This document shows positions 1 to 64,000 of a stretch of DNA of 64,000 bases, piece after piece. The number at the start of each line of letters is the position of its first letter. The first letter of the stretch is position 1. The DNA comes from Yoonia vestfoldensis SKA53 (lineage in GTDB: Bacteria > Pseudomonadota > Alphaproteobacteria > Rhodobacterales > Rhodobacteraceae): the NCBI RefSeq assembly GCF_000152785.1, contig NZ_CH672414.1, positions 2,855,350 through 2,919,349 of the forward strand. Direction: 5' to 3'. The notes beneath the pieces are model-generated. The model was not told where the DNA came from. It saw only the letters and a program-made list of their open reading frames with translations, and ran no database searches. The position numbers and the translations under genes were made by a program.

Positions 1-372
1 GCGCGATTTGGTGTCATTACCCTTTTCATGGCCGATGACCATTACAGGCATGTCGTTGAACCGCGCCATGCCACCCATGACGGAATGGTCGTCGGCGAAA
101 TTCCGGTCGCCTGCCAGTGGCGTGAATTCGGTGAACAAAGCCGCGATATAATCAATGCAATGCGGCCGTTCGGGATGGCGCGCCACCTGGCATTTGCGCC
201 AGGGCGCAAGGTTGGCGTACAGCGAGGTCAGTAATTCGCCCGCTTTCTTGTCCAGCGCTGCCGCCTCTTTCGCGACATCCATTTCGGGATTGTCCCGCGC
301 CATGGCGCGCAGTTCTTCGGCCTTGCCTTCAATCTCGGCGAGCGGTTTTTCAAAGTCGAGGTAAAGGGTCAT
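1..372 (-). CDS. accA: Acetyl-CoA carboxylase carboxyltransferase alpha subunit (5' part; runs off the left edge)
   Basis: AccA is half of the cytoplasmic carboxyltransferase (with AccD) that moves CO2 from biotin to acetyl-CoA, giving malonyl-CoA for fatty acid synthesis. Only the first 124 codons are present and the frame is open to base 1, so the 3' end lies outside the window. The protein begins [17 protein letters not shown], and later has [11 protein letters not shown] and [16 protein letters not shown]. The last two correspond to E. coli HPQRPYTLDYV and LAGDRAYADDKAIVGG. The start is the ATG at 370-372, 75 bases downstream of mcl1 on the same strand. The truncation is an artefact of the window edge. 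Confidence 0.93.
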
Positions 373-447
373 TAGATCGCGCGCCTCATTACTGAAAGTC
401 ACGGTGTTATGGCGCAACCCTGATGCGTTGGCAACGGCACGGGCGCA

Positions 448-1407
448 TTACGCGCCGCTGATCATCTCTGATTGGCGCACGACCACCTCGGCTTGCTTGA
501 TCGAGGCGATGTCCACAAGGCGACCCTTGTACACGGTCGCGCCTTCGCCACGGGCCTTGGCCTGCTCCATCGCGGCCAGAATCTCGCGCGCCTCGGACAC
601 GGCGGCATCGGAGGGGGTGAATACCTCGTTGGCAAGGGCGATCTGCTTGGGGTGGATCGCCCATTTGCCGACCATACCCAATGTGGCCGACCGGCGCGCC
701 TGCGCGCGATAGCCTTCGTCATCACTGAAATCGCCAAACGGACCATCGACGGGCAACACGCCATGCGTCCGGCAGGCCGCAACAATCGCCGTCTGCGCCC
801 AATGCCAGGGGTCGGCATAGTGCCGTGTGTCGCCATGCAGCATGTAGTAATTTTCTTGCGTCCCGCCAATGCCGGTGGTCTGCATCCCCATCGAGGCCGC
901 GAAATCCGCAGCGCCCAGCGACATGGCCGCCATGCGCGGCGAAGACGCAGCGATTTCCTCCACATGGGCGATACCGGCGGCCGATTCGATGATGACCTCG
1001 AAACTGATCGGCTTGGTGCGGCCCTTGGCGCGTTCAATCGCGGTGACCAGCGCATCCACGGCATAGACATCTGCCGCACAGCCGACCTTGGGGATCATGA
1101 TCTGGTCCAGCCTGTCGCCCGCCTGTTCCAGCACATCCACGACATCGCGGTACCAATAGGGTGTGTCCAGCCCGTTGATCCGCACGGACAGCGTCTTGCT
1201 GCCCCAATCCACCGTATTGATCGCCTCGATCACATTGGCCCGCGCGCTGTCCTTGTCGGAAGGTGCCACACTATCTTCCAGATCAAGGTTGATCACATCC
1301 GCCGCAGAGGCCGCCATTTTTGCAAAAAGCTTGGTGTTCGAACCGGGTCCAAACAACTGGCACCGGTTCGGACGGGCGGGCGGGGCGGGTTGCAGACGGA
1401 ATGACAT
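448..1407 (-). CDS. mcl1: L-malyl-CoA / beta-methylmalyl-CoA lyase
   Basis: In the ethylmalonyl-CoA pathway this Mg-dependent CitE/HpcH-family lyase cleaves beta-methylmalyl-CoA to glyoxylate and propionyl-CoA. It also condenses glyoxylate with acetyl-CoA to malyl-CoA. The 319-residue protein matches R. sphaeroides Mcl1 almost word for word as I recall it, beginning MSFRLQPAPPARPNRCQLFG. Visible active-site residues are Arg76 (SVRING), Glu141 (VIIES) and Asp168 (GAADFA). I chose the ATG at 1405-1407; an upstream in-frame ATG would add ten residues not found in the family. accA follows on the same strand. The upstream region carries a palindromic TTGCGCAA at 1430-1437, a possible regulator site. 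Confidence 0.96.
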   Translation of the reverse strand: MSFRLQPAPPARPNRCQLFGPGSNTKLFAKMAASAADVINLDLEDSVAPSDKDSARANVIEAINTVDWGSKTLSVRINGLDTPYWYRDVVDVLEQAGDRLDQIMIPKVGCAADVYAVDALVTAIERAKGRTKPISFEVIIESAAGIAHVEEIAASSPRMAAMSLGAADFAASMGMQTTGIGGTQENYYMLHGDTRHYADPWHWAQTAIVAACRTHGVLPVDGPFGDFSDDEGYRAQARRSATLGMVGKWAIHPKQIALANEVFTPSDAAVSEAREILAAMEQAKARGEGATVYKGRLVDIASIKQAEVVVRQSEMISGA

Positions 1408-1480
1408 GGCGATCCTTTGGGTAGCAAAATTGCGCAACGGGTTTCCCGTTGGGTATTATATTGCGCTGCGGGTCACAAGA

Positions 1481-1514
1481 GGCGTTTGCAACCGCAGCAT
1501 TGCGGTTGCACGCC
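1481..1514 (-). terminator. Strong stem-loop between the aminotransferase gene and mcl1
   Basis: Perfect 10-bp arms (1487-1496 and 1501-1510) enclose a GCAT loop. Four more outer pairs (GGCG at 1481-1484 with CGCC at 1511-1514) are offset by a two-base bulge. It sits 17-50 bases after the aminotransferase stop codon and upstream of mcl1. There is no T-run, so it may be a weak or factor-assisted terminator or a 3'-end stabiliser. Confidence 0.5.
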
Positions 1515-1530
1515 TGTCATCGGTTCGGGT

Positions 1531-2715
1531 TCAAACCCCTGCGGTCACAATCGCCTGCGCCAGTACCGGCACGCTGTGCGCATTCAGGCCTGCGACATTG
1601 AACCGGCTGTCACCCACCATGTAGATCCCATGCGCTGCGCGCATCGCGGCGACTTGATCGGGCGTCGCGCCCAACCGGCTGAACATCCCGCGATGATGGG
1701 CAAGGAAATCGAAACGGTCGGTATTGGTCAGGCGTTTCAATTCATCGGCCAATTGCTGACGCAGCCCCAGCATGGACAGGCGTGTTTCTTCCAGTTCCGC
1801 CTCCCACTCTGCACGCAGGGCGGGGTCGGTCAGGATCGTGGTGACGACCCGCGCGCCGTGATCGGGCGGAAAGGAATAGTTCTGCCGGTTCAGAAAATTC
1901 AGGTTCTGTTGCGCGAGCGCCTGCTGGTCGGCGTCCTTGGCAATCGCCATCAGCGCGCCGGTGCGTTCACGGTAGATGCCGAAGTTCTTAGAACAACTGG
2001 CGGCAATCAGGCAATTGTCGAAACCGGCTGCGATCTGGCGGGTGATCTGCGCATCCGCCTCCAGCCCGTCGCCAAAGCCCTGATAGGCGATATCGACGAA
2101 CGGCACAGCACCACGGTCCTGCATCAAGGCGATGACCTGCGCCATCTGCTCTGCCGTCAGGTTTGCCCCCGTCGGATTGTGGCAGCAGCCGTGCAGCAGC
2201 ACCACATCGCCTGCCTTGAGCGCGCCCAGATCAGCCATCAGCCCATCGAAATCCACACCGCGCGTGGTGTTGTCGAAATAGCGGTATTCGGCCATTTTCA
2301 TGCCAAGATACTTGATGATCGACGGATGGTTCGGCCATGTCGGGTTCGACAGCCAGACGGTGGCATCGGGCGATGCCATGCGGATAAGCTCCAGCGCCTG
2401 CCGGATCGCACCTGTGCCGCCGGGGGTTGCGACACAGGCCACGCGGTCTGCCGCGATACTGTCGCCCAACACCAGATCGCGGATCGCCGCGCCAAAGGCG
2501 GGATCACCGGCCAGCCCGGTATAGGCCTTGGTCGTCTGATCCGCCAAAATCCGGCGCTCAGCCTCTTTGACCGCGCGCATCACCGGCGTATTGCCGGTTG
2601 CGTCCTTGTAAACGCCGACGCCAAGGTCGATTTTATCGGTGCGCGGATCGGCGCGGTATTCGGCCATCAGCATGAGGATCTTGTCGGCGGGTTGCGGGTG
2701 CAGATTGTGCAGCAT
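1531..2715 (-). CDS. Aromatic amino acid / aspartate aminotransferase (class I, PLP)
   Basis: A 394-residue fold-type I aminotransferase of the AspC/TyrB subgroup. It transfers amino groups between aspartate or aromatic amino acids and 2-oxoglutarate in the cytoplasm. Visible motifs are IDLGVGVYKD near residue 29, the HGCCHNPTG block near 175-183, and the PLP lysine Lys243 in SCSKNFGIY. The start at 2713-2715 overlaps the stop codon of the upstream sulfurtransferase (TGATG), which indicates translational coupling; an in-frame start further upstream would lie inside that gene. AspC versus TyrB specificity cannot be settled from sequence alone, so no symbol is given. Confidence 0.92.
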   Translation of the reverse strand: MLHNLHPQPADKILMLMAEYRADPRTDKIDLGVGVYKDATGNTPVMRAVKEAERRILADQTTKAYTGLAGDPAFGAAIRDLVLGDSIAADRVACVATPGGTGAIRQALELIRMASPDATVWLSNPTWPNHPSIIKYLGMKMAEYRYFDNTTRGVDFDGLMADLGALKAGDVVLLHGCCHNPTGANLTAEQMAQVIALMQDRGAVPFVDIAYQGFGDGLEADAQITRQIAAGFDNCLIAASCSKNFGIYRERTGALMAIAKDADQQALAQQNLNFLNRQNYSFPPDHGARVVTTILTDPALRAEWEAELEETRLSMLGLRQQLADELKRLTNTDRFDFLAHHRGMFSRLGATPDQVAAMRAAHGIYMVGDSRFNVAGLNAHSVPVLAQAIVTAGV

Positions 2716-3581
2716 CAGGCGGCTCCGGTTGCAAGTGGAAGATCGGCATACATGCCCCATTCGGACCAAGAGCCATCGTAAAGTGCGTGATCGGTCTTGC
2801 CGATCCGTTCAAGGGCCAGCGACAGCACAGCCGCCGTGACCCCCGACCCGCAGGTCGTGATCGCGGGCTTGCTCAGATCGACGCCAGCATCGGTGAAAAC
2901 GGCGCGCAGGGCGGCAGGCGGTTTCATCGTGCCATCGCCATCCAGCAAGTCCTGATAAAACACGTTGCGCGATCCCGGAATATGGCCCGAGCGCAACCCC
3001 GCGCGGGGTTCAGGCACTTCGCCACGAAACCGTGCCGGAGCGCGGGCATCGATGATCGCGTGATCACCCAGCTTTGCCGCGCGCGCGACATCGGTCACAT
3101 CGCGCAGCATCTGCGCGCGCCGCTGCACGGTCATGTGGCGGTCGCGGATGACAGGCGGGGCGGTGGTGACAGTCTTGCCCTCGGCCAGCCATTTGGGCAG
3201 GCCACCATCCAGCACCGCGACAGCATCATGGCCCATCAGCCGGAACAGCCACCAGACGCGTGCGGCCGAAAACAGCCCCGCCCCGTCATAGACCACGACC
3301 TGATGACCATCGCCCACACCCATCGCGCGCATCCGCGACATGAATTTCTCGACTGGGGGTGCCATATGCGGCAGTTCCGAGCGTAGATCGCTGATCTCGT
3401 CGATATCAAAGAACCGCGCACCGGGGATATGGCCGACCTCATATTCCGCCAGCCCGGACCGGCCCGCATCGGGCAGATACCAGCTCGCATCCAGAAGCCG
3501 CAGGTCGGGGTCTTTCAGATGCGCGGCCAGCCAGTCAGTGCTGACAAGCGTTTTGGGATCATCTGGCACCATGTTGGTCAT
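2715..3581 (-). CDS. sseA: 3-mercaptopyruvate sulfurtransferase (tandem rhodanese)
   Basis: A 288-residue two-domain rhodanese. The N-terminal domain (about 10-140) is structural; the C-terminal domain (about 160-285) carries the catalytic loop CGSGVTA with Cys244. The CGSG[VT]-type loop, rather than CRKG[VK], points to mercaptopyruvate over thiosulfate as sulfur donor. In the family, Cys accepts sulfur from 3-mercaptopyruvate, releasing pyruvate. It sits directly upstream of and overlaps the aminotransferase; since aminotransferases can make mercaptopyruvate from cysteine, the pair could form a cysteine-sulfur route (inference). An AAAGGG ribosome-binding sequence precedes the ATG at 3581 by about eight bases. 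Confidence 0.93.
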   Translation of the reverse strand: MTNMVPDDPKTLVSTDWLAAHLKDPDLRLLDASWYLPDAGRSGLAEYEVGHIPGARFFDIDEISDLRSELPHMAPPVEKFMSRMRAMGVGDGHQVVVYDGAGLFSAARVWWLFRLMGHDAVAVLDGGLPKWLAEGKTVTTAPPVIRDRHMTVQRRAQMLRDVTDVARAAKLGDHAIIDARAPARFRGEVPEPRAGLRSGHIPGSRNVFYQDLLDGDGTMKPPAALRAVFTDAGVDLSKPAITTCGSGVTAAVLSLALERIGKTDHALYDGSWSEWGMYADLPLATGAA

Positions 3582-3669
3582 CGCATTGCCCTTTGGTCAA
3601 TTACCCCGTCACTATCGCGCAGGGGATATGGAAACAAGGCACCAGATATCGCGTGACAGACAGCAGCTT

Positions 3670-3693
3670 CTTTTTTCCAAAAATACTCCGGGG
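3670..3693 (-). terminator. 3'-end element copy 1 (after smpB)
   Basis: Read on the minus strand this is CCCCGGAGTATTTTTGGAAA followed by AAAG, starting 33 bases past the smpB stop. It is a divergent copy of the GC-hairpin plus ATATTT element found after six other genes in this window. GC-rich potential stems lie just upstream (3700-3724). It probably terminates smpB transcription. Confidence 0.5.
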
Positions 3694-3726
3694 TGAGGGC
3701 CGGTCAGGCCCGAGGGGCAGCGCCCC

Positions 3727-4200
3727 TTACTCCCCCTGCCGCAAAAGCCGCTGTTTCTGACGGCCCCAGTCGCGGGCGGCTTCGGTCGCGCGTTTGTCGT
3801 GGTTCTTTTTGCCCTTGGCGGTGGCGATCTTCAGCTTCACCAACCCGCGATCGTTGAAATACAACACCAGCGGCACCAGCGTCATGCCTTCGCGCTTGGT
3901 GGCGTTCCACAGGCGGGACAATTCCTTGCGGCTGACCAAAAGCTTGCGCTTGCGGCGTTCCTCGTGGCTGAACATCGCGCGCTCATAGGGCGCGATATAG
4001 GCATTGGTCAGCCACAATTCACCATCATCGACAGAGGCATAGCTGTCGGCGATATTCGACTGACCGACGCGCAAGGATTTCACCTCGGACCCGGTCAGGA
4101 TGATCCCGACTTCGATATCATCCTCGATGGCAAAATCATAGCGCGCGCGCCGGTTCTCGGCGACGACCTTGTAATTCGTCTTTTCGGTCTTTTTGGACAT
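3727..4200 (-). CDS. smpB: SsrA-binding protein SmpB (trans-translation)
   Basis: SmpB binds tmRNA and brings it to stalled ribosomes, allowing rescue and tagging of the nascent chain. The 157-residue protein has the expected OB-fold features: [16 protein letters not shown] near residue 12, [19 protein letters not shown] near 37, and [16 protein letters not shown] near 108. The C-terminal basic tail (KGKKNHDKR then [15 protein letters not shown]) is the part that enters the decoding centre. An open frame extends upstream, but MSKKTEK at 4198-4200 is the family-like start and the extension would run into dapA. The dapA-smpB order on the same strand with a 23-base gap suggests co-transcription. 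Confidence 0.96.
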
Positions 4201-4223
4201 CTGCCCCAGATAGGCGCTTGGCC

Positions 4224-5096
4224 TCAGCTCAGCAAGCCCGCATGCACCATCGCAGCGCGCATCTTGGCCTTGGTGGCATCTGTCAGCGCGGTCAGCGGGC
4301 TGCGGACATCCTCGCTGCAAAGCCCCAAAAGCGACATGCCGTATTTGGCCCCTGCAACCCCCGGTTCGGTAAAGATCGCCTCGTGCAGCGGCATCAGGCG
4401 GTCCAGCTGCGTCAGAGCCTTGGCATAATCGCCTGCCAATGTGCTTTGCTGAAACGCGGCACAAAGTGCTGGTGCGACATTGGCGGTGACCGAAATGCAG
4501 CCCACCCCGCCATGCGCGTTGAAACCAAGGGCCGTCGCATCTTCGCCCGACAATTGCATGAAATCAGCCCCGCAGCGCAGCCGCTGCTTGGGCACGCGGG
4601 CCAGATCGCCGGTCGCATCCTTGACCCCGATGATCATCGGGTGGCGCGCCAACTCGCCCATCGTGTCGGGCATCATATCCACGGCGGACCGGCCTGGAAT
4701 ATTGTAGATGATTACCGGCAGGCCACAATCGGCAGCAGCGGTGAAATGGGCGATCAATCCGGCTTGCGTCGGTTTGTTGTAATAGGGGGTGACGACAAGC
4801 GCGGCATCGGCACCGGCTTTTTGGGCGGCCTGCACCAGACGCACGGTTTCGATCGTATTATTCGATCCGGCACCGGCGATCACGGGGATACGGCCTGCGG
4901 CCTCTTGCACGACGATTTGCACGACCATGTCATGTTCTTCATGGGTCAGCGTCGGGCTTTCGCCGGTGGTGCCGACAGGGACCAACCCGTGGCTGCCCTG
5001 CTCCACATGCCAGTTCACCAATTTTTTCAGCGTCGCGACATCCACCTGACCGTTTGCAAACGGTGTGACCAGCGCGGGAATGGAACCCTTGAACAT
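4224..5096 (-). CDS. dapA: 4-hydroxy-tetrahydrodipicolinate synthase
   Basis: DapA condenses pyruvate with L-aspartate semialdehyde, the first committed step of diaminopimelate and lysine synthesis. The 290-residue TIM-barrel protein shows GTTGESPTL with Thr43/Thr44, the proton-relay tyrosine Tyr131 in IIYNIPGR, and the Schiff-base lysine Lys159 in GVKDATGD. Length and motifs are those of a functional enzyme. It is transcribed away from the lytic transglycosylase gene; the 147-base region between them should hold both promoters. Since diaminopimelate is a cell-wall building block, the murein-related neighbour is fitting but may be coincidental. Confidence 0.96.
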
Positions 5097-5243
5097 GCGA
5101 CGTTTCCTTGTGTGCGGGACGATTCCCGTCTTGGCGAAATCGCGCGGACCCTAGACGCCTTTGCGCCTGTTGCCAAGTTTGTCAGTTGCCTTGGCGCTTG
5201 GCTGCTTTACCCTGCCAAAAAACAAACAAGAGCGGTGATCCTG

Positions 5244-7205
5244 ATGCGTCTTTTGGCAGTCTGCCTTTTATCGTTCGTCGCGGCCATGCCGGCTGTGGCG
5301 CAGCCTGTGGACCAGCGCGCCGTTGCCGCCGTGGCGCTGGCGGGTGATGATTGGAACGCAGCCTATCTGCTGGCGGCAGACACCGATCCGGTGGCGCGCG
5401 ATGTGCTGACATGGCTGCGCTTGCGCGCGGGTGACGCCAATTTCGCGGATTACCTTGCCTTTGTCGCAGACCACCCCGGCTGGCCGGGCCTGTCCCAGCT
5501 GCGCCGCGCTGCCGAGGCGGTGATCCCCGCGGACGCCGACCCGCAGAAAGTCATCGCGTGGTTCGACGCGGCACCCCCCGCGACCGGCGCGGGTGTTGTC
5601 CGGCTGGTCGCGGCCCTGACTGCCACAGGTCAGGTCGAGGCGGCCGAAACCGCCTTGCGCACCGCATGGCTGACGCTGGGGCTGGACGAAGACGGCCATG
5701 CCGTGATGATGGCCAGCTTTGCGGACAGGCTTGCCCCTCATCACGCCGCCCGCGCGGATGCGCTGCTGTGGCGCGGGCGCACCAGCGATGCCGCGCGCCT
5801 GCTGCCGGTGCTGCCCGCAGATCAGCGCGCTCTGACCGCCGCGCGCATCGGCTATGCCACCGGCACCGAAAACATGCTGCCGTTGTTCACTGCCGTGCCA
5901 GCGGCGCTGCGCGACACCCCCGGCCTGCATTATGCCCGCTACAGCTGGTTGGCGGCGCGTGGTGACTGGACCGAGGCAACCGATGTGCTGCGCGCGCAAT
6001 CGACCAGCCCTGCCGCCTTGCAGGAACCCTTCCGCTGGTCGGGCTACCGGCAGGTGCTGGCGCGCTGGCACATGCGCGAAGGGCGCGCCGAACTGGCTTA
6101 TGCGTTGGCCGCCAATCATTTCCTGACCGAAGGCGAGGCTTTTGCCGATCTTGAATGGCTGGCGGGCTATATCGCGCTGATCTATCAGGGCGATCCGGTG
6201 CAGGCGCTGATGCATTTCGACAAGGCAGCGGCGCGTGTATCCGGCCCGATTTCGGTGGCGCGGATGCATTATTGGATCGGACGTGCGCAGGATGTGAAGG
6301 GCAATACAGACCTTGCCGCGGCCGCCTATGCGCGCGCGGCGGACCACCAGACGACGTTCTATGGCCTCTTGGCCTCGGAAAGGACAGGCCAGCCGCTGGA
6401 TGCAGCCTTGGTCGGGGCGGATGTCGCATGGCAGGGGGCTGCCGTGTTCGACGATGACCTGACCCGCGCCGCGCTGATCTTGCTCGAAGGGGGCGAACGC
6501 GGGGCTGCGGTGACCTTTTTCGCAGCCTTGGGTGAACGGCTGGAGCCTGACGCCCTGCGCGCGCTGGGGGCGTATCTGTCGTCTATCGGCGAGGATTATT
6601 ATACCCTTCTGCTGGGCAAGACCGCCGCGACGCGTGGCATTGTCTTACCTGAAATCTATTACCCCGTGCATGATCTGGCGCAGATGGATTTGCCTGTTGA
6701 TCCCGCCCTTGCCCTGTCGATCGCGCGGCGCGAAAGCGAATTCAACACCGGTATCGCCAGCCCCGTGGGTGCGCTGGGCCTGATGCAGGTCATGCCCGCC
6801 ACGGCGCAGGAGGTCGCAGGCTGGCTGAACCTGCCTTATTCCCGCGCGCGGCTGACCAGCGACTGGCCGTATAATGCGACCTTGGGGGCGGCCTATTTGG
6901 CCTATCTGCAGGATGAATTCGGCCCCAGCCCCGTGATGATCGCCGCAGGCTATAACGCAGGCCCCAGCCGCCCGCGCGCATGGATACGCGAACGCGGTGA
7001 TCCGCGCCTGCGGCAGATGGATGTGGTGGACTGGATCGAACATATCCCCTTTGTCGAGACCCGCAATTACGTCCAACGCGTCACCGAAAGCCTGCCGGTC
7101 TATCAGGCGCGGCTGACCGGGCAGGCGGGGCCTGTGCGGTTCACGGCGCTGCTGATCGGGCAGAAACCGGTGTTGCGGCCGGTGGCGCGGCCGGTGCGGG
7201 ATTAA
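5244..7205 (+). CDS. Soluble lytic murein transglycosylase (Slt70-like)
   Basis: A 653-residue periplasmic enzyme expected to cleave peptidoglycan glycan strands with formation of 1,6-anhydro-muropeptides. Residues 1-20 form a signal peptide ending PAVAQ. The long alpha-helical superhelix (about 30-460) is followed by an SLT domain: ARRESEFN with catalytic Glu497, SPVGALGLMQVMPAT, and AAGYNAGPSRPRAW. The ATG at 5244 was chosen because it gives a compact signal peptide; the frame stays open far upstream across dapA antisense sequence, which is not coding. The gene ends in a GC-rich hairpin/ATATTT element shared with other gene ends here. Confidence 0.92.
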   Translation: MRLLAVCLLSFVAAMPAVAQPVDQRAVAAVALAGDDWNAAYLLAADTDPVARDVLTWLRLRAGDANFADYLAFVADHPGWPGLSQLRRAAEAVIPADADPQKVIAWFDAAPPATGAGVVRLVAALTATGQVEAAETALRTAWLTLGLDEDGHAVMMASFADRLAPHHAARADALLWRGRTSDAARLLPVLPADQRALTAARIGYATGTENMLPLFTAVPAALRDTPGLHYARYSWLAARGDWTEATDVLRAQSTSPAALQEPFRWSGYRQVLARWHMREGRAELAYALAANHFLTEGEAFADLEWLAGYIALIYQGDPVQALMHFDKAAARVSGPISVARMHYWIGRAQDVKGNTDLAAAAYARAADHQTTFYGLLASERTGQPLDAALVGADVAWQGAAVFDDDLTRAALILLEGGERGAAVTFFAALGERLEPDALRALGAYLSSIGEDYYTLLLGKTAATRGIVLPEIYYPVHDLAQMDLPVDPALALSIARRESEFNTGIASPVGALGLMQVMPATAQEVAGWLNLPYSRARLTSDWPYNATLGAAYLAYLQDEFGPSPVMIAAGYNAGPSRPRAWIRERGDPRLRQMDVVDWIEHIPFVETRNYVQRVTESLPVYQARLTGQAGPVRFTALLIGQKPVLRPVARPVRD

Positions 7206-7215
7206 GAACTTTTAT

Positions 7216-7248
7216 GCCTCCGGCGGGGATATTTTTACTCTAACGATG
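7216..7248 (+). terminator. 3'-end element copy 2 (after the lytic transglycosylase)
   Basis: GCCTCCGGCGGGGATATTTT followed by an A/T/C stretch ending ACGATG, starting 10 bases past the slt stop codon. It overlaps the 3' end of the convergent DMT permease gene (7235). The 29 bases 7202-7230, including the stop codon, recur exactly in inverted orientation at 9878-9906. A likely terminator. Confidence 0.55.
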
Positions 7249-8110
7249 TGGCTTTCTGGCGGGCGCGCCAGAGCGTGAACAGCCCCGCACCGACGACGAT
7301 GGCGGCACCGATGGCGACGTTGGGGCGGATCGTCTCGCCCAGCACGCCGACGCCGATGACGCTGGCGAAGACCAGTTGCAGATAGGCGAAGGGTTGGACC
7401 GCGCTTGCCTCGGCGACCTCATAGGTCTTGATCAGCAGCCAGTGCGCCGTCACCCCCGTGATGCACAAGGTGATCATCCAGCGCCAGTCTGCTGCCGACA
7501 TCGGTTCCCAGAACCAGACGCCAACCACGGTCATCACCACAGCCCCCGATGTGCCGGTCCAGAAAAAAGATGTCGTCGTATTGTCGAGCCGTGCCGCATA
7601 GCGCGTGAGCAGGCCGTAGAGTGCGAACATGAAGGCCGAGGCCAGCGGGATCGCGGCAGCAGGCGAAAATACCGCAAAGCCCGGTTGCAAGATCACCAGC
7701 ACGCCCACAAAACCGATCCCGATTGCGGCCCAGCGCCGCCAGCCCACAGCCTCGCCCAGCACAGGGCCGGACAGCGCCGCGATCAGCAGCGGATAGCAGG
7801 CAAAGATCGCATGGCTTTCCACCAGCCCCAGATAGACGAAGGCCGTGACCATGACGCAGATTTCCAGCGCCAGCAACGTGCCGCGCGCGATCTGCAACAA
7901 GGGTTGTTTCGTGCGTGCGGCCGCCCGGATCGACCCCGATTGCCGCCGGGCGATGGCGATCACGAAAGCAGCAAAGAACCAGTAGCGGATCATCACGATC
8001 ATCACGACGTTGTTGTTCACTGCAAGATGCTGCGAAATCCCGTCCTGGATCGCGAAGATGAAGGTCGTGAGGATCATCAGCATGATCCCGAGCCTAGTAT
8101 TCGTCTGCAT
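7235..8110 (-). CDS. DMT-superfamily permease (EamA domains)
   Basis: A 291-residue inner-membrane protein with about ten predicted hydrophobic segments arranged as two EamA repeats (roughly 8-140 and 150-282). It starts MQTNTRLGIMLMILTTFIFA. Members of this superfamily export metabolites or amino acids, but the substrate cannot be told from sequence. Its start overlaps the end of mnmD by 17 bases (8094-8110), suggesting it is translated from the mnmD transcript. It ends convergently with the lytic transglycosylase gene, with shared terminator sequence. Confidence 0.88.
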   Translation of the reverse strand: MQTNTRLGIMLMILTTFIFAIQDGISQHLAVNNNVVMIVMIRYWFFAAFVIAIARRQSGSIRAAARTKQPLLQIARGTLLALEICVMVTAFVYLGLVESHAIFACYPLLIAALSGPVLGEAVGWRRWAAIGIGFVGVLVILQPGFAVFSPAAAIPLASAFMFALYGLLTRYAARLDNTTTSFFWTGTSGAVVMTVVGVWFWEPMSAADWRWMITLCITGVTAHWLLIKTYEVAEASAVQPFAYLQLVFASVIGVGVLGETIRPNVAIGAAIVVGAGLFTLWRARQKATSLE

Positions 8111-8780
8111 TTTGCATCCTTGCGCGGGTCATGTGCCGCTTGCGTCCGTATCCGGGGTGGCGGGTGACGGTAAACCCGGCCTCGGCCAATGCGCGGCGGA
8201 TATGCCCTGCCGCGCTATAAGTCGCTGCCGTCCCACCCACGCTTGTATGCGCCGCCACCGCCTGCAGCAGCGCGGGTTCCCAAAGCTCGGGGTTCTTGGC
8301 GGGGGAAAACCCGTCGAGATACCAGATATCCGCCGCCCCTTGCCAATCGGGCAGCGTCTGGCGTGCATCACCGATGATGACCTGCAGCGTCATTGTGTCG
8401 TCCAACACGACGCGTCCCGCGCCCGCCGTCCAAGTCTCCAGCAACTTTGCGCCATAGCCTGCCAGCGTCGGGAAATGCGCAAGCGCCGTCGCCATATCCG
8501 CCTGTGCCATCGGGAAAGCCTCGAATGATGTGAAATCCAGCCGGCCGCGCTTGCCCGCCCGCACCCAGGCGTCCCATGTGACCAGCAGGTTCAGCCCCGT
8601 GCCAAAGCCCAGTTCGCCGATCCGCAAATCGCCATCAAACCGCGCCGGCAGGTCGTTGCCGTCCAGAAATACATGCTGCGTTTCGGCCAGACCATCATCG
8701 AACGAAAAATAAGGGTCGTCGAAATCCCGCGCAATCGGCACGCCATCCCGCCAATCGAGTTTTGCTGTCTGGTCTGTCAT
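8094..8780 (-). CDS. mnmD: tRNA (5-methylaminomethyl-2-thiouridine) methyltransferase, stand-alone
   Basis: A 228-residue SAM-dependent methyltransferase of the DUF752/MnmD family, corresponding to the N-terminal half of E. coli MnmC. It makes the last methyl transfer to mnm5(s2)U at tRNA position 34. Visible: the N-terminal YFSFDDGLAETQHVFLDGNDL, the SAM-binding IGELGFGTGLN near 54, and the catalytic-region WYLDGFSPAKNPELW. The start at 8778-8780 gives MTDQTAKLDW; an upstream ATG would extend into the intergenic region. It is divergent from an FAD oxidoreductase 47 bases away that resembles MnmC's other half. Confidence 0.88.
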   Translation of the reverse strand: MTDQTAKLDWRDGVPIARDFDDPYFSFDDGLAETQHVFLDGNDLPARFDGDLRIGELGFGTGLNLLVTWDAWVRAGKRGRLDFTSFEAFPMAQADMATALAHFPTLAGYGAKLLETWTAGAGRVVLDDTMTLQVIIGDARQTLPDWQGAADIWYLDGFSPAKNPELWEPALLQAVAAHTSVGGTAATYSAAGHIRRALAEAGFTVTRHPGYGRKRHMTRARMQNADEY

Positions 8781-8827
8781 GCCTGTCTGCCTTAGGTCTG
8801 GGGCATCTTTGGGCATTGGGGCGCGGA

Positions 8828-9856
8828 ATGGCAATTGCTGATATCACGGTGATGGGGGCGGGGGTGTTTGGCCTGTCGGTCGCCTATGCCTGCGCGCGGC
8901 GCGGCGCGAAAGTGCAGGTGATCGACCCTGCGGGTGTGGCGGCAGGGGCCAGCGGCGGGCTGGTCGGGGCGCTTGCCCCGCATGTCCCCGAACAGTGGAA
9001 CGACAAAAAGGCGTTTCAATTCGACAGCCTGATCATGGCCGAAACGTTCTGGGCGGATGTCGCCGGATTGACGGGGGTCGAAACCGGCTATGCCCGTAGC
9101 GGGCGATTGCAGCCCCTGGCAGATGAAAACGCCGTGGCGCTGGCGCGCGCGCGGGCGATATCTGCAGCCAATCTGTGGCAGGGGCTGGCGACATGGCAGG
9201 TCGAACCTGTCACGGATGCACCGTGGATGCCGCCTTCGCCCAGCGGTTACGTGGTGCGCGACACGCTGTCTGCGCTGGTCCATCCCCGCCGTGCAACGCA
9301 TGCCTTGGCCGATGCGGTTACCGCCTTGGGCGGCAGCATCCAGCCCCAAGGTGCGGCACAGGGCAAGGTCGTCTGGGCCACAGGCTGGACGGGGATGCAA
9401 GACATCGGCGGCAACGGCGTGAAAGGGCAGGCGGCGCTTCTACGTCTTGATGCGGCAGGCAGCCCGCAACTCTTTGCAGACGCGCTGCATATCATCCCGC
9501 ATCTGGACGGCACCGTCGCCATCGGCTCTACATCAGAGCGTGATTTCACTGATCCTTCCAGCACCGATGTGGGCCTTGATGACGTGATCGCGCGGGCCAT
9601 CGCCGCCTTTCCGGTCCTGCAAGGGGCCGAAGTCATCGCCCGCTGGGCCGGGGTGCGGCCCCGCGCGCCCAGCCGCGCGCCGGTGCTGGGCCATCACCCG
9701 ACGCGGGCGGGGGAGTATATCGCCAATGGTGGATTCAAGATCGGTTTCGGCATGGCGCCCAAAGGCGGGCAGGTCATGGCTGATCTGCTGCTCGATGGGA
9801 TCGACACGATCCCTGACGGATTTCGCGCCACTCCCCCCATCTTGCGGGCGCGATGA
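8828..9856 (+). CDS. FAD-dependent oxidoreductase (DAO family), probable split MnmC oxidase half
   Basis: A 342-residue D-amino-acid-oxidase-fold protein. The dinucleotide motif GAGVFGLSVAYACARRG lies at about residues 9-25. The segment GASGGLVGALAPH resembles the GASGNRQGALYP stretch of the MnmC C-terminal domain, and near the C-terminus are RWAGVRPRAPSRAPVLG and NGGFKIGFGMAPKGGQ. MnmC's oxidase half removes the carboxymethyl group of cmnm5U before methylation. Divergent placement 47 bases from mnmD supports the same role, but glycine-oxidase-like or D-amino-acid dehydrogenase functions remain possible. The start ATG at 8828 follows GCGCGGA. Confidence 0.75.
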   Translation: MAIADITVMGAGVFGLSVAYACARRGAKVQVIDPAGVAAGASGGLVGALAPHVPEQWNDKKAFQFDSLIMAETFWADVAGLTGVETGYARSGRLQPLADENAVALARARAISAANLWQGLATWQVEPVTDAPWMPPSPSGYVVRDTLSALVHPRRATHALADAVTALGGSIQPQGAAQGKVVWATGWTGMQDIGGNGVKGQAALLRLDAAGSPQLFADALHIIPHLDGTVAIGSTSERDFTDPSSTDVGLDDVIARAIAAFPVLQGAEVIARWAGVRPRAPSRAPVLGHHPTRAGEYIANGGFKIGFGMAPKGGQVMADLLLDGIDTIPDGFRATPPILRAR

Positions 9857-9876
9857 ATTGTTGCACAATTCACCGT

Positions 9877-9906
9877 GATCCCCGCCGGAGGCATAAAAGT
9901 TCTTAA
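9877..9906 (-). terminator. 3'-end element copy 3 (after allE)
   Basis: Minus-strand sequence TTAAGAACTTTTATGCCTCC then GGCGGGGAT begins at the allE stop codon. It is identical over 29 bases to 7202-7230 on the plus strand. Unlike the other copies it lacks the following ATATTT and GATG. The convergent FAD oxidoreductase gene ends at 9856. Confidence 0.5.
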
Positions 9907-10715
9907 AGCGGCATATGCCGGTTCACATCCTTATAAAGCAGATAGCGGAAAGGCCCCGGCCCGCCTGCATAACAGGCCTGCGGGCAGAACGCGCGCAGCC
10001 ACATGAAATCGCCTGCCTCGACCTCGACCCAATCCTGGTTCAGCCGATAAACCGCCTTGCCTTGCAGCACATAAAGCCCGTGTTCCATCACATGGGTTTC
10101 GGCAAAGGGGATCACGCCACCGGGCTGGAGTGTTACGATGTTCACATGCATGTCGTGGCGCATGTCGGCGGGGTCCACGAAACGGGTCGTGGCCCATGCG
10201 CCGTTGGTGTCGGGCATGGCGATGGTGGTTGCGGCTGTCTCGTCCGTGACGAAAGCCTCTGGTGCCGCAATGCCATCGACCGCGCGATAGGTTTTGCGGA
10301 CCCAGTGGAACGTCGCGGGCGCATCGGTGCTGTTGCGCAGCTGCCAGTCGCAGCCCGCAGGCAGATAGGCATAGCTGCCCGGGCGCATCGCGTGATCCAC
10401 CCCCGCGATGGTCAGGGTAAAGCCGCCTTTGACCACGAAGATCACGCCTTGCGCGGCTTTGTCGGTCTCGGGCCGCATGCTGCCGCCGCCTGCCGCGACC
10501 TCCATGATGTACTGGCTGAAGGTTTCGGCAAACCCCGATAAAGGCCGTGCCAGCACCCAGGCGCGGGTCTTGTCCCAGAACGGCAGGTTGCTGGTGACGA
10601 TATCGGTCATCACCCCCTTGGGGATCACGGCATAGGCGGTGGTGAACACCGCGCGCCCTGTCAGCAGGTCGGTTTGCGGTGGCAGGCCGCCTGTGGGGGC
10701 ATAATAATCGGTCAT
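9903..10715 (-). CDS. allE: (S)-ureidoglycine aminohydrolase
   Basis: A 270-residue bicupin of the AllE/YlbA family, which converts (S)-ureidoglycine (from allantoate) to (S)-ureidoglycolate plus ammonia, using Mn. The C-terminal cupin carries the metal-site region AETHVMEHGLYVLQGKAVY and ends GDFMWLRAFCPQACYAGGPG, characteristic of the family. The N-terminal MTDYYAPTGGLPPQTDLLTG is also typical. ATG at 10713-10715 has a GGAG ribosome-binding sequence. It lies 13 bases downstream of pxpA, so it is the last gene of the pxpBCA transcript. No other allantoin pathway gene is in the window, although purine nucleoside genes occur 47-62 kb along. Confidence 0.9.
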   Translation of the reverse strand: MTDYYAPTGGLPPQTDLLTGRAVFTTAYAVIPKGVMTDIVTSNLPFWDKTRAWVLARPLSGFAETFSQYIMEVAAGGGSMRPETDKAAQGVIFVVKGGFTLTIAGVDHAMRPGSYAYLPAGCDWQLRNSTDAPATFHWVRKTYRAVDGIAAPEAFVTDETAATTIAMPDTNGAWATTRFVDPADMRHDMHVNIVTLQPGGVIPFAETHVMEHGLYVLQGKAVYRLNQDWVEVEAGDFMWLRAFCPQACYAGGPGPFRYLLYKDVNRHMPL

Positions 10716-10728
10716 GGCAGGCTCCGTT

Positions 10729-11490
10729 TCAAAAGGCGGCAAGCGTGATCCCCGCCTGTGTCAGGTGATCGCGCAAGCCGCGCGCGATGGCAACAGCGCC
10801 CGGCGTGTCGCCGTGCAGGCAGATTGTGTCGATCCGGCAGGGCAGGTGTTTGCCGCTGTCCGCGATGATCGCCCCCGCCCGCAACATCGCAAGGATGCGC
10901 GGCCCGACCGCCGCCGGATCATGCAGCACCGCCCCCGGCAGACGGCGATCAACCAGCGTGGCATCGTCGTTATAGGCGCGGTCGGCGAAAATCTCGCCCG
11001 CCCAATGACAGTCCAGTTCACGCGCGGCACTTTCCTGGGCGGTCGCGGCCAGCACCATGATCACCAGATCGGGATCAACGTCGAGCGCGGCCTGATAACA
11101 TGCCTTTGCCAGCCCAGCATCGACCGAGGCCATATTGGCAAGTGCGCCGTGCAGTTTGAGATGTCGGATCCGTCCGCCCGCGCGCCGCGCCATCGCTTGC
11201 GCTGCACCCAGTTGATAGGCAACGGCATTGGCGATTTCCGCGGCAGGGATCGGCAGGTTGTGCCGCCCAAACCCTTTGAGATCGGCAAAACCCGGATGCG
11301 CACCCAGTCCCACACCGCATGCGATGGCCTGCCGCATCGTGCGGTCCATCACATCGGGATCGCCTGCGTGAAACCCGCAGGCCACATTGGCCGAGGTGAC
11401 GATATCGAGCAATGCTGCGTCATCCCCCATCGTCCAGGCGCCGAAACTTTCGCCCATGTCAGCGTTCAGATCAACCTTGAGTGCCATCAC
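10729..11490 (-). CDS. pxpA: 5-oxoprolinase subunit PxpA (LamB/YcsF family)
   Basis: PxpA is one of three subunits of the widespread prokaryotic ATP-dependent 5-oxoprolinase, which opens pyroglutamate to glutamate. The 253-residue protein starts (M)MALKVDLNADMGESFGAW, the family hallmark, followed by NVACGFHAGDPDVM and GAHPGFADLKGFGR. Near the C-terminus is ICLHGDTPGAV. Either of two adjacent ATGs (11490 or 11487) may be used. The start overlaps the end of pxpC, so translation is coupled. Gene order pxpB-pxpC-pxpA. Confidence 0.95.
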   Translation of the reverse strand: MMALKVDLNADMGESFGAWTMGDDAALLDIVTSANVACGFHAGDPDVMDRTMRQAIACGVGLGAHPGFADLKGFGRHNLPIPAAEIANAVAYQLGAAQAMARRAGGRIRHLKLHGALANMASVDAGLAKACYQAALDVDPDLVIMVLAATAQESAARELDCHWAGEIFADRAYNDDATLVDRRLPGAVLHDPAAVGPRILAMLRAGAIIADSGKHLPCRIDTICLHGDTPGAVAIARGLRDHLTQAGITLAAF

Positions 11491-12508
11491 CGTCCTGTTC
11501 CAGATCGTCGCCCGCGGTCACCCCGCTGACAAGTTGGTAGCGCAACAGATCGGCGATGTCATGCGGATCGCGGATCAGGGGTTGGCAGGCCTGCCGCAGG
11601 GTGCGCAGCAGGTCAGCATCCGATTGCGCGGTCGCGTCGGCCTGCGCGATATCCAGCAGGGTGAATTGCAGCACCGTGCCGGGGGCTGCCTGTGCTGTGC
11701 GCGCCAGATCGGCGGGGATGACGGTGCCGATGCGCGGATACCCCCCGATGGTCTGACATTCTGCAAGCAGCACATAAGGCACGCCGTCGCCGGTCAGTTG
11801 CACATCACCCGCCACGATCAGGTCCGATGTGATGCTCAGCCCGCTGGCCACCCCGAAGGGCGCGCCGTCATGGTCCAGCCGCACGCCCTGCCGGTTGCCG
11901 CGCGGATCGCGGCGAAAGGACGTGGACAGGAACCGTGCCAGCGTGGCGTCGTCGAACAGGTCTGTCTGCGGGCCGGGCATCAGGCGGATCAGGCCGCCAC
12001 TGTACCTGTCGGTGCTATCCAGCCGCCTGGGCGGCGTATCCGGCGCAGGATCGCCACCCAAGGGCAGGATGTCATCCGCCACCAGCGCCCGCCCCAGCCC
12101 AGCGGTCAGATGCGCGGCACGGCTGCCCATGACAGGCGTGGTCACGATCCCACCCGCAAAGGCGAGATAGCCGTAAACACCCGCCCGCGCGCCGCCGATG
12201 GTCAGTTTCGCACCCGCCGCTAACAGCTGGCTGGTGTTTGGTGGCACTGGCACGCCGTCGATGCTGGCCTGCATCAGCGCGCCGGTCAGGGCGATGCGCA
12301 GGGGACGGTCGGTGCTGAACACCCCGCCGAACCCCGCCATTTCAAGAACCGCCAGCCCCGTGTCGTGATCCAGCAATGCCGCCGCTTCCAGCAGGGCCAG
12401 CCTGTCAGCGGCACCGCCGCGCGACAGGCCCTGCGCGGTCCAACCCGGGCGGCCAAGGTCTTGGACCGTGACACCGGGACCCGCGCTATGAACCGTTAAC
12501 ACCGGCAT
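11471..12508 (-). CDS. pxpC: 5-oxoprolinase subunit PxpC (biotin-dependent carboxyltransferase-like)
   Basis: A 345-residue protein of the KipA/AHS2 family, which pairs with PxpB to form the ATP-using part of 5-oxoprolinase. Hallmarks are the N-terminal GPGVTVQDLGRPGW (about 10-23), GYLAFAGGI, GSRAAHLTAGLGR, and the later LAECQTIGGYPRIGTV. Its ATG (12506-12508) overlaps the pxpB stop in a TGATG junction, and its own end overlaps pxpA by about 20 bases. This is a tightly coupled three-subunit operon. Confidence 0.94.
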   Translation of the reverse strand: MPVLTVHSAGPGVTVQDLGRPGWTAQGLSRGGAADRLALLEAAALLDHDTGLAVLEMAGFGGVFSTDRPLRIALTGALMQASIDGVPVPPNTSQLLAAGAKLTIGGARAGVYGYLAFAGGIVTTPVMGSRAAHLTAGLGRALVADDILPLGGDPAPDTPPRRLDSTDRYSGGLIRLMPGPQTDLFDDATLARFLSTSFRRDPRGNRQGVRLDHDGAPFGVASGLSITSDLIVAGDVQLTGDGVPYVLLAECQTIGGYPRIGTVIPADLARTAQAAPGTVLQFTLLDIAQADATAQSDADLLRTLRQACQPLIRDPHDIADLLRYQLVSGVTAGDDLEQDGDGTQG

Positions 12509-13257
12509 CAGCGCAACACCTCGCAGGTTGCGCCGCCGTTGCTGTCGGGATTGGCTTGCAGGTCGCGCAGGGTATCGTCGGACACGGCCACGAATTGCAC
12601 CGCGTCGCCCGGGTCCAGCGCGAAGGGTCTGTCGCTGTCAGGCCGCCAGACCGAAAAGGCGCTTTGCCCGATCTGCCGCCAGCCGGTGGGTGTATCGGCG
12701 GCAAAGATGATCAACTGGCGCACCGCCGTGACCAGCGCGCCGCGTGGGACCTTTGGCGTCAGCTCGGATTGGCGCGGGATGTCCCAATGCGGCGGCATCA
12801 TCCCCAGATAGGGCTGACCGGGCGCAAAACCGATGGCCAGAACGCGCAATTGCAGTGCCGTGATCTGCGCGACGGCCAGATCGGGGGTCAGCCCTGCAAG
12901 CTTTGCCGCTTCGGCCAGTTGCGGGGCGTGGTCAGGGCCAAAGGCCACCGGAATGCGCCACAGGCGACGCGGCGAGGTATCGGCGTCGCGCAACAGCGCC
13001 AGCAGATCGCGCAAGGCGTGGGTCAGGTTGTGACGGTCGGTTTTGGCCGGGTCGAACCCGACCCGCACCGATGTCAGCGAGGGGGCCACTTCGGTCACGC
13101 CGGGCAGACCGGCTGCGATGACCGCATCGCAAAAGGCATGCGCCGCGCCATTGGCTTGTGGTGACAGCGCCCGCGAAAACCGCACCAGCACACCATCCAG
13201 CCCTAAAGGGCAGATGGCCAGGTCGCCGGTGCTGTCGTTGATAGCGATGTCGGGCAA
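12508..13257 (-). CDS. pxpB: 5-oxoprolinase subunit PxpB
   Basis: A 249-residue KipI/AHS1-family subunit of ATP-dependent 5-oxoprolinase and first gene of the pxpBCA-allE operon. Diagnostic segments are FAPGQPYLGMMP near residue 150, the proline/arginine stretch around TPKVPRGALVTA, and FAADTPTGWRQIG. The family is about 220-250 residues, so it is full length. The promoter should lie in the 205 bases shared with the divergent RND efflux genes (13258-13462). Confidence 0.93.
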   Translation of the reverse strand: MPDIAINDSTGDLAICPLGLDGVLVRFSRALSPQANGAAHAFCDAVIAAGLPGVTEVAPSLTSVRVGFDPAKTDRHNLTHALRDLLALLRDADTSPRRLWRIPVAFGPDHAPQLAEAAKLAGLTPDLAVAQITALQLRVLAIGFAPGQPYLGMMPPHWDIPRQSELTPKVPRGALVTAVRQLIIFAADTPTGWRQIGQSAFSVWRPDSDRPFALDPGDAVQFVAVSDDTLRDLQANPDSNGGATCEVLR

Positions 13258-13318
13258 AGGGCGGCTCCTGTGGTTGGTTGGCTGAATTAGTCATGTGGTC
13301 TGGGCAAATGTCCAGACG

Positions 13319-13339
13319 GCCGCGCGTGGCCCGCGCGGC
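13319..13339. other. GC-rich inverted repeat in the pxpB/RND divergent promoter region
   Basis: Arms GCCGCGCG (13319-13326) and CGCGCGGC (13332-13339) flank a five-base spacer within the 205-base intergenic region between the divergent pxp and RND operons. It could be an operator or a 5'-UTR hairpin. No T-run follows. No known binding site is recognised here. Confidence 0.35.
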
Positions 13340-13462
13340 ATCATCATGCCGTGAAGCCATGGCAGTAACTGGTCTGCTGCATCTGGTAACGCAAACGCAG
13401 GCATACTACCTAAACACGACTTGGCCGATGCTTTATGCTGGCCGGACGAAAAAGGAAAACCG

Positions 13463-14608
13463 ATGGCTGGCGCGACCCCACCCGATCAGACGGGAAAACT
13501 GCAGTTCGATACTGACAAAGGTGCCGGGCGGTCCAAGTGGATCGCGGGGCTGTTTGCGCTGGCGCTCATCGGCTGGATGGGCAGCGGGGTGATCCTGCCC
13601 TCTGGTGACCCCGATGCAGGTGTCGTTGCGGATGCGCCGGACCGTGCTGTCAGCGTTGCGGTGATGGATTCGGTCGCACAGAACGTGCCGCTGGTCCTGA
13701 CTGCCGAAGGCCAGTCTATCCCCGACCGCGCCGCCACACTGCGGGCCAAGGCGGACGGACAGATCGCCAGCGTTGCCGTATCGCGCGGCGATCTGGTGAG
13801 CGCAGGGCAGGAAATCGCCCGTATCGACGCAAGCATCGCCGAGGCACAGCTGCTACAGGCGCAGACCCAGCTGGCACAAGCCCAGCGTGATTACGACAAC
13901 GCCTTGGCCTTGCAGGACCGTGGCATCGCGACCGAAGACCGCGTATCGCAAGCGCGCGCAGCCCGCGCCGCAGCCGAGGCTGCCGTCACATCGGCGCAGG
14001 ACCAGTTGGACAATACAATCGTGACCGCCCCCTTTGCCGGTCGGTTGAATGATCTGACCGTGAATACCGGCGAATCTGTCGAAAACGGCATGGTCTTGGC
14101 CGAAGTGCTGGACAATGACCCGCTGACCGTCGTCGTGCAGGTGCCGCAACAGGCGCTATCGCGTCTGCAAACCGGACAGGATGCGCAGGTGTCATTTATC
14201 ACTGGCGAGCAAAAGGCAGGCACCATTGCCTTTATCGGGGCCAATGCCGACCGGCAGACCCGTACCTTTCGGGTCGAGATCATCGTCGACAACCCCGACA
14301 GCGTGATGCCTGCGGGGCTCAGCGCGCGTGTATCCATGCCGACAGGGCAGGCGCGCGGGCATTTCGTGTCGCCTGCGGTCTTGTCGCTGGGCACGAACGG
14401 CGAACTGGGGGTCAAGACTGTGGATGCCGACAATCGCGTCGTGTTTTCGACCGTGCAGATCGTGCGGGCGCAGACCGATGGTATCTGGATTGCGGGGCTG
14501 CCCGAACAGGCGCGGATCATCACCGTGGGTCAGGGTTTCGTCAATCAGGGCGATCATGTTGAACCGCGCGCGCCGGCGCAGGACCAGACTGCCTTGGTGC
14601 AGCCATGA
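13463..14608 (+). CDS. RND efflux periplasmic adaptor (HlyD/membrane-fusion family)
   Basis: A 381-residue adaptor that should link the inner-membrane RND pump encoded next to an outer-membrane channel. It has one N-terminal membrane anchor (about residues 26-47), a barrel-sandwich hybrid around KADGQIASVAVSRGDLVSAGQ, and an alpha-hairpin rich in Ala/Gln (about 128-190). A second lipoyl half (TIVTAPFAGRLNDLTVNTGE) and beta-barrel domains follow. ATG at 13463 follows AAAGGA, so a longer in-frame start is less likely. Its last codons overlap the permease start (ATGA). No outer-membrane TolC-type gene is present nearby. Confidence 0.9.
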   Translation: MAGATPPDQTGKLQFDTDKGAGRSKWIAGLFALALIGWMGSGVILPSGDPDAGVVADAPDRAVSVAVMDSVAQNVPLVLTAEGQSIPDRAATLRAKADGQIASVAVSRGDLVSAGQEIARIDASIAEAQLLQAQTQLAQAQRDYDNALALQDRGIATEDRVSQARAARAAAEAAVTSAQDQLDNTIVTAPFAGRLNDLTVNTGESVENGMVLAEVLDNDPLTVVVQVPQQALSRLQTGQDAQVSFITGEQKAGTIAFIGANADRQTRTFRVEIIVDNPDSVMPAGLSARVSMPTGQARGHFVSPAVLSLGTNGELGVKTVDADNRVVFSTVQIVRAQTDGIWIAGLPEQARIITVGQGFVNQGDHVEPRAPAQDQTALVQP

Positions 14609-17600
14609 ACGGGCTGATCGACGCCGCCTTTGGGCGTGGCAAGGTTGTCACGCTGGTCTTTGCCTTCCTGTTGCTGGTGGGCGGCTTTGCCTATCTGGCG
14701 ATCCCCAAGGAAAGCAACCCGGAGGTCACTATTCCGGTTGTCTATGTATCCACATCGCTGGACGGGATTTCGCCGCAGGATGCCGAAGATGTGCTGGTGC
14801 GCCCGATGGAAACCGAATTCGCGTCATTGACGGGCCTCAGCACGATGACCGCAAAAGCGGGCGAAGGGTTTGCCACCGTGCAGCTGGAATTCGAGCCGGG
14901 CTATGACGCGGGTCAGGCGCTGGACGATGTCCGTCAGGCCGCCGACCGTGCCGAAAACGACCTGCCCGACAGCGTCAATCTGACCGTGACCGAGATTAAC
15001 ACAGCCCTGTTCCCGATCCTGACGGTAATCCTGTCCGGGCCGGTGCCTGAACGGACGCTGAACGCCATCGCCGACAATCTGCAGGACGAGATCGAGGCGC
15101 TGGGCGGCGTGCTCGAGGTGGATGTGGCGGGCAAGCGCGACGAATTGCTTGAGGTGCTGATCGACCCTACCGTGTTCGAGACCTATAATCTGTCGTTTGA
15201 CGAATTGATCGGGTCGATCACGCGCAACAACCAGCTGATCGCCGCCGGTGCCATCGAAAGCGAGGCGGGGCGCATCGTTCTCAAGGTGCCGGGTCTGATC
15301 GAAAACGTGCAGGATGTGATGGACCTGCCGATCATCACGCGCGGCCAGACCGTCGTGACATTTGCCGATGTCGCCACGATCCGCCGCACCTTCGAAGATC
15401 CTTTGGGCTATGCCCGCATCGACGGCCAGCCCGCGCTGGCGCTGGAGATCAAGAAACGCGCAGGCGCCAACATTATCGACACGGTGGACGACGTGCGCAG
15501 CGTCATCGACCGTGTGCGCGCCGATTGGCCCGAGACGGTCGAGATCAGCTATACGCTGGACGAAAGCGAAACCGTCAAGACCATGCTGTCCGACTTGGAG
15601 GCGAACGTGATCGCGGCGATCATGCTTGTGATGATCGTTGTCGTCTATGCGCTGGGCCTGCGGTCGTCGGTGCTGGTCGGGCTGGCCATTCCCGGCGCGT
15701 TCCTGACGGGTGTCGCGGCTTTGTATTTCATGGGGCTGACGATGAATATCGTCGTGCTGTTCTCATTGATCCTTGTCGTGGGGATGCTGGTGGACGGGGC
15801 CATTGTCACGGTCGAACTTGCCGACCGCTACCTGCACGAAGGCGACAGCCCGCGCCTGGCCTATGCCCGCGCGGCCAAACGCATGGCCTGGCCGATCATC
15901 GCCTCGACCGCGACCACGCTTTGTGTGTTCTTTCCGCTGTTGTTCTGGACGGGCGTCGTGGGCGAATTCATGAAATTCCTGCCGATCACGGTGATCGTCA
16001 CGCTGTCGGCGTCGTTGTTCATGGCGCTGATCTTTATCCCCGTTGTCGGCGGCATGATCGGCAAGCGGCAGGGCCAGACAGCCAAGGCCAAGGCGCAGCT
16101 TTACGCCGCCGAAAAAGGCGATCCGCGCCAGATGACGGGTTTCATGGGCGGCTATATCCGCGTGCTGGAATGGTCGATCCTGCGGCCCTGGACCACGCTG
16201 TCCTTTGCCATGATCGCGCTGGTCGCATCCTTTGTGGCTTATGGTCATTTCGGCAATGGTCTGACCTTTTTTCCCGATGTCGAACCCGATTATGCGCAGG
16301 TCGAAATCCTCGCCAAGGATAATTTTTCGGTCTACGAACAAGACGCCTTGGTCCGGCAGGTCGAGGCACGGATCGCCGCTTATGATGAAATCGCCAGCGT
16401 TTATGCCAATTCCGGCGCATCGCAGGAAAGCGGCGATGTCATCGGGTCGCTGCAACTGGAACTGACCGATTGGGATACCCGTCGCCCCGTCGCCCTGATC
16501 GCCGAGGATATCCGCGCCGATATGGCTCAGATTCCAGGGATCGAGGTGCAGGTGCAGACCGCATCTGGCGGTCCGGGCGGCGGCAAGCCGATCAATCTGG
16601 AGATTTTCAGCGCCAATGATGCCGACCAGAATATCGCCATGGCGGCGGTTCTGGCTGAAATGGACCGGCTTGGCGGGTTTATCGACATCATCGATTCGCG
16701 CCCCAGCCCCGGCGTGGAATGGCAGATCAGCGTTGACCGGTCCGAGGCTGCGCGCAGCGGTGCCGATGTCGCCCTGCTGGGGCAGGCGGTGCAATTGCTG
16801 ACGCGCGGGATCAATGTCGCCACCTACCGGCCAGAGGATGGTGACGGCGAGGTTGATATCGTGGTGCGCTTTCCTGCCGACAGCCGCACGCTGGAAGAGT
16901 TGGAGGCGCTGCGCGTGCCCACCTCGGTCGGTCTGGTGCCGATTTCGAATTTCGTGTCGTTCAATCCGGCCCCGCGGTCGGGTGTGATCACACGCATCGA
17001 CCAAGCCCGCGTGCTGACAATTTCCGCCGATGTAGCCCCTGGCATTCTGCCCAATGACCAGACGCTGGCGCTGCAAGCGACGATCGAAGGGCTTGATCTG
17101 CCCGACAGCGTCAGCATCAAATTCGGTGGCGAGGCGGAAGACCAGGCTGAATCCATGATCTTTCTGGCGGGCGCATTCCTGTCGGCTATCGGGCTGATGT
17201 TCCTGATCCTGCTCGCGCAGTTCAATTCGTTCTGGCAAGCCTTTGTCGTGATGTCGGCGATCGTCTTTTCGGTCGCGGGGGTGCTGTTGGGCCTGATGAT
17301 CACGGGTCGCCCCTTTGGTGTGGTGATGGGCGGGATCGGGGTGATCGCGCTGGCGGGGATCGTGGTCAACAACAACATCGTGCTGATTGACACCTACAAC
17401 GAATTGCGCGCCGCAGGGCTATCCTCGCTCGAGGCGGCTTTGCGCACGGGGGCGCAGCGTCTGCGGCCCGTGGTGTTGACGTCTGTGACGACGGCGCTGG
17501 GGCTGATGCCGATGGTGATTGGCCTGAACATCAACTTTTTCACGCGCGAGATCGTCTATGGCGCGCCGTCGACGCAATGGTGGACAGAATTGTCCAGCGC

Positions 17601-17724
17601 GATTGCAGGCGGGCTGGTTTTTGCCACGGTGCTGACCCTGCTGGTCACGCCGGCGATGCTGATGCTGGGCGAAAAGCGCGCCAAACGTGATGTGCCGAAC
17701 ACGGCGCTGGCCCCTGCGGAATGA
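14605..17724 (+). CDS. RND efflux permease (AcrB/MexF superfamily)
   Basis: A 1039-residue inner-membrane proton-driven pump with the RND plan: TM1 near 13-33, a large periplasmic domain, TM2-6 around 333-490, a second periplasmic domain, and TM8-12 near 855-1025. The TM4 motif reads VVGMLVDGAIVTVE, so the second of the usual adjacent aspartates is glycine. TM10 reads GIVVNNNIVLIDTYN, without the lysine of AcrB. These point to a subfamily with altered proton relay. Translationally coupled to the adaptor; the stop abuts the convergent amine oxidase stop (TGATCA). Substrate unknown. Confidence 0.92.
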   Translation: MNGLIDAAFGRGKVVTLVFAFLLLVGGFAYLAIPKESNPEVTIPVVYVSTSLDGISPQDAEDVLVRPMETEFASLTGLSTMTAKAGEGFATVQLEFEPGYDAGQALDDVRQAADRAENDLPDSVNLTVTEINTALFPILTVILSGPVPERTLNAIADNLQDEIEALGGVLEVDVAGKRDELLEVLIDPTVFETYNLSFDELIGSITRNNQLIAAGAIESEAGRIVLKVPGLIENVQDVMDLPIITRGQTVVTFADVATIRRTFEDPLGYARIDGQPALALEIKKRAGANIIDTVDDVRSVIDRVRADWPETVEISYTLDESETVKTMLSDLEANVIAAIMLVMIVVVYALGLRSSVLVGLAIPGAFLTGVAALYFMGLTMNIVVLFSLILVVGMLVDGAIVTVELADRYLHEGDSPRLAYARAAKRMAWPIIASTATTLCVFFPLLFWTGVVGEFMKFLPITVIVTLSASLFMALIFIPVVGGMIGKRQGQTAKAKAQLYAAEKGDPRQMTGFMGGYIRVLEWSILRPWTTLSFAMIALVASFVAYGHFGNGLTFFPDVEPDYAQVEILAKDNFSVYEQDALVRQVEARIAAYDEIASVYANSGASQESGDVIGSLQLELTDWDTRRPVALIAEDIRADMAQIPGIEVQVQTASGGPGGGKPINLEIFSANDADQNIAMAAVLAEMDRLGGFIDIIDSRPSPGVEWQISVDRSEAARSGADVALLGQAVQLLTRGINVATYRPEDGDGEVDIVVRFPADSRTLEELEALRVPTSVGLVPISNFVSFNPAPRSGVITRIDQARVLTISADVAPGILPNDQTLALQATIEGLDLPDSVSIKFGGEAEDQAESMIFLAGAFLSAIGLMFLILLAQFNSFWQAFVVMSAIVFSVAGVLLGLMITGRPFGVVMGGIGVIALAGIVVNNNIVLIDTYNELRAAGLSSLEAALRTGAQRLRPVVLTSVTTALGLMPMVIGLNINFFTREIVYGAPSTQWWTELSSAIAGGLVFATVLTLLVTPAMLMLGEKRAKRDVPNTALAPAE

Positions 17725-18765
17725 TCAGGCGGGCAGGATGATCCGCGCCGCCCGTTCTGCGGCGGCCAGCGCCCCTTCGATCAGGCCGCCGTTGTCGGTG
17801 GTCAGTTCCGCGCAGGCGAAAATGATCCGGTCATCCGCGACCTGCCGCAAGGCCGCTGGCAGCAGATAGGCCGGATGCCCCGCTGGTGGCGTCGTATCTG
17901 CAGGGGTGGCGGTGAAGGTTTCGCGCGACCAATCCATGATCTGCAACCTGCGCGGTGAGGCGGCCTGCGGCCCAAACAGGTTGACCAGTTGGGCGATCAC
18001 CGGCGCGCGCAGATCGACCTGCGCGCGTTGGTCTGCCGGCACACCGACAAACCCGAACAAGGCGCCAAGCGGGCCTTGCGCGGGGCTGGCATCATGGATT
18101 TCGGCCAAGGGGCCGCGCCTGCTGGCGGCATCGCCGGACAGGGCGTCATCGCGCCAGAATGGCGTGTCGTAAACCGCGACGCATTTTGCATGGGCGCCCA
18201 TCCAGACCGGAACAGCCGCCAGCGCCTGCTGCACATCCACGGGCAGGGCAGGAGTAAAGGCCAGCCCTGCGGCCAGCCGTGGCGGGATGGCGATCACCAC
18301 CCTGTCGGCGGTGATGGTGCGACCGTCCTGCAAGCTCGCGCCGCTGTCCGATACCTGTTGCACCGCCGCGCCCGTGATCAGCCGCGCGGGGTCCAGCCGC
18401 GCGACAAGGGCCGCCACCAGCGCGCCGGTCCCGCCCGAAATCCGCAGAGATCCGGCCATCGACATGAAGCCTTGGTCGCGGATCACGCGCCCGTCGGGTT
18501 GTTCGTAAAGCTGCGCACCCTGTGCGTGCTGGGCAAACAAAGGCAGATCCAGCAGATCGCACAGGGCCGCGATCCGTGCCTGCCCGGGCCAGACCCAAGA
18601 CGGCCCCAGATCGAACCCTTCGCCGTCCAGATGCAAGGATGCAATCCGCCCGCCAAAGCGGTTGCGCGCCTCGACAAGCAGAAAATCCTGCCCCGCCATT
18701 TGCAGGCGATGGGCCAGAGAAAGGCCCGTCAGGCCACCACCGATGATCAGGGTTGTTGTTTTCAT
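17725..18765 (-). CDS. Flavin-containing amine oxidase family protein
   Basis: A 346-residue FAD protein with the N-terminal dinucleotide motif LIIGGGLTGLSLAHRLQ, then VEARNRFGGRIAS (the GG-doublet region), the amine-oxidase segment FDLGPSWVWPGQ, and a C-terminal FAD-binding stretch around IIFACAELTTDNGGLIEGAL. This is the monoamine oxidase/protoporphyrinogen oxidase-like fold, shorter than typical MAOs. The substrate is unknown; it presumably deaminates an amine and yields H2O2, which would fit its place just downstream of katG (inference). A strong terminator separates it from katG, so it probably has its own promoter. Confidence 0.82.
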   Translation of the reverse strand: MKTTTLIIGGGLTGLSLAHRLQMAGQDFLLVEARNRFGGRIASLHLDGEGFDLGPSWVWPGQARIAALCDLLDLPLFAQHAQGAQLYEQPDGRVIRDQGFMSMAGSLRISGGTGALVAALVARLDPARLITGAAVQQVSDSGASLQDGRTITADRVVIAIPPRLAAGLAFTPALPVDVQQALAAVPVWMGAHAKCVAVYDTPFWRDDALSGDAASRRGPLAEIHDASPAQGPLGALFGFVGVPADQRAQVDLRAPVIAQLVNLFGPQAASPRRLQIMDWSRETFTATPADTTPPAGHPAYLLPAALRQVADDRIIFACAELTTDNGGLIEGALAAAERAARIILPA

Positions 18766-18795
18766 CTGCGGCCCCCTTGCCGTGCAATGGCCGCG

Positions 18796-18829
18796 AAAAA
18801 GGGGCGCAGCCGATGAACCGGCTGCGCCC
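18796..18829 (-). terminator. Rho-independent terminator of katG
   Basis: On the minus strand, 8 bases after the katG stop, an 11-bp perfect stem (18802-18812 with 18819-18829, six-base loop) is followed by five Ts (AAAAA at 18796-18800 on the plus strand). This is the clearest classical terminator in this part of the window. Confidence 0.9.
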
Positions 18830-18837
18830 TGTCTGGC

Positions 18838-21117
<2,280 letters not shown>

Positions 21118-21132
21118 CTAACATAAGATTGT

Positions 21133-21180
21133 CATTTGTTTAAGTTGCAATTTATAATAGTTTCGATAACTTAAAGTTAT
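21133..21180. promoter_or_regulatory. Candidate OxyR operator between katG and oxyR
   Basis: An A/T-rich block in a GC-rich genome. It includes ATAATAG at 21154-21160 and a perfect 7-bp dyad ATAACTT-A-AAGTTAT at 21166-21180 that overlaps the oxyR start codon. OxyR sites are long, AT-rich and composed of ATAG/CTAT-like quarter-sites, which this only loosely matches. Its position suits joint control of katG and autorepression of oxyR. Confidence 0.5.
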
Positions 21181-22096
21181 GAATATCACGCTCAAACAAC
21201 TGCGCTATTTCGAGGCTTTGGCCCGCCACGGCCATTTCGGCCGTGCGGCGGATGCCTGCGCCATTTCGCAACCCGCCCTGTCGGTGCAGATCAAAGAGCT
21301 TGAGGGCGCGCTTGGCACGCCCCTGTTCGAACGCGGCGCGCGGCAGGTGCGGTTGACCGCCTTTGGCGAAAATTGGGCGCAGCGCGTGCGCGACATTTTG
21401 CAAGCGGTGGATGAACTGGGCGATATGGCGCGCGCCGCGCAATCGGGGCTGGCGGGACGGTTGCGGATCGGGGTGATCCCGACCATCGCCCCCTATCTTT
21501 TGCCGGGCCTGATCGGTGCGCTGGGGCGCAGCTTTCCCGATCTGGACGTGCATGTGCGCGAAACCGTGACCCAACGCCTGATCGAGGAATTGCACGACGG
21601 GCAGATTGATACCGCGATTGTCGCACTTCCGGTTGCCGAACCGGGGCTGGCGGAATTGGCCCTGTTCGATGAAAAGCTGCTATTGGTCAGGTCCGAAAAG
21701 GATGGGGCCGCGCCAGTGCCGCAGGCGTCGGACTTGCGCCACCTGCGGCTGTTGCTGCTGGAAGAAGGCCATTGTTTCCGCGATCAGGCGCTGTCTTTCT
21801 GCAACCTGCAATCGGCGATGGCCCGCGACGGTCTGGACGGCAGTTCACTGTCCACGCTGGTGCAGATGGTGGGTGCGGGCATTGGTGTCACGCTGATCCC
21901 GCAGATGGCTGTCGCGGTCGAAACCCGGTCTGCCCCCGTCAGCATCAGCCGCTTTGCAGACCCGCAACCGGCGCGCACGGTGGGCATGATCTGGCGCAAA
22001 ACCAATCCGATGGCCGCGCAATTTCAGCAGGTCGGTGATGTCGTGCGCCAGACAGCGGATGCCCTGATGCCAGAGGTCGCGTCTGTCGCGACGTAA
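21179..22096 (+). CDS. oxyR: Hydrogen peroxide-sensing LysR regulator OxyR
   Basis: A 305-residue LysR-type regulator. The N-terminal winged helix-turn-helix (about 1-60) has FGRAADACAISQPALSVQIKELE. The redox cysteines are at Cys199 and Cys208 in GHCFRDQALSFC, the same numbering and context as E. coli OxyR Cys199/Cys208. This makes it a true peroxide sensor rather than a generic LysR protein. Divergent katG confirms the role. No clear Shine-Dalgarno sequence precedes the ATG, which lies inside a palindrome, suggesting inefficient or leaderless translation and autorepression. Confidence 0.94.
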   Translation: MNITLKQLRYFEALARHGHFGRAADACAISQPALSVQIKELEGALGTPLFERGARQVRLTAFGENWAQRVRDILQAVDELGDMARAAQSGLAGRLRIGVIPTIAPYLLPGLIGALGRSFPDLDVHVRETVTQRLIEELHDGQIDTAIVALPVAEPGLAELALFDEKLLLVRSEKDGAAPVPQASDLRHLRLLLLEEGHCFRDQALSFCNLQSAMARDGLDGSSLSTLVQMVGAGIGVTLIPQMAVAVETRSAPVSISRFADPQPARTVGMIWRKTNPMAAQFQQVGDVVRQTADALMPEVASVAT

Positions 22097-22173
22097 CGTC
22101 CGCTTGTAAACTGTGGCTTCACAAAGCCATCAATCCGGCTACGTTCGGTGAAACGCTTTTGGGAGGAAGCACT

Positions 22174-23886
22174 TTGGCAAACGACCGTCCGTGGACGGCC
22201 TTTTACGGCCCGTCCGTTCCAAGCAGTATTGATGATATGCCCTACCGCAGCCTTGGTGATTTCATTACCTCGATCGCGGCTGTCTATGGCGACCTGCCTG
22301 CCTTCACCACGGTGTTGCCGAACGGGATGAACGGCACGCTGACATTCCGGCAGGCCGATGAAATGTCCGACGCTTTGGCTGTCTATCTGCGCGATATTGC
22401 GGGATTGCAGGCGGGCGACCGGGTGGCGGTGCAGGTGCCAAATTGCCTGTCCTATCCGGTGGCGGCGATGGCGGTGTTCAAGGCGGGCTGCGTGCTGGTC
22501 AACGTCAACCCGCTCTATACCGCGGATGAAATGGCCAAGCAGTTCATCGACGCCGAACCTGCCGCCGTGATCGTGGTGGACATGTTCGCCGACAAGCTGG
22601 CCGAGGCGGTGAAAACCTATCCGGTCAAGCATGTGATCGTCACCCGCGTGGCCGAATACCTGCCGCGCCTGCCCAAGATGATCGTCGGGATGGTGCAGAA
22701 ACATTGGGATAAATCGGTCCTACCGATCAGCATCCCACATATCCGCCTGCCCGATGCCGTTGCGGCGGGACGTGCCAAGCATGACAGCCTGCACAATGCG
22801 ATCGAGGCTTACCGCAGCACGATCAGCCCCGATGATGTCGCCTGCCTGCAATATACTGGTGGCACGACCGGCGTGTCCAAGGGCGCGATGCTGTCACATG
22901 CCAATATCCTGATGAACATGGCGCAGACGATGTCGCTGATCACCAATCTCGAAAAGGGCAGGGAGGTCGCGCTGACGGCGCTGCCGCTCTATCATATCTT
23001 TGCCTTTACGGTGAATTTTCTGGGATTTTACTCCATCGGTGCGCGCAACATCCTAATCCCGAACCCGCGCCCTTTGTCCAACCTCAAACGCGCCTTCGAG
23101 AATTACAAGATCACTTGGATGAGTGGGGTGAATACCCTGTTCAACGGGCTGAACAATGAAGTCTGGTTTCTGGACACGCCGCCCAAATATCTCAAATTCG
23201 CCTCGGCGGGGGGGATGGCCTTGCAGACATCGGTGGCCGAACGGTGGGAACAGGTGACGGGCAAACCCGTGCTCGAAGGCTACGGGCTGACCGAATCCTC
23301 ACCCGTGCTGACATTCAACCCCTTTGGGCAGGTCCGGCATGGCAGCATCGGTGTCCCGATCCCGTCCACGGATGTCCGCTGCGTCGATGACGACGGGGTG
23401 GATGTGCCACAGGGCCAGCCCGGCGAAGTTATCGCCAAGGGGCCGCAGATCATGCTGGGCTATTGGCGCAAACCCGAAGAGACGGCCAAGACAATCCAGA
23501 ATGGCTGGCTTTTGACCGGCGATATCGGGACAATGGACGCCGACGGCTATTTCCGCATCGTGGACCGCAAGAAGGACATGATCCTTGTGTCCGGTTTTAA
23601 CGTCTATCCCAACGAGATCGAGGATATCATCGCCGCCCACCCCGATGTCACCGAGGTCGCCGTGATCGGTGTGCCTGACGGGGCGGCGGGCGAGGCGGTG
23701 AAAGCCTATGTCGTAGCCCGCAACGAGGGTCTGAGCAAAGACGATCTGCGCGCCTACTGCAAAGAGCATCTGACCGGCTATAAAGTACCGAAATTCGTGG
23801 AATTCCGCGATGAATTGCCGAAATCCAACGTCGGAAAAATCCTGCGCAAGGATCTACGCGCGCAGGAACAGGCGCAGGCCGCGTGA
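22174..23886 (+). CDS. Long-chain acyl-CoA synthetase (AMP-forming)
   Basis: A 570-residue ANL-superfamily ligase that activates fatty acids to acyl-CoA via acyl-adenylate. Motifs in order: YTGGTTGVSKGAM (P-loop-like), GYGLTESSPV, GWLLTGDIG, DRKKDMILVSGFNVYPNEIE, and the C-terminal catalytic lysine region LPKSNVGKILRKDL. The FadD-like VNVNPLYTADEM is also present. I place the start at a TTG (22174-22176) because a strong GGGAGGAA sits five bases upstream; the TTG at 22159 would put that sequence inside the gene. A BASS transporter follows after 30 bases, probably in the same operon. Confidence 0.92.
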   Translation: MANDRPWTAFYGPSVPSSIDDMPYRSLGDFITSIAAVYGDLPAFTTVLPNGMNGTLTFRQADEMSDALAVYLRDIAGLQAGDRVAVQVPNCLSYPVAAMAVFKAGCVLVNVNPLYTADEMAKQFIDAEPAAVIVVDMFADKLAEAVKTYPVKHVIVTRVAEYLPRLPKMIVGMVQKHWDKSVLPISIPHIRLPDAVAAGRAKHDSLHNAIEAYRSTISPDDVACLQYTGGTTGVSKGAMLSHANILMNMAQTMSLITNLEKGREVALTALPLYHIFAFTVNFLGFYSIGARNILIPNPRPLSNLKRAFENYKITWMSGVNTLFNGLNNEVWFLDTPPKYLKFASAGGMALQTSVAERWEQVTGKPVLEGYGLTESSPVLTFNPFGQVRHGSIGVPIPSTDVRCVDDDGVDVPQGQPGEVIAKGPQIMLGYWRKPEETAKTIQNGWLLTGDIGTMDADGYFRIVDRKKDMILVSGFNVYPNEIEDIIAAHPDVTEVAVIGVPDGAAGEAVKAYVVARNEGLSKDDLRAYCKEHLTGYKVPKFVEFRDELPKSNVGKILRKDLRAQEQAQAA

Positions 23887-23916
23887 TGCGGATGTCGTTG
23901 AAAGGGAAGATGTAAG

Positions 23917-24798
23917 ATGGTTGGACCACTCGAACAGGCCATTTTGGCGCTGATGATTTTCGTGATCATGTTGGGGATGGGCGCGTCACTGACCCCGCGC
24001 GATTTTGCGCTGGCGCTCAAGCGGCCTTATGGGTTGGGGGTCGGTGTGGTGGCGCAATTCGGTTTCATGCCGCTGATCGGTTTCGCGTTGGCCACGACGC
24101 TGCCGGTGTCGGACACGATCAAGATTGGTATCCTGATCATGGCCTGTATGCCGGGCGGGACCACGTCGAATATCTTTACCTATTTTTCCAAGGGTAATCT
24201 GGCGCTGTCGGTCCTGATGACAGTGACATCGACAGTGTTCGGGGTGATCCTGATTCCCGTTGTGCTGCTGGTCTATGCCGGTGCGCTTGATCTGGATATC
24301 CCGCGCGAGAATATCGTCGTGACGCTGGTCTTGTTGCTGGTGCCGGTCGCGATCGGGATGGTCTTGCGTAAGGTCAGCGCCAATGTGGGCGCCGTGACCG
24401 AATTTTTCGGGTCGCTGCTGGCGCTGTTCTTTATCCTGTTCCTGATCGTGTCGTGGATTCCGCGCAATTGGGAATTTCTGCTGGCCACGACATGGGGCAC
24501 CTATTTCGCGTCGATCATGCTGGGGCTGTTCGGCTTTGGCATCGGCTATGGCTTTGCCAAGCTGTTGCGGCTGCATCCGCGCAATGCGCGCACCGTGGCG
24601 CTGGAGACCGGTATCCAGAACGGCCCGCTGGCCATTGCGATCATCGCCTTCACCTTCAGCGGCAGCGAGGCACAGGCGGTCATGGCCGTTCCGGTGCTGT
24701 ATTCATTGTTTATCGTGATGAGTTCGGCCGCGTTGACGCTGTGGTTCCGGCGGATCAATACGGCAGCTGAACAGCCGCTGCCGAACGGGTTGTTGTAA
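23917..24798 (+). CDS. Bile acid:sodium symporter (BASS) family transporter
   Basis: A 293-residue integral membrane protein with nine or ten hydrophobic segments. Family motifs are ACMPGGTTSNIFTYFSKGNLA (approximately residues 76-96) and ETGIQNGPLAIAII near 228-241, both at the Na+/substrate crossover region. BASS transporters import organic anions; bacterial members are known for pantoate, keto acids and other substrates. Co-transcription with an acyl-CoA ligase suggests uptake of a carboxylate that the ligase then activates (inference). Ribosome binding by AAAGGGA about ten bases upstream of the ATG. Confidence 0.88.
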   Translation: MVGPLEQAILALMIFVIMLGMGASLTPRDFALALKRPYGLGVGVVAQFGFMPLIGFALATTLPVSDTIKIGILIMACMPGGTTSNIFTYFSKGNLALSVLMTVTSTVFGVILIPVVLLVYAGALDLDIPRENIVVTLVLLLVPVAIGMVLRKVSANVGAVTEFFGSLLALFFILFLIVSWIPRNWEFLLATTWGTYFASIMLGLFGFGIGYGFAKLLRLHPRNARTVALETGIQNGPLAIAIIAFTFSGSEAQAVMAVPVLYSLFIVMSSAALTLWFRRINTAAEQPLPNGLL

Positions 24799-24821
24799 AC
24801 GCGGCGCCAAAAAGGCCGGAT

Positions 24822-24854
24822 GCCTCCGGCGGGGATATTTAGGCTCGGAAGATG
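24822..24854 (+). terminator. 3'-end element copy 4 (after the BASS transporter)
   Basis: GCCTCCGGCGGGGATATTTA followed by GGCTCGGAAGATG begins 23 bases past the stop codon. It is one of the two most complete copies of the recurring element. tRNA-Ala lies convergently beyond it. Confidence 0.55.
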
Positions 24855-24910
24855 GGGGCGGGCGCAGGACGCCGTCTGCCCCTGTTCAAAACATGTTTTG
24901 TTTTGGAAAG

Positions 24911-24986
<76 letters not shown>

Positions 24987-25067
24987 AATTGCAACCTGCG
25001 TTGCGTGTTGCTGTCTATGCAGCAGACCGGGCGAGATCAAGTGCAAATCGCGCCCGGTGATCAGCTT

Positions 25068-25394
25068 TTAATCGTCGTCGGGCTTGGCCGCGACATCACC
25101 CAGATCGTCGAAAGACACGGTGTCTTCGTCGTCGTCGTCTTCCAGAACATCATCGCCCAGATCAACATCGTCTTCTTCCTCGTCGTCGAGGATCAGATCG
25201 TCTTCGTCATCCACGTCGCGCGACTTCTTGGACTGCAGGTCTTCGGCATCCGCGACCATGGTGCGGGTCTTGGATGTGTCGATTGTGACCTCTTTGCCCG
25301 TGTAGGGGCTGATGATCGGTGTCGCGTTCAGGTCGTAAAAGCGTTTGCCGGTTTCGGGGCAAAGGCGCTTTGTGCCCCATTCTTCCTTAGGCAT
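25068..25394 (-). CDS. TIGR02300 family protein (FYDLN motif, acidic tail)
   Basis: A 108-residue protein in two parts. The conserved N-terminal part (1-46) carries WGTKRLCPETGKRFYDLN, including one Cys and the FYDLN motif that names the family. From about residue 50 the rest is extremely acidic, with long Asp/Glu runs. The family is restricted to alphaproteobacteria and has no established function. The CP..GKRFYDLN..P..SPY.G pattern looks like half a zinc ribbon (inference). It lies beside tRNA-Ala and is divergent from the metallopeptidase gene. Confidence 0.88.
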   Translation of the reverse strand: MPKEEWGTKRLCPETGKRFYDLNATPIISPYTGKEVTIDTSKTRTMVADAEDLQSKKSRDVDDEDDLILDDEEEDDVDLGDDVLEDDDDEDTVSFDDLGDVAAKPDDD

Positions 25395-25504
25395 AGGCTA
25401 TCCCTTCAAAAACTTGGTCGCCCCTTGCGGGGGATCGCTGCCAACTGCCATAAGCATTGACAGGTGTCAAAGGCTTTGGCGCAGGCATTTACAGAAAGCT
25501 GGAT

Positions 25505-26188
25505 ATGGGCCGTCACACGTTGCATGGCAACCCCCCGATTGATGTGACATTGCGCAAATCGGCACAGGCGCGACGGTTATCGTTGCGGGTGTCGCGGCTG
25601 GACGGGCGCGTGACGCTGACAATGCCGTCAGACCTGCCTGATCGCGAGGGGCTTGCTTTCCTGCGCGACAAGGAAGATTGGCTGCGCGGCCATCTGGGCC
25701 GCCTTGGTCCGGCAGAATCTGTGAAGATCGGATCCATGGTGCCGGTGCAGGGCAGGGCCTTGCCCGTGGTGGCGGGGCCGCGTTTGCGGGTGCTTGACGA
25801 TCGGATCGAGGTACCGCCCAGTCGTGCGGCTGCAGGGCCGATCCGTGCGCGACTGCGGGCGATGGCGCGCGATGCGCTGGCTGCGGCGTCCGACCGGCAT
25901 GCCGCTGCACTGGGGGTTGGCTATGACAAGCTGGCAATCCGGGACACGCGGTCGCGCTGGGGGTCTTGTTCCAGCAAGGGCGTGCTGATGTATTCCTGGC
26001 GGCTGATCATGGCCCCGCCGGCGGTGCTGGATTATGTTGCCGCCCATGAAGTCGCGCATCTGCGCGAGATGAACCATGCGCCCGCGTTCTGGGCTGTTGT
26101 GACGCAGCTTTGCCCCGATTACGCGACCCACCGGCAATGGCTGCGCGATCATGGCGAAAGCCTGCACCGCCTGCGGTTCGACGATTGA
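25505..26188 (+). CDS. YgjP-like zinc metallopeptidase domain protein (M48/SprT-like)
   Basis: A 227-residue protein with the YgjP (DUF45) layout: an N-terminal beta-rich segment (about 10-95), the conserved DTRSRWGSCSSKG (about 148-160), then the zinc motif HEVAH (His181, Glu182, His185) followed by MNH with His191 as probable third ligand. It should be a cytoplasmic zinc hydrolase; physiological substrates are unknown for the family. ATG at 25505 was preferred over an upstream in-frame start because MGRHTLHGN leads directly into the conserved region. A TTGACAGGTGTCAA inverted repeat lies upstream at 25457-25470. Confidence 0.88.
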   Translation: MGRHTLHGNPPIDVTLRKSAQARRLSLRVSRLDGRVTLTMPSDLPDREGLAFLRDKEDWLRGHLGRLGPAESVKIGSMVPVQGRALPVVAGPRLRVLDDRIEVPPSRAAAGPIRARLRAMARDALAAASDRHAAALGVGYDKLAIRDTRSRWGSCSSKGVLMYSWRLIMAPPAVLDYVAAHEVAHLREMNHAPAFWAVVTQLCPDYATHRQWLRDHGESLHRLRFDD

Positions 26189-26201
26189 CGGGCGCGCGTT
26201 T

Positions 26202-26211
26202 TGTGATCACA
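26202..26211. promoter_or_regulatory. Single TGTGATCACA palindrome upstream of the GntR gene
   Basis: A perfect 10-bp palindrome, eight bases before the regulator's ATG at 26220. The same core occurs in pairs upstream of the suc and sdh operons. Position over the ribosome-binding/initiation region suggests autorepression. Confidence 0.6.
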
Positions 26212-26219
26212 TATCTGCC

Positions 26220-26870
26220 ATGCTGATCCAACCCCGCCCTGTCGATTCAACCACCTCTGCGCATGAACGCGTTTACCGCGCCTTGCGTACCCAGATCATG
26301 CATGGCGAATTGGCACCCGGTGCGGCGCTGACCCTGCGCGGCATCGGCAAGAGCTATGGCGTGTCGATGACCCCCGCGCGCGAGGCTGTCCGCAGGCTGG
26401 TCGCGGAAGGGGCCTTGTTTTTGTCCTCATCGGGCCGCGTGTCCACGCCTGCGCTGACCAACGAACGGATCGAGGAACTGGCGACGCTGCGCGCTATGCT
26501 GGAACCGGAGCTGGCATCGCGCGCTTTGCCGCGCGCGCATTTCGCGCTGATCGACCGGCTGGAGGCGATCAATCAGGGTGTCAGCCAGATGGTCGCGCGG
26601 CAGGATGCGACGGGCTATATCCGCATGAACCTTGAATTTCACCGGATGTTGTATCTGCGTGCGCAGGCCCCCGCGATGCTGGCCATGACCGAAACGGTCT
26701 GGTTGCAGTTGGGGCCGACGATGCGCGCGCTTTACGGGCGGTTGAACCGCAAGGAGCCGCCCTATCATCATAAACTGATCCTGAGCGCGCTAAAGGCCGG
26801 GGATGAACCGGGGCTGCGACTGGCGATCCGCACCGATGTGACGCAGGGCTTGCGGATGCTCAAAGGCTAG
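26220..26870 (+). CDS. GntR-family regulator with FCD domain; candidate AkgR (TCA-cycle regulator)
   Basis: A 216-residue transcription factor. The winged helix-turn-helix is at about 15-75 (HERVYRALRTQIMHGELAPG, then MTPAREAVRRLVAEGAL). The FCD effector domain is at about 85-205, with metal-site-like ATLRAMLEPELA and NLEFHRMLY. The ATG at 26220 directly follows a TGTGATCACA palindrome that recurs in pairs upstream of sucC and sdhC. In R. sphaeroides the GntR-family protein AkgR activates TCA-cycle genes; family, proximity and shared sites make this gene a good AkgR candidate, but I cannot verify orthology. Its stop overlaps the convergent neighbour's stop (CTAG). Confidence 0.85.
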   Translation: MLIQPRPVDSTTSAHERVYRALRTQIMHGELAPGAALTLRGIGKSYGVSMTPAREAVRRLVAEGALFLSSSGRVSTPALTNERIEELATLRAMLEPELASRALPRAHFALIDRLEAINQGVSQMVARQDATGYIRMNLEFHRMLYLRAQAPAMLAMTETVWLQLGPTMRALYGRLNRKEPPYHHKLILSALKAGDEPGLRLAIRTDVTQGLRMLKG

Positions 26871-27310
26871 GCACCGCGCGCGTTCATATCCGCGATGGCC
26901 AGTCCGAGCATGCGGCGGAAATCTGTGCCATGCATGCCAAGGCCATGCGCGAGCGTCGTCACAAAAACGTATTCGGCCGGAAAGATCCGCCCGCTTGAAA
27001 TCGCGATCGACAGCACGCCGTGGATCATCACAGCTTTTTCTTCGGCGCGCAGGCCCGTTCCGAAGGCGATGTAATCCTGCGGTTCCAAGTTTGGTCGGGT
27101 TTGATCGGCCATCTGCATGATTTCGGTTGGCGCAAAGCTGCGCCCCGTCAGCCGCTGGATCGTGTCACTGATCAGCGCGACCTCGGCTGCGGCAATAATG
27201 CCGTCGCATTTGCCGACATGACACATCGCCGATAGCACGCGGGCCGCTGCCTTTTTGCGCAATGGCTTTTCCGGATCGAACCCGAGGAACGATGCGATGC
27301 GCCTGATCAT
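26867..27310 (-). CDS. TerB-like hypothetical protein
   Basis: About 147 residues, cytoplasmic, mostly helical. The central part (KKAAARVLSAMCHVGKCDG, then a helix with EVALISDTIQRLTGR) resembles the TerB/COG3793 fold (tellurite-resistance-associated, DjlA-like), where an Asp/Glu pair binds metal. Function unknown. The start is uncertain: ATG at 27308-27310 gives MIRRIASFLGFDPE, while a TTG at 27349 would add 13 residues; neither has a good ribosome-binding sequence. It ends convergently with the GntR gene, sharing CTAG as overlapping stop codons. No other ter genes are near. Confidence 0.7.
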   Translation of the reverse strand: MIRRIASFLGFDPEKPLRKKAAARVLSAMCHVGKCDGIIAAAEVALISDTIQRLTGRSFAPTEIMQMADQTRPNLEPQDYIAFGTGLRAEEKAVMIHGVLSIAISSGRIFPAEYVFVTTLAHGLGMHGTDFRRMLGLAIADMNARGA

Positions 27311-27593
27311 CGTCAGGCCGACAGCGGTTCTAGGGAAGAAAATACGCAAGACGTGTTGCGGATTGTGGTGGTCAACCGACGCGGTGGTGTGAGTGCAGGC
27401 ACAGCCCGTCCAATCGACACCAAACCCGCAAGGACCACCCGCTTCATCTTTTACCGCAGACTAACGCCACACACTGAAATCATGGTTAATGATAGATTGT
27501 GGCGCAGATATGGTCGACCAGGTCCAGCAACGGGTTATTGCTGCCGCGCAGGGTGCGGCGATAATCCGATGGATCACCGCCGCATCGCGCAGA
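27311..27593. other. Intergenic region downstream of lpd
   Basis: About 280 bases between the lpd stop and the TerB-like gene. I see no convincing gene, RNA or terminator. It must contain the TerB-like gene's promoter and the end of the suc operon transcript. Confidence 0.4.
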
Positions 27594-28982
27594 TCAGGCG
27601 TGTATTGCCCCGTCGCCACAAGCCAGCGCGGCCTCGCGCACAGCCTCGGAATAGGTCGGGTGGGCGTGGCAGGTGCGCGCAAGGTCTTCGGCTGCGGCGC
27701 CAAATTCCATTGCGACGCAGATTTCGTGGATCAGATCGCCCGCCATCGGGCCGATGATATGCGCACCCAAAATCCGGTCGGTTTCCTTGTCGGCAAGGAT
27801 TTTGACGAAACCGTCAGCGGCATGGTTCGCCTTGGCCCGCGCATTGCCCATGAAGGGGAATTTGCCGACCTTATAGGCGCGCCCTGCTGCTTTCAGCGAT
27901 TCTTCGGTTTCGCCGACATTGGCGACCTCGGGGTGGGTATAGATCACGCCGGGGATCACGCCGTAATTCACATGGCCGTGCTGGCCTGCAAGGATTTCGG
28001 CGACAGCCATGCCTTCGTCTTCGGCCTTGTGGGCCAACATCGGGCCGGTGATCGTGTCACCGATGGCATAGATGCCCGCCACATTGGTCGCAAAGCTGCC
28101 GTTGGTCTTGATCTGGCCACGCTCGGTCATCTCGACGCCCAGATCGGCCAGCCCCAGCCCGTCGGTGTATGGCTTGCGGCCAGTTGCCACCAGCACGGTG
28201 TCGGCGGTCATTTCATGGGTGCTGTCATCCTTGCGCAGCTTGTAGGACACTGTTGCCTTGGCTCCCTTGACCGTCACACCCTGTACGGCCGCGCCAAGGG
28301 TGAATTTCAGCCCCTGTTTGGTCAGTACTTTCTGGAACTGGCGCGCAACCTCGGCATCCATGCCGGGGGTGATCGCATCCAGATATTCGATGACGTTCAC
28401 ATCCGCGCCAAGCCGGGCAAAGACCGACCCCAGCTCCAGCCCGATGACACCGGCACCGATCACGACCATCGTCTTGGGGATCTTGCCCAGTTCCAGCGCG
28501 CCGGTCGATGTGACGACGATCTTTTCGTCAACCTCGACACCCGGCAGGCTGGCGGCCTGTGACCCGGTGGCGATGACGATATGCTTGGCGTCATGCGTCT
28601 CATCACCGACCTTGACCTTGCCCGCTGCGGGGATGGTGGCCCAGCCCTTGATCCAGTCGACCTTGTTCTTTTTGAACAGAAATTCGATGCCACCAGTGTT
28701 CTGGGCGATGGTTTCGTCCTTGTAGGTCAGCATCTGTGTCCAGTCGACCGTCGGTGCCTTGCCCTTTAGCCCCATGCCAGCGAAATTATGTTCTGCCTCG
28801 TGCAGCATATGGGTCGCGTGCAGCAGCGCCTTGGACGGGATGCAGCCGACGTTCAGGCAGGTGCCGCCCAATGTGGCGCGCCCTTCGACACAAGCGACCT
28901 TGAGGCCCAGTTGCGCCGCACGGATCGCGCCGACATAGCCGCCGGGGCCGGACCCGATAAAGATGACATCATAGCTGGACAT
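27594..28982 (-). CDS. lpd: Dihydrolipoyl dehydrogenase (E3)
   Basis: A 462-residue FAD disulfide oxidoreductase that reoxidises the lipoyl groups of E2 and passes electrons to NAD+. Motifs: FAD-binding [10 protein letters not shown] (10-19), redox disulfide Cys42/Cys47 in [16 protein letters not shown]-binding [14 protein letters not shown] (about 180), and the C-terminal catalytic His441 in HAHPTYSE. It is the last gene of the sucCDAB-MAPEG-lpd operon, so it is the E3 for 2-oxoglutarate dehydrogenase, possibly shared with other complexes. A MAPEG protein gene lies between it and sucB. Confidence 0.97.
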
Positions 28983-28998
28983 GGAAACTCCTTCAGAT

Positions 28999-29409
28999 TC
29001 AGATCAGGGCCGAGACGATCATCAGCATGGTGGCGCCAAAGCCCACCATCCAGATCACCGAACGCCAAGGCGTCAGGCCGAAATAATAAGCGGGGATATA
29101 AAGCACCCGCGCGCCAAGATAGGTCCAGGCGCAGACCGCCGACAGACCCGTCGCCTTGTCGCCCAGCGTCACCACGACCACCGCCAGTGTGAACAGGATC
29201 AAACCTTCAAAATGGTTATTCAGCGCCCGAAACAGGCGGCCTGTCGCGGGGCTGACCTGTTCGATCAGCGGCTTGCCAAGGCGGTCGGGATCACGCGGCC
29301 CCGCGGTTTTGCCCATGCCAAGTTCAAGGTTCGCAGGCACCGACATCAGCACGAATTGCAGCCCTTGCAACAGGCCCGCAAGGGCAAGGACGGTCAGTTC
29401 GGGGGTCAT
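28999..29409 (-). CDS. MAPEG family membrane protein
   Basis: A 136-residue protein with four hydrophobic helices, beginning [20 protein letters not shown]. Conserved MAPEG features are [13 protein letters not shown] (about 60-72) and a tyrosine-rich segment [13 protein letters not shown] (approximately 100-112). Eukaryotic members conjugate glutathione to eicosanoids; roles of bacterial ones are mostly unknown. It sits inside the 2-oxoglutarate dehydrogenase operon, 16 bases before lpd and just after a palindrome behind sucB, with no evident link to the complex. Confidence 0.85.
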
Positions 29410-29425
29410 TGTGTTGGCCTTTCAA

Positions 29426-29450
29426 GGTGCGCAAATATGCGCACCCTACG
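29426..29450 (-). repeat. Intercistronic palindrome between sucB and the MAPEG gene
   Basis: GGTGCGCA (29426-29433) and TGCGCACC (29438-29445), loop AATA, then CTACG. It shares the CCCTAC-type flank with the hairpins after sucC and sucD. Read on the minus strand it follows the sucB stop and may limit or stabilise downstream mRNA. Confidence 0.6.
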
Positions 29451-29465
29451 GGGTGAGAGTGCCGG

Positions 29466-30677
29466 TTACAAATCCATCAACAAGCGGCGCGGGTCTTCCA
29501 GGGCTTCTTTCACGCGCACAAGGAAGGTCACGGCGCCTTTGCCGTCCACGATCCGGTGGTCATAGGACAAAGCCAGATACATCATCGGCCGGATCACGAC
29601 CTGCCCGTTGATCGCCATCGGGCGGTCCTGGATCTTGTGCATGCCCAGAATACCCGATTGCGGGGGGTTCAGGATCGGCGAGGACATGAGCGAGCCGTAG
29701 ACACCACCGTTGGAAATGGTGAAGGTGCCGCCCTGCATTTCTGCCATCGACAATTTGCCGTCGCGGGCTTTGGCACCCATTGCGGCAATCGCCTTTTCGA
29801 TATCGGCAAAGCTCATCTGGTCGGCATCGCGGATCACCGGCACCACAAGACCCGTGGGCGTACCAGCGGCGATCCCCATATGGACGTAGTTTTTATAGAC
29901 CACGTCAGTGCCGTCGATTTCGGCGTTCACTTCGGGGACTTCGTGCAAGGCGTGGATGCAGGCCTTGGTAAAGAACGACATAAAGCCCAGCTTGACGCCG
30001 TGTTTCTTGAAGAACAGGTCCTTGTAGGCGTCGCGCAGTGCCATCACCTCGGTCATGTCGACCTCGTTATAGGTGGTCAGCATGGCGGCGGTGTTCTGGC
30101 TGTCTTTCAGGCGCTTGGCGATGGTCTGGCGCAGGCGGGTCATCTTGACGCGCTCTTCGCGGGCCTCGTCGCTGGCCGCCACTGGCGCGCGGGGGGCGGA
30201 GGCAGGGGCAGCGGCGTCGGATTTCGCGGTCAGCGCCTTCAGCACATCCTCTTTCATCACGCGGCCATCCTTGCCGGTGCCGGTGACATCGGAAATGCCG
30301 CTGTCGGCCATCAGTTTCTTGGCCGATGGGGCATCTTCGGGATCACGCGGTTTCGTCTCTTCCGGGGCGGCATTGGTCTGGGTCGCGGCAGCATCGGGCG
30401 CTGGGGCTGCTTTTGGTGCCTCTTTCACGGGGGCAGAGGCGCCTTCGGCGATCTGCGCCAGCAGCGCATCGACGCCAACGGTTTCACCTTCGGCGGCAAC
30501 GATTTCGGACAGGGTGCCGGCGACGGGGCTTGGCACTTCGACCGTGACCTTGTCGGTTTCCAGTTCGCACAGCATTTCGTCGACGGCGACGGCATCGCCG
30601 GGTTTCTTGAACCATGTGGCGACAGTGGCCTCGGTCACGGATTCACCAAGCGTGGGGACGCGGACTTCGGTGCTCAT
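29466..30677 (-). CDS. sucB: 2-oxoglutarate dehydrogenase E2 (dihydrolipoyl succinyltransferase)
   Basis: A 403-residue core subunit that transfers the succinyl group from lipoamide to CoA. Domains: one lipoyl domain (1-76) with Lys43 in ETDKVTV as lipoylation site; an Ala/Pro linker (80-115); the E3/E1-binding domain (about 117-150, [11 protein letters not shown]); and the catalytic domain (175-403) with His374 and Asp378 in DHRIVDG. The start codon overlaps the sucA stop (ATGA), so the two are coupled. One lipoyl domain is usual for SucB. Confidence 0.97.
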
Positions 30678-33637
30678 TTCTTTGTTCCTTTGATGGTCAG
30701 CGCATCGTCAACCAGCGCTGCTTGTTCTGCTTTATGCTTGCTTGCGAGGCCGGTGGCAGGGCTCGCCGCGGCGGCGCGTCCGGCATAGGTGGGGCGTGCA
30801 TGTCGCGCTTTGATCCGGGTCAGTACCCATTCAAGGTTGGGTTCCATAAAGGCCCACGCGCCCTGATTTTTCGGTTCTTCCTGACACCAGACCATTTCCG
30901 CGTTCTGGAACCGTTCCAGCTCCTTCATCGCGGATTGCGCCGGGAAGGGATAGAATTGTTCGAACCGCAGGATATAGACATCGTCGATCCCGCGTGCATC
31001 GCGTTCTTCCAGCAGGTCATAATAGACCTTGCCCGAACACATGACCACGCGCTTGATCTTGTCGTCATCCACCAGCTTGATTTCGGAATTGCCGTATTGC
31101 GCATCGTCCCACAGCACGCGGTGGAAGCTGGACCCTGTCGTGAATTCCTCTTTCTTGGACACGGCCAGTTTGTGGCGCAGCAAGGATTTCGGCGTCATCA
31201 GGATCAGCGGTTTGCGATAGGTGCGGTGCAGCTGGCGGCGCAGCAGGTGGAAATAATTGGCCGGCGTGGTGCAATTGGCCACGATCCAGTTGTCACCGCC
31301 ACACATGGTCAGGAACCGTTCCAGACGCGCGCTGGAATGTTCCGGCCCTTGGCCTTCGTACCCATGCGGCAGCAGGCAGACGAGGCCGGACATCCGCAAC
31401 CATTTGCTTTCGCCCGAGGAGATGAACTGATCGAACATGATCTGCGCACCATTGGCGAAATCGCCGAACTGTGCCTCCCACAGGGTCAGCGCATTGGGTT
31501 CGGCCAGCGAATAGCCGTATTCGAACCCCAAAACCGCATATTCCGACAGCATCGAATCGATGACCTCGTAGCGGGCCTGACCTTCGCGGATATTGTTCAG
31601 CGGGTAATAGCGGTCTTCGTTTTCCTGGTTGATAAAGGCCGAATGCCGCTGGCTGAACGTGCCGCGCGTGCTGTCCTGACCGGACAGTCGTACGGGAAAC
31701 CCTTCAAGCACGAGAGAGCCGAACGCCAACGCCTCGCCCGTGGCCCAGTCGATGCCGGTGCCGCTTTCGAACATCTGCACCTTTGCTTCGCGCAAACGGT
31801 CGATGGTCTTATGCGTCGGGAAATTATCCGGCACCGTGGTCAGCGCCTTGCCGATTGCCGCAAAGTCGCCATCGGAAATGGCGGTCTTGCCACGCTGGTA
31901 TTTCTTTTCCTTCATCCGGTCGAGATGCGACCAGCGCCCGTCCAGCCAGTCGGCCTTGTTGGGTTTATAGTTTTTGCCAGCCTCGAATTCCTCGTTCAGA
32001 TGGGCCTGAAACGCGGCTTTCATATCCTCGATTTCGCCTTCGGGGATCAGGCCGTCCTTGACCAGCCGTTCTGTGTACAGCGTCAGCGTGGTCTTTTGTT
32101 TCTTGATTTTTGTGTACATCACCGGGTTGGTGAACATCGGCTCGTCGCCTTCGTTGTGACCAAAGCGGCGGTAGCAGATGATATCCAGCACCACATCCTT
32201 GTGGAATTTCTGGCGGAATTCGGTGGCGACGCGTGCGGCATGGACCACAGCCTCTGGATCGTCGCCGTTGACGTGGAAAATCGGGGCTTCGACCATCAGC
32301 GCGATATCGGTGGGATAGGGGCTGGACCGGCTGAAATGCGGGGCGGTTGTGAAACCGATCTGGTTATTGACCACGATATGCATCGTACCACCAGTGCGAT
32401 GCCCGCGCAGACCCGACAGACCAAAGCCTTCGGCGACGACGCCTTGGCCCGCGAAGGCCGCATCACCATGCAGCAGGATCGCCATGACCTTGGTCTTGTC
32501 GGTATCGTTCTTTTGGTCCTGCTTGGCGCGGACCTTGCCCAGAACGACGGGGTTCACCGCCTCGAGGTGGCTGGGGTTGGCGGTCAGCGACAAATGGACG
32601 GTGTTGTCGTCAAAGCTACGGTCGTTGGAGGCACCAAGGTGGTATTTCACATCACCCGACCCATCGACATCCTCTGGCTTGAACGAGCCGCCCTGAAATT
32701 CGTTGAAAATCGCGCGGTAGGGTTTTTGCATCACGTTCGCCAGCACCGACAACCGGCCCCGGTGCGGCATGCCGATCACGATATCTTCCAGCCCCAGCTG
32801 GCCGCCGCGCTTGATGATCTGTTCCATCGCAGGGATCAGGCTTTCGCCGCCATCAAGGCCGAACCGCTTGGTCCCCATGTATTTGACATGCAGGAATTTT
32901 TCAAAACCTTCCGCCTGCACAAGGCTGTTCAGGATTGCCTTGCGCCCGTTCTGGGTAAAGGTAATTTCCTTGCCATAGCCTTCGATGCGTTCTTTCAGCC
33001 AGCCCGCTTCTTCGGGGTTGGAAATATGCATGTATTGCAGCGCGAATGTGCCGCAATAGGTGCGTTTCACGATGGCCATGATCTCGGCCATGGTGGCGAC
33101 CTCGAGCCCCAGCACGTTGTCGATGAAAATCGGACGGTCCATGTCCTTGGCGGTAAAGCCGTAATTGGCGGGGTCCAGTTCCGGGTGCGGCACGGTTTCG
33201 CGCATGCCCAGCGGGTCCAGATCGGCGATCAGGTGGCCGCGAATACGGTAGGCGCGGATGATCATCAACGCGCGCAAGCTGTCCAGCACGGCATTGCGGA
33301 CCTGTGCTTCGGACAGGCCCACGCCTTTTTCAGCGGCTTTCGCCTTGATCTTGTCGGCGGCGGCGGCAGGTTCTGCTGGCCATTGGCCATCCAAGGCGGC
33401 GGTCAGGTCGTCATTGGGCACCGGCGGCCAGTCGCGGCGCGCCCAGGATGGGCCGGCAGCCTCGGCCTGCGCATCGGCGGGAGTGTCGCCAAGGCTGCGG
33501 AAAAACGCCTGCCAGCTTTCATCGACCGCCCCCGGATTGTCGGCATAGCGCGCATAAAGCTGTTCGACATAACCCGCGTTATGGCCTTGCAAAAAGCTTG
33601 ACGCGTGGAAGACATCGTTGGGGGAGTGGTCGTTCAT
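30674..33637 (-). CDS. sucA: 2-oxoglutarate dehydrogenase E1
   Basis: A 987-residue thiamine diphosphate enzyme that decarboxylates 2-oxoglutarate and succinylates the E2 lipoyl group. Visible: the E2-interacting N-terminus with [13 protein letters not shown] and [20 protein letters not shown]; the ThDP/Mg motif region [14 protein letters not shown]; and [15 protein letters not shown]. The C-terminal half carries [16 protein letters not shown] and [20 protein letters not shown]. Full length for the alphaproteobacterial family. A long antisense open frame covers nearly all of it but is a codon-bias shadow. Confidence 0.98.
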
Positions 33638-33660
33638 GACTGGGGACCTTTGTTGAATAT

Positions 33661-33718
33661 CGTAGGGCGGGGCTAGCCCCGCCGCTGTTGTGGGTGTCGG
33701 GGTGAACCCCGACCTACC
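33661..33718 (-). repeat. Double palindrome between sucD and sucA
   Basis: Two hairpins in tandem: GGCGGGGCTAGCCCCGCC (33666-33683, perfect 18-bp palindrome) and GTCGGGGT-GA-ACCCCGAC (33696-33713). The outer flanks GTAGG and CCTAC are themselves inverted, and CTA at 33714-33716 is the complement of the sucD TAG stop. It lies within the intercistronic gap and resembles REP-type elements. Confidence 0.65.
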
Positions 33719-34595
33719 CGATGGCTTTCAGCACAGCCTCGCCCAGCGTGGCGGGGCTGTCGGCGACGATGATGCCAGCGGATTTCATTGCCTCGATCTT
33801 GCTTTCAGCGTCGCCTTTGCCGCCTGCGACGATCGCACCGGCATGACCCATGCGACGGCCCGGAGGCGCTGTGCGGCCTGCGATGAAACCGGCGGTGGGT
33901 TTCCAGCGGCCTTTCTTGCGTTCGTCGGCAAGGAATTGCGCGGCTTCTTCTTCGGCGGACCCGCCGATTTCACCAATCATGATGATCGAATGTGTTTCGT
34001 CATCGGCCAGGAACATTTCGAGAATGTCGATATGTTCGGACCCTTTGATCGGATCGCCGCCGATGCCCACGGCGGTGGACTGGCCCAGACCGCTGTCAGA
34101 TGTCTGTTTCACAGCCTCATAGGTCAACGTGCCAGAGCGTGACACAACACCAACCGACCCGCGCCGGTGGATATGGCCGGGCATGATACCAATCTTGCAG
34201 GCGTCGGGCGTGATGACACCGGGGCAGTTCGGCCCGATCAGGCGGGATTTGGACCCTTCCAGCGCGCGCTTGACCTTCATCATGTCCAGCACGGGGATGC
34301 CTTCGGTGATGCAGATGATCAGCTCCATTTCAGCGTCGATCGCCTCGAGGATGGAATCAGCCGCAAAGGGTGGCGGTACATAGATCACGGATGCATTGGC
34401 TTGGGTGACGTGGCGCGCTTCGTGGACCGAGTTGAAGACGGGCAGGTCAAGATGGGTGCTGCCGCCCTTGCCGGGGGTGACACCGCCGACCATCTTGGTG
34501 CCATAGGCGATGGCCTGTTCGGAATGGAACGTGCCTTGCGAACCGGTCAGGCCCTGGCAGATCACGCGGGTATTTTCGTTAACGAGAATGGCCAT
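33714..34595 (-). CDS. sucD: Succinyl-CoA synthetase alpha subunit
   Basis: A 293-residue subunit that binds CoA and carries the phosphohistidine. Motifs: CoA-binding [17 protein letters not shown] near 13-29, [10 protein letters not shown] near 121, and His251 in [10 protein letters not shown], matching E. coli His246. It converts succinyl-CoA to succinate with ATP/GTP formation, with SucC. ATG at 34593-34595 is preceded by AAGGAG; an open frame upstream is not supported. It follows sucC after a 56-base gap that contains a hairpin. Confidence 0.97.
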
Positions 34596-34623
34596 ATGGT
34601 GGCTCCTTGGGAAATCTGGGGGG

Positions 34624-34650
34624 TAAGGTGGGTCTTGACCCACCCTACGG
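34624..34650 (-). repeat. Intercistronic palindrome between sucC and sucD
   Basis: GGTGGGTC (34627-34634) and GACCCACC (34637-34644) with a TT loop, followed by CTACGG. It starts within three bases of the sucC stop. The CCCTACG flank is shared with the palindrome after sucB. Confidence 0.6.
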
Positions 34651-34651
34651 G

Positions 34652-35845
34652 TTAACCTTTGACGGCTTTCACGATTTTCTGCGCGCCGTCTTTCAGGTCG
34701 TCGGCGGCGATCACGTCAAGGCCGGAATTACGGATGATTTCCTTGCCCTTCTCGACGTTGGTGCCCTCAAGCCGGACGACCAGCGGCACTTTCAGCCCGA
34801 CTTCTTTCACCGCGGCGATGACACCTTCGGCGATGACATCGCAGCGCATGATGCCCCCAAAGATGTTGACCAAGATGCCTTTGACATTGGGGTCAGAGGT
34901 GATGATCTTGAACGCTTCGGTCACTTTTTCCTTGGTCGCACCACCGCCCACGTCGAGGAAGTTGGCAGGTTCGGCCCCATAAAGCTTGATGATATCCATC
35001 GTCGCCATGGCCAGACCGGCACCGTTGACCATGCAGCCGATTTCGCCATCCAGCGCGATATAGTTCAGGTCGTATTTCGAGGCGGCGAGTTCTTTGGGGT
35101 CTTCTTCTGTCTCGTCACGCAATGACGCGATATCGCCGTGGCGGTACATCGCGTTGCCGTCGAACGACACCTTGGCATCCAGCACCTTCAGATCGCCCTT
35201 GTCGGTCACGATCAGCGGGTTGATTTCCAGCATCTCCATGTCTTTTTCGGTGAAGGCTTTGTAAAGCTGGCCCATCAAAGTGACGCATTGCTTGATCTGG
35301 TTGCCGGTCAGCCCCAGCGTGAACGCCACACGGCGACCGTGAAACGCCTGATAGCCCGTGGCGGGATCAACGCTGAACGACAGGATCTTTTCGGGTGTCG
35401 CTGCGGCGACTTCCTCGATGTCCATGCCGCCTTCGGTCGAGACGACGAAACTGATCCGGCTGGTCTGGCGATCCACCAGCAGGGCCAGATACATCTCTGT
35501 TTCGATGCCCGAACCATCCTCGATATAGATGCGGTTGACCTGCTTGCCTGCGGGGCCGGTCTGGTGCGTCACCAGCGTGCGGCCCAGCATCTTTTTCGCC
35601 TCTTCGGCGGCTTCTTCGACGGACCGGCACAGGCGCACGCCGCCTTTGTCACCGGCGTCAGCCTCTTTGAATTTCCCTTTGCCACGGCCGCCGGCGTGGA
35701 TCTGTGCCTTGACGACCCACAATGGGCCGTCCAATTCGCCAGCAGCGGTTTTTGCATCTTCTGCGCGGGTGACAGGGCGACCGTCGGAAACCGGCGCGCC
35801 GTAGCTGCGCAGTAGGGCTTTGGCCTGATATTCGTGGATATTCAT
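34652..35845 (-). CDS. sucC: Succinyl-CoA synthetase beta subunit
   Basis: A 397-residue ATP-grasp subunit that binds nucleotide and partners SucD. It begins [19 protein letters not shown], then [17 protein letters not shown] (nucleotide contact), [13 protein letters not shown] (metal site, about 203-215), and the ADP/GDP-specific C-terminal region around FVDVGG-like [14 protein letters not shown] and [14 protein letters not shown]. First gene of the sucCDAB-MAPEG-lpd operon; paired TGTGATCACA sites lie about 100 bases upstream. mdh is upstream on the same strand but is closed off by a terminator. Confidence 0.98.
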
Positions 35846-35933
35846 AAGGCATGTCCAATTTGACTTCAGTTGGTACAGCCTAAATCACAACAAATCGTTC
35901 TTTTCTAACTGAAAAGCGAGTGGGGCACGGATA

Positions 35934-35977
35934 ATCCGACATTTGTGATCACTTGATTGAAAAGTGTGATCACAAAA
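35934..35977 (-). promoter_or_regulatory. Paired TGTGATCACA operators upstream of the sucCDAB operon
   Basis: Two GTGATCAC cores, at 35945-35952 and 35966-35973, centred at 35948.5 and 35969.5 and thus exactly 21 bp (two helical turns) apart. Reading toward sucC the order is TTGTGATCACAC, spacer, AGTGATCACAAAT, then GTCGGAT (ATCCGAC at 35934-35940 on the plus strand). The sdh upstream region has the same arrangement. A likely activator or repressor site, perhaps for the GntR/FCD protein at 26220. Confidence 0.75.
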
Positions 35978-36046
35978 TACAGACCCCCACGGTTCTCGAT
36001 GATTTTACGCGATTTGGAAAGATTCGCACCCTTTCGCCAGCGCAAC

Positions 36047-36071
36047 AAAAAAGGGCCGCCAATGGCGGCCC
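36047..36071 (-). terminator. Rho-independent terminator of mdh
   Basis: On the minus strand, 21 bases after the mdh stop, GGGCCGCC pairs with GGCGGCCC around a three-base loop (36053-36071) and is followed by six Ts (AAAAAA at 36047-36052 on the plus strand). It separates mdh from the downstream suc operon. Confidence 0.92.
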
Positions 36072-36092
36072 CTGTCATCAGACCCGCATGGC

Positions 36093-37175
<1,083 letters not shown>

Positions 37176-37212
37176 CTAATCAGGCCAAACAACAGGCATT
37201 TGGGGCAGACGC

Positions 37213-37968
37213 GTGATCGCATTCGATTGGGTTTTCTTTGCGGTCGGTATCCCCGCGATCATCTTTGGTGGCATCGCCAAGGGTGGTTTCGGCTCTGGGG
37301 CGGCCTTTGTCGCGGGGGCGATTCTGGCGCTGGTGGTCCCGCCCGGGCTGGCGCTGGGGATCATCCTGCCCTTGTTCATGCTGGTCGATGCGGCGACGTT
37401 GCGCCCCTATTGGGGGCAATGGCACTGGCCGTCCGCCAAGGGGATCATGCAGGGGGCGGTGCCGGGCTGTATCATTGGTGCAATGCTTTATGCGCTGGTC
37501 GATGCGGATGTATTCCGCCTGCTGATCGGGGCGATTTGTCTGGCTTTCGCCGCGTTTCAGCTTGCCCGTGCGCTTGGATGGCTGATGGTGCGCCAAATGC
37601 CGTTTTCGCGGAACTTTGCGTGGGCGGCGGGGCTGGTCGGCGGTTTCACCAGTTTCATCAGCCATGCAGGCGGCCCGCCCACGGCGATCTTTTTGTTGTC
37701 GCAAGGGCTGGGCAAGACCGCGTTTCAGGCGACGACCGTGCTGTCATTCTGGGCGATCAACTGGATGAAAGTCGTCCCTTACGCCTATTTGGGAATTTTC
37801 ACGCTCGAGACGTTGAAGGCCAGCGCCGTGCTGGCACCATTCGCGCTGATCGGTGCGTGGATCGGGGTCAGGGCGCACAAGTTGGTGCCGGAACGCGCGT
37901 TCTTTGCGTTGACCTATGTGCTGTTGGTGGCCACGGGCCTGCGGTTGATCTGGGTCGCGCTGGCCTGA
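37213..37968 (+). CDS. TSUP family permease (TauE/SafE)
   Basis: A 251-residue membrane protein with seven or eight hydrophobic segments, opening with IPAIIFGGIAKGGFGSGAAF, a TSUP hallmark, and with FISHAGGPPTAIF near 154-166 in the second repeat. TSUP members export sulfite, sulfoacetate or other anions; substrate unknown here. Start is GTG at 37213; no ATG is better placed. Its stop abuts the convergent small gene's stop in TGATCA. Divergent from mdh by 157 bases. Confidence 0.87.
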   Translation: MIAFDWVFFAVGIPAIIFGGIAKGGFGSGAAFVAGAILALVVPPGLALGIILPLFMLVDAATLRPYWGQWHWPSAKGIMQGAVPGCIIGAMLYALVDADVFRLLIGAICLAFAAFQLARALGWLMVRQMPFSRNFAWAAGLVGGFTSFISHAGGPPTAIFLLSQGLGKTAFQATTVLSFWAINWMKVVPYAYLGIFTLETLKASAVLAPFALIGAWIGVRAHKLVPERAFFALTYVLLVATGLRLIWVALA

Positions 37969-38271
37969 TCAGGCGTTGTGCCCAAGCCGTGAAAGAACAT
38001 CCTGCCAGTCAAAGGCCGCACCAGAGGCGACAAGACAAGCCTGCCCACCCGGCTGGGTGATCGTGATCGTCCAGCTGCCTGTGTCGGAGGCGGCATACAC
38101 AGCGGTCACAGCACCGTCGGGGCCGGTTGCCACGAACTGCCGCCGTTCACCGTAAACCTGCGCCAGCCGCTGCGCGACGACGGCAGTGTCGGCGCAGGCC
38201 AAAGCCTGCGCCTGCGCCGCTCCTAAAAACGCCGCAATGCAACCAAAAAACAAGTAATACCAATACCGCAC
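37969..38271 (-). CDS. Small secreted protein of unknown function
   Basis: A 100-residue protein with a signal peptide (about 1-24, MRYWYYLFFGCIAAFLGAAQ then AQA). The mature part has two cysteines (Cys26 and Cys78), which could form a disulfide, and a beta-rich segment SWTITITQPGGQACLV. I do not recognise the family. It is convergent with the TSUP permease and divergent from mcl2 (169 bases). Confidence 0.7.
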   Translation of the reverse strand: MRYWYYLFFGCIAAFLGAAQAQALACADTAVVAQRLAQVYGERRQFVATGPDGAVTAVYAASDTGSWTITITQPGGQACLVASGAAFDWQDVLSRLGHNA

Positions 38272-38440
38272 GATAGTCCGCCTTCTGCCGGATGACCTGT
38301 CCTTGCAGGTCTGTTACTGGGGATAGGGCAAACAGGTTAACATCCCGTCACCAGCCATTGCTGCGTCGCGGCAAGAACGGGGTTGAATCATTGGCACGAC
38401 TCTGGCCATGTTCGCGCAATAATGTTGCGAGGAGGATTCG

Positions 38441-39283
38441 ATGCACACCCGTCCCACACGGTCCGCGCTGTATATTCCGGGATCAAAGGATCGCGCCTTG
38501 GACAAGGCTCGCGGATTGCCCGTCGATGTGATCCTGTTCGATCTGGAAGACGCCGTCGCCCCCGATGCCAAGATCGCCGCGCGCGACACGTTGTTCGCCG
38601 CATTGGCGGGTGGCGGCTATGGCCCGCGCCAGCGGATCGTGCGGATCAACGGGTTGGATACCCAATGGGGCCGTGCCGATGCTGCTGCCGTCGCCGCGAT
38701 GGATTGTGACGCGATCCTGTTGCCCAAGGTGAATAGCCCTGATGATGTCGATGCGTTGGCGGCGCTTGTCCCCGACCTGCCGATCTGGGCGATGATGGAA
38801 ACGCCGCAATCTGTGCTGAACGCGGCCCACATCGCCGCGCATCCGCGCATGGCGGGCTTCGTGATGGGCACCAATGATCTGGCCAAGGATATGGGGTCGC
38901 GCGGACGGCCTGCCTTGATGATGGCCTTGCAGATGTGCCTGCTGGCGGCCAAGGCGGCGGGGATCGTGGCGCTGGACGGTGTTTACAACGCCTTTCAAGA
39001 TGATGACGGGCTGCGCGCGGAATGTGCCGAAGGGCGCGATCTGGGTTTTGACGGCAAGACGCTGATCCATCCCGCGCAGATCGCCATCGCCAATGCCGCC
39101 TTTGGCCCGACGATGGATGACATCGCGCTGGCGCATCGCCAGATCGCGGCCTTTGCCGCGGCCGAGGCGCAGGGGCAGGGTGTCGCCGTCGTCGATGGCA
39201 AGATCGTCGAGAACTTGCATATCGTCACCGCAAAGGCGACTTTGGCAAAAGCAGAGGCCATCGCCGCATTGGAGAGCGCATGA
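38441..39283 (+). CDS. mcl2: (3S)-malyl-CoA thioesterase (CitE-like)
   Basis: A 280-residue HpcH/HpaI-fold protein, a paralogue of Mcl1 in this window. It starts MHTRPTRSALYIPGSKDRAL, with FDLEDAVAPDAK (about 33-44), RIVRINGLDT, METPQSVL carrying the metal-binding Glu, and FVMGTNDLAKD with Asp. In R. sphaeroides the protein in this genomic position hydrolyses (3S)-malyl-CoA to malate and CoA, making malate synthesis from glyoxylate irreversible. The GAGGAGG ribosome-binding sequence is strong. First gene of mcl2-nnrU-DUF1737-mch, each junction overlapping or nearly so. Confidence 0.9.
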   Translation: MHTRPTRSALYIPGSKDRALDKARGLPVDVILFDLEDAVAPDAKIAARDTLFAALAGGGYGPRQRIVRINGLDTQWGRADAAAVAAMDCDAILLPKVNSPDDVDALAALVPDLPIWAMMETPQSVLNAAHIAAHPRMAGFVMGTNDLAKDMGSRGRPALMMALQMCLLAAKAAGIVALDGVYNAFQDDDGLRAECAEGRDLGFDGKTLIHPAQIAIANAAFGPTMDDIALAHRQIAAFAAAEAQGQGVAVVDGKIVENLHIVTAKATLAKAEAIAALESA

Positions 39284-39825
39284 CATTATTGATTCTGGGC
39301 CTGGCCCTATGGGCGGGCGCCCATTTGTGGAAACGGCTTGCCCCTGCCAGTCGCGCGGGCATGGGCGACAAGGGCAGGATGATCGTTGCTTTGAGCGCGG
39401 TGCTGGGCATCGTGCTGATGGTGATCGGTTATAAGATGGCCGATGGTGCGGTCTATTGGGGCCGGACAGCCGCCATGACGGGCATCAATAACCTGCTGAT
39501 GCTGTTCGCCTTTTATCTTTATGCGGCGAGCGGAGCGAAAACGCGGATCACGCGGACGATCCGGCATCCACAGCTGACGGCCGTCAAGGTCTGGGCGCTG
39601 GCGCATATTCTGGTGAACGGCGATGTGCCGTCTTTCGTGCTGTTTGGCGGCTTGCTGGCTTGGGCCGTGGGCGAGGTGATCGTGATCAACCGCGCCAATC
39701 GCGACTGGACACCGCCACCCGTGGTGCCGGTGAAAAAGGAAATCACCGCCATCATAGCGGCAGTGGCCGTTTATGCGATCGCCGCGGCGATCCATGTATG
39801 GCTTGGCTATAACCCTTTTGGATGA
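39280..39825 (+). CDS. NnrU family membrane protein
   Basis: A 181-residue membrane protein with five predicted hydrophobic segments, similar to NnrU/MAPEG-adjacent proteins first seen near nitrite/nitric oxide reductase genes. Family features: an early GAHLWKRLAP, and the middle TIRHPQLTAVKVWALAHILVNG (approximately 88-109) with conserved His residues. Biochemical role unknown. It overlaps mcl2 by four bases (ATGA) and is followed after four bases by a DUF1737 gene, so it belongs to the malyl-CoA/mesaconyl-CoA operon rather than a denitrification locus. Confidence 0.85.
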   Translation: MTLLILGLALWAGAHLWKRLAPASRAGMGDKGRMIVALSAVLGIVLMVIGYKMADGAVYWGRTAAMTGINNLLMLFAFYLYAASGAKTRITRTIRHPQLTAVKVWALAHILVNGDVPSFVLFGGLLAWAVGEVIVINRANRDWTPPPVVPVKKEITAIIAAVAVYAIAAAIHVWLGYNPFG

Positions 39826-39829
39826 TCCC

Positions 39830-40033
39830 ATGAAAATCTACCGCTTGCTGACCGAAGACGACACATCCGCGTTTTGCCACAAAGTGTCCGAGGCCCTGTC
39901 CAAAGGTTGGGAGCTTTATGGCAGCCCGACCTATGCATTCGATCAGGCCAATGGCGTGATGCGCTGCGGACAGGCCGTCACCAAAGAGATCGACACGCCT
40001 TACTCGCCCGAAATGAAACTGGGCCAGCAATGA
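39830..40033 (+). CDS. DUF1737 domain protein
   Basis: A 67-residue cytoplasmic protein, MKIYRLLTEDDTSAFCHKVS, with the DUF1737 pattern: a short helix and the segment GWELYGSPTYAFD (about 27-39). Members are small, single-domain and of unknown function, usually described as possible RNA- or protein-binding adaptors without proof. ATG at 39830, four bases after nnrU; its stop overlaps the mch start (ATGA), giving tight coupling. Confidence 0.85.
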   Translation: MKIYRLLTEDDTSAFCHKVSEALSKGWELYGSPTYAFDQANGVMRCGQAVTKEIDTPYSPEMKLGQQ

Positions 40034-41055
40034 CCAAGACAAACGCGGGCCGATTTTTTGAGGATTACGCCCTTGGTGACGTAATCACCCATGCGGTGCC
40101 GCGCACGATTTCGGGCGGGGAGCGCGCGCTTTATCACGCGCTTTATCCCGCGCGCCATGCGCTGCATTCATCCGATCTGTTCGCGCAATCCTGCGGTCTG
40201 GCGTCCAGCCCGCTGGATGATCTGGTGACGTTCCACACCGTGTTCGGCAAGACCGTGCCGGATGTGTCGCTGAATGCTGTCGCCAATCTGGGCTATGCCG
40301 AGGGCCGCTGGATCGCCCCGCTTTGGCCCGGTGATACGGTCACCGCGACATCCGAAGTGATCGGGATCAAGGAAAACTCGAACGGCACGTCGGGCGTGGT
40401 CTGGGTCCGCACCACAGGGCGCAACCAGCATGGCGCGGATGTGTTGAGTTATGTGCGCTGGGTCATGGTGCGCAAGCGCGGGTCCGGGCCCGCGCCACGG
40501 GCCGTCGTGCCGCAACTCGCGCCGGTTGTCGCCGCATCCGATCTGGTGATCCCCGCAGGGCTGGATTTCACCCGCTACGATTTCACATTGGCCGGAGAGC
40601 CGCACCGCTTGGGTGATTATACCGTGGGCGAGGTGATCGACCATGTTGACGCGGTCACGATTGAGGAGGCCGAGCATATGCTGGCCACCCGCCTGTGGCA
40701 GAACACCGCCAAGGTGCATTTTGACGCCACCAACCGTGCCGATGGCAAAAGGCTGATCTATGGCGGGCATGTGATGTCGCTGGCGCGGGCCTTGTCGTTC
40801 AACGGGCTGGCCAATGCGCAGATCATCGTGGCGCTGAACGGTGGCGCGCATGCAAACCCTTGTTTTGCGGGCGATACGCTGCGTGCCTGGTCCGAAGTGC
40901 TGGATGTGGCCGAAACGGCGGCCCCCGGCGTGGGTGCGATCCGGCTGCGGCTGGTGGCGACCACAGGGGCGGCGGGCGTATTGCGTGGCGCCGATGGGAA
41001 ATATGACGCGCATGTGCTGCTGGACCTGGATTACTGGGCGCTCATGCCGGTTTGA
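40030..41055 (+). CDS. mch: Mesaconyl-CoA hydratase (beta-methylmalyl-CoA dehydratase)
   Basis: A 341-residue double-hotdog (MaoC-like) protein that hydrates mesaconyl-C1-CoA to beta-methylmalyl-CoA, the substrate of Mcl1 in the EMC pathway. Its text aligns through the length with R. sphaeroides Mch as I recall it: GRFFEDYALGD, VFGKTVPDVSLNAVANLGYA, YVRWVMVRKR, HVDAVTIEEAEHMLATRLWQ and GGHVMSLARALSFNGLANA. The catalytic Asp/His dyad of MaoC proteins is expected in the N-terminal half. Coupled to DUF1737; a 3'-end element follows. Confidence 0.93.
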   Translation: MTKTNAGRFFEDYALGDVITHAVPRTISGGERALYHALYPARHALHSSDLFAQSCGLASSPLDDLVTFHTVFGKTVPDVSLNAVANLGYAEGRWIAPLWPGDTVTATSEVIGIKENSNGTSGVVWVRTTGRNQHGADVLSYVRWVMVRKRGSGPAPRAVVPQLAPVVAASDLVIPAGLDFTRYDFTLAGEPHRLGDYTVGEVIDHVDAVTIEEAEHMLATRLWQNTAKVHFDATNRADGKRLIYGGHVMSLARALSFNGLANAQIIVALNGGAHANPCFAGDTLRAWSEVLDVAETAAPGVGAIRLRLVATTGAAGVLRGADGKYDAHVLLDLDYWALMPV

Positions 41056-41075
41056 CATTGCTTGCACAATGCCAA

Positions 41076-41108
41076 GCCTCCGGCGGGGATATTTGGGCTT
41101 TGAAGATA
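41076..41108 (+). terminator. 3'-end element copy 5 (after mch)
   Basis: GCCTCCGGCGGGGATATTTG followed by GGCTTTGAAGATA, starting 20 bases past the mch stop codon. It lies between mch and the paired TGTGATCACA operators of sdh. Confidence 0.55.
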
Positions 41109-41114
41109 GTAAAG

Positions 41115-41166
41115 GTGTGATCACACGCGAAAAATTCGTGATCACAAATCGAAAAAAGTGTCGGAT
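41115..41166 (+). promoter_or_regulatory. Paired TGTGATCACA operators upstream of the sdh operon
   Basis: GTGTGATCACAC (41115-41126) and GTGATCAC (41138-41145), centres 41120.5 and 41141.5, exactly 21 bp apart. CACAAAT follows the second site. GTCGGAT is at 41160-41166, ten bases further from the site than in the suc region. Located 120-170 bases upstream of sdhC. Confidence 0.75.
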
Positions 41167-41285
41167 CGCGGCAAATGGCCCACAAAAAGCCCTTGTGCTG
41201 CGCGTGACTCTGGCACTGGAATGGTGCAAGTAGGAAGCCAATGCGCTGTCGTGCCGGACAGTGCGCGCCACTGAAGGGAACGACC

Positions 41286-41669
41286 ATGGCCGATGTGAAC
41301 CGGGGCAATCGCCCGCTTTCACCGCATCTGACGATCTACCGTCCGCAATGGACCTCGATCACCTCTATTCTGGTGCGGATCACCGGCAATGCCCTGCTTG
41401 TCGCGGGTTTGCTGATCGTGTGGTGGTTCGTTGCCGCCGCAACCGGACCTGCGGCTTTTGCGCTGGCCGACGGTGTGCTGACCAGCTGGTTTGGCAAATT
41501 GGTGATGCTGGGGTCGATCTGGGCGTTGTGGTACCACAGCCTGGGCGGTTTGCGGCATCTGGTCTGGGATTCTGGCCGGATGCTGGACGTGGCCAGTTCG
41601 GAACGGGCAGGTCAGGCGATGGTCGCCCTGTCGGTCGTGCTGACGATCATCACCGTCATTATTTTGTAA
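41286..41669 (+). CDS. sdhC: Succinate dehydrogenase cytochrome b556 subunit
   Basis: A 127-residue membrane anchor of complex II with three transmembrane helices (approximately 26-52, 67-88, 106-127). It begins MADVNRGNRPLSPHLTIYRP, typical for the SdhC family. The second helix carries the haem-ligand histidine region YHSLGGLRHLVWD (His83/His89 by position). ATG at 41286 has GAAGGGAAC upstream. sdhD follows after 12 bases. Confidence 0.95.
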   Translation: MADVNRGNRPLSPHLTIYRPQWTSITSILVRITGNALLVAGLLIVWWFVAAATGPAAFALADGVLTSWFGKLVMLGSIWALWYHSLGGLRHLVWDSGRMLDVASSERAGQAMVALSVVLTIITVIIL

Positions 41670-41681
41670 GGATCGACAGAG

Positions 41682-42053
41682 ATGGCATTTTTGACAGATC
41701 GCAAACGCGCGGTGGGCATGGGGTCGGCCAAGTCTGGCACGCATCACCATTGGCAGATGATGGTAACGTCGGTCGCACTTTTGGTGCTGATTCCGTTGTT
41801 CGTGTTTACCTTCGGCACGATCCTTGGCGCGCCTTACGCCGAGGTCATCGCTTATTATCAGCGCCCGTTTCCGGCGGTGGTGGCCATTCTGACGATGCTG
41901 GTGGGCTTTTTCCATTTTCGTCTGGGTGTCCAAACCGTGATCGAGGATTATGTTCATGGTTTCGCACGCAAGGCGGCGATCATTTTCATGATCTGCCTTT
42001 CTTATGCCGCGGCGGGGTTTGCGGTTTTCGCGATCATCCGCATCGCATTGTAA
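41682..42053 (+). CDS. sdhD: Succinate dehydrogenase membrane anchor subunit
   Basis: A 123-residue anchor subunit with three hydrophobic helices. The N-terminal part has GMGSAKSGTHHHWQMMVTS, and the middle VGFFHFRLGVQTVIEDYVHG carries the conserved residues that help bind haem and quinone. With SdhC it anchors SdhAB to the inner membrane and transfers electrons to ubiquinone. RBS AAGGA precedes the ATG. Confidence 0.94.
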   Translation: MAFLTDRKRAVGMGSAKSGTHHHWQMMVTSVALLVLIPLFVFTFGTILGAPYAEVIAYYQRPFPAVVAILTMLVGFFHFRLGVQTVIEDYVHGFARKAAIIFMICLSYAAAGFAVFAIIRIAL

Positions 42054-42071
42054 TTTTCGGAGCACGACCAC

Positions 42072-43877
42072 ATGGCCGCTTATGATTACGAGACACATAC
42101 CTATGACGCCATCGTCGTAGGGGCCGGGGGCGCGGGTCTGCGCGCCACTTTGGGGCTGGCCGAACAGGGCCTGCGCACCGCCTGCATCACCAAGGTGTTC
42201 CCGACACGGTCGCACACCGTTGCAGCCCAAGGCGGCATCGCTGCCAGCCTTGGCAATATGGGCCCTGACAGCTGGCAATGGCACATGTTCGACACTGTCA
42301 AAGGGTCGGATTATCTGGGCGACACTGATGCGATGGAATATCTCGCCCGTGAAGCGCCCAAGGCGGTGTACGAGCTGGAACATTACGGCGTGCCGTTTTC
42401 GCGCACCGAAGAGGGCAAGATCTATCAGCGGCCCTTTGGTGGCCACACGACCCAGTTCGGTGAAGGCCCCGCCGTGCAGCGCACCTGTGCCGCTGCCGAC
42501 CGCACCGGCCACGCGATCCTGCACACGCTCTATGGTCAGTCGCTGAAACAGAAGGCCGAGTTCTATATCGAATATTTCGCGCTTGACCTGATCATGTCCG
42601 ATGACGGCGTCTGTCAGGGCGTGATCGCATGGAAGCTCGACGATGGCACCATGCATGTGTTCAATGCCAAGATGGTTGTGTTGGCGACGGGCGGCTATGG
42701 CCGCGCCTATTTCAGCGCCACATCGGCGCATACCTGCACCGGTGACGGTGGCGGCATGGTCGCGCGGCAGGGGCTGGCGTTGCAGGATATGGAATTCGTG
42801 CAATTCCACCCGACCGGCATTTACGGCGCGGGTTGCCTGATCACCGAAGGCGCGCGCGGCGAAGGCGGCTATCTGACCAATTCCGAGGGCGAGCGTTTCA
42901 TGGAACGCTATGCCCCTAATTACAAAGACCTTGCCCCGCGCGATTACGTCAGCCGCTGCATGACGATGGAAATCCGCGAAGGGCGCGGTGTGGGCGCGAA
43001 TGGCGACCATATCCACCTGAACCTGAACCACCTGCCCAAAGAGGCTTTGGCCGAACGTCTGCCCGGTATTTCCGAAAGCGCCAAGATTTTTGCCGGCGTC
43101 GATGTGACCAAGGAACCGATCCCCGTGCTGCCCACCGTGCATTACAACATGGGCGGTATTCCGACGAATTATCATGGCGAGGTGCTGAACCCGACCAAGG
43201 ATGATCCCACCGCGATCGTGCCCGGCCTGATGGCCGTGGGCGAGGCGGGCTGTGCCTCTGTGCATGGGGCGAACCGGTTGGGGTCGAACAGCCTGATCGA
43301 CCTTGTGGTCTTTGGCCGTGCCGCCGCGATCCGGGCTGGTCATGTCGTCGACCGCAAGGCGGCCAACCCGACCCTGAACAAGGCGTCTGTCGATGCCAGC
43401 TTTGGCCGCTTCGACCAGTTGCGCCATGCCAAGGGCAATGTCGGTACGGCCGAGCTGCGTCTGGAAATGCAGCGCGCCATGCAGGAAGATGCAGCCGTGT
43501 TCCGCACCGACAAGACGCTGGCCGAAGGTGTTGCCAAGATGACCGCGATTGCGGGCAAGATGGACGATCTCAAGGTCACTGACAGGTCGTTGGTCTGGAA
43601 CAGCGACCTGATGGAAACGCTGGAACTGGACAACCTGATGCCCAACGCATTGGCAACCATCGTGGGCGCCGAGGCGCGCAAGGAAAGCCGTGGTGCGCAT
43701 GCGCACGAGGATTACCCCGACCGCGATGACGCAAAATGGCGTGTTCACACGCTTGCGCATGTCGATGGCGCGAAAACCACGCTGTCGTATCGCCCTGTCA
43801 TCACCAAGCCGCTGACATCCGAGGCCGAAGGCGGCATCGCCGAAGACCGGATCAAGCCGAAAGTGCGCACTTTCTAA
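42072..43877 (+). CDS. sdhA: Succinate dehydrogenase flavoprotein subunit
   Basis: A 601-residue catalytic subunit that oxidises succinate to fumarate. FAD dinucleotide motif [17 protein letters not shown] (15-31), covalent-flavin histidine His48 in [12 protein letters not shown], the substrate-binding region around [21 protein letters not shown], and [22 protein letters not shown] near the C-terminal third. Full length for the family, ending KPKVRTF. Its TAA stop overlaps the next start (TAATG). Confidence 0.98.
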
Positions 43878-44152
43878 TGCGCTGGGCGGCGGGTCTTGTG
43901 CTGGGGCTGGCGGCCTGCGGACCGGTATCACCGGAAAGCGCCGCCGATCGCTGCGAAGACCGCGCCCGTGCCGCCCAAGGCCCCGAAGTCGGTGTGACCT
44001 TAGGTGCCAACAGCAACAGCGGCCCGTTTGCCAGCGGCAGTATCAGCATCACATCCGACGCAATCCGCGGGCGTGATCCGGTGCAGTTATATGATGAATG
44101 CGTGTTCCGGCTGACGGGTGAAATGCCGGTCCGGCCGGTTCGGTTGCGGTGA
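43877..44152 (+). CDS. Small putative lipoprotein
   Basis: A 91-residue protein with a lipobox: [17 protein letters not shown], Cys14 as lipidation site. The mature part is Ser/Gly/Asn-rich (GANSNSGPFASGS). Its start overlaps the sdhA stop, so it is translated with the sdh operon. I do not recognise a family. Similar small proteins are found between sdhA and sdhB in related genomes, but I cannot confirm homology. No role in complex II is known. Confidence 0.75.
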   Translation: MRWAAGLVLGLAACGPVSPESAADRCEDRARAAQGPEVGVTLGANSNSGPFASGSISITSDAIRGRDPVQLYDECVFRLTGEMPVRPVRLR

Positions 44153-44205
44153 TCATCGCGCGTCAGCGGTGAAAAAGCCCATGGCGTGGTCGATGCGCGC
44201 TGTCG

Positions 44206-45252
44206 TCATGCTGTTACGGGTCCCAGACTGCGAATGGCGGTGGTGAGCGACGCCGCGATCAGCTCACTACGGGTCGATTGTGCGAAATCAAGGCACAGCA
44301 GGCGTCTTTGCTGCAATTCTTCATCCGGCATGTCGATCAGCCGCTTCATCATCTGCACCAATGGCTTCGGGCGGTGGCCTTCGTACAGCAGATCATGGTT
44401 TTCTGGTGGGGTGATGGCGCGCATTTCTGCGCGGTCGGGGCCGATCACCGGCAGGCCGAAGGTTTGCGCCAGCATGACGCTGCCCGATGTGAAGAAATCA
44501 CCGAAAGGCGCAAGAAATACCTGCGCTGTGCCAAAGATGTCGGGCACATCAGCATCGGGGATGAACCCGTCCCTGACGCTGACCTGCGGCAGATCAAGCA
44601 CCGGCTGCATCCGCCGCATCGCGCGGGGCATGGTCTTGCCCGCGATCAAGAGGTCGAAATTTGTCCGATGGCGCGCCAGCCGCGCGATGGTGTCGGGCAG
44701 CAGCGCGACCCCCTTGTTGCCGCGCATCGTGCCAAAGAACAAAAACCGGCGGTTGGGCGATGATGGCAGGGGGCGGCCCAAGGTGACCGCGGCCGGTTCA
44801 TAGGCATCCAGATAGCTGGGATGCGGAATGAGTCTGATCTTTTCGGGGGCCACGCCCCAATCCTCGATCATATGCCGCGCGGCATGTGGGGCATGGACAT
44901 GCACCAGATCAGCCAGCGCGCAAAGCTGGCCGCGCCCCCAGGCGAAACTTTCCGCATCACGTTCAAAATGGGCGCGTTTGTTGTGGATCGTCCAAAGAAT
45001 TTTGCCGCCTGCGTTCTTGAACGCCTGCAACCGATCAACCAGTGTTTGTGCGTTAATCCGGTTCGCATCCGGATCGTCATCGCGCCCGAACATCCGGTCA
45101 TCCCAATGCAGATGCACAACGGGGCTGACCTGCCCTGCGGCATATTGTGCAAGCTGGCCCAGATCCTTGGCGCCCGGCAAAGGGGCATAAGGCCCCGCCG
45201 GTCCATAAAGCAGCCGATGATACGGGTTCCCATGCGCATAGGGTATGTTCAA
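44206..45252 (-). CDS. Glycosyltransferase family 4-like protein, antisense within the sdh locus
   Basis: A 348-residue GT-B-fold protein. N-terminal half with HLHWDDRMFG and LWTIHNKRAHFERD; C-terminal half with RRFLFFGTMRGNKGVALLPD (the nucleotide-sugar domain start) and the GT4-like FFTSGSVMLAQTFGLPVIGPD acceptor/donor loop, in which the E-x7-E pair of GT4 is not intact. Probably transfers a sugar to a surface polysaccharide or lipid; donor and acceptor unknown. It lies on the opposite strand between sdhA/lipoprotein and sdhB, separating the complex II genes. The neighbourhood contains no other polysaccharide genes, suggesting insertion. Confidence 0.8.
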   Translation of the reverse strand: MNIPYAHGNPYHRLLYGPAGPYAPLPGAKDLGQLAQYAAGQVSPVVHLHWDDRMFGRDDDPDANRINAQTLVDRLQAFKNAGGKILWTIHNKRAHFERDAESFAWGRGQLCALADLVHVHAPHAARHMIEDWGVAPEKIRLIPHPSYLDAYEPAAVTLGRPLPSSPNRRFLFFGTMRGNKGVALLPDTIARLARHRTNFDLLIAGKTMPRAMRRMQPVLDLPQVSVRDGFIPDADVPDIFGTAQVFLAPFGDFFTSGSVMLAQTFGLPVIGPDRAEMRAITPPENHDLLYEGHRPKPLVQMMKRLIDMPDEELQQRRLLCLDFAQSTRSELIAASLTTAIRSLGPVTA

Positions 45253-45453
45253 GATGCTGATAATATTAACAAATTCCTAATAAACACACATGGTTGGCCA
45301 GCTTTTGTCCCTATCACACCGCGCTGCCGCAACGCGCGACGTTTGTGTCTGATACAATGCTTTGAATACAGTACTTTCGATCCTGCTGGAAAGGTTATAT
45401 GTCTTGGGTAACACCAGCAAACGACGATGAAGACGCGGATAAAGGTCTGAAAA
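45253..45453. other. Divergent promoter region between the glycosyltransferase and sdhB
   Basis: About 200 relatively AT-rich bases that must drive sdhB since the glycosyltransferase is opposed. A degenerate dyad TTGTGTC-T-GATACAA (45343-45357) only vaguely resembles the TGTGATCACA sites upstream of sdhC. No clear -35/-10 pair was identified. Confidence 0.4.
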
Positions 45454-46233
45454 ATGGTACAACTGACACTTCCAAAAAACTCCCGGATGACGACAGGCAA
45501 GACCTGGCCAAAGCCCGCGGGCGCGACCAATCTGCGCAAGGTGCAGGTCTATCGCTGGAACCCCGAAGACGGCAAGAATCCGCAGCTGGATACTTATTTC
45601 GTTGATATGGACAGTTGCGGGCCGATGGTTTTGGACGCGCTGATCAAGATCAAGAATGAAATCGACCCGACCCTGACATTCCGCCGGTCCTGCCGTGAAG
45701 GCATCTGCGGGTCTTGTGCGATGAACATCGACGGGATCAACACGCTGGCCTGTATCTATGGCATGGATGAGATCAAGGGCGATATCAAGATTTACCCCCT
45801 CCCGCATATGCCCGTGATCAAGGATTTGATTCCTGATCTGACGCATTTTTATGCCCAGCATGCCAGCATCATGCCCTGGCTGGAAACAAAGTCGAACACC
45901 CCTGCCAAGGAATGGAAACAATCGGTCGATGACCGCAAAAAGCTGGATGGTCTTTACGAATGCGTCATGTGCGCCTGCTGTTCGACATCCTGCCCGTCGT
46001 ACTGGTGGAACGGTGATCGCTATCTGGGGCCAGCCGCGCTGTTGCACGCCTATCGCTGGATCGTGGACAGCCGTGACGAGGCCACGGGCGAGCGGCTGGA
46101 TGAATTGGAAGATCCGTTCAAGCTCTATCGTTGTCACACGATCATGAACTGCGCCAAGACCTGCCCCAAGGGGTTGAACCCGGCCAAGGCCATCGCCAGC
46201 ATCAAGGGCATGATGGTGGAGCGGGTGGTCTAA
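45454..46233 (+). CDS. sdhB: Succinate dehydrogenase iron-sulfur subunit
   Basis: A 259-residue three-cluster protein. The [2Fe-2S] cysteines are Cys80, Cys85, Cys88 and Cys100 in [10 protein letters not shown] and TLAC; the [4Fe-4S] and [3Fe-4S] sets are in [16 protein letters not shown] (Cys170, 173, 176, 180) and [17 protein letters not shown]. It links SdhA flavin to the quinone site. AAAGG precedes the ATG. It is separated from sdhCDA by an opposing gene and so needs its own promoter. Confidence 0.97.
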
Positions 46234-46243
46234 AAACTTTTAT

Positions 46244-46278
46244 GCGCGCCGCGCGGGGATATTTAGGCTCGAACGATG
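46244..46278 (+). terminator. 3'-end element copy 6 (after sdhB)
   Basis: GCGCGCCGCGCGGGGATATT followed by TAGGCTCGAACGATG. Together with TAAAAACTTTTAT starting at the sdhB stop codon it matches copies 2 and 3 over the upstream half. Its terminal GATG provides the ATG at which the next frame begins. Confidence 0.55.
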
Positions 46279-47121
46279 ATGAATATTCCCGATGATGCCG
46301 ATGCGCGGCGCGCCGTCACACCGGTGATCTGCTATCCCACCGATAGCTTGCCACGCCCTGATATGACCGTTTTGCAGGCGGCTGCGGCGGCGGCCCAAGG
46401 GGTGGAGCGTGTTGTGGTTGCCCCGCGCGATGCGGCTGCGATCCGCGTGCCTGCGGGGTCTGTGTTGCGGATTTCTGCGCTGGATGGGCCGCAGGTCGGT
46501 GATCTGAACCTTTTTGCTGCGGATAACCTCGATGAGCGGTTCTACTCTGGCAAGACCCGCGCGTTGCATGGCACCCATGTCACAACCGGCGACAGGCTGT
46601 GGTCGTCGTTTCCCTATCTGCGCCCGATGGCGACCATCGTGGCCGATACGCTTGGCTGGTACGGGATCGACCAGTTTGGCGGGTCGGTGCATGATGTGAT
46701 CGGCACGCGCTGCGATCCTTATACGGGGCGATTGCTGGCGGGGGTGGATTACCACCAATGCTGTCATTCCAACCTGACCCGCGCCTTGGCCGATGCGGCG
46801 CAATTGCCCTTGGCGCAGGCGGAACGCCATGTGCATGACGTGCTGAATGTCTTTATGTGTACCGGTTTCACCCGTGACACCGGCCAGTATTTCATGAAGG
46901 CCAGCCCGGTGCGCCCGGGAGATTATATTGATCTGTTTGCGGAAATTGACCTGCTGGCGGTGCTGAGCGCCTGTCCGGGCGGCGATTGCAGTGCCGAACA
47001 TTCATCCGATACCGCGGCCTGCTATCCTTTGGTCATGGAACGGCGGGTGCCACAGGCGGGTGATCTGGACGGATGGGTGCCGCCTGCGGTCAACGCCTAT
47101 GACAGATCGCACGGCCGCTAG
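46276..47121 (+). CDS. DUF1989 / urea carboxylase-associated family protein
   Basis: About 281 residues with the DUF1989 layout: [21 protein letters not shown] (53-73), [14 protein letters not shown], and the Cys/His-rich tail [22 protein letters not shown]. Family members travel with urea carboxylase or guanidine-degradation genes and some act as carboxyguanidine deiminase subunits; here only a single gene is present, so that role is uncertain. Start uncertain: ATG 46276 or 46279 has no ribosome-binding sequence and lies in a repeated element; ATG at 46363 is an alternative. Convergent with deoD, sharing overlapping stops (CTAG). Confidence 0.82.
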
Positions 47122-47822
47122 GCAAAGGCTGCTTGCAAGGCGATTTCCACCATGTCGCCAAAGCTGCGTTCACGGTCTTCGGCGGGCAGGGCTTCGTGCG
47201 TGATCAGGTGGTCGCTGACCGTCAGAACCGCCAGCGCGCGCCGTTTGTACCGCGCGGCGAGGATATAAAGCTCGGCGGCTTCCATTTCGACGGCGAGGAT
47301 GCCGTGGCGCATCATCTGATCGTTCAGGTCGGCCCGTTCGTCATAGAAGACATCAGATGAATAGATGCCGCCGACATGGGTGGTCGTGCCTTTGGCCAGT
47401 GCCGCGTGATGTGCCGCCGCCAGCAGCCCGAAATCGGCGCAGGGTGCGAAATTCAGATCCTTGAATATCCCGCGCGAGGGTGTTGACAGCGTCGTCGCCG
47501 TCATGGCGAGGATCACGTCGCGGATGCCGACATGGTCCTGCATGCCGCCACACGACCCGATCCGTATCAGGGTTTGCGCATCGTAATCGCGGATCAGTTC
47601 ATTTGCGTAGATCGACAGCGAGGGCATGCCCATCCCCGACCCCTGGATCGTGACCGGATGACCGTGCCATGTGCCGGTAAATCCCAGCATGCCGCGCACC
47701 TGGTTGATGCAGCGCGCATCGTCGAGAAAGGTTTCAGCAGCCCATTTCGCGCGGTAAGGGTCGCCCGGCATCAGCACGGTCGGGGCGATGTCGTCTTTTG
47801 CTGCACCGATATGTATTGTCAT
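47118..47822 (-). CDS. deoD: Purine-nucleoside phosphorylase (hexameric DeoD type)
   Basis: A 234-residue enzyme that phosphorolyses purine (deoxy)nucleosides to base and (deoxy)ribose-1-phosphate. Features: [24 protein letters not shown] (quoted to show the phosphate loop MPGDPYRAK), [34 protein letters not shown], and [12 protein letters not shown] (nucleoside site). Length is right for DeoD. A second, trimeric-type PNP is encoded at 57441, so two PNP classes occur in the window. Convergent overlap of stop codons with the DUF1989 gene. Confidence 0.95.
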
Positions 47823-47904
47823 CTATCTCTCCTGTCATGATAGGAAAGCTAGCCTGCCGCGCAGGCGAGCGGGAGAGGGCAAAACCCTTTCCCGCGTTTA
47901 TTGG

Positions 47905-48231
47905 TCAGATTTCCATCGCTTCGGGCGAGGTGCCGTTGGACAATGCGTCCTTGAACCAAGCAGGCTGGCGGCCTTTGCCGGTCCAGGTCTGGCTGATATC
48001 GGTGGGGTTGCGGTATTTCGCAGGCGCCGAAGATTTTGGCCCGGTCTTGCCTTTGCGCGGGGCCATGCCGGTGATTTCTGCCAGCGAAAAGCCATGGTCC
48101 GCGGCGGCCTTTTCGGCGGCGGCGAGCGCGGCTTTCCTGTCTTTTTCTGCCACGTCAACCATGGCCTTTTCGACTTGCCGCTTCAACGTTTCGAGTTCGC
48201 TGCGCGTCATGGAGGAAAGGTCTTTGTTCAT
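47905..48231 (-). CDS. H-NS-family nucleoid protein (HvrA-like)
   Basis: A 108-residue protein with an N-terminal coiled-coil dimerisation region (about 1-45, LSSMTRSELETLKRQVEKAM) and a C-terminal DNA-binding motif WTGKGRQPAWFKDALSNG, which contains the H-NS consensus TWTGxGRxPxW. In Rhodobacter, HvrA is such a protein and modulates photosynthesis and nitrogen genes. Start ATG at 48229-48231 (MNKDLSSMTR); an upstream in-frame ATG is less typical. It is 96 bases upstream of ecm on the same strand's opposite side (ecm ends at 48328), not an obvious operon. Confidence 0.9.
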   Translation of the reverse strand: MNKDLSSMTRSELETLKRQVEKAMVDVAEKDRKAALAAAEKAAADHGFSLAEITGMAPRKGKTGPKSSAPAKYRNPTDISQTWTGKGRQPAWFKDALSNGTSPEAMEI

Positions 48232-48327
48232 CGATGCAAATCCATTTGGGTGTCTGATCGGCATTGCATATCAGGATTACTATCGAAAGAAAATAAAAAC
48301 AACTTTTGTATATTCAAAAGGATATGA

Positions 48328-50295
48328 TCATTCCGCTGCGGTAGCGCGGGGGTCTGCCAATGCGATGATGTCTGCCATAATCTTGTTCAGTTGGAAATCT
48401 TTTGGCGTATAGACTTTTGCGACTCCCATTGCGCGCAATGCAATTGCATCTTCGTCGGGGATGATGCCGCCTGCAACCACAGGTATATTTCCCAGCCCTG
48501 CGGCGTATAATTTCGTCATGACGTCGCGGACCAGCGGCACATGCGACCCTGACAGGATCGACAGACCGATGACATCGGCCCCGTTGGCGCGGGCCGAGGC
48601 GATGATTTCATCTGGCGTCAGGCGGATACCTTCATAGGCGATGTCCATCCCGCAATCGCGCGCGCGCGCGGCGATCTGTTCAGCCCCGTTTGAATGTCCG
48701 TCAAGTCCCGGTTTTCCCATCATGAATTTTAACCGTCGCCCCAGCGCCGTACTGACCTGATTGACCTGTTCGCGCAGATCGTCCAGCCCTTCGGTTCGGT
48801 TGGACGGGTTGGTGCTGACCCCTGTGGGCGCGCGGTATTGGCCGAAAACGGCGCGGATCACGTCGGACCATTCGCCGGTGGTGACGCCTGCGCGCGCACA
48901 GGCGATCGACGGGATCATGATATTGGTGTCGCTGCTGGCCGCGGCGCGCAGGGCGGTCAGGGCTGCGCGCACCTGCTGCGGATCGCGGGCGGTCTTCCAC
49001 GCGGCCAGTCGGTGCAACTGGTCGGCTTCGGCCTTGGGGTCGGCGACCATCACCGCGTCGTCACCCGCTGTCAGCGGCGAAGGCTCGCCGGCCTGCCATT
49101 TGTTCACCCCAACGACTGTGGTGCTGCCGGTTTCAATCCCGGTGATTCGCGCAGCATTGCTTTCGACCAGACGCGATTTCATATAGCCGATGGCCTTGAC
49201 CGCCCCGCCCATGCCGTCGATCTGCGCCAATTCGGCACGCGCGCCGTCTTTTAATGCGCTGACCTTGCGATCGATGGCCGGATTGCCATCGAACAGATCG
49301 TCGAATTCCAGCAGGTCGGTTTCATAGGCCAGAATTTGCTGCATCCGCAAAGACCATTGCTGGTCCCAAGGGCGCGGCAGGCCCAGGGCTTCGTTCCAGG
49401 CGGGCAATTGCACGGCGCGGGCGCGGGCGTTTTTCGACAGGGTCACCGCAAGCGTTTCCAGCAAAATCCGATAGACGTTGTTTTCAGGCTGTTGTTCAGT
49501 CAACCCTAGGGAGTTTACTTGCACACCATAGCGGAAACGGCGGTATTTGGCATCCTCGACCCCGTAACGCGTGGCGCAGATTTCATCCCATAATTCGACA
49601 AAGGCGCGCATCTTGCACAATTCGGTCACAAACCGGATTCCGGCATTCACGAAAAATGAAATGCGCCCGACCATTTCGGGGAAATGTTCCGCAGCCACCT
49701 TGCCGCGCAGATCGTCCAGCACGGCGGTCGCGGTTGCCAGTGCAAAAGCCAGTTCTTCCTCGGGCGTCGCCCCCGCCTCTTGCAGATGATAGGAACAGAC
49801 ATTCATCGGGTTCCATTTCGGCAGATGTTCGCGGGTATAGGCTGCGATATCGGTGATCATCCGCAGGCTGGGTTCGGGCGGGCAGATATAGGTGCCGCGC
49901 GACAGATATTCCTTGATGATGTCGTTCTGCACGGTGCCTTGCAGCGCGCTGATATCGGCGCCCTGTTCCTCGGCCACGGCGATGTACAGCGCCAGCAGCC
50001 ACGGGGCTGTCGCGTTGATTGTCATTGATGTGTTCATCTGGTCCAGCGGGATATCGGCAAACAGCATCCGCATATCGCCCAGATGCGCCACTGGCACGCC
50101 GACCTTGCCCACCTCGCCCTTGGCCAGAATGTGGTCGCTGTCATAGCCGGTCTGGGTGGGCAGATCAAAGGCGACCGAGAGGCCCGTCTGCCCCTTGGCC
50201 AGATTACCACGATAGAGCGCGTTCGACGCCGCAGCGGTCGAATGGCCCGCATAGGTGCGGAACAGCCAGGGGCGGTCTTTTTGCATCTGCGACAT
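48328..50295 (-). CDS. ecm: (2R)-ethylmalonyl-CoA mutase (adenosylcobalamin)
   Basis: A 655-residue single-chain mutase converting (2R)-ethylmalonyl-CoA to (2S)-methylsuccinyl-CoA in the EMC pathway. N-terminal KDRPWLFRTYAGHSTAAASN is characteristic of Ecm as opposed to methylmalonyl-CoA mutase. The C-terminal cobalamin domain has the DxHxxG motif DGHSNG (532-537, His534 as lower ligand) and ILSGSH. Start ATG 50293-50295 has AGGAGA upstream. ccrA, the preceding pathway step, lies 1.65 kb away on the other strand. Confidence 0.95.
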   Translation of the reverse strand: MSQMQKDRPWLFRTYAGHSTAAASNALYRGNLAKGQTGLSVAFDLPTQTGYDSDHILAKGEVGKVGVPVAHLGDMRMLFADIPLDQMNTSMTINATAPWLLALYIAVAEEQGADISALQGTVQNDIIKEYLSRGTYICPPEPSLRMITDIAAYTREHLPKWNPMNVCSYHLQEAGATPEEELAFALATATAVLDDLRGKVAAEHFPEMVGRISFFVNAGIRFVTELCKMRAFVELWDEICATRYGVEDAKYRRFRYGVQVNSLGLTEQQPENNVYRILLETLAVTLSKNARARAVQLPAWNEALGLPRPWDQQWSLRMQQILAYETDLLEFDDLFDGNPAIDRKVSALKDGARAELAQIDGMGGAVKAIGYMKSRLVESNAARITGIETGSTTVVGVNKWQAGEPSPLTAGDDAVMVADPKAEADQLHRLAAWKTARDPQQVRAALTALRAAASSDTNIMIPSIACARAGVTTGEWSDVIRAVFGQYRAPTGVSTNPSNRTEGLDDLREQVNQVSTALGRRLKFMMGKPGLDGHSNGAEQIAARARDCGMDIAYEGIRLTPDEIIASARANGADVIGLSILSGSHVPLVRDVMTKLYAAGLGNIPVVAGGIIPDEDAIALRAMGVAKVYTPKDFQLNKIMADIIALADPRATAAE

Positions 50296-50433
50296 CGGGC
50301 GTCTCTCCTGAATCAAGTTGCGTAATTTAATTGCGCTTTGGGCCATTTATCGGACATTTTGTGGCGCTGTCAATTCGCTGCGTTGCGGCATGGCGGGATT
50401 TACCTTGGCGGGGAAGCCTGTCATTTTCTGAGG

Positions 50434-51831
50434 ATGACGCAAACCATCTCCATGCCGGTATGGGCCTTTGTTCTGATCATCTTGTTCGCAGGTGTCACTT
50501 TTGCGTCGCATTTCCTGTTTCCTTCGGTGCGCTGGTTTTTCCGCAAACGCGCCGAACGGGTGATCGCGCGGGTCAACAAGAATCTGCAACGCCCGATCGA
50601 GCCGTTCAAGCTGGCGCATCGCTATGACATGATCCAGCGTTTGATCTATGACCCAGAGGTGACGCAGGCCGTCGTGGACCATGCCCGCGCCAATAATGTC
50701 CCCGAAAACGTCGCCTTTGAAAAAGCCCGCAGCTATGCGCGCGAGATCGTGCCGTCGTTTTCCGCGACCGCCTATTTCAGCATCGGGATCAGGCTGGCGC
50801 GCTGGTTATCGAAATCGCTCTACCGGATTCAGCTGGGCCGCCTCGACCGCAAGCGCATGGCCGAGATCGACCCAGAGGCGGCGGTGGTTTTCGTCATCAA
50901 CCATCGCAGCAACATGGATTACATGTTGGTCACCTATCTGGCGGCCAATGCCGGTGCCTTGTCCTATGCGGTCGGCGAATGGGCGCGGGTCTGGCCGCTG
51001 TCGCCGGTGATCCGGTCGATGGGGGCCTATTTTATCCGGCGCAATTCGCGCGGCGCGCTGTATCGCAAGGTGCTGGCGCGCTATGTGCAGATGGCCACGC
51101 GCGCGGGCGTGACCCAGGCGGTATTCCCCGAAGGCGGCCTGTCGCTGGATGGCATGCTGGCTGCGCCGCGCACCGGATTGTTGAATTACATTATCGAAGA
51201 TTTCGACCCCGCAAGGCGCGAGGTGATCTTTATCCCCGTCGCACTCAATTATGACCGCGTACTGGAAGACACGATCCTGATCGCGGCGCATAAGGCCGGC
51301 ACGCGCCGTTTCCGCCCGCCTTTGGTGCATGTCCTGCGGCGTGTGGCGCATCATGTCTGGCAGCGGATCACGGGCCGGTTTCAGGGTTTCGGCACCGCCT
51401 CGGTCAGCTTTGGTGAACCGTTGGAGCTGTCGTCTTTTACGGTGACCGCGCAGGGGGATGTAACGCAGGCCCTGGCGCAAACCCTGATGCAGCGGATCGC
51501 GGATGTGACGCCGGTGCCTGGTGTCCCGCTTGTCGCGCGCCATTTGCTGGCCGACGCGCCGGTCACCACCGAGCAGTTGATGCACGATGTCGTCGGGTCG
51601 CTGGCGATGTTGGCCCAAAGGCAAGTCCCGCGCCCGCGCCGCGCGACCGAAGATGTTGTCACCGAGGCATTGGACCGCTTGCATTCGCGCCACCTGATCG
51701 CGCGGGACGGCGATCATTGGCGCGTGACCAAGCTTGGCGGGCCAATTCTGACCTATTACGCCAATTCCATTGCACATCATTTTGACATCACGGTCGATAC
51801 TGCGCCTATTTCTGCGCCGCAGCAGACATAA
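50434..51831 (+). CDS. PlsB-like glycerol-3-phosphate / lysophosphatidate acyltransferase
   Basis: A 465-residue protein with one N-terminal membrane anchor (about 6-27) and an acyltransferase domain: NHRSNMDYMLV with His157 and Asp162 (H-x4-D), GAYFIRRNSRGALYR, VFPEGGLSLDG (231-235, FPEGG), and IFIPVALNYDR. The motifs resemble PlsB; the length is about half of E. coli PlsB. It would acylate glycerol-3-phosphate or a lysophospholipid at the inner membrane. Start ATG 50434 follows TGAGG. It lies upstream of ccrA with a 115-base gap. Confidence 0.88.
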   Translation: MTQTISMPVWAFVLIILFAGVTFASHFLFPSVRWFFRKRAERVIARVNKNLQRPIEPFKLAHRYDMIQRLIYDPEVTQAVVDHARANNVPENVAFEKARSYAREIVPSFSATAYFSIGIRLARWLSKSLYRIQLGRLDRKRMAEIDPEAAVVFVINHRSNMDYMLVTYLAANAGALSYAVGEWARVWPLSPVIRSMGAYFIRRNSRGALYRKVLARYVQMATRAGVTQAVFPEGGLSLDGMLAAPRTGLLNYIIEDFDPARREVIFIPVALNYDRVLEDTILIAAHKAGTRRFRPPLVHVLRRVAHHVWQRITGRFQGFGTASVSFGEPLELSSFTVTAQGDVTQALAQTLMQRIADVTPVPGVPLVARHLLADAPVTTEQLMHDVVGSLAMLAQRQVPRPRRATEDVVTEALDRLHSRHLIARDGDHWRVTKLGGPILTYYANSIAHHFDITVDTAPISAPQQT

Positions 51832-51946
51832 AATTACAAAACGATGCGCTGTAGTGTTGCAATCTTGCGCGACGATTCGTATCAATTCTTCAGCGCCGCG
51901 TGATTCTGCACTGCGGCGCAACGGAATGATCGCGATGGAGAGTGAC

Positions 51947-53242
51947 ATGGCCCTTGATCTGACCACCGGCGAAGCGGCCTATGCCGCCGAACGCAAAGAC
52001 CTGTATGCCATGGGCGAAATGCCCCCCTTGGGCCATCTGCCCGCGCAGATGCATGCCTGGGTGCTGCGCCGCGAACGGCATGGTGAACCTGAAACCGCCC
52101 TGCAATTAGAGGTCGTCGATTGCCCCAAGCCTGACAGCAACGAAGTGATCATTCTGGTGATGGCGGCGGGGGTGAATTACAACGGCGTCTGGGCCTGTCT
52201 GGGCCAGCCTGTTTCGACCTTTGATGTGCATAAGGCCCCTTACGCGATCCTTGGGTCCGATGCGGCAGGCATCGTCTGGGCGGTGGGCGACAAGGTCAAG
52301 CGCTGGAAAGTCGGTGACGAAGTCGTGGTGCATTGCAATCAGGACGACGGCGACGACGAAGATTGCAATGGCGGTGATCCGATGTATTCGCCCAGCCAGC
52401 GGATCTGGGGCTATGAAACCGCCGACGGGTCATTCGCGCAATTCACCCGCGTGCAATCGCAGCAATTGATGGCGCGTCCGCAGCACCTGACGTGGGAAGA
52501 AAGCGCCTGTTACACGCTGACGCTGGCCACCGCTTACCGCATGCTGTTTGGCCATGAACCGCATGACCTGAAACCCGGGCAGAACGTGCTGGTCTGGGGG
52601 GCGTCGGGTGGCCTTGGGTCTTATGCGATCCAGCTGATCAATACCGCAGGGGCCAATGCGATCGGTGTGATCAGCGACGAAAGCAAGCGGGATTTCGTGA
52701 TGTCGCTGGGTGCCAAAGGTGTCATCAACCGCAACGATTTTTCCTGTTGGGGCCAGTTGCCTACGGTCAATACCGCCGCATACGATATCTGGCTGAAAGA
52801 GGCGCGCCGGTTCGGCAAGGCAATCTGGGACATCACCGGCAAGGGTAAGAATGTCGATATGGTGTTCGAACATCCGGGCGAGGCCACGTTCCCCGTGTCG
52901 TCGCTGGTCTGCAAGAAAGGCGGCATGGTCGTGATCTGTGCAGGCACCACGGGGTTTAACTGTACTTTTGACGTCCGCTATATGTGGATGCACCAGAAAC
53001 GGTTGCAGGGCAGCCATTTCGCCCATCTCAAGCAGGCGAGTGCGGCCAACAACCTGATGGTCGAACGCCGTCTGGACCCGTGCATGTCGGAATGTTTCGG
53101 CTGGGACGAGATTCCGCTGGCCCATACCAAGATGCGCCGCAACGAACACAAGCCCGGCAATATGGCCGTGCTGGTGCAGGCCCCGGTGATGGGTCTGCGG
53201 ACCTTTGCCGACACGATCGAAGCGTCACGGGAGGGGCGCTGA
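51947..53242 (+). CDS. ccrA: Crotonyl-CoA carboxylase/reductase
   Basis: A 431-residue MDR-superfamily enzyme that reductively carboxylates crotonyl-CoA with NADPH and CO2 to (2S)-ethylmalonyl-CoA, the signature reaction of the EMC pathway. Recognisable text: VMAAGVNYNGVWACLGQPVS, ILGSDAAGIVWAVGDKVK, the NADP-binding VWGASGGLGSYAIQL (about 215-229), and GTTGFNCTFDVRYMWMHQKR with FAHL. ATG 51947 with GGAG upstream. A very stable hairpin (53248-53289) and a 3'-end element follow. Confidence 0.97.
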   Translation: MALDLTTGEAAYAAERKDLYAMGEMPPLGHLPAQMHAWVLRRERHGEPETALQLEVVDCPKPDSNEVIILVMAAGVNYNGVWACLGQPVSTFDVHKAPYAILGSDAAGIVWAVGDKVKRWKVGDEVVVHCNQDDGDDEDCNGGDPMYSPSQRIWGYETADGSFAQFTRVQSQQLMARPQHLTWEESACYTLTLATAYRMLFGHEPHDLKPGQNVLVWGASGGLGSYAIQLINTAGANAIGVISDESKRDFVMSLGAKGVINRNDFSCWGQLPTVNTAAYDIWLKEARRFGKAIWDITGKGKNVDMVFEHPGEATFPVSSLVCKKGGMVVICAGTTGFNCTFDVRYMWMHQKRLQGSHFAHLKQASAANNLMVERRLDPCMSECFGWDEIPLAHTKMRRNEHKPGNMAVLVQAPVMGLRTFADTIEASREGR

Positions 53243-53247
53243 GATCA

Positions 53248-53289
53248 CCCTTTGCGCGCCATCGCCACCGGGTGGTGGCGCGCAAAGGG
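53248..53289 (+). terminator. Long perfect hairpin downstream of ccrA
   Basis: Arms of 13 bp (53248-53260 and 53277-53289) with an inner four-pair stem (CCAC/GTGG) in the loop, five bases past the ccrA stop codon. No T-run, but such stability suggests transcription termination or mRNA 3'-end protection. Confidence 0.7.
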
Positions 53290-53295
53290 CATGAT

Positions 53296-53330
53296 GCGCT
53301 CCGCGCGGGAGTATTTGAAACAAAGCGATG
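53296..53330 (+). terminator. 3'-end element copy 7 (after ccrA hairpin)
   Basis: GCGCTCCGCGCGGGAGTATT followed by TGAAACAAAGCGATG. The CTCC...GGAG arms replace the CTCC...GGGG of the other copies, so pairing is retained, which supports a hairpin. It is 54 bases past the ccrA stop. Confidence 0.5.
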
Positions 53331-53413
53331 GCAGGGTCTTTGCGCTGAAGTTTTTCTGTGCCGTGGATCAGATGGCGGTGGTGACGCGGGGCGCGCGCGG
53401 ATAATGTCGCGCC

Positions 53414-54940
53414 ATGAATGCCCCCGTGATCACCTTTTCCGACGACCAGGCCGACGCCTGGGATAATGTTGCATCCGCGCTGCGCCAGGCGGGCGTTGAT
53501 CTGGACGACAGCCTGCTGCAACCGCCGCAAAGCGACACATCATCCGTGCTGGCCGTGATCGGCAAGGCGGGGTCGGGCAAGACCATGCTGCTTGCGGCCT
53601 TGTACAAGGCCTTGGCCGAGGCGGGCGTTGATGTGATTTCCGGCGATTGGGAAGGCCGCAAGCGCAAGGACCGCCGCACGCTGGCGATTCTGGCGCCGAC
53701 CAACAAGGCCGCGAGCGTGTTGCGCAACCGCGGCGTGCCGGCCACGACGATCCACCGTATTCTGTATACCCCCGTCTATGACCCCGAATATGAAAAGATC
53801 GCCGAATGGCTGGCGGGCCAAGGCGAGCGGCCCGATATCGACAGTCTGACCGATGTGGCGCTGGACCGCGCATGGGCGTCTTATCAGATCAATACCTCGG
53901 TGCCTGCGGCCCTGGCGGCGGCGGGCCTGCGCGGCAGCGATTTCATCACCGGCTGGAAACGCCGCGAGGAGCCGCTGGATATCGGGTTTGTCGACGAAAG
54001 CTCTATGCTGGATGCCAAGCAGTTTGCCGATCTCAAGGAGATTTTTCCGACCCTGCTGTTGTTCGGTGATCCTGCACAATTGCCGCCCGTGCAATCCAGC
54101 GGGGGCATGGTGTTTGAAACTCTGCCCAAGGACCGGGTTCTGACGTTAAGCCGGATTCACCGGCAGGATGCCGATAACCCGATCCTTGATCTGGCCCATG
54201 CCTTGGCCGATCCGATGCTGGATTTCTACACGTTCGAGCGCATGGTGGCCGAGGCCGCCGCCCGCGACGACCGTGTCGTCATGGCCCAACGGGTCGAGGC
54301 CGATCTGATGGCCCGCTCCCCCTGTCTGGTCTGGCGCAATGCGACGCGGATCAAGCTGATCCATGCGTTCCGCGCGGCGTTCAACGCGCCGCCCGATGCG
54401 CTGTTGCCGGGCGAGCCGCTGATCTGCGACGGGATCGAATTGCCGCTGAAACACCGCAAGAAACGGCTGGATCTCGAGGCGCGCGGGTTGATCAAAGGCG
54501 CGCAGGTGATCTATCTGGGTGCGGGCAAGAAGCCCGGTTTTTCGCGGCTGCATGTGATCGGTGCCGAAGACCCGCGGATTTCCGCCGCCAGCATCGTCAA
54601 GATCGAGCTTGAGGGCGATGCAGAGCCGTTCATCCCCTTTGCAGCCAAGATGGGGGCGACCTTTCTGCATGGCGCGGCTGTCACCATCCACAAGGCGCAG
54701 GGGTCGCAATGGGACACGGTGCAGGTCTTTGCCCCCGATATCGAGGTGGCCAGCCGCATGGGCCGGATGGAGGCGGGCCAGCCTTTGTGGAAACGCCTTG
54801 CCTATGTCGCAATCACGCGGGCGGAAACGCAATTGCGTTGGGTCGTGCGCAACCGGCTGGCAAGGCCGGAATTGGCACTGGGGGTGGATGATCTGGATGT
54901 GCCGGTCTCGACCCTGGAGTTGAAAGCGGAGGAATTATGA
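53414..54940 (+). CDS. RecD-like ATP-dependent DNA helicase (SF1)
   Basis: A 508-residue superfamily 1 helicase. Motif I GKAGSGKT (50-57), motif Ia LAPTNKAASVLR, motif II-like GFVDESSM, motif III GDPAQLPPV, motif V VTIHKAQGSQWDTV, and motif VI YVAITRA near the C-terminus. Resembles the helicase core of RecD2, without the long N-terminal helix-hairpin-helix part. It could act in DNA repair or in conflict resolution, unconfirmed. Its stop overlaps the SDR start (ATGA). Confidence 0.9.
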   Translation: MNAPVITFSDDQADAWDNVASALRQAGVDLDDSLLQPPQSDTSSVLAVIGKAGSGKTMLLAALYKALAEAGVDVISGDWEGRKRKDRRTLAILAPTNKAASVLRNRGVPATTIHRILYTPVYDPEYEKIAEWLAGQGERPDIDSLTDVALDRAWASYQINTSVPAALAAAGLRGSDFITGWKRREEPLDIGFVDESSMLDAKQFADLKEIFPTLLLFGDPAQLPPVQSSGGMVFETLPKDRVLTLSRIHRQDADNPILDLAHALADPMLDFYTFERMVAEAAARDDRVVMAQRVEADLMARSPCLVWRNATRIKLIHAFRAAFNAPPDALLPGEPLICDGIELPLKHRKKRLDLEARGLIKGAQVIYLGAGKKPGFSRLHVIGAEDPRISAASIVKIELEGDAEPFIPFAAKMGATFLHGAAVTIHKAQGSQWDTVQVFAPDIEVASRMGRMEAGQPLWKRLAYVAITRAETQLRWVVRNRLARPELALGVDDLDVPVSTLELKAEEL

Positions 54941-55647
54941 AAACCATCATCATCACAGGGGCCAGTGCCGGGATCGGGCGGGCGACGGCGTTGCATTTTC
55001 TGGATCAAGGCTGGCGTGTCGGCCTGATCGCGCGCAGGCCCGAGGTTTTGGCCGAAATGGCGCATCCCAATGCGGTGCCTTTGCCTTGCGATGTGACTGA
55101 TGAGGCAGGGGTCGATGCGGCCTTTGCCGCGTTTGGCCATCTGGATGTGCTGTTCAACAATGCGGGCATGTTCGGCCCCCAGACCACGATTGACGAAATC
55201 GCGCTGGAGGATTGGCGCGCGGTGCTGGATGTGAACCTGACGGGTATGTTTCTGTGCGCGCGCGCGGCGTTCCGCCAGATGCGCCATCAGACGCCACGGG
55301 GTGGGCGGATCATCAATAACGGGTCGATTTCCGCGCATACCCCGCGTGAAGGGTCGATCTGTTACACGACCACCAAACACGGTGTTTCGGGCCTGACCAA
55401 GACGCTGACGCTGGATGGCCGCGCGTTCGACATCGCCTGCGGGCAGATCGACATCGGCAATGCGCGCACCGAGCTGGTGCAAGGGCTGGAGGTCAAGCGC
55501 GCCGCCGACGGCCTGCCCCCCCTGCCAACGATGGCGGTGGAGGATGTGGCGCGTGCGGTGTTCCACATGGCGTCATTGCCGCCAGAGGCGAATGTGCAGA
55601 CCATGATGGTGATGGCCTCCAAGATGCCGCATATCGGGCGGGGTTAA
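54937..55647 (+). CDS. Short-chain dehydrogenase/reductase (SDR)
   Basis: A 236-residue classical SDR: TGASAGIG (7-14), FNNAG near 69, catalytic Tyr143 and Lys147 in YTTTK, and a Ser in NGSIS. NAD(P)-dependent oxidoreductase acting on an unknown alcohol/ketone. Overlaps the helicase gene by four bases, with no functional link seen. Its stop and the convergent TIGR02186 gene's stop share TTAA. Confidence 0.9.
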   Translation: MKTIIITGASAGIGRATALHFLDQGWRVGLIARRPEVLAEMAHPNAVPLPCDVTDEAGVDAAFAAFGHLDVLFNNAGMFGPQTTIDEIALEDWRAVLDVNLTGMFLCARAAFRQMRHQTPRGGRIINNGSISAHTPREGSICYTTTKHGVSGLTKTLTLDGRAFDIACGQIDIGNARTELVQGLEVKRAADGLPPLPTMAVEDVARAVFHMASLPPEANVQTMMVMASKMPHIGRG

Positions 55648-56393
55648 CGCCGCAGCAAGGTAAAGACCGCAGAGGCGAGCCAGCCCGCGCCGATCGCAAT
55701 GGCCAGGGACAGCAGGCCATAGATGAACGCCTGTTCATGCGCGAGGTTGTAAAGCCAGCGTTCCAGCCCGACCTTGTTGACCGGAATCGTGGTCATGTAA
55801 GTGTCGATCACCGTGCCATTGCGGGTCAGGTAGATGCGCACGTCATAATTGCCTTCGGTCAGGTTGGCAGGCATCGAAATCGCGCTGCGGAACAATGTGT
55901 CCTGATCCAGCGTCACAGCGCCTTGGCGCATCTGGTACAGGTCCTGATCGGTTTTGATGCGGATCAGCGCCTCGGTAAAGGCAACGCTGTCGGCGACCAC
56001 GGCCCCTGCCGACCGGATCGCGCGGGGGATGGTGATGCGGTGGCGCAGGTCTTCGACTTCGCGCAGGATGTCAGTGATCGGGGCGCTGGTGGCGACCGCA
56101 TAGAACGAAGGCGCGGAATTGACGAAAACCGCGTCGGTGTTGACCCAGATGCCCATCTGCTGCGCCTTGCGCCGCACGGTGACAGGCTCGCTTGGGCCTG
56201 CGATGGTGATGATGACGCCAAGCGCGCTGTCTTGTGGCGGGGGGGCCGTGCGGCTGACCGCGCCGAAGACGATGATTTCGGACCCTTCAAAGGTGACGGT
56301 GATGGCGACTTCGTCCTGGCTCAGGCCCAGCACGATTTGCTCGGCCCGCGCGGGCAGGGCCAGCAGCATCAGAATGGCAAACAGGCGGATCAT
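55644..56393 (-). CDS. TIGR02186 family protein (signal peptide plus one C-terminal TM)
   Basis: A 249-residue protein with a signal peptide (1-17, MIRLFAILMLLALPARA), a long periplasmic domain with VFGAVSRTAPPP and VAFTEALIRIK, and a C-terminal membrane segment (about 217-242). The family is alphaproteobacterial and paired with TauE/SafE permeases, as here. Function unknown. The start overlaps the upstream TSUP gene's stop by four bases (56390-56393), so translation is coupled. Confidence 0.85.
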   Translation of the reverse strand: MIRLFAILMLLALPARAEQIVLGLSQDEVAITVTFEGSEIIVFGAVSRTAPPPQDSALGVIITIAGPSEPVTVRRKAQQMGIWVNTDAVFVNSAPSFYAVATSAPITDILREVEDLRHRITIPRAIRSAGAVVADSVAFTEALIRIKTDQDLYQMRQGAVTLDQDTLFRSAISMPANLTEGNYDVRIYLTRNGTVIDTYMTTIPVNKVGLERWLYNLAHEQAFIYGLLSLAIAIGAGWLASAVFTLLRR

Positions 56394-57307
56394 GAATGTC
56401 CCCCTGCGCCGAGCGAATAAAGTTCGGATGGCATGATCAGCAGGTCGAGCGCGATCTTGCCGCAGACGATCAGCACCATGATGGCCAGCAGGATGCGCAA
56501 TTGTTCCGCCTTCATCTTGACCCCGATCCGGGTGCCGACCTGCGCGCCGATCACGCCGCCGATCAGCAACAAAAGCGCCAGCAACACATCGACCGTCTGG
56601 TTGGTGGTCGCATGCAGCATCGTCGTAAAGCCCGCGACAAAGATGATCTGCAACAGCGACGTGCCGATCACCACCTTGGTTGGCATGCCAAGGATATAGA
56701 TCATCGCCGGCACCATGATAAATCCGCCGCCCACCCCCATGACGGCGGCCAATATCCCCACCAGCATCCCCACCATGATTGGCGGGATGACCGAGATATA
56801 CAGCCCCGACACCCGGAATTTCATCTTGAAGGGCAGGTTATGGACCCAGTTATGCTTGCGCCGCTGCGGCACGGCACTTGGCCCGCGTGACCGTCTGATC
56901 GCGCGCAGGCTTTCGACGAACATCAGCATGCCGATGGCCCCCAGAAAGACGACATAGCACAGCTGCACCAGCAGATCGACCTGACCCAGCGCGCGCAGGT
57001 AGTTGAAGATCACGATCCCGATCGCGGACCCGATCACCCCGCCGACCAGCAACACCCCGCCCATGACCGGATCGACGGTTTTGCGTTTGAAATGCGCCAA
57101 CACGCCCGAAATCGACGAGGCAACGATCTGGTTGGTGCTGGTCGCCACGGCCACCGCAGGCGGGATGCCGATGAAAAACAGCAAAGGTGTGATCAGAAAC
57201 CCGCCGCCGACGCCGAACATTCCTGACAACACGCCCACGATGCCGCCCAACCCGAGTAACAGGAACGCGTTCACCGAAACTTCGGCGATAGGAAGATAGA
57301 TGTACAT
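56390..57307 (-). CDS. TauE/SafE sulfite exporter family permease
   Basis: A 305-residue TSUP permease with eight or so hydrophobic segments in two repeats: GVLSGMFGVGGGFLITPLLF and GILAAVMGVGGGFIMVPAMI are the paired repeat motifs. Start MYIYLPIAEVSV (57305-57307) is preferred, since the same N-terminus is typical of the family; a TTG at 57367 would add 20 residues. It forms a two-gene unit with the TIGR02186 protein. Unrelated in sequence context to the shorter TSUP at 37213. Confidence 0.87.
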   Translation of the reverse strand: MYIYLPIAEVSVNAFLLLGLGGIVGVLSGMFGVGGGFLITPLLFFIGIPPAVAVATSTNQIVASSISGVLAHFKRKTVDPVMGGVLLVGGVIGSAIGIVIFNYLRALGQVDLLVQLCYVVFLGAIGMLMFVESLRAIRRSRGPSAVPQRRKHNWVHNLPFKMKFRVSGLYISVIPPIMVGMLVGILAAVMGVGGGFIMVPAMIYILGMPTKVVIGTSLLQIIFVAGFTTMLHATTNQTVDVLLALLLLIGGVIGAQVGTRIGVKMKAEQLRILLAIMVLIVCGKIALDLLIMPSELYSLGAGGHS

Positions 57308-57440
57308 GGGCTGTTCCGGGGCTTGTGCCTCTGGCCGCACCAAAGACGTTTCGGTGCGCTGTGTCAAACGCTCTCATGCAGGAAAGGCGGCATTCGCGGC
57401 ATTTGCGCCACTTGGCATCAACGCTGGTCGGGAACTGGAC

Positions 57441-58247
57441 CTATGCCAGCCCGCGCAGATAGGCGCGCAGCACCTTTTCGAGCTTGGCCGCACCGATCGG
57501 GGCCATCGCCTTGGTATGTTCGTGGCTGATCGCCTCGTCGCTAAGCCCTGCCGCCATATTGGTGATGGTGGAAATGGCGGCAGCTTTCAGGCCAAGGAAC
57601 CGCGCAAGGATCACCTCTGGCACGGTGGACATGCCCACGGCATCTGCCCCCAACATCGCAATCGCGCGGATTTCGGCGGGGGTTTCAAACGACGGGCCGG
57701 AATACCACGCATAAATCCCGTCGGCCATCTGAGTGCCGGTGCTGTCGGCGGCGGCGCGCAGCGCGCTGCGGATCGCGGGGTCATAGGCGTCTTTCATCGG
57801 GACGAACCGCGCATCGGTGGGTTCCCCGATCAGCGGGTTCAGTCCGGAAAAATTGATGTGGTCCGACAGGCACATGATCGACCCCGTGGGCATATCGGCG
57901 CGCATCGACCCTGCAGCATTGGTGGCGATCACGGCTTGCCCGCCCAAGGCGCGCAACACCTCCAACGGCAGGCGCATGACATCGGCGCGCCCCTGTTCGT
58001 AATAATGCGCACGTCCGCCGAACACCGCGACACGCACGCCTTCCAGATCGCCGATCACCAGCTTGGGATTATGACCCGACACGCCCGCATGCGGAAACCC
58101 CGGCAGATCATCGTAAGGGATCGCCACACCGTCCACCGCATCCGCGATATGACCAAGCCCTGACCCAAGGATCAGGCCCAGACGCACGGGGGCCGCGCCC
58201 GCGAGGGACTTGATCTGCTGGCTCAGGGTGTCAGCGTTCTTTGACAT
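57441..58247 (-). CDS. Purine-nucleoside phosphorylase (trimeric type)
   Basis: A 268-residue PNP of the PNP/MTAP family: GLILGSGLGHIADAV (23-37, phosphate site), GGRAHYYEQG, NAAGSMR, and GIYAWYSGPSFETPAEIRA with VGMSTVPEVILAR. It phosphorolyses inosine/guanosine. It is the last gene of the nucleoside ABC operon, overlapping the second permease by 17 bases, so imported nucleosides would be split directly. Distinct from the hexameric DeoD at 47118. Confidence 0.92.
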   Translation of the reverse strand: MSKNADTLSQQIKSLAGAAPVRLGLILGSGLGHIADAVDGVAIPYDDLPGFPHAGVSGHNPKLVIGDLEGVRVAVFGGRAHYYEQGRADVMRLPLEVLRALGGQAVIATNAAGSMRADMPTGSIMCLSDHINFSGLNPLIGEPTDARFVPMKDAYDPAIRSALRAAADSTGTQMADGIYAWYSGPSFETPAEIRAIAMLGADAVGMSTVPEVILARFLGLKAAAISTITNMAAGLSDEAISHEHTKAMAPIGAAKLEKVLRAYLRGLA

Positions 58248-59199
58248 AGGGTTGTCCGCCTGCGCGTGGGGGGATCGCCTTGCCGACAAAACCGGCAAGG
58301 ATGATCACGGTCAGAATATAAGGAAGCACATCAAGGAACTGGCCGTTGACGCGGAAACCGATCACTCCGGTGATGATGTCAGGGCGCAGCGACAAGGCTT
58401 GCAGGAAGCCGAACAGCAGGCAGGCATAAAGCGCATACCAGGGCCGCCATTTGGCAAAGATCAGCGCCGCCAGCGCGATATAGCCGCGCCCGGCGCTCAT
58501 GTCCTTGACGAAACCGGCCTGCAAGGCGGTCGCCAGATAGGCACCCGCGATCCCGACCAGCACGCCGCAAATGCCGATTGCGGCAAAGCGCAGCCCGACG
58601 ACAGACACACCGGCGGTATCGACTGCGGCGGGATTTTCACCCACCGCGCGCAGGCGTAGGCCAAACCTTGTGCGATACAAAATCCACCATGTCAGTGGCA
58701 CCATCGCAAGTGCCAAATAGACAAGGATCGTATGGCCCGAAATCAATTCGAAATAGATCGGCCCGATCACCGGCACATCGCGGATCGCATCGGCAAAGGG
58801 CAGGGTGATCGGGTTGAACCGCCCGTCACCCGACAATTGCGGGGTGCGCCCGCCTTGGCGGAACCAACTTTGCGCGACGACAACGGTCAGCCCTGCCGCC
58901 AGAAAATTGATCGCCACCCCTGAAATCAGCTGATTGCCCCGAAAGGTGATCGACGCCACCCCGTGGATCGCCGACAGGACCAACGACGCGCCGATCCCCG
59001 CAAGCAGCCCCAGCCAGACATCGCCGGTGACGGCCGCAATTGCCGCCGACATGAATGCGGCGGCCAGCATTTTGCCTTCCAGCCCGATATCAAAGATACC
59101 GGCACGCTCTGAAAACAGGCCGGCCAGACAGGCCAGCAAAAGCGGTGTCGCCAGACGCAATGTCGCGTCCAGCATCTGCAGAAGGGTTGCAAAATCCAT
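58231..59199 (-). CDS. Nucleoside ABC transporter permease (second)
   Basis: A 322-residue membrane permease of the branched-chain/BMP-type (YufQ/NupQ) family with about nine hydrophobic segments. Motif AVGENPAAVDTAGVSVVGLR is the cytoplasmic coupling loop typical of these permeases. It begins one base after the TAA of the 140-residue gene (TAAATG). With the first permease it forms the transmembrane pore; the BMP protein and two-domain ATPase complete it. Confidence 0.9.
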   Translation of the reverse strand: MDFATLLQMLDATLRLATPLLLACLAGLFSERAGIFDIGLEGKMLAAAFMSAAIAAVTGDVWLGLLAGIGASLVLSAIHGVASITFRGNQLISGVAINFLAAGLTVVVAQSWFRQGGRTPQLSGDGRFNPITLPFADAIRDVPVIGPIYFELISGHTILVYLALAMVPLTWWILYRTRFGLRLRAVGENPAAVDTAGVSVVGLRFAAIGICGVLVGIAGAYLATALQAGFVKDMSAGRGYIALAALIFAKWRPWYALYACLLFGFLQALSLRPDIITGVIGFRVNGQFLDVLPYILTVIILAGFVGKAIPPRAGGQPYVKER

Positions 59200-59622
59200 T
59201 TAGGCAACAGCCTCCGTCAGGAAGGGGAACAGCGCGAAAAAGCGGTCGGCAACCTCGGGGTTGCGGCGCAGGGCGGCCTCGGCCTGCGCTTGGGTGATGT
59301 CGTTCACCTGCGGTTTGTCGCGGCGCATGAAAAATTGCAGCCCCAGCATCGCGTCGAACCTTTCATCGGTGATGAACGGATCATGCGGGATACGGGCCAT
59401 CACGGCTTCGTTCGGGCGGAACACATTGGCGCGGTTCTTGACCGCCAGCAGCGCCACCAGATGCGGCGGCACGGCGCCATCCGGGGTCTGCGCGATCACA
59501 TGATAAATCCAGCGGTGCAATTCATCCATCGTAATCATGCCAAGCGCCAGACAGCTGAGTACAAAGCCAAGGTCAGCGCCGGTGTCATCGTCGACACCGA
59601 TCTTGAAAGGGCCTGCGATCAT
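59200..59622 (-). CDS. Unknown 140-residue protein embedded in the ABC operon
   Basis: 140 residues with no signal peptide and no evident membrane segment. It begins MIAGPFKIGVDDDTGADLGF, followed by a mostly helical body (DELHRWIYHVIAQTPDG, then LVALLAVKNRANVFRP) and a C-terminal QAQAEAALRRNPEVADRFF. I do not recognise the family. It is clamped between the two permeases: its start overlaps the first permease stop (ATGA) and its TAA directly abuts the second permease's ATG. Conserved coupling suggests a role in the transporter or in nucleoside use (inference). Confidence 0.75.
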   Translation of the reverse strand: MIAGPFKIGVDDDTGADLGFVLSCLALGMITMDELHRWIYHVIAQTPDGAVPPHLVALLAVKNRANVFRPNEAVMARIPHDPFITDERFDAMLGLQFFMRRDKPQVNDITQAQAEAALRRNPEVADRFFALFPFLTEAVA

Positions 59623-60713
59623 TGTTTTGCTCTCCTCATCGCCAGGAAAAGCCGCTCCAGCGGCATGCGCACCATATTGTCCAATGCGCCCGTGAACAGG
59701 ATCACCAAAGCCTGTATGACGATGATCAGTTCACGCGGAATCGAGGTCCATAGGGCAAGCTCTGCGCCGCCTTGATACAGAAAACCAAATAGCAGGGCCG
59801 CCAGCAACACCCCGAAAGGATGGCTGCGCCCCATCAATGCGACGGCGATGCCGATAAAGCCCGCCCCTTCGACGGCGTTCAGGACCAGCCGTTCAGCCTC
59901 GCCCTGCACGTTGTTGATCGCCATCATCCCGGCCAGACCGCCGGACACCAGCATGGTGACCATGATGATCTTGGTCGGGCTGATGCCCGCATATTTCGCG
60001 GCTGATTCCGAATGGCCAAAAGACCGCAATTCATATCCCAACCGGGTGCGCCAGATTAGCGCCCAGATCGCGACACAGGCCGCGACCGCCACGAAAAAGG
60101 TGACATTGGCCGGTGCGCCCCGGAAAAAGGTCGTCCCGCCGAAATTGAACATATCCTGAAACGACGGCAGATGCGTCGCGGGCGGAAAGGTGGCTGTCGC
60201 CGGTTCCATCGACCCTGGTACCTTGAGAGCGCCGATCAGCAGGTAATTCAACAAGGCGGCCGCGATAAAGTTGAACATGATCGTAGTGATGACAATATGG
60301 CTGCCGCGCTTGGCCTGCAAAAACGCAGGGATCGCGGCCCATGCCGCGCCAAAGGCCGCCGCCATCAGGCAAGCGCCGATCAGGGCCAGCGACCAATGCG
60401 GCCATGGGATATACAGACAGGCCAGCGCCACACCCAAGCCGCCCAGCACGGCCTGACCTTCGCCGCCGATGTTGAACAGCCGCGCGTGAAAGGCGACGGA
60501 CACCGCAAGACCGGTAAAGATGAAATTGGTGGCGTAATACAGCGTGTAGCCCCACCCATAGGTCGACCCCAGCGCGCCATCGACCATCAGCTTGAGCGCG
60601 GCCCACGGGCTTTCACCGATGGCAAGGATCACCAGCGCCGACAGCATCGCCGCCAGCAGGATCGAGATCAGCGGGATCAGGATCACATCGGCCCATTTTG
60701 GCATGACATCCAT
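59619..60713 (-). CDS. Nucleoside ABC transporter permease (first)
   Basis: A 364-residue permease of the NupP/YufP type with roughly ten hydrophobic segments. Contains GEGQAVLGGLGVALACLYI near 88-106 and the coupling-loop-like RSFGHSESAAKYAGISPTKI. Starts two bases after the ATPase stop; overlaps the unknown 140-residue gene by four bases at its end. Confidence 0.9.
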   Translation of the reverse strand: MDVMPKWADVILIPLISILLAAMLSALVILAIGESPWAALKLMVDGALGSTYGWGYTLYYATNFIFTGLAVSVAFHARLFNIGGEGQAVLGGLGVALACLYIPWPHWSLALIGACLMAAAFGAAWAAIPAFLQAKRGSHIVITTIMFNFIAAALLNYLLIGALKVPGSMEPATATFPPATHLPSFQDMFNFGGTTFFRGAPANVTFFVAVAACVAIWALIWRTRLGYELRSFGHSESAAKYAGISPTKIIMVTMLVSGGLAGMMAINNVQGEAERLVLNAVEGAGFIGIAVALMGRSHPFGVLLAALLFGFLYQGGAELALWTSIPRELIIVIQALVILFTGALDNMVRMPLERLFLAMRRAKQ

Positions 60714-60715
60714 GA

Positions 60716-62320
60716 TCAGGTCCCCTTGACGGCGTCGCCGCCTGCATAGGCAAGGTTTTGCGCAACGGCCTGAAACGGATCGCCTGCGGGCGCGGTCGTC
60801 ATGCCTGCCATCAGCAGACCGAGTTCTTTTTCATCTGTGTCCTGTGGCATCCGCTCGCCCATGATTTTGCCGTCAAACATAACGGCGATCCGGTCGGATA
60901 GCGATAAAATCTCCTCCAGCTCGACCGAAACCAGCAAGATTGCCTTGCCCTGATTCCGAAGCGCAACAATCTGCTGGTGGATAAATTCGATCGCGCCGAT
61001 ATCGACGCCGCGTGTCGGCTGGCCGATCAGCAACAGGTCAGGGTTGCGTTCAATTTCGCGGGCCAGCACGATTTTCTGCTGGTTGCCGCCGGAAAAGCTT
61101 TTGGCGGCCAGTCTGGGGTCGGGCGGGCGCACGTCGAAACGGGCCATTTTCTCGGCGGTGTCGCGCAGGATCGCCTGATTGTCCATGAACAGCCGTGAGC
61201 GTTGATAGCGCGCGTCATGGTGATAGCCAAAGGCGGTGTTTTCCCAAGCCTCGAAATCCATGATCAGACCTTCGCGCTGGCGGTCCTCGGGGACATGGGC
61301 GATGCCATGCGCGCGCCTGCTTTGCCCGTCGGAATGCGCGCCGGTCAGGTCGATATCCGCGCCGTTCATCCGCACGCTGCCGGTGGCGCGTTCATAGCCG
61401 CCCAGCACCTCGAGCAATTCGGACTGACCGTTGCCCGCCACCCCCGCGATACCCAATATCTCGCCTGCATGGACGTCGAAACTGACGCCTTTGACGCGGT
61501 GGACGCCTTTGTCATCTGTGACGTTCAGATCGTGGACTTCCAGTATCTTGCGCCCGATCACGGGCGGTGTCTTGTCCACGCGCAACAGCACCTTGCGGCC
61601 AACCATCAGTTCGGCAAGCTGGGCGGGGCTGGTTTCGGCGGTCTTGACGGTCGCTGTCATCTCGCCACGGCGCATCACGCTGACGGTGTCGGTGATATCC
61701 ATGATTTCGCGCAGCTTATGGGTGATCAGGATGATCGTTTTGCCTTCGCGGCGCAGGTTTTCAAGGATACGGAACAAATGATCCGCCTCGGCGGGGGTCA
61801 GCACGCCGGTCGGTTCGTCCAGAATAAGAATGTCGGCCCGCCGGTAGAGCGCCTTGAGGATCTCGACACGCTGCTGCATGCCGACGCCGACATCCTCGAT
61901 CACGGCATCGGGATCGACGTTGAGTTCGTATTCTTCCGCCAGCGCCTGTAACTCGCGCCGCGCGCGCGCCAGCGAGGGGCGCAACAGACCGCTGTCCTCG
62001 GCCCCCAGAATGATGTTTTCCAGCACGGTGAAGTTTTCCACCAGTTTGAAGTGCTGGAACACCATGCCGATCCCTGCGGCGATGGCGGCTTGGCTGTCGG
62101 TGATATTGATCTTTTTGCCTGCGATGAAAATCTCGCCTTTGTCGGCCTTGTAGAACCCGTAAAGGATCGACATCAGGGTCGATTTGCCGGCGCCGTTTTC
62201 ACCGATGATCCCGTGGATCGTGCCGGGCATGACGCGGATGGAAATATCCTTGTTGGCCTGCACCGGGCCGAATGCCTTGGAAATACCTTTGAGCTCGATG
62301 GCGGGGGCTGGGGCGGTCAT
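60716..62320 (-). CDS. Nucleoside ABC transporter ATP-binding protein (two NBDs)
   Basis: A 534-residue ATPase with two nucleotide-binding domains. The first has Walker A GENGAGKST (40-48) and signature-like GVGMQQRVEIL, with LDEPTGVLTP. The second has a degenerate Walker A (GVAGNGQSE) but an intact signature FSGGNQQKIVLAREI. This asymmetry is usual for sugar/nucleoside-type ABC ATPases. Start ATG 62320 follows AAGGAC; a hairpin lies between it and the binding-protein gene. Confidence 0.93.
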   Translation of the reverse strand: MTAPAPAIELKGISKAFGPVQANKDISIRVMPGTIHGIIGENGAGKSTLMSILYGFYKADKGEIFIAGKKINITDSQAAIAAGIGMVFQHFKLVENFTVLENIILGAEDSGLLRPSLARARRELQALAEEYELNVDPDAVIEDVGVGMQQRVEILKALYRRADILILDEPTGVLTPAEADHLFRILENLRREGKTIILITHKLREIMDITDTVSVMRRGEMTATVKTAETSPAQLAELMVGRKVLLRVDKTPPVIGRKILEVHDLNVTDDKGVHRVKGVSFDVHAGEILGIAGVAGNGQSELLEVLGGYERATGSVRMNGADIDLTGAHSDGQSRRAHGIAHVPEDRQREGLIMDFEAWENTAFGYHHDARYQRSRLFMDNQAILRDTAEKMARFDVRPPDPRLAAKSFSGGNQQKIVLAREIERNPDLLLIGQPTRGVDIGAIEFIHQQIVALRNQGKAILLVSVELEEILSLSDRIAVMFDGKIMGERMPQDTDEKELGLLMAGMTTAPAGDPFQAVAQNLAYAGGDAVKGT

Positions 62321-62342
62321 GCGGCGCTTGTCCTTGTACAAA

Positions 62343-62372
62343 GGGCCGCGCGGATGGATATCAGCGCGGCCC
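62343..62372 (-). other. Intercistronic hairpin between the BMP protein and ATPase genes
   Basis: GGGCCGCGC (62343-62351) and GCGCGGCCC (62364-62372), 12-base loop, 25 bases past the BMP stop on the minus strand. Only a short T-run follows, so it probably attenuates or protects mRNA, which would favour more binding protein than transporter. Confidence 0.6.
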
Positions 62373-62396
62373 CGTTTTTATGGCCTGTCGGACGTC

Positions 62397-63392
62397 TTAG
62401 AACGTCAGGGCAGGGCAGCTTTCGTCGGATGAATAATCGTGAACAGCCAGCGTACCTGCCGCGATGTCGGCAGCGGCGGCATCGACGGCGGCCTGCATGT
62501 CTGCGGTCACCAGATCTGCGTTGAATTCATCCAGCGCGTAACCCACGCCGTCGTTCGCCACGCCCATGACGTTAAACCCTGTTTCCAGTGCCTCGCCTTG
62601 GGTGAATGCGTCATAAACCGCGTTATCCACGCGCTTGAGCATAGAGGTCAGAACCTGACCGGGGTGCAGATAGTTCTGGTTGGCATCGACGCCGATCGAC
62701 AAGATGTCGCTGTCGGCGGCGGTCTGCAACACACCCACACCGGTGCCACCGGCCGCGGCAAAGACCACGTCGGACCCTTGGCTGATCTGTGCCAGCGTCA
62801 GTTCGGACCCTTTCACCGGATCGTTCCACGCCGCAGGTGTGGTGCCGGTCATGTTGGCGATCACGGTTGCATCGGGGTTCACGGCCAGCACGCCCTGGGC
62901 ATAGCCGCAGGCGAATTTGCGGATCAGCGGGATGTCCATGCCACCGACAAAGGACACTGTCCCGGTTTCAGAGGCCATCGCAGCCATCATACCGACCAGA
63001 TAGGACCCTTCATGTTCGTTGAACACGACCGACCGGACGTTGGGCGCGTCAACGACCATGTCGATGATGGTAAAGCTGGTGTCGGGATAGTCGGCAGCCA
63101 CTTTTTCCAGCGGCGTGGCCCATGAAAAGCCCGCCATCACAATCGGGTTGGCACCGGATTCAGCGAAACGGCGGATCGCCTGTTCACGCTGTGCATCGGA
63201 CTGGATTTCCACCTCGGCATAGGTGCCGCCGGTTTCGGTGGCCCAACGCTCTGCCCCGTTATAGGCGCTTTCGTTGAAGGATTTGTCGAACTTGCCACCC
63301 AGATCGAACAGGATGGCTGGATCGGCGGCAGCGGCACCGGCGCTCAGAGCCAGTGCTGCGGATGCGCCAAGAAGTTTATGCATAACGGTCAT
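62397..63392 (-). CDS. BMP-family nucleoside substrate-binding lipoprotein/periplasmic protein
   Basis: A 331-residue Bmp/Med-family binding protein, with a signal peptide (1-26, ending AAAADPA) rather than a lipobox. Mature part: LFDLGGKFDKSFNESAYNGA (32-51), IVMAGFSWATPLE, FVGGMDIPLIRKFACGYAQG and GVDANQNYLHPGQVLTSML, all typical of purine nucleoside receptors. First gene of the operon. The ATG at 63392 has GGGAGA upstream. Two cysteines (in FACGY and ESCPALTF) are present. Confidence 0.92.
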   Translation of the reverse strand: MTVMHKLLGASAALALSAGAAAADPAILFDLGGKFDKSFNESAYNGAERWATETGGTYAEVEIQSDAQREQAIRRFAESGANPIVMAGFSWATPLEKVAADYPDTSFTIIDMVVDAPNVRSVVFNEHEGSYLVGMMAAMASETGTVSFVGGMDIPLIRKFACGYAQGVLAVNPDATVIANMTGTTPAAWNDPVKGSELTLAQISQGSDVVFAAAGGTGVGVLQTAADSDILSIGVDANQNYLHPGQVLTSMLKRVDNAVYDAFTQGEALETGFNVMGVANDGVGYALDEFNADLVTADMQAAVDAAAADIAAGTLAVHDYSSDESCPALTF

Positions 63393-63580
63393 CGTCGTCT
63401 CCCAAGTCGTTTTTCGAAGTCTTGCCGGCTGTTCGCCTGCGCCTTCGGTTGATTGCTTAGCCGACCATTGTCGGGCCATCGCAAGATAAGGCATGGGCGG
63501 CTGACGAAGATCAACAGGTTTTTGCGCCAAATCGGGCATCTGTCAGAGGATTGATCGCCGGTCATGCACCTGACGCCGCG

Positions 63581-64000
63581 TTACTGGGCGACAAGTGCCT
63601 TGCGCAATACCAATGCCGCGACAGGTGCTGCATCTTTGGGCAGATAATAACCGGGCCGCCGCCCGATCTGGGCATAGCCCGCCTGCGCATAAAGCGCGCG
63701 CGCGGCGTCATTATCCTCGGCCACCTCAAGAAAGATCACGGCGGCACCCAGCGCCTGTACCGCCGTTTCCGCCTGCGCCAGCACCGCGCGGGCCAGCCCC
63801 TTGCGGCGATGTTCGGGGGCGGTGGCGATCGTCAGCACCTCGGCCTCGTCCAGCGTCACGCGCAGCAGGGCAAAGGCACGGTCGTCGCCCGTCAATATCA
63901 TGCCGCGTTGGTCCAGCAGGTCGCGGAATTCTGCTGCCGACCATGCGCGCGTGCTGGAAAACGCCAGCGCGTGGATGTAGGCCAATGCCTCTGGCGTCAT
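63581..64000 (-). CDS. rimI: GNAT acetyltransferase, RimI-like
   Basis: A 139-residue GNAT protein: IATAPEHRRKGLARAVLAQAE (acetyl-CoA motif A, RRKGLA) at about 58-78, VIFLEVAEDNDAARALYAQAG (motif B) near 89-109, typical of ribosomal protein S18 N-acetyltransferase RimI. Starts with ATG at the very last base of the window, so a longer N-terminus outside the window cannot be excluded. Often next to tsaB in this group, which would lie beyond the edge. Confidence 0.85.
   Translation of the reverse strand: MTPEALAYIHALAFSSTRAWSAAEFRDLLDQRGMILTGDDRAFALLRVTLDEAEVLTIATAPEHRRKGLARAVLAQAETAVQALGAAVIFLEVAEDNDAARALYAQAGYAQIGRRPGYYLPKDAAPVAALVLRKALVAQ

Follow-up and report, generated by a model that had tools for sequence, protein, structure and literature searches.

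The window examined here, the whole 64,000-nucleotide stretch from Yoonia vestfoldensis SKA53, contains a pair of short palindromes between mdh and the operon sucC-sucD-sucA-sucB-lpd, and a second pair that precedes sdhC-sdhD-sdhA. This raises the question of which protein would recognise these pairs, and to what effect. A candidate is the GntR/FCD regulator whose gene is located beyond lpd, on the opposite strand. With a probability of roughly 80%, we read the pairs as tandem AkgR-type operators, through which the product of this gene would activate suc and sdh from upstream while repressing its own expression. The features concerned are collected in Table 1.

Paired palindromes upstream of sucC and sdhC

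Two palindromes 21 bp apart had been predicted upstream of sucC, and the letters confirm them: the cores, of sequence GTGATCAC, occupy positions 35945-35952 and 35966-35973, with an N13 spacer and 21 bp from centre to centre. The gene-proximal core is located 99 bp from the sucC ATG. An equally spaced pair upstream of sdh, also part of the original prediction, is present as well, with cores at 41117-41124 and 41138-41145, an N13 spacer and the same 21 bp centre to centre. The palindromes had been called identical, which is correct for the 8-bp cores, the same in all four, and incorrect for the 10-mer TGTGATCACA, which is perfect once per promoter (35965-35974 for suc, 41116-41125 for sdh); the partner cores of these perfect copies are TGTGATCACT and CGTGATCACA. 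Within each core the half sites TGTGA and TCACA abut with zero spacer. They resemble the half sites of CRP, and CRP sites have N6 between them; a CRP/FNR-type site was rejected, the six-base spacer being absent.

Some gene boundaries in the table follow the open reading frames as listed. The true start of sucD is probably about 16 codons inside its listed frame, homology in the listed mdh frame begins at residue 36-38, and the sdhC search query started 12 bp before the ATG, at 41274.

Table 1. Coordinates of the operators, promoter and genes in the window.
Feature	Position	Strand	Basis or remark
GntR/FCD transcription factor, AkgR-like, candidate binder	26220..26870	+	Pfam GntR + FCD
Single GTGATCAC core, putative autoregulatory operator	26203..26210	+	between TTGAC (26185-26189) and ATG (26220)
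lpd, dihydrolipoyl dehydrogenase	27594..28982	-	NCBIfam
sucB, dihydrolipoyl succinyltransferase	29466..30677	-	NCBIfam
sucA, 2-oxoglutarate dehydrogenase E1	30674..33637	-	NCBIfam
sucD, succinyl-CoA ligase alpha subunit	33714..34643 (ORF as listed)	-	NCBIfam
sucC, succinyl-CoA ligase beta subunit, first gene of the operon	34652..35845	-	NCBIfam
suc paired operator (putative), GTGATCAC-N13-GTGATCAC	35945..35973	-	pattern search and conservation
mdh, malate dehydrogenase, upstream neighbour of the suc pair	36093..37160 (ORF as listed)	-	NCBIfam
sdh paired operator (putative), GTGATCAC-N13-GTGATCAC, upstream of sdhC	41117..41145	+	pattern search
Predicted sdh core promoter: CGTGACT (-35 block) and weak -10 block CAAGTAG	41203..41233	+	two-block model
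sdhC	41286..41669 (ATG 41286)	+	NCBIfam succ_dehyd_cytB
sdhD	41682..42053	+	NCBIfam
sdhA	42072..43877	+	NCBIfam sdhA_forward

Frequency in the genome

The genome searched comprises 3,066,852 bases and is 99.92% complete. In it, GTGATCAC-N13-GTGATCAC has just two matches, those upstream of sucC and sdhC, and when any spacer from N5 to N25 is allowed the same two pairs are the only ones. Single cores number 115 in the genome and eight in the window, where 1.39 would be expected. With 115 cores in 3,066,852 bases, about 0.0043 N13 pairs are expected by chance, and 0.09 over all 21 spacers. The pair had been held improbable by chance, in agreement with these numbers, and the genome scan found no equally spaced pairs in unrelated coding regions. 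A control with the reversed pattern (3 matches against 115) was not counted as evidence for the single core, because the reversed word contains CTAG, which makes the comparison unfair.

The 10-mer TGTGATCACA has four copies genome-wide, all within the window, one of which stands directly before the ATG of the regulator gene. The fourth copy (16983-16992) is located inside a gene for an AcrB-type RND permease and is probably due to chance, though all four genomic copies span only about 24 kb. Another single core (53426-53433) falls at codons 5-7 of a gene with AAA/UvrD-type helicase domains, the ATG of which is at 53414.

Conservation of the pair

Conservation was first followed in 80 relatives of the regulator gene, fetched with their flanks (77-100% identical in the best segment, mostly Rhodobacteraceae by their titles). 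The fetched stretch contains the sucC start in 21 of these 80, and at least 143 bp upstream of it in 18. Both perfect cores, 21 bp apart, are present upstream of sucC in all 18, starting 104-136 bp before the sucC start.

A family survey covered 149 genomes, one per genus. At least one GTGATCAC pair with a spacer of N5-N35 is found in 133 of them, and at least one N12/N13 pair in 132; by hand count, 24 genomes have one such N12/N13 pair, 106 have two and two have three. The first-examined set of 36 genomes (35 listed and the window's own) contains 69 N12/N13 pairs, 35 at sucC, 32 at sdhC, one at fumC and one at sucA, while none of its eight fetched pairs with other spacers is at sucC or sdhC. 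The held-out set is made up of 78 genomes that were re-searched individually; G055 and G075 entered via the class survey, and 17 genomes, G135 among them, were counted only. Among the matches listed, and without G103 and one pair of G118, the held-out genomes yielded 136 fetched N12/N13 pairs, every one located at sucC (75) or sdhC (61), as against none of the six fetched pairs with other spacers (six of the 11 listed were fetched). In this assignment, pairs sharing the same 15-bp surroundings contributed a single count and gene matches starting beyond residue 12 were not used, so that one sdhC locus (L279) was assigned separately.

In a survey of the class (385 genomes), the five members of the family, the window's own genome included, all contain pairs; outside the family an N12/N13 pair is present in two of 380 genomes.

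Co-occurrence with the regulator gene

The predicted regulator has Pfam GntR (3.6e-14) and FCD (2.9e-18) domains, and its sole match in its own genome at E<=1e-20 is itself. The nearest fetched relative, from a Yoonia metagenome-assembled genome, is 99.5% identical. Taking a best E of 5e-83 or better as the mark of a strong orthologue, 131 of the 149 family genomes contain one. An N12/N13 pair is found in 128 of these 131 genomes, compared with four of the 18 without a strong orthologue (Fisher p 1e-13, a value that overstates independence because genera share ancestry). When only the 132 genomes that are at least 90% complete are considered, the pair is present in 117 of 119 with a strong orthologue and in two of 13 without. 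The looser spacer of N5-N35 gave 129 of 131; one genome, G061, is lost with the strict N12/N13 spacer. The proposal that one regulator serves both TCA operons is supported by this tracking of pair and gene over the 149 genomes. As the pairs stand before the two operons in nearly all relatives that carry the regulator, they are very probably sites of a regulator known from earlier work.

The exceptions are few. Three orthologue-positive genomes are without an N12/N13 pair: G040 has one-mismatch pairs at sucC and at sdhC, G147 is 73% complete, and G061, with a strong orthologue (best E 2e-98), has N5 and N14 pairs at neither promoter. Conversely, a pair occurs in the absence of a strong orthologue in four genomes, G019, G033, G096 and G114; in G033 a 50% identical protein is encoded about 8 kb from the sucC pair, and G096 is 77% complete.

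The promoter of the regulator gene

The single core before the regulator gene, which the original prediction did not contain, is also conserved. In 63 of the 80 fetched loci, the 150 bp preceding the regulator start contain a GTGATCAC core. The 17 loci without it include seven of the eight from Limimaricola, and one locus cut at its 5' end (L111) that was scored among them. Of the 62 loci that have both elements, 58 have the start of TTGAC precisely 18 bp ahead of the core; at this distance the -10 element would fall within the operator, and transcription would start close to the ATG. The core is likely to overlap the -10 region of the predicted core promoter, and autorepression is the simplest reading of the regulator's own site. 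In the window, this TTGAC also contains the stop codon of the preceding gene, so that its conservation may be due in part to something else.

Promoter geometry and A/T phasing

Core promoters were predicted with a two-block model, trained on the first set of genomes and applied unchanged to the held-out set (CGTGACA-N16-TATnA for sdh, CGTTTAA with a looser -10 for suc). It replaced a best-hexamer scan, in which the suc promoters were scattered. In the window, the predicted sdh -35 block is located 57 bp after the pair, the same position as in most relatives; the sdh -10 prediction is of poor quality, and the predicted suc -35 scores 4.4, less than the threshold.

For sdh, 27 of 36 promoters in the training set and 47 of 60 in the held-out set have the predicted -35 starting 56-59 bp beyond the pair; four and six, respectively, are ambiguous. 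In the remaining confident sdh promoters (five training, seven held-out), the displacement relative to the mode ranges from -22.5 to +21.5 bp; without exception (5/5 and 7/7) it is no more than 2 bp off an integral number of 10.5-bp turns. With suc, the model is weak, with no confident -35 in 14 of 39 training and 49 of 75 held-out promoters; the mode is at 43-45 bp after the pair (18 of 39 and 21 of 75), and six of seven displaced confident promoters in training and four of five held-out are in helical phase. That 11 of the 12 held-out outliers are in phase has a probability of 2e-4 to 3e-4 (per-call chance 0.38 to 0.40), with ancestry ignored; as shared ancestry links the genera, these phase counts too overstate independence.

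The A/T content between pair and -35 is periodic, the strongest period being 10.25 bp for sdh (n=97) and 9.75 bp for suc (n=114). Its periodic power is 50 in both, compared with 4.8 (sdh) and 1.7 (suc) upstream of the pair, differences of 10- and 29-fold. By column shuffling, the upstream controls, with their weak periodicity, are also called periodic (none of 2000 shuffles reaches them), so we relied on the difference in power and not on the p-value. At the second sdh peak (+40, with the first core as origin), A and T have about equal shares (0.47 each), so what is conserved seems to be the composition and not the individual letters. The A/T band may keep to the operators when the distance to the -35 differs, a pattern that is clear in seven short-distance suc promoters and weaker in sdh (seven short and five long). 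Spacing and phasing would suit an activator that works across bent DNA and keeps in helical register with RNA polymerase. In several sdh promoters of relatives (L176, L187 and L342, for example), a GCGCCAAAAAAC-like block recurs between pair and -35; it may represent an A/T tract or a binding site for another factor.

Comparison with known regulators

AkgR of Rhodobacter sphaeroides is reportedly a GntR-type regulator of TCA genes, said to have been described by Imam et al. in mBio in 2015, and we take the protein RSP_0981 to be AkgR. The GntR-family protein RSP_0981 is predicted, in the accessible part of PMC4344238, to control succinyl-CoA synthetase, alpha-KG dehydrogenase and sdh; family and three target enzymes are the same as here, while the accessible part of that source gives neither operator letters nor spacing. 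The core GTGATCAC is shared with AkgR, being reported as the AkgR motif in the portion of PMC6365646 available to us, where AkgR is called a transcriptional activator. The same portion describes PS417_07240 of Pseudomonas simiae, a GntR-like protein 32% identical to AkgR. It also has a conserved GTGATCAC near its own start, and differs in belonging to a deoxyribonate cluster with one palindrome per promoter, no pair being described in that portion (PMC6365646). In the available portions of five further papers the word AkgR appears once each, in the reference lists of PMC11323563, PMC4419725 and PMC7471390, and also in PMC8557541 and PMC5507952.

Three features of the AkgR regulon are found together in the window: a GntR DNA-binding domain, the operator core GTGATCAC and suc, alpha-KG dehydrogenase and sdh as targets. 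The GntR/FCD protein had been named as the candidate binder, a choice backed by the published AkgR motif, the R. sphaeroides targets and the core at its own start in relatives. The pair is real and, as a functional-looking and largely known regulatory element, matches a published regulon; that most of this regulon had already been described was not part of the original prediction. What is added here is the family-wide conservation, the co-occurrence with the regulator gene and the strict helical geometry. Paired dimers, phased A/T tracts and whole-turn geometry were not found in the accessible portions of the literature searched, the original AkgR paper lying outside that search.

The regulon of E. 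coli McbR presumably differs from that of the regulator here, and the likeness between the two proteins is one of sequence. Among solved structures, McbR is the best sequence match of the regulator (PDB 4p9f, E 1.3e-20).

Proposed mechanism and alternatives

The pair, its conservation, its link to sucC and sdhC, its co-occurrence with the regulator gene, its spacing to the predicted -35 and the A/T phasing were computed directly. From them we infer binding, cooperativity, DNA bending, activation and autorepression, as follows. Two GntR/FCD dimers would occupy neighbouring cores on the same side of the helix, well ahead of the suc and sdh promoters; given a spacing of 20-21 bp, they may plausibly bind cooperatively. 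The bound dimers would activate both promoters through RNA polymerase, assisted by the A/T tracts in helical phase between pair and -35. At the single core over its own predicted core promoter, the protein would repress its own gene.

That the palindromes arose by chance and have no function has next to no probability. Single cores are indeed common (115 in the genome), but only about 0.004 N13 pairs are expected and N12/N13 pairs are present in 132 of 149 genera, nearly all of those examined at the same two promoters; in our view this conservation already refutes a chance origin. A different regulator, for instance of CRP/FNR type, might bind the pairs, with the co-occurrence of the GntR gene a by-product of ancestry. 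The CRP-like half sites, the non-independence of the genera, the regulator without a pair in G061 and the pairs without a strong orthologue in G019 and G114 would be in line with this; it is made very improbable by the N6 spacing of CRP sites, as against none here, by the missing pair in 14 of the 18 genomes without a strong orthologue and by the same core at the GntR gene.

Many FCD regulators are repressors released by an effector, and the same GntR/FCD protein might sit on the pairs as a repressor of suc and sdh, to be released by an organic acid; the regulator's own single site is placed like a repressor site. We consider repression of suc and sdh unlikely, because most pairs stand too far upstream of the predicted -35 (about 44-59 bp) to act as a simple roadblock, because this distance is in helical phase, and because AkgR is termed a transcriptional activator in the available portion of PMC6365646. 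A repressor acting by looping would also fit phased upstream sites. For the preferred reading, activation from tandem AkgR-type operators, helical register and upstream position agree with activation by the predicted regulator.

The motif, a geometry conserved across the family and the regulator gene are now tied together for two central operons, and the spacing rules (whole-turn steps and phased A/T tracts) offer testable terms for how a GntR/FCD protein could activate at a distance. More tentatively, and at somewhat less than even odds, the TCA promoters of the Rhodobacteraceae may share one strict design for activation, with two GntR/FCD dimers placed two turns apart, A/T tracts in phase at about 10-bp intervals as far as the -35, a distance to the promoter that evolves almost exclusively in whole-turn steps, upstream DNA probably bent or wrapped onto RNA polymerase, and self-repression by the same protein from an embedded core.

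Further pairs in relatives

Some pairs are located at other genes. In G042, fumC, the gene for a class II fumarate hydratase, is preceded at about 120 bp by a third N13 pair (L159:994-1022), which would make fumC a third TCA target in one genus. In G136, a pair (L188:1054-1082) is found between mdh and sucA, the 2-oxoglutarate dehydrogenase E1 gene, without sucCD between them. Both the fumC and the sucA gene are cut by the end of the fetched stretch, and their scores are below the NCBIfam whole-protein cut-off. G135 has three N12/N13 pairs, of which the third may mark a further target.

Outside the family, the N13 pair of G295 (L192:992-1020) is located between a TonB-receptor-like gene, assigned by eye, and an FCD-GntR-type gene whose product is 30% identical to the window regulator, as expected if the motif accompanies proteins of this type. 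The second out-of-family N12/N13 pair is that of L193. Finally, two intergenic N23 pairs (31 bp, about three turns) are present at L189:1043-1081 and L127:1501-1539; the gene nearby, assigned by eye, is TauE-like in one case and outer-membrane-protein-like in the other.
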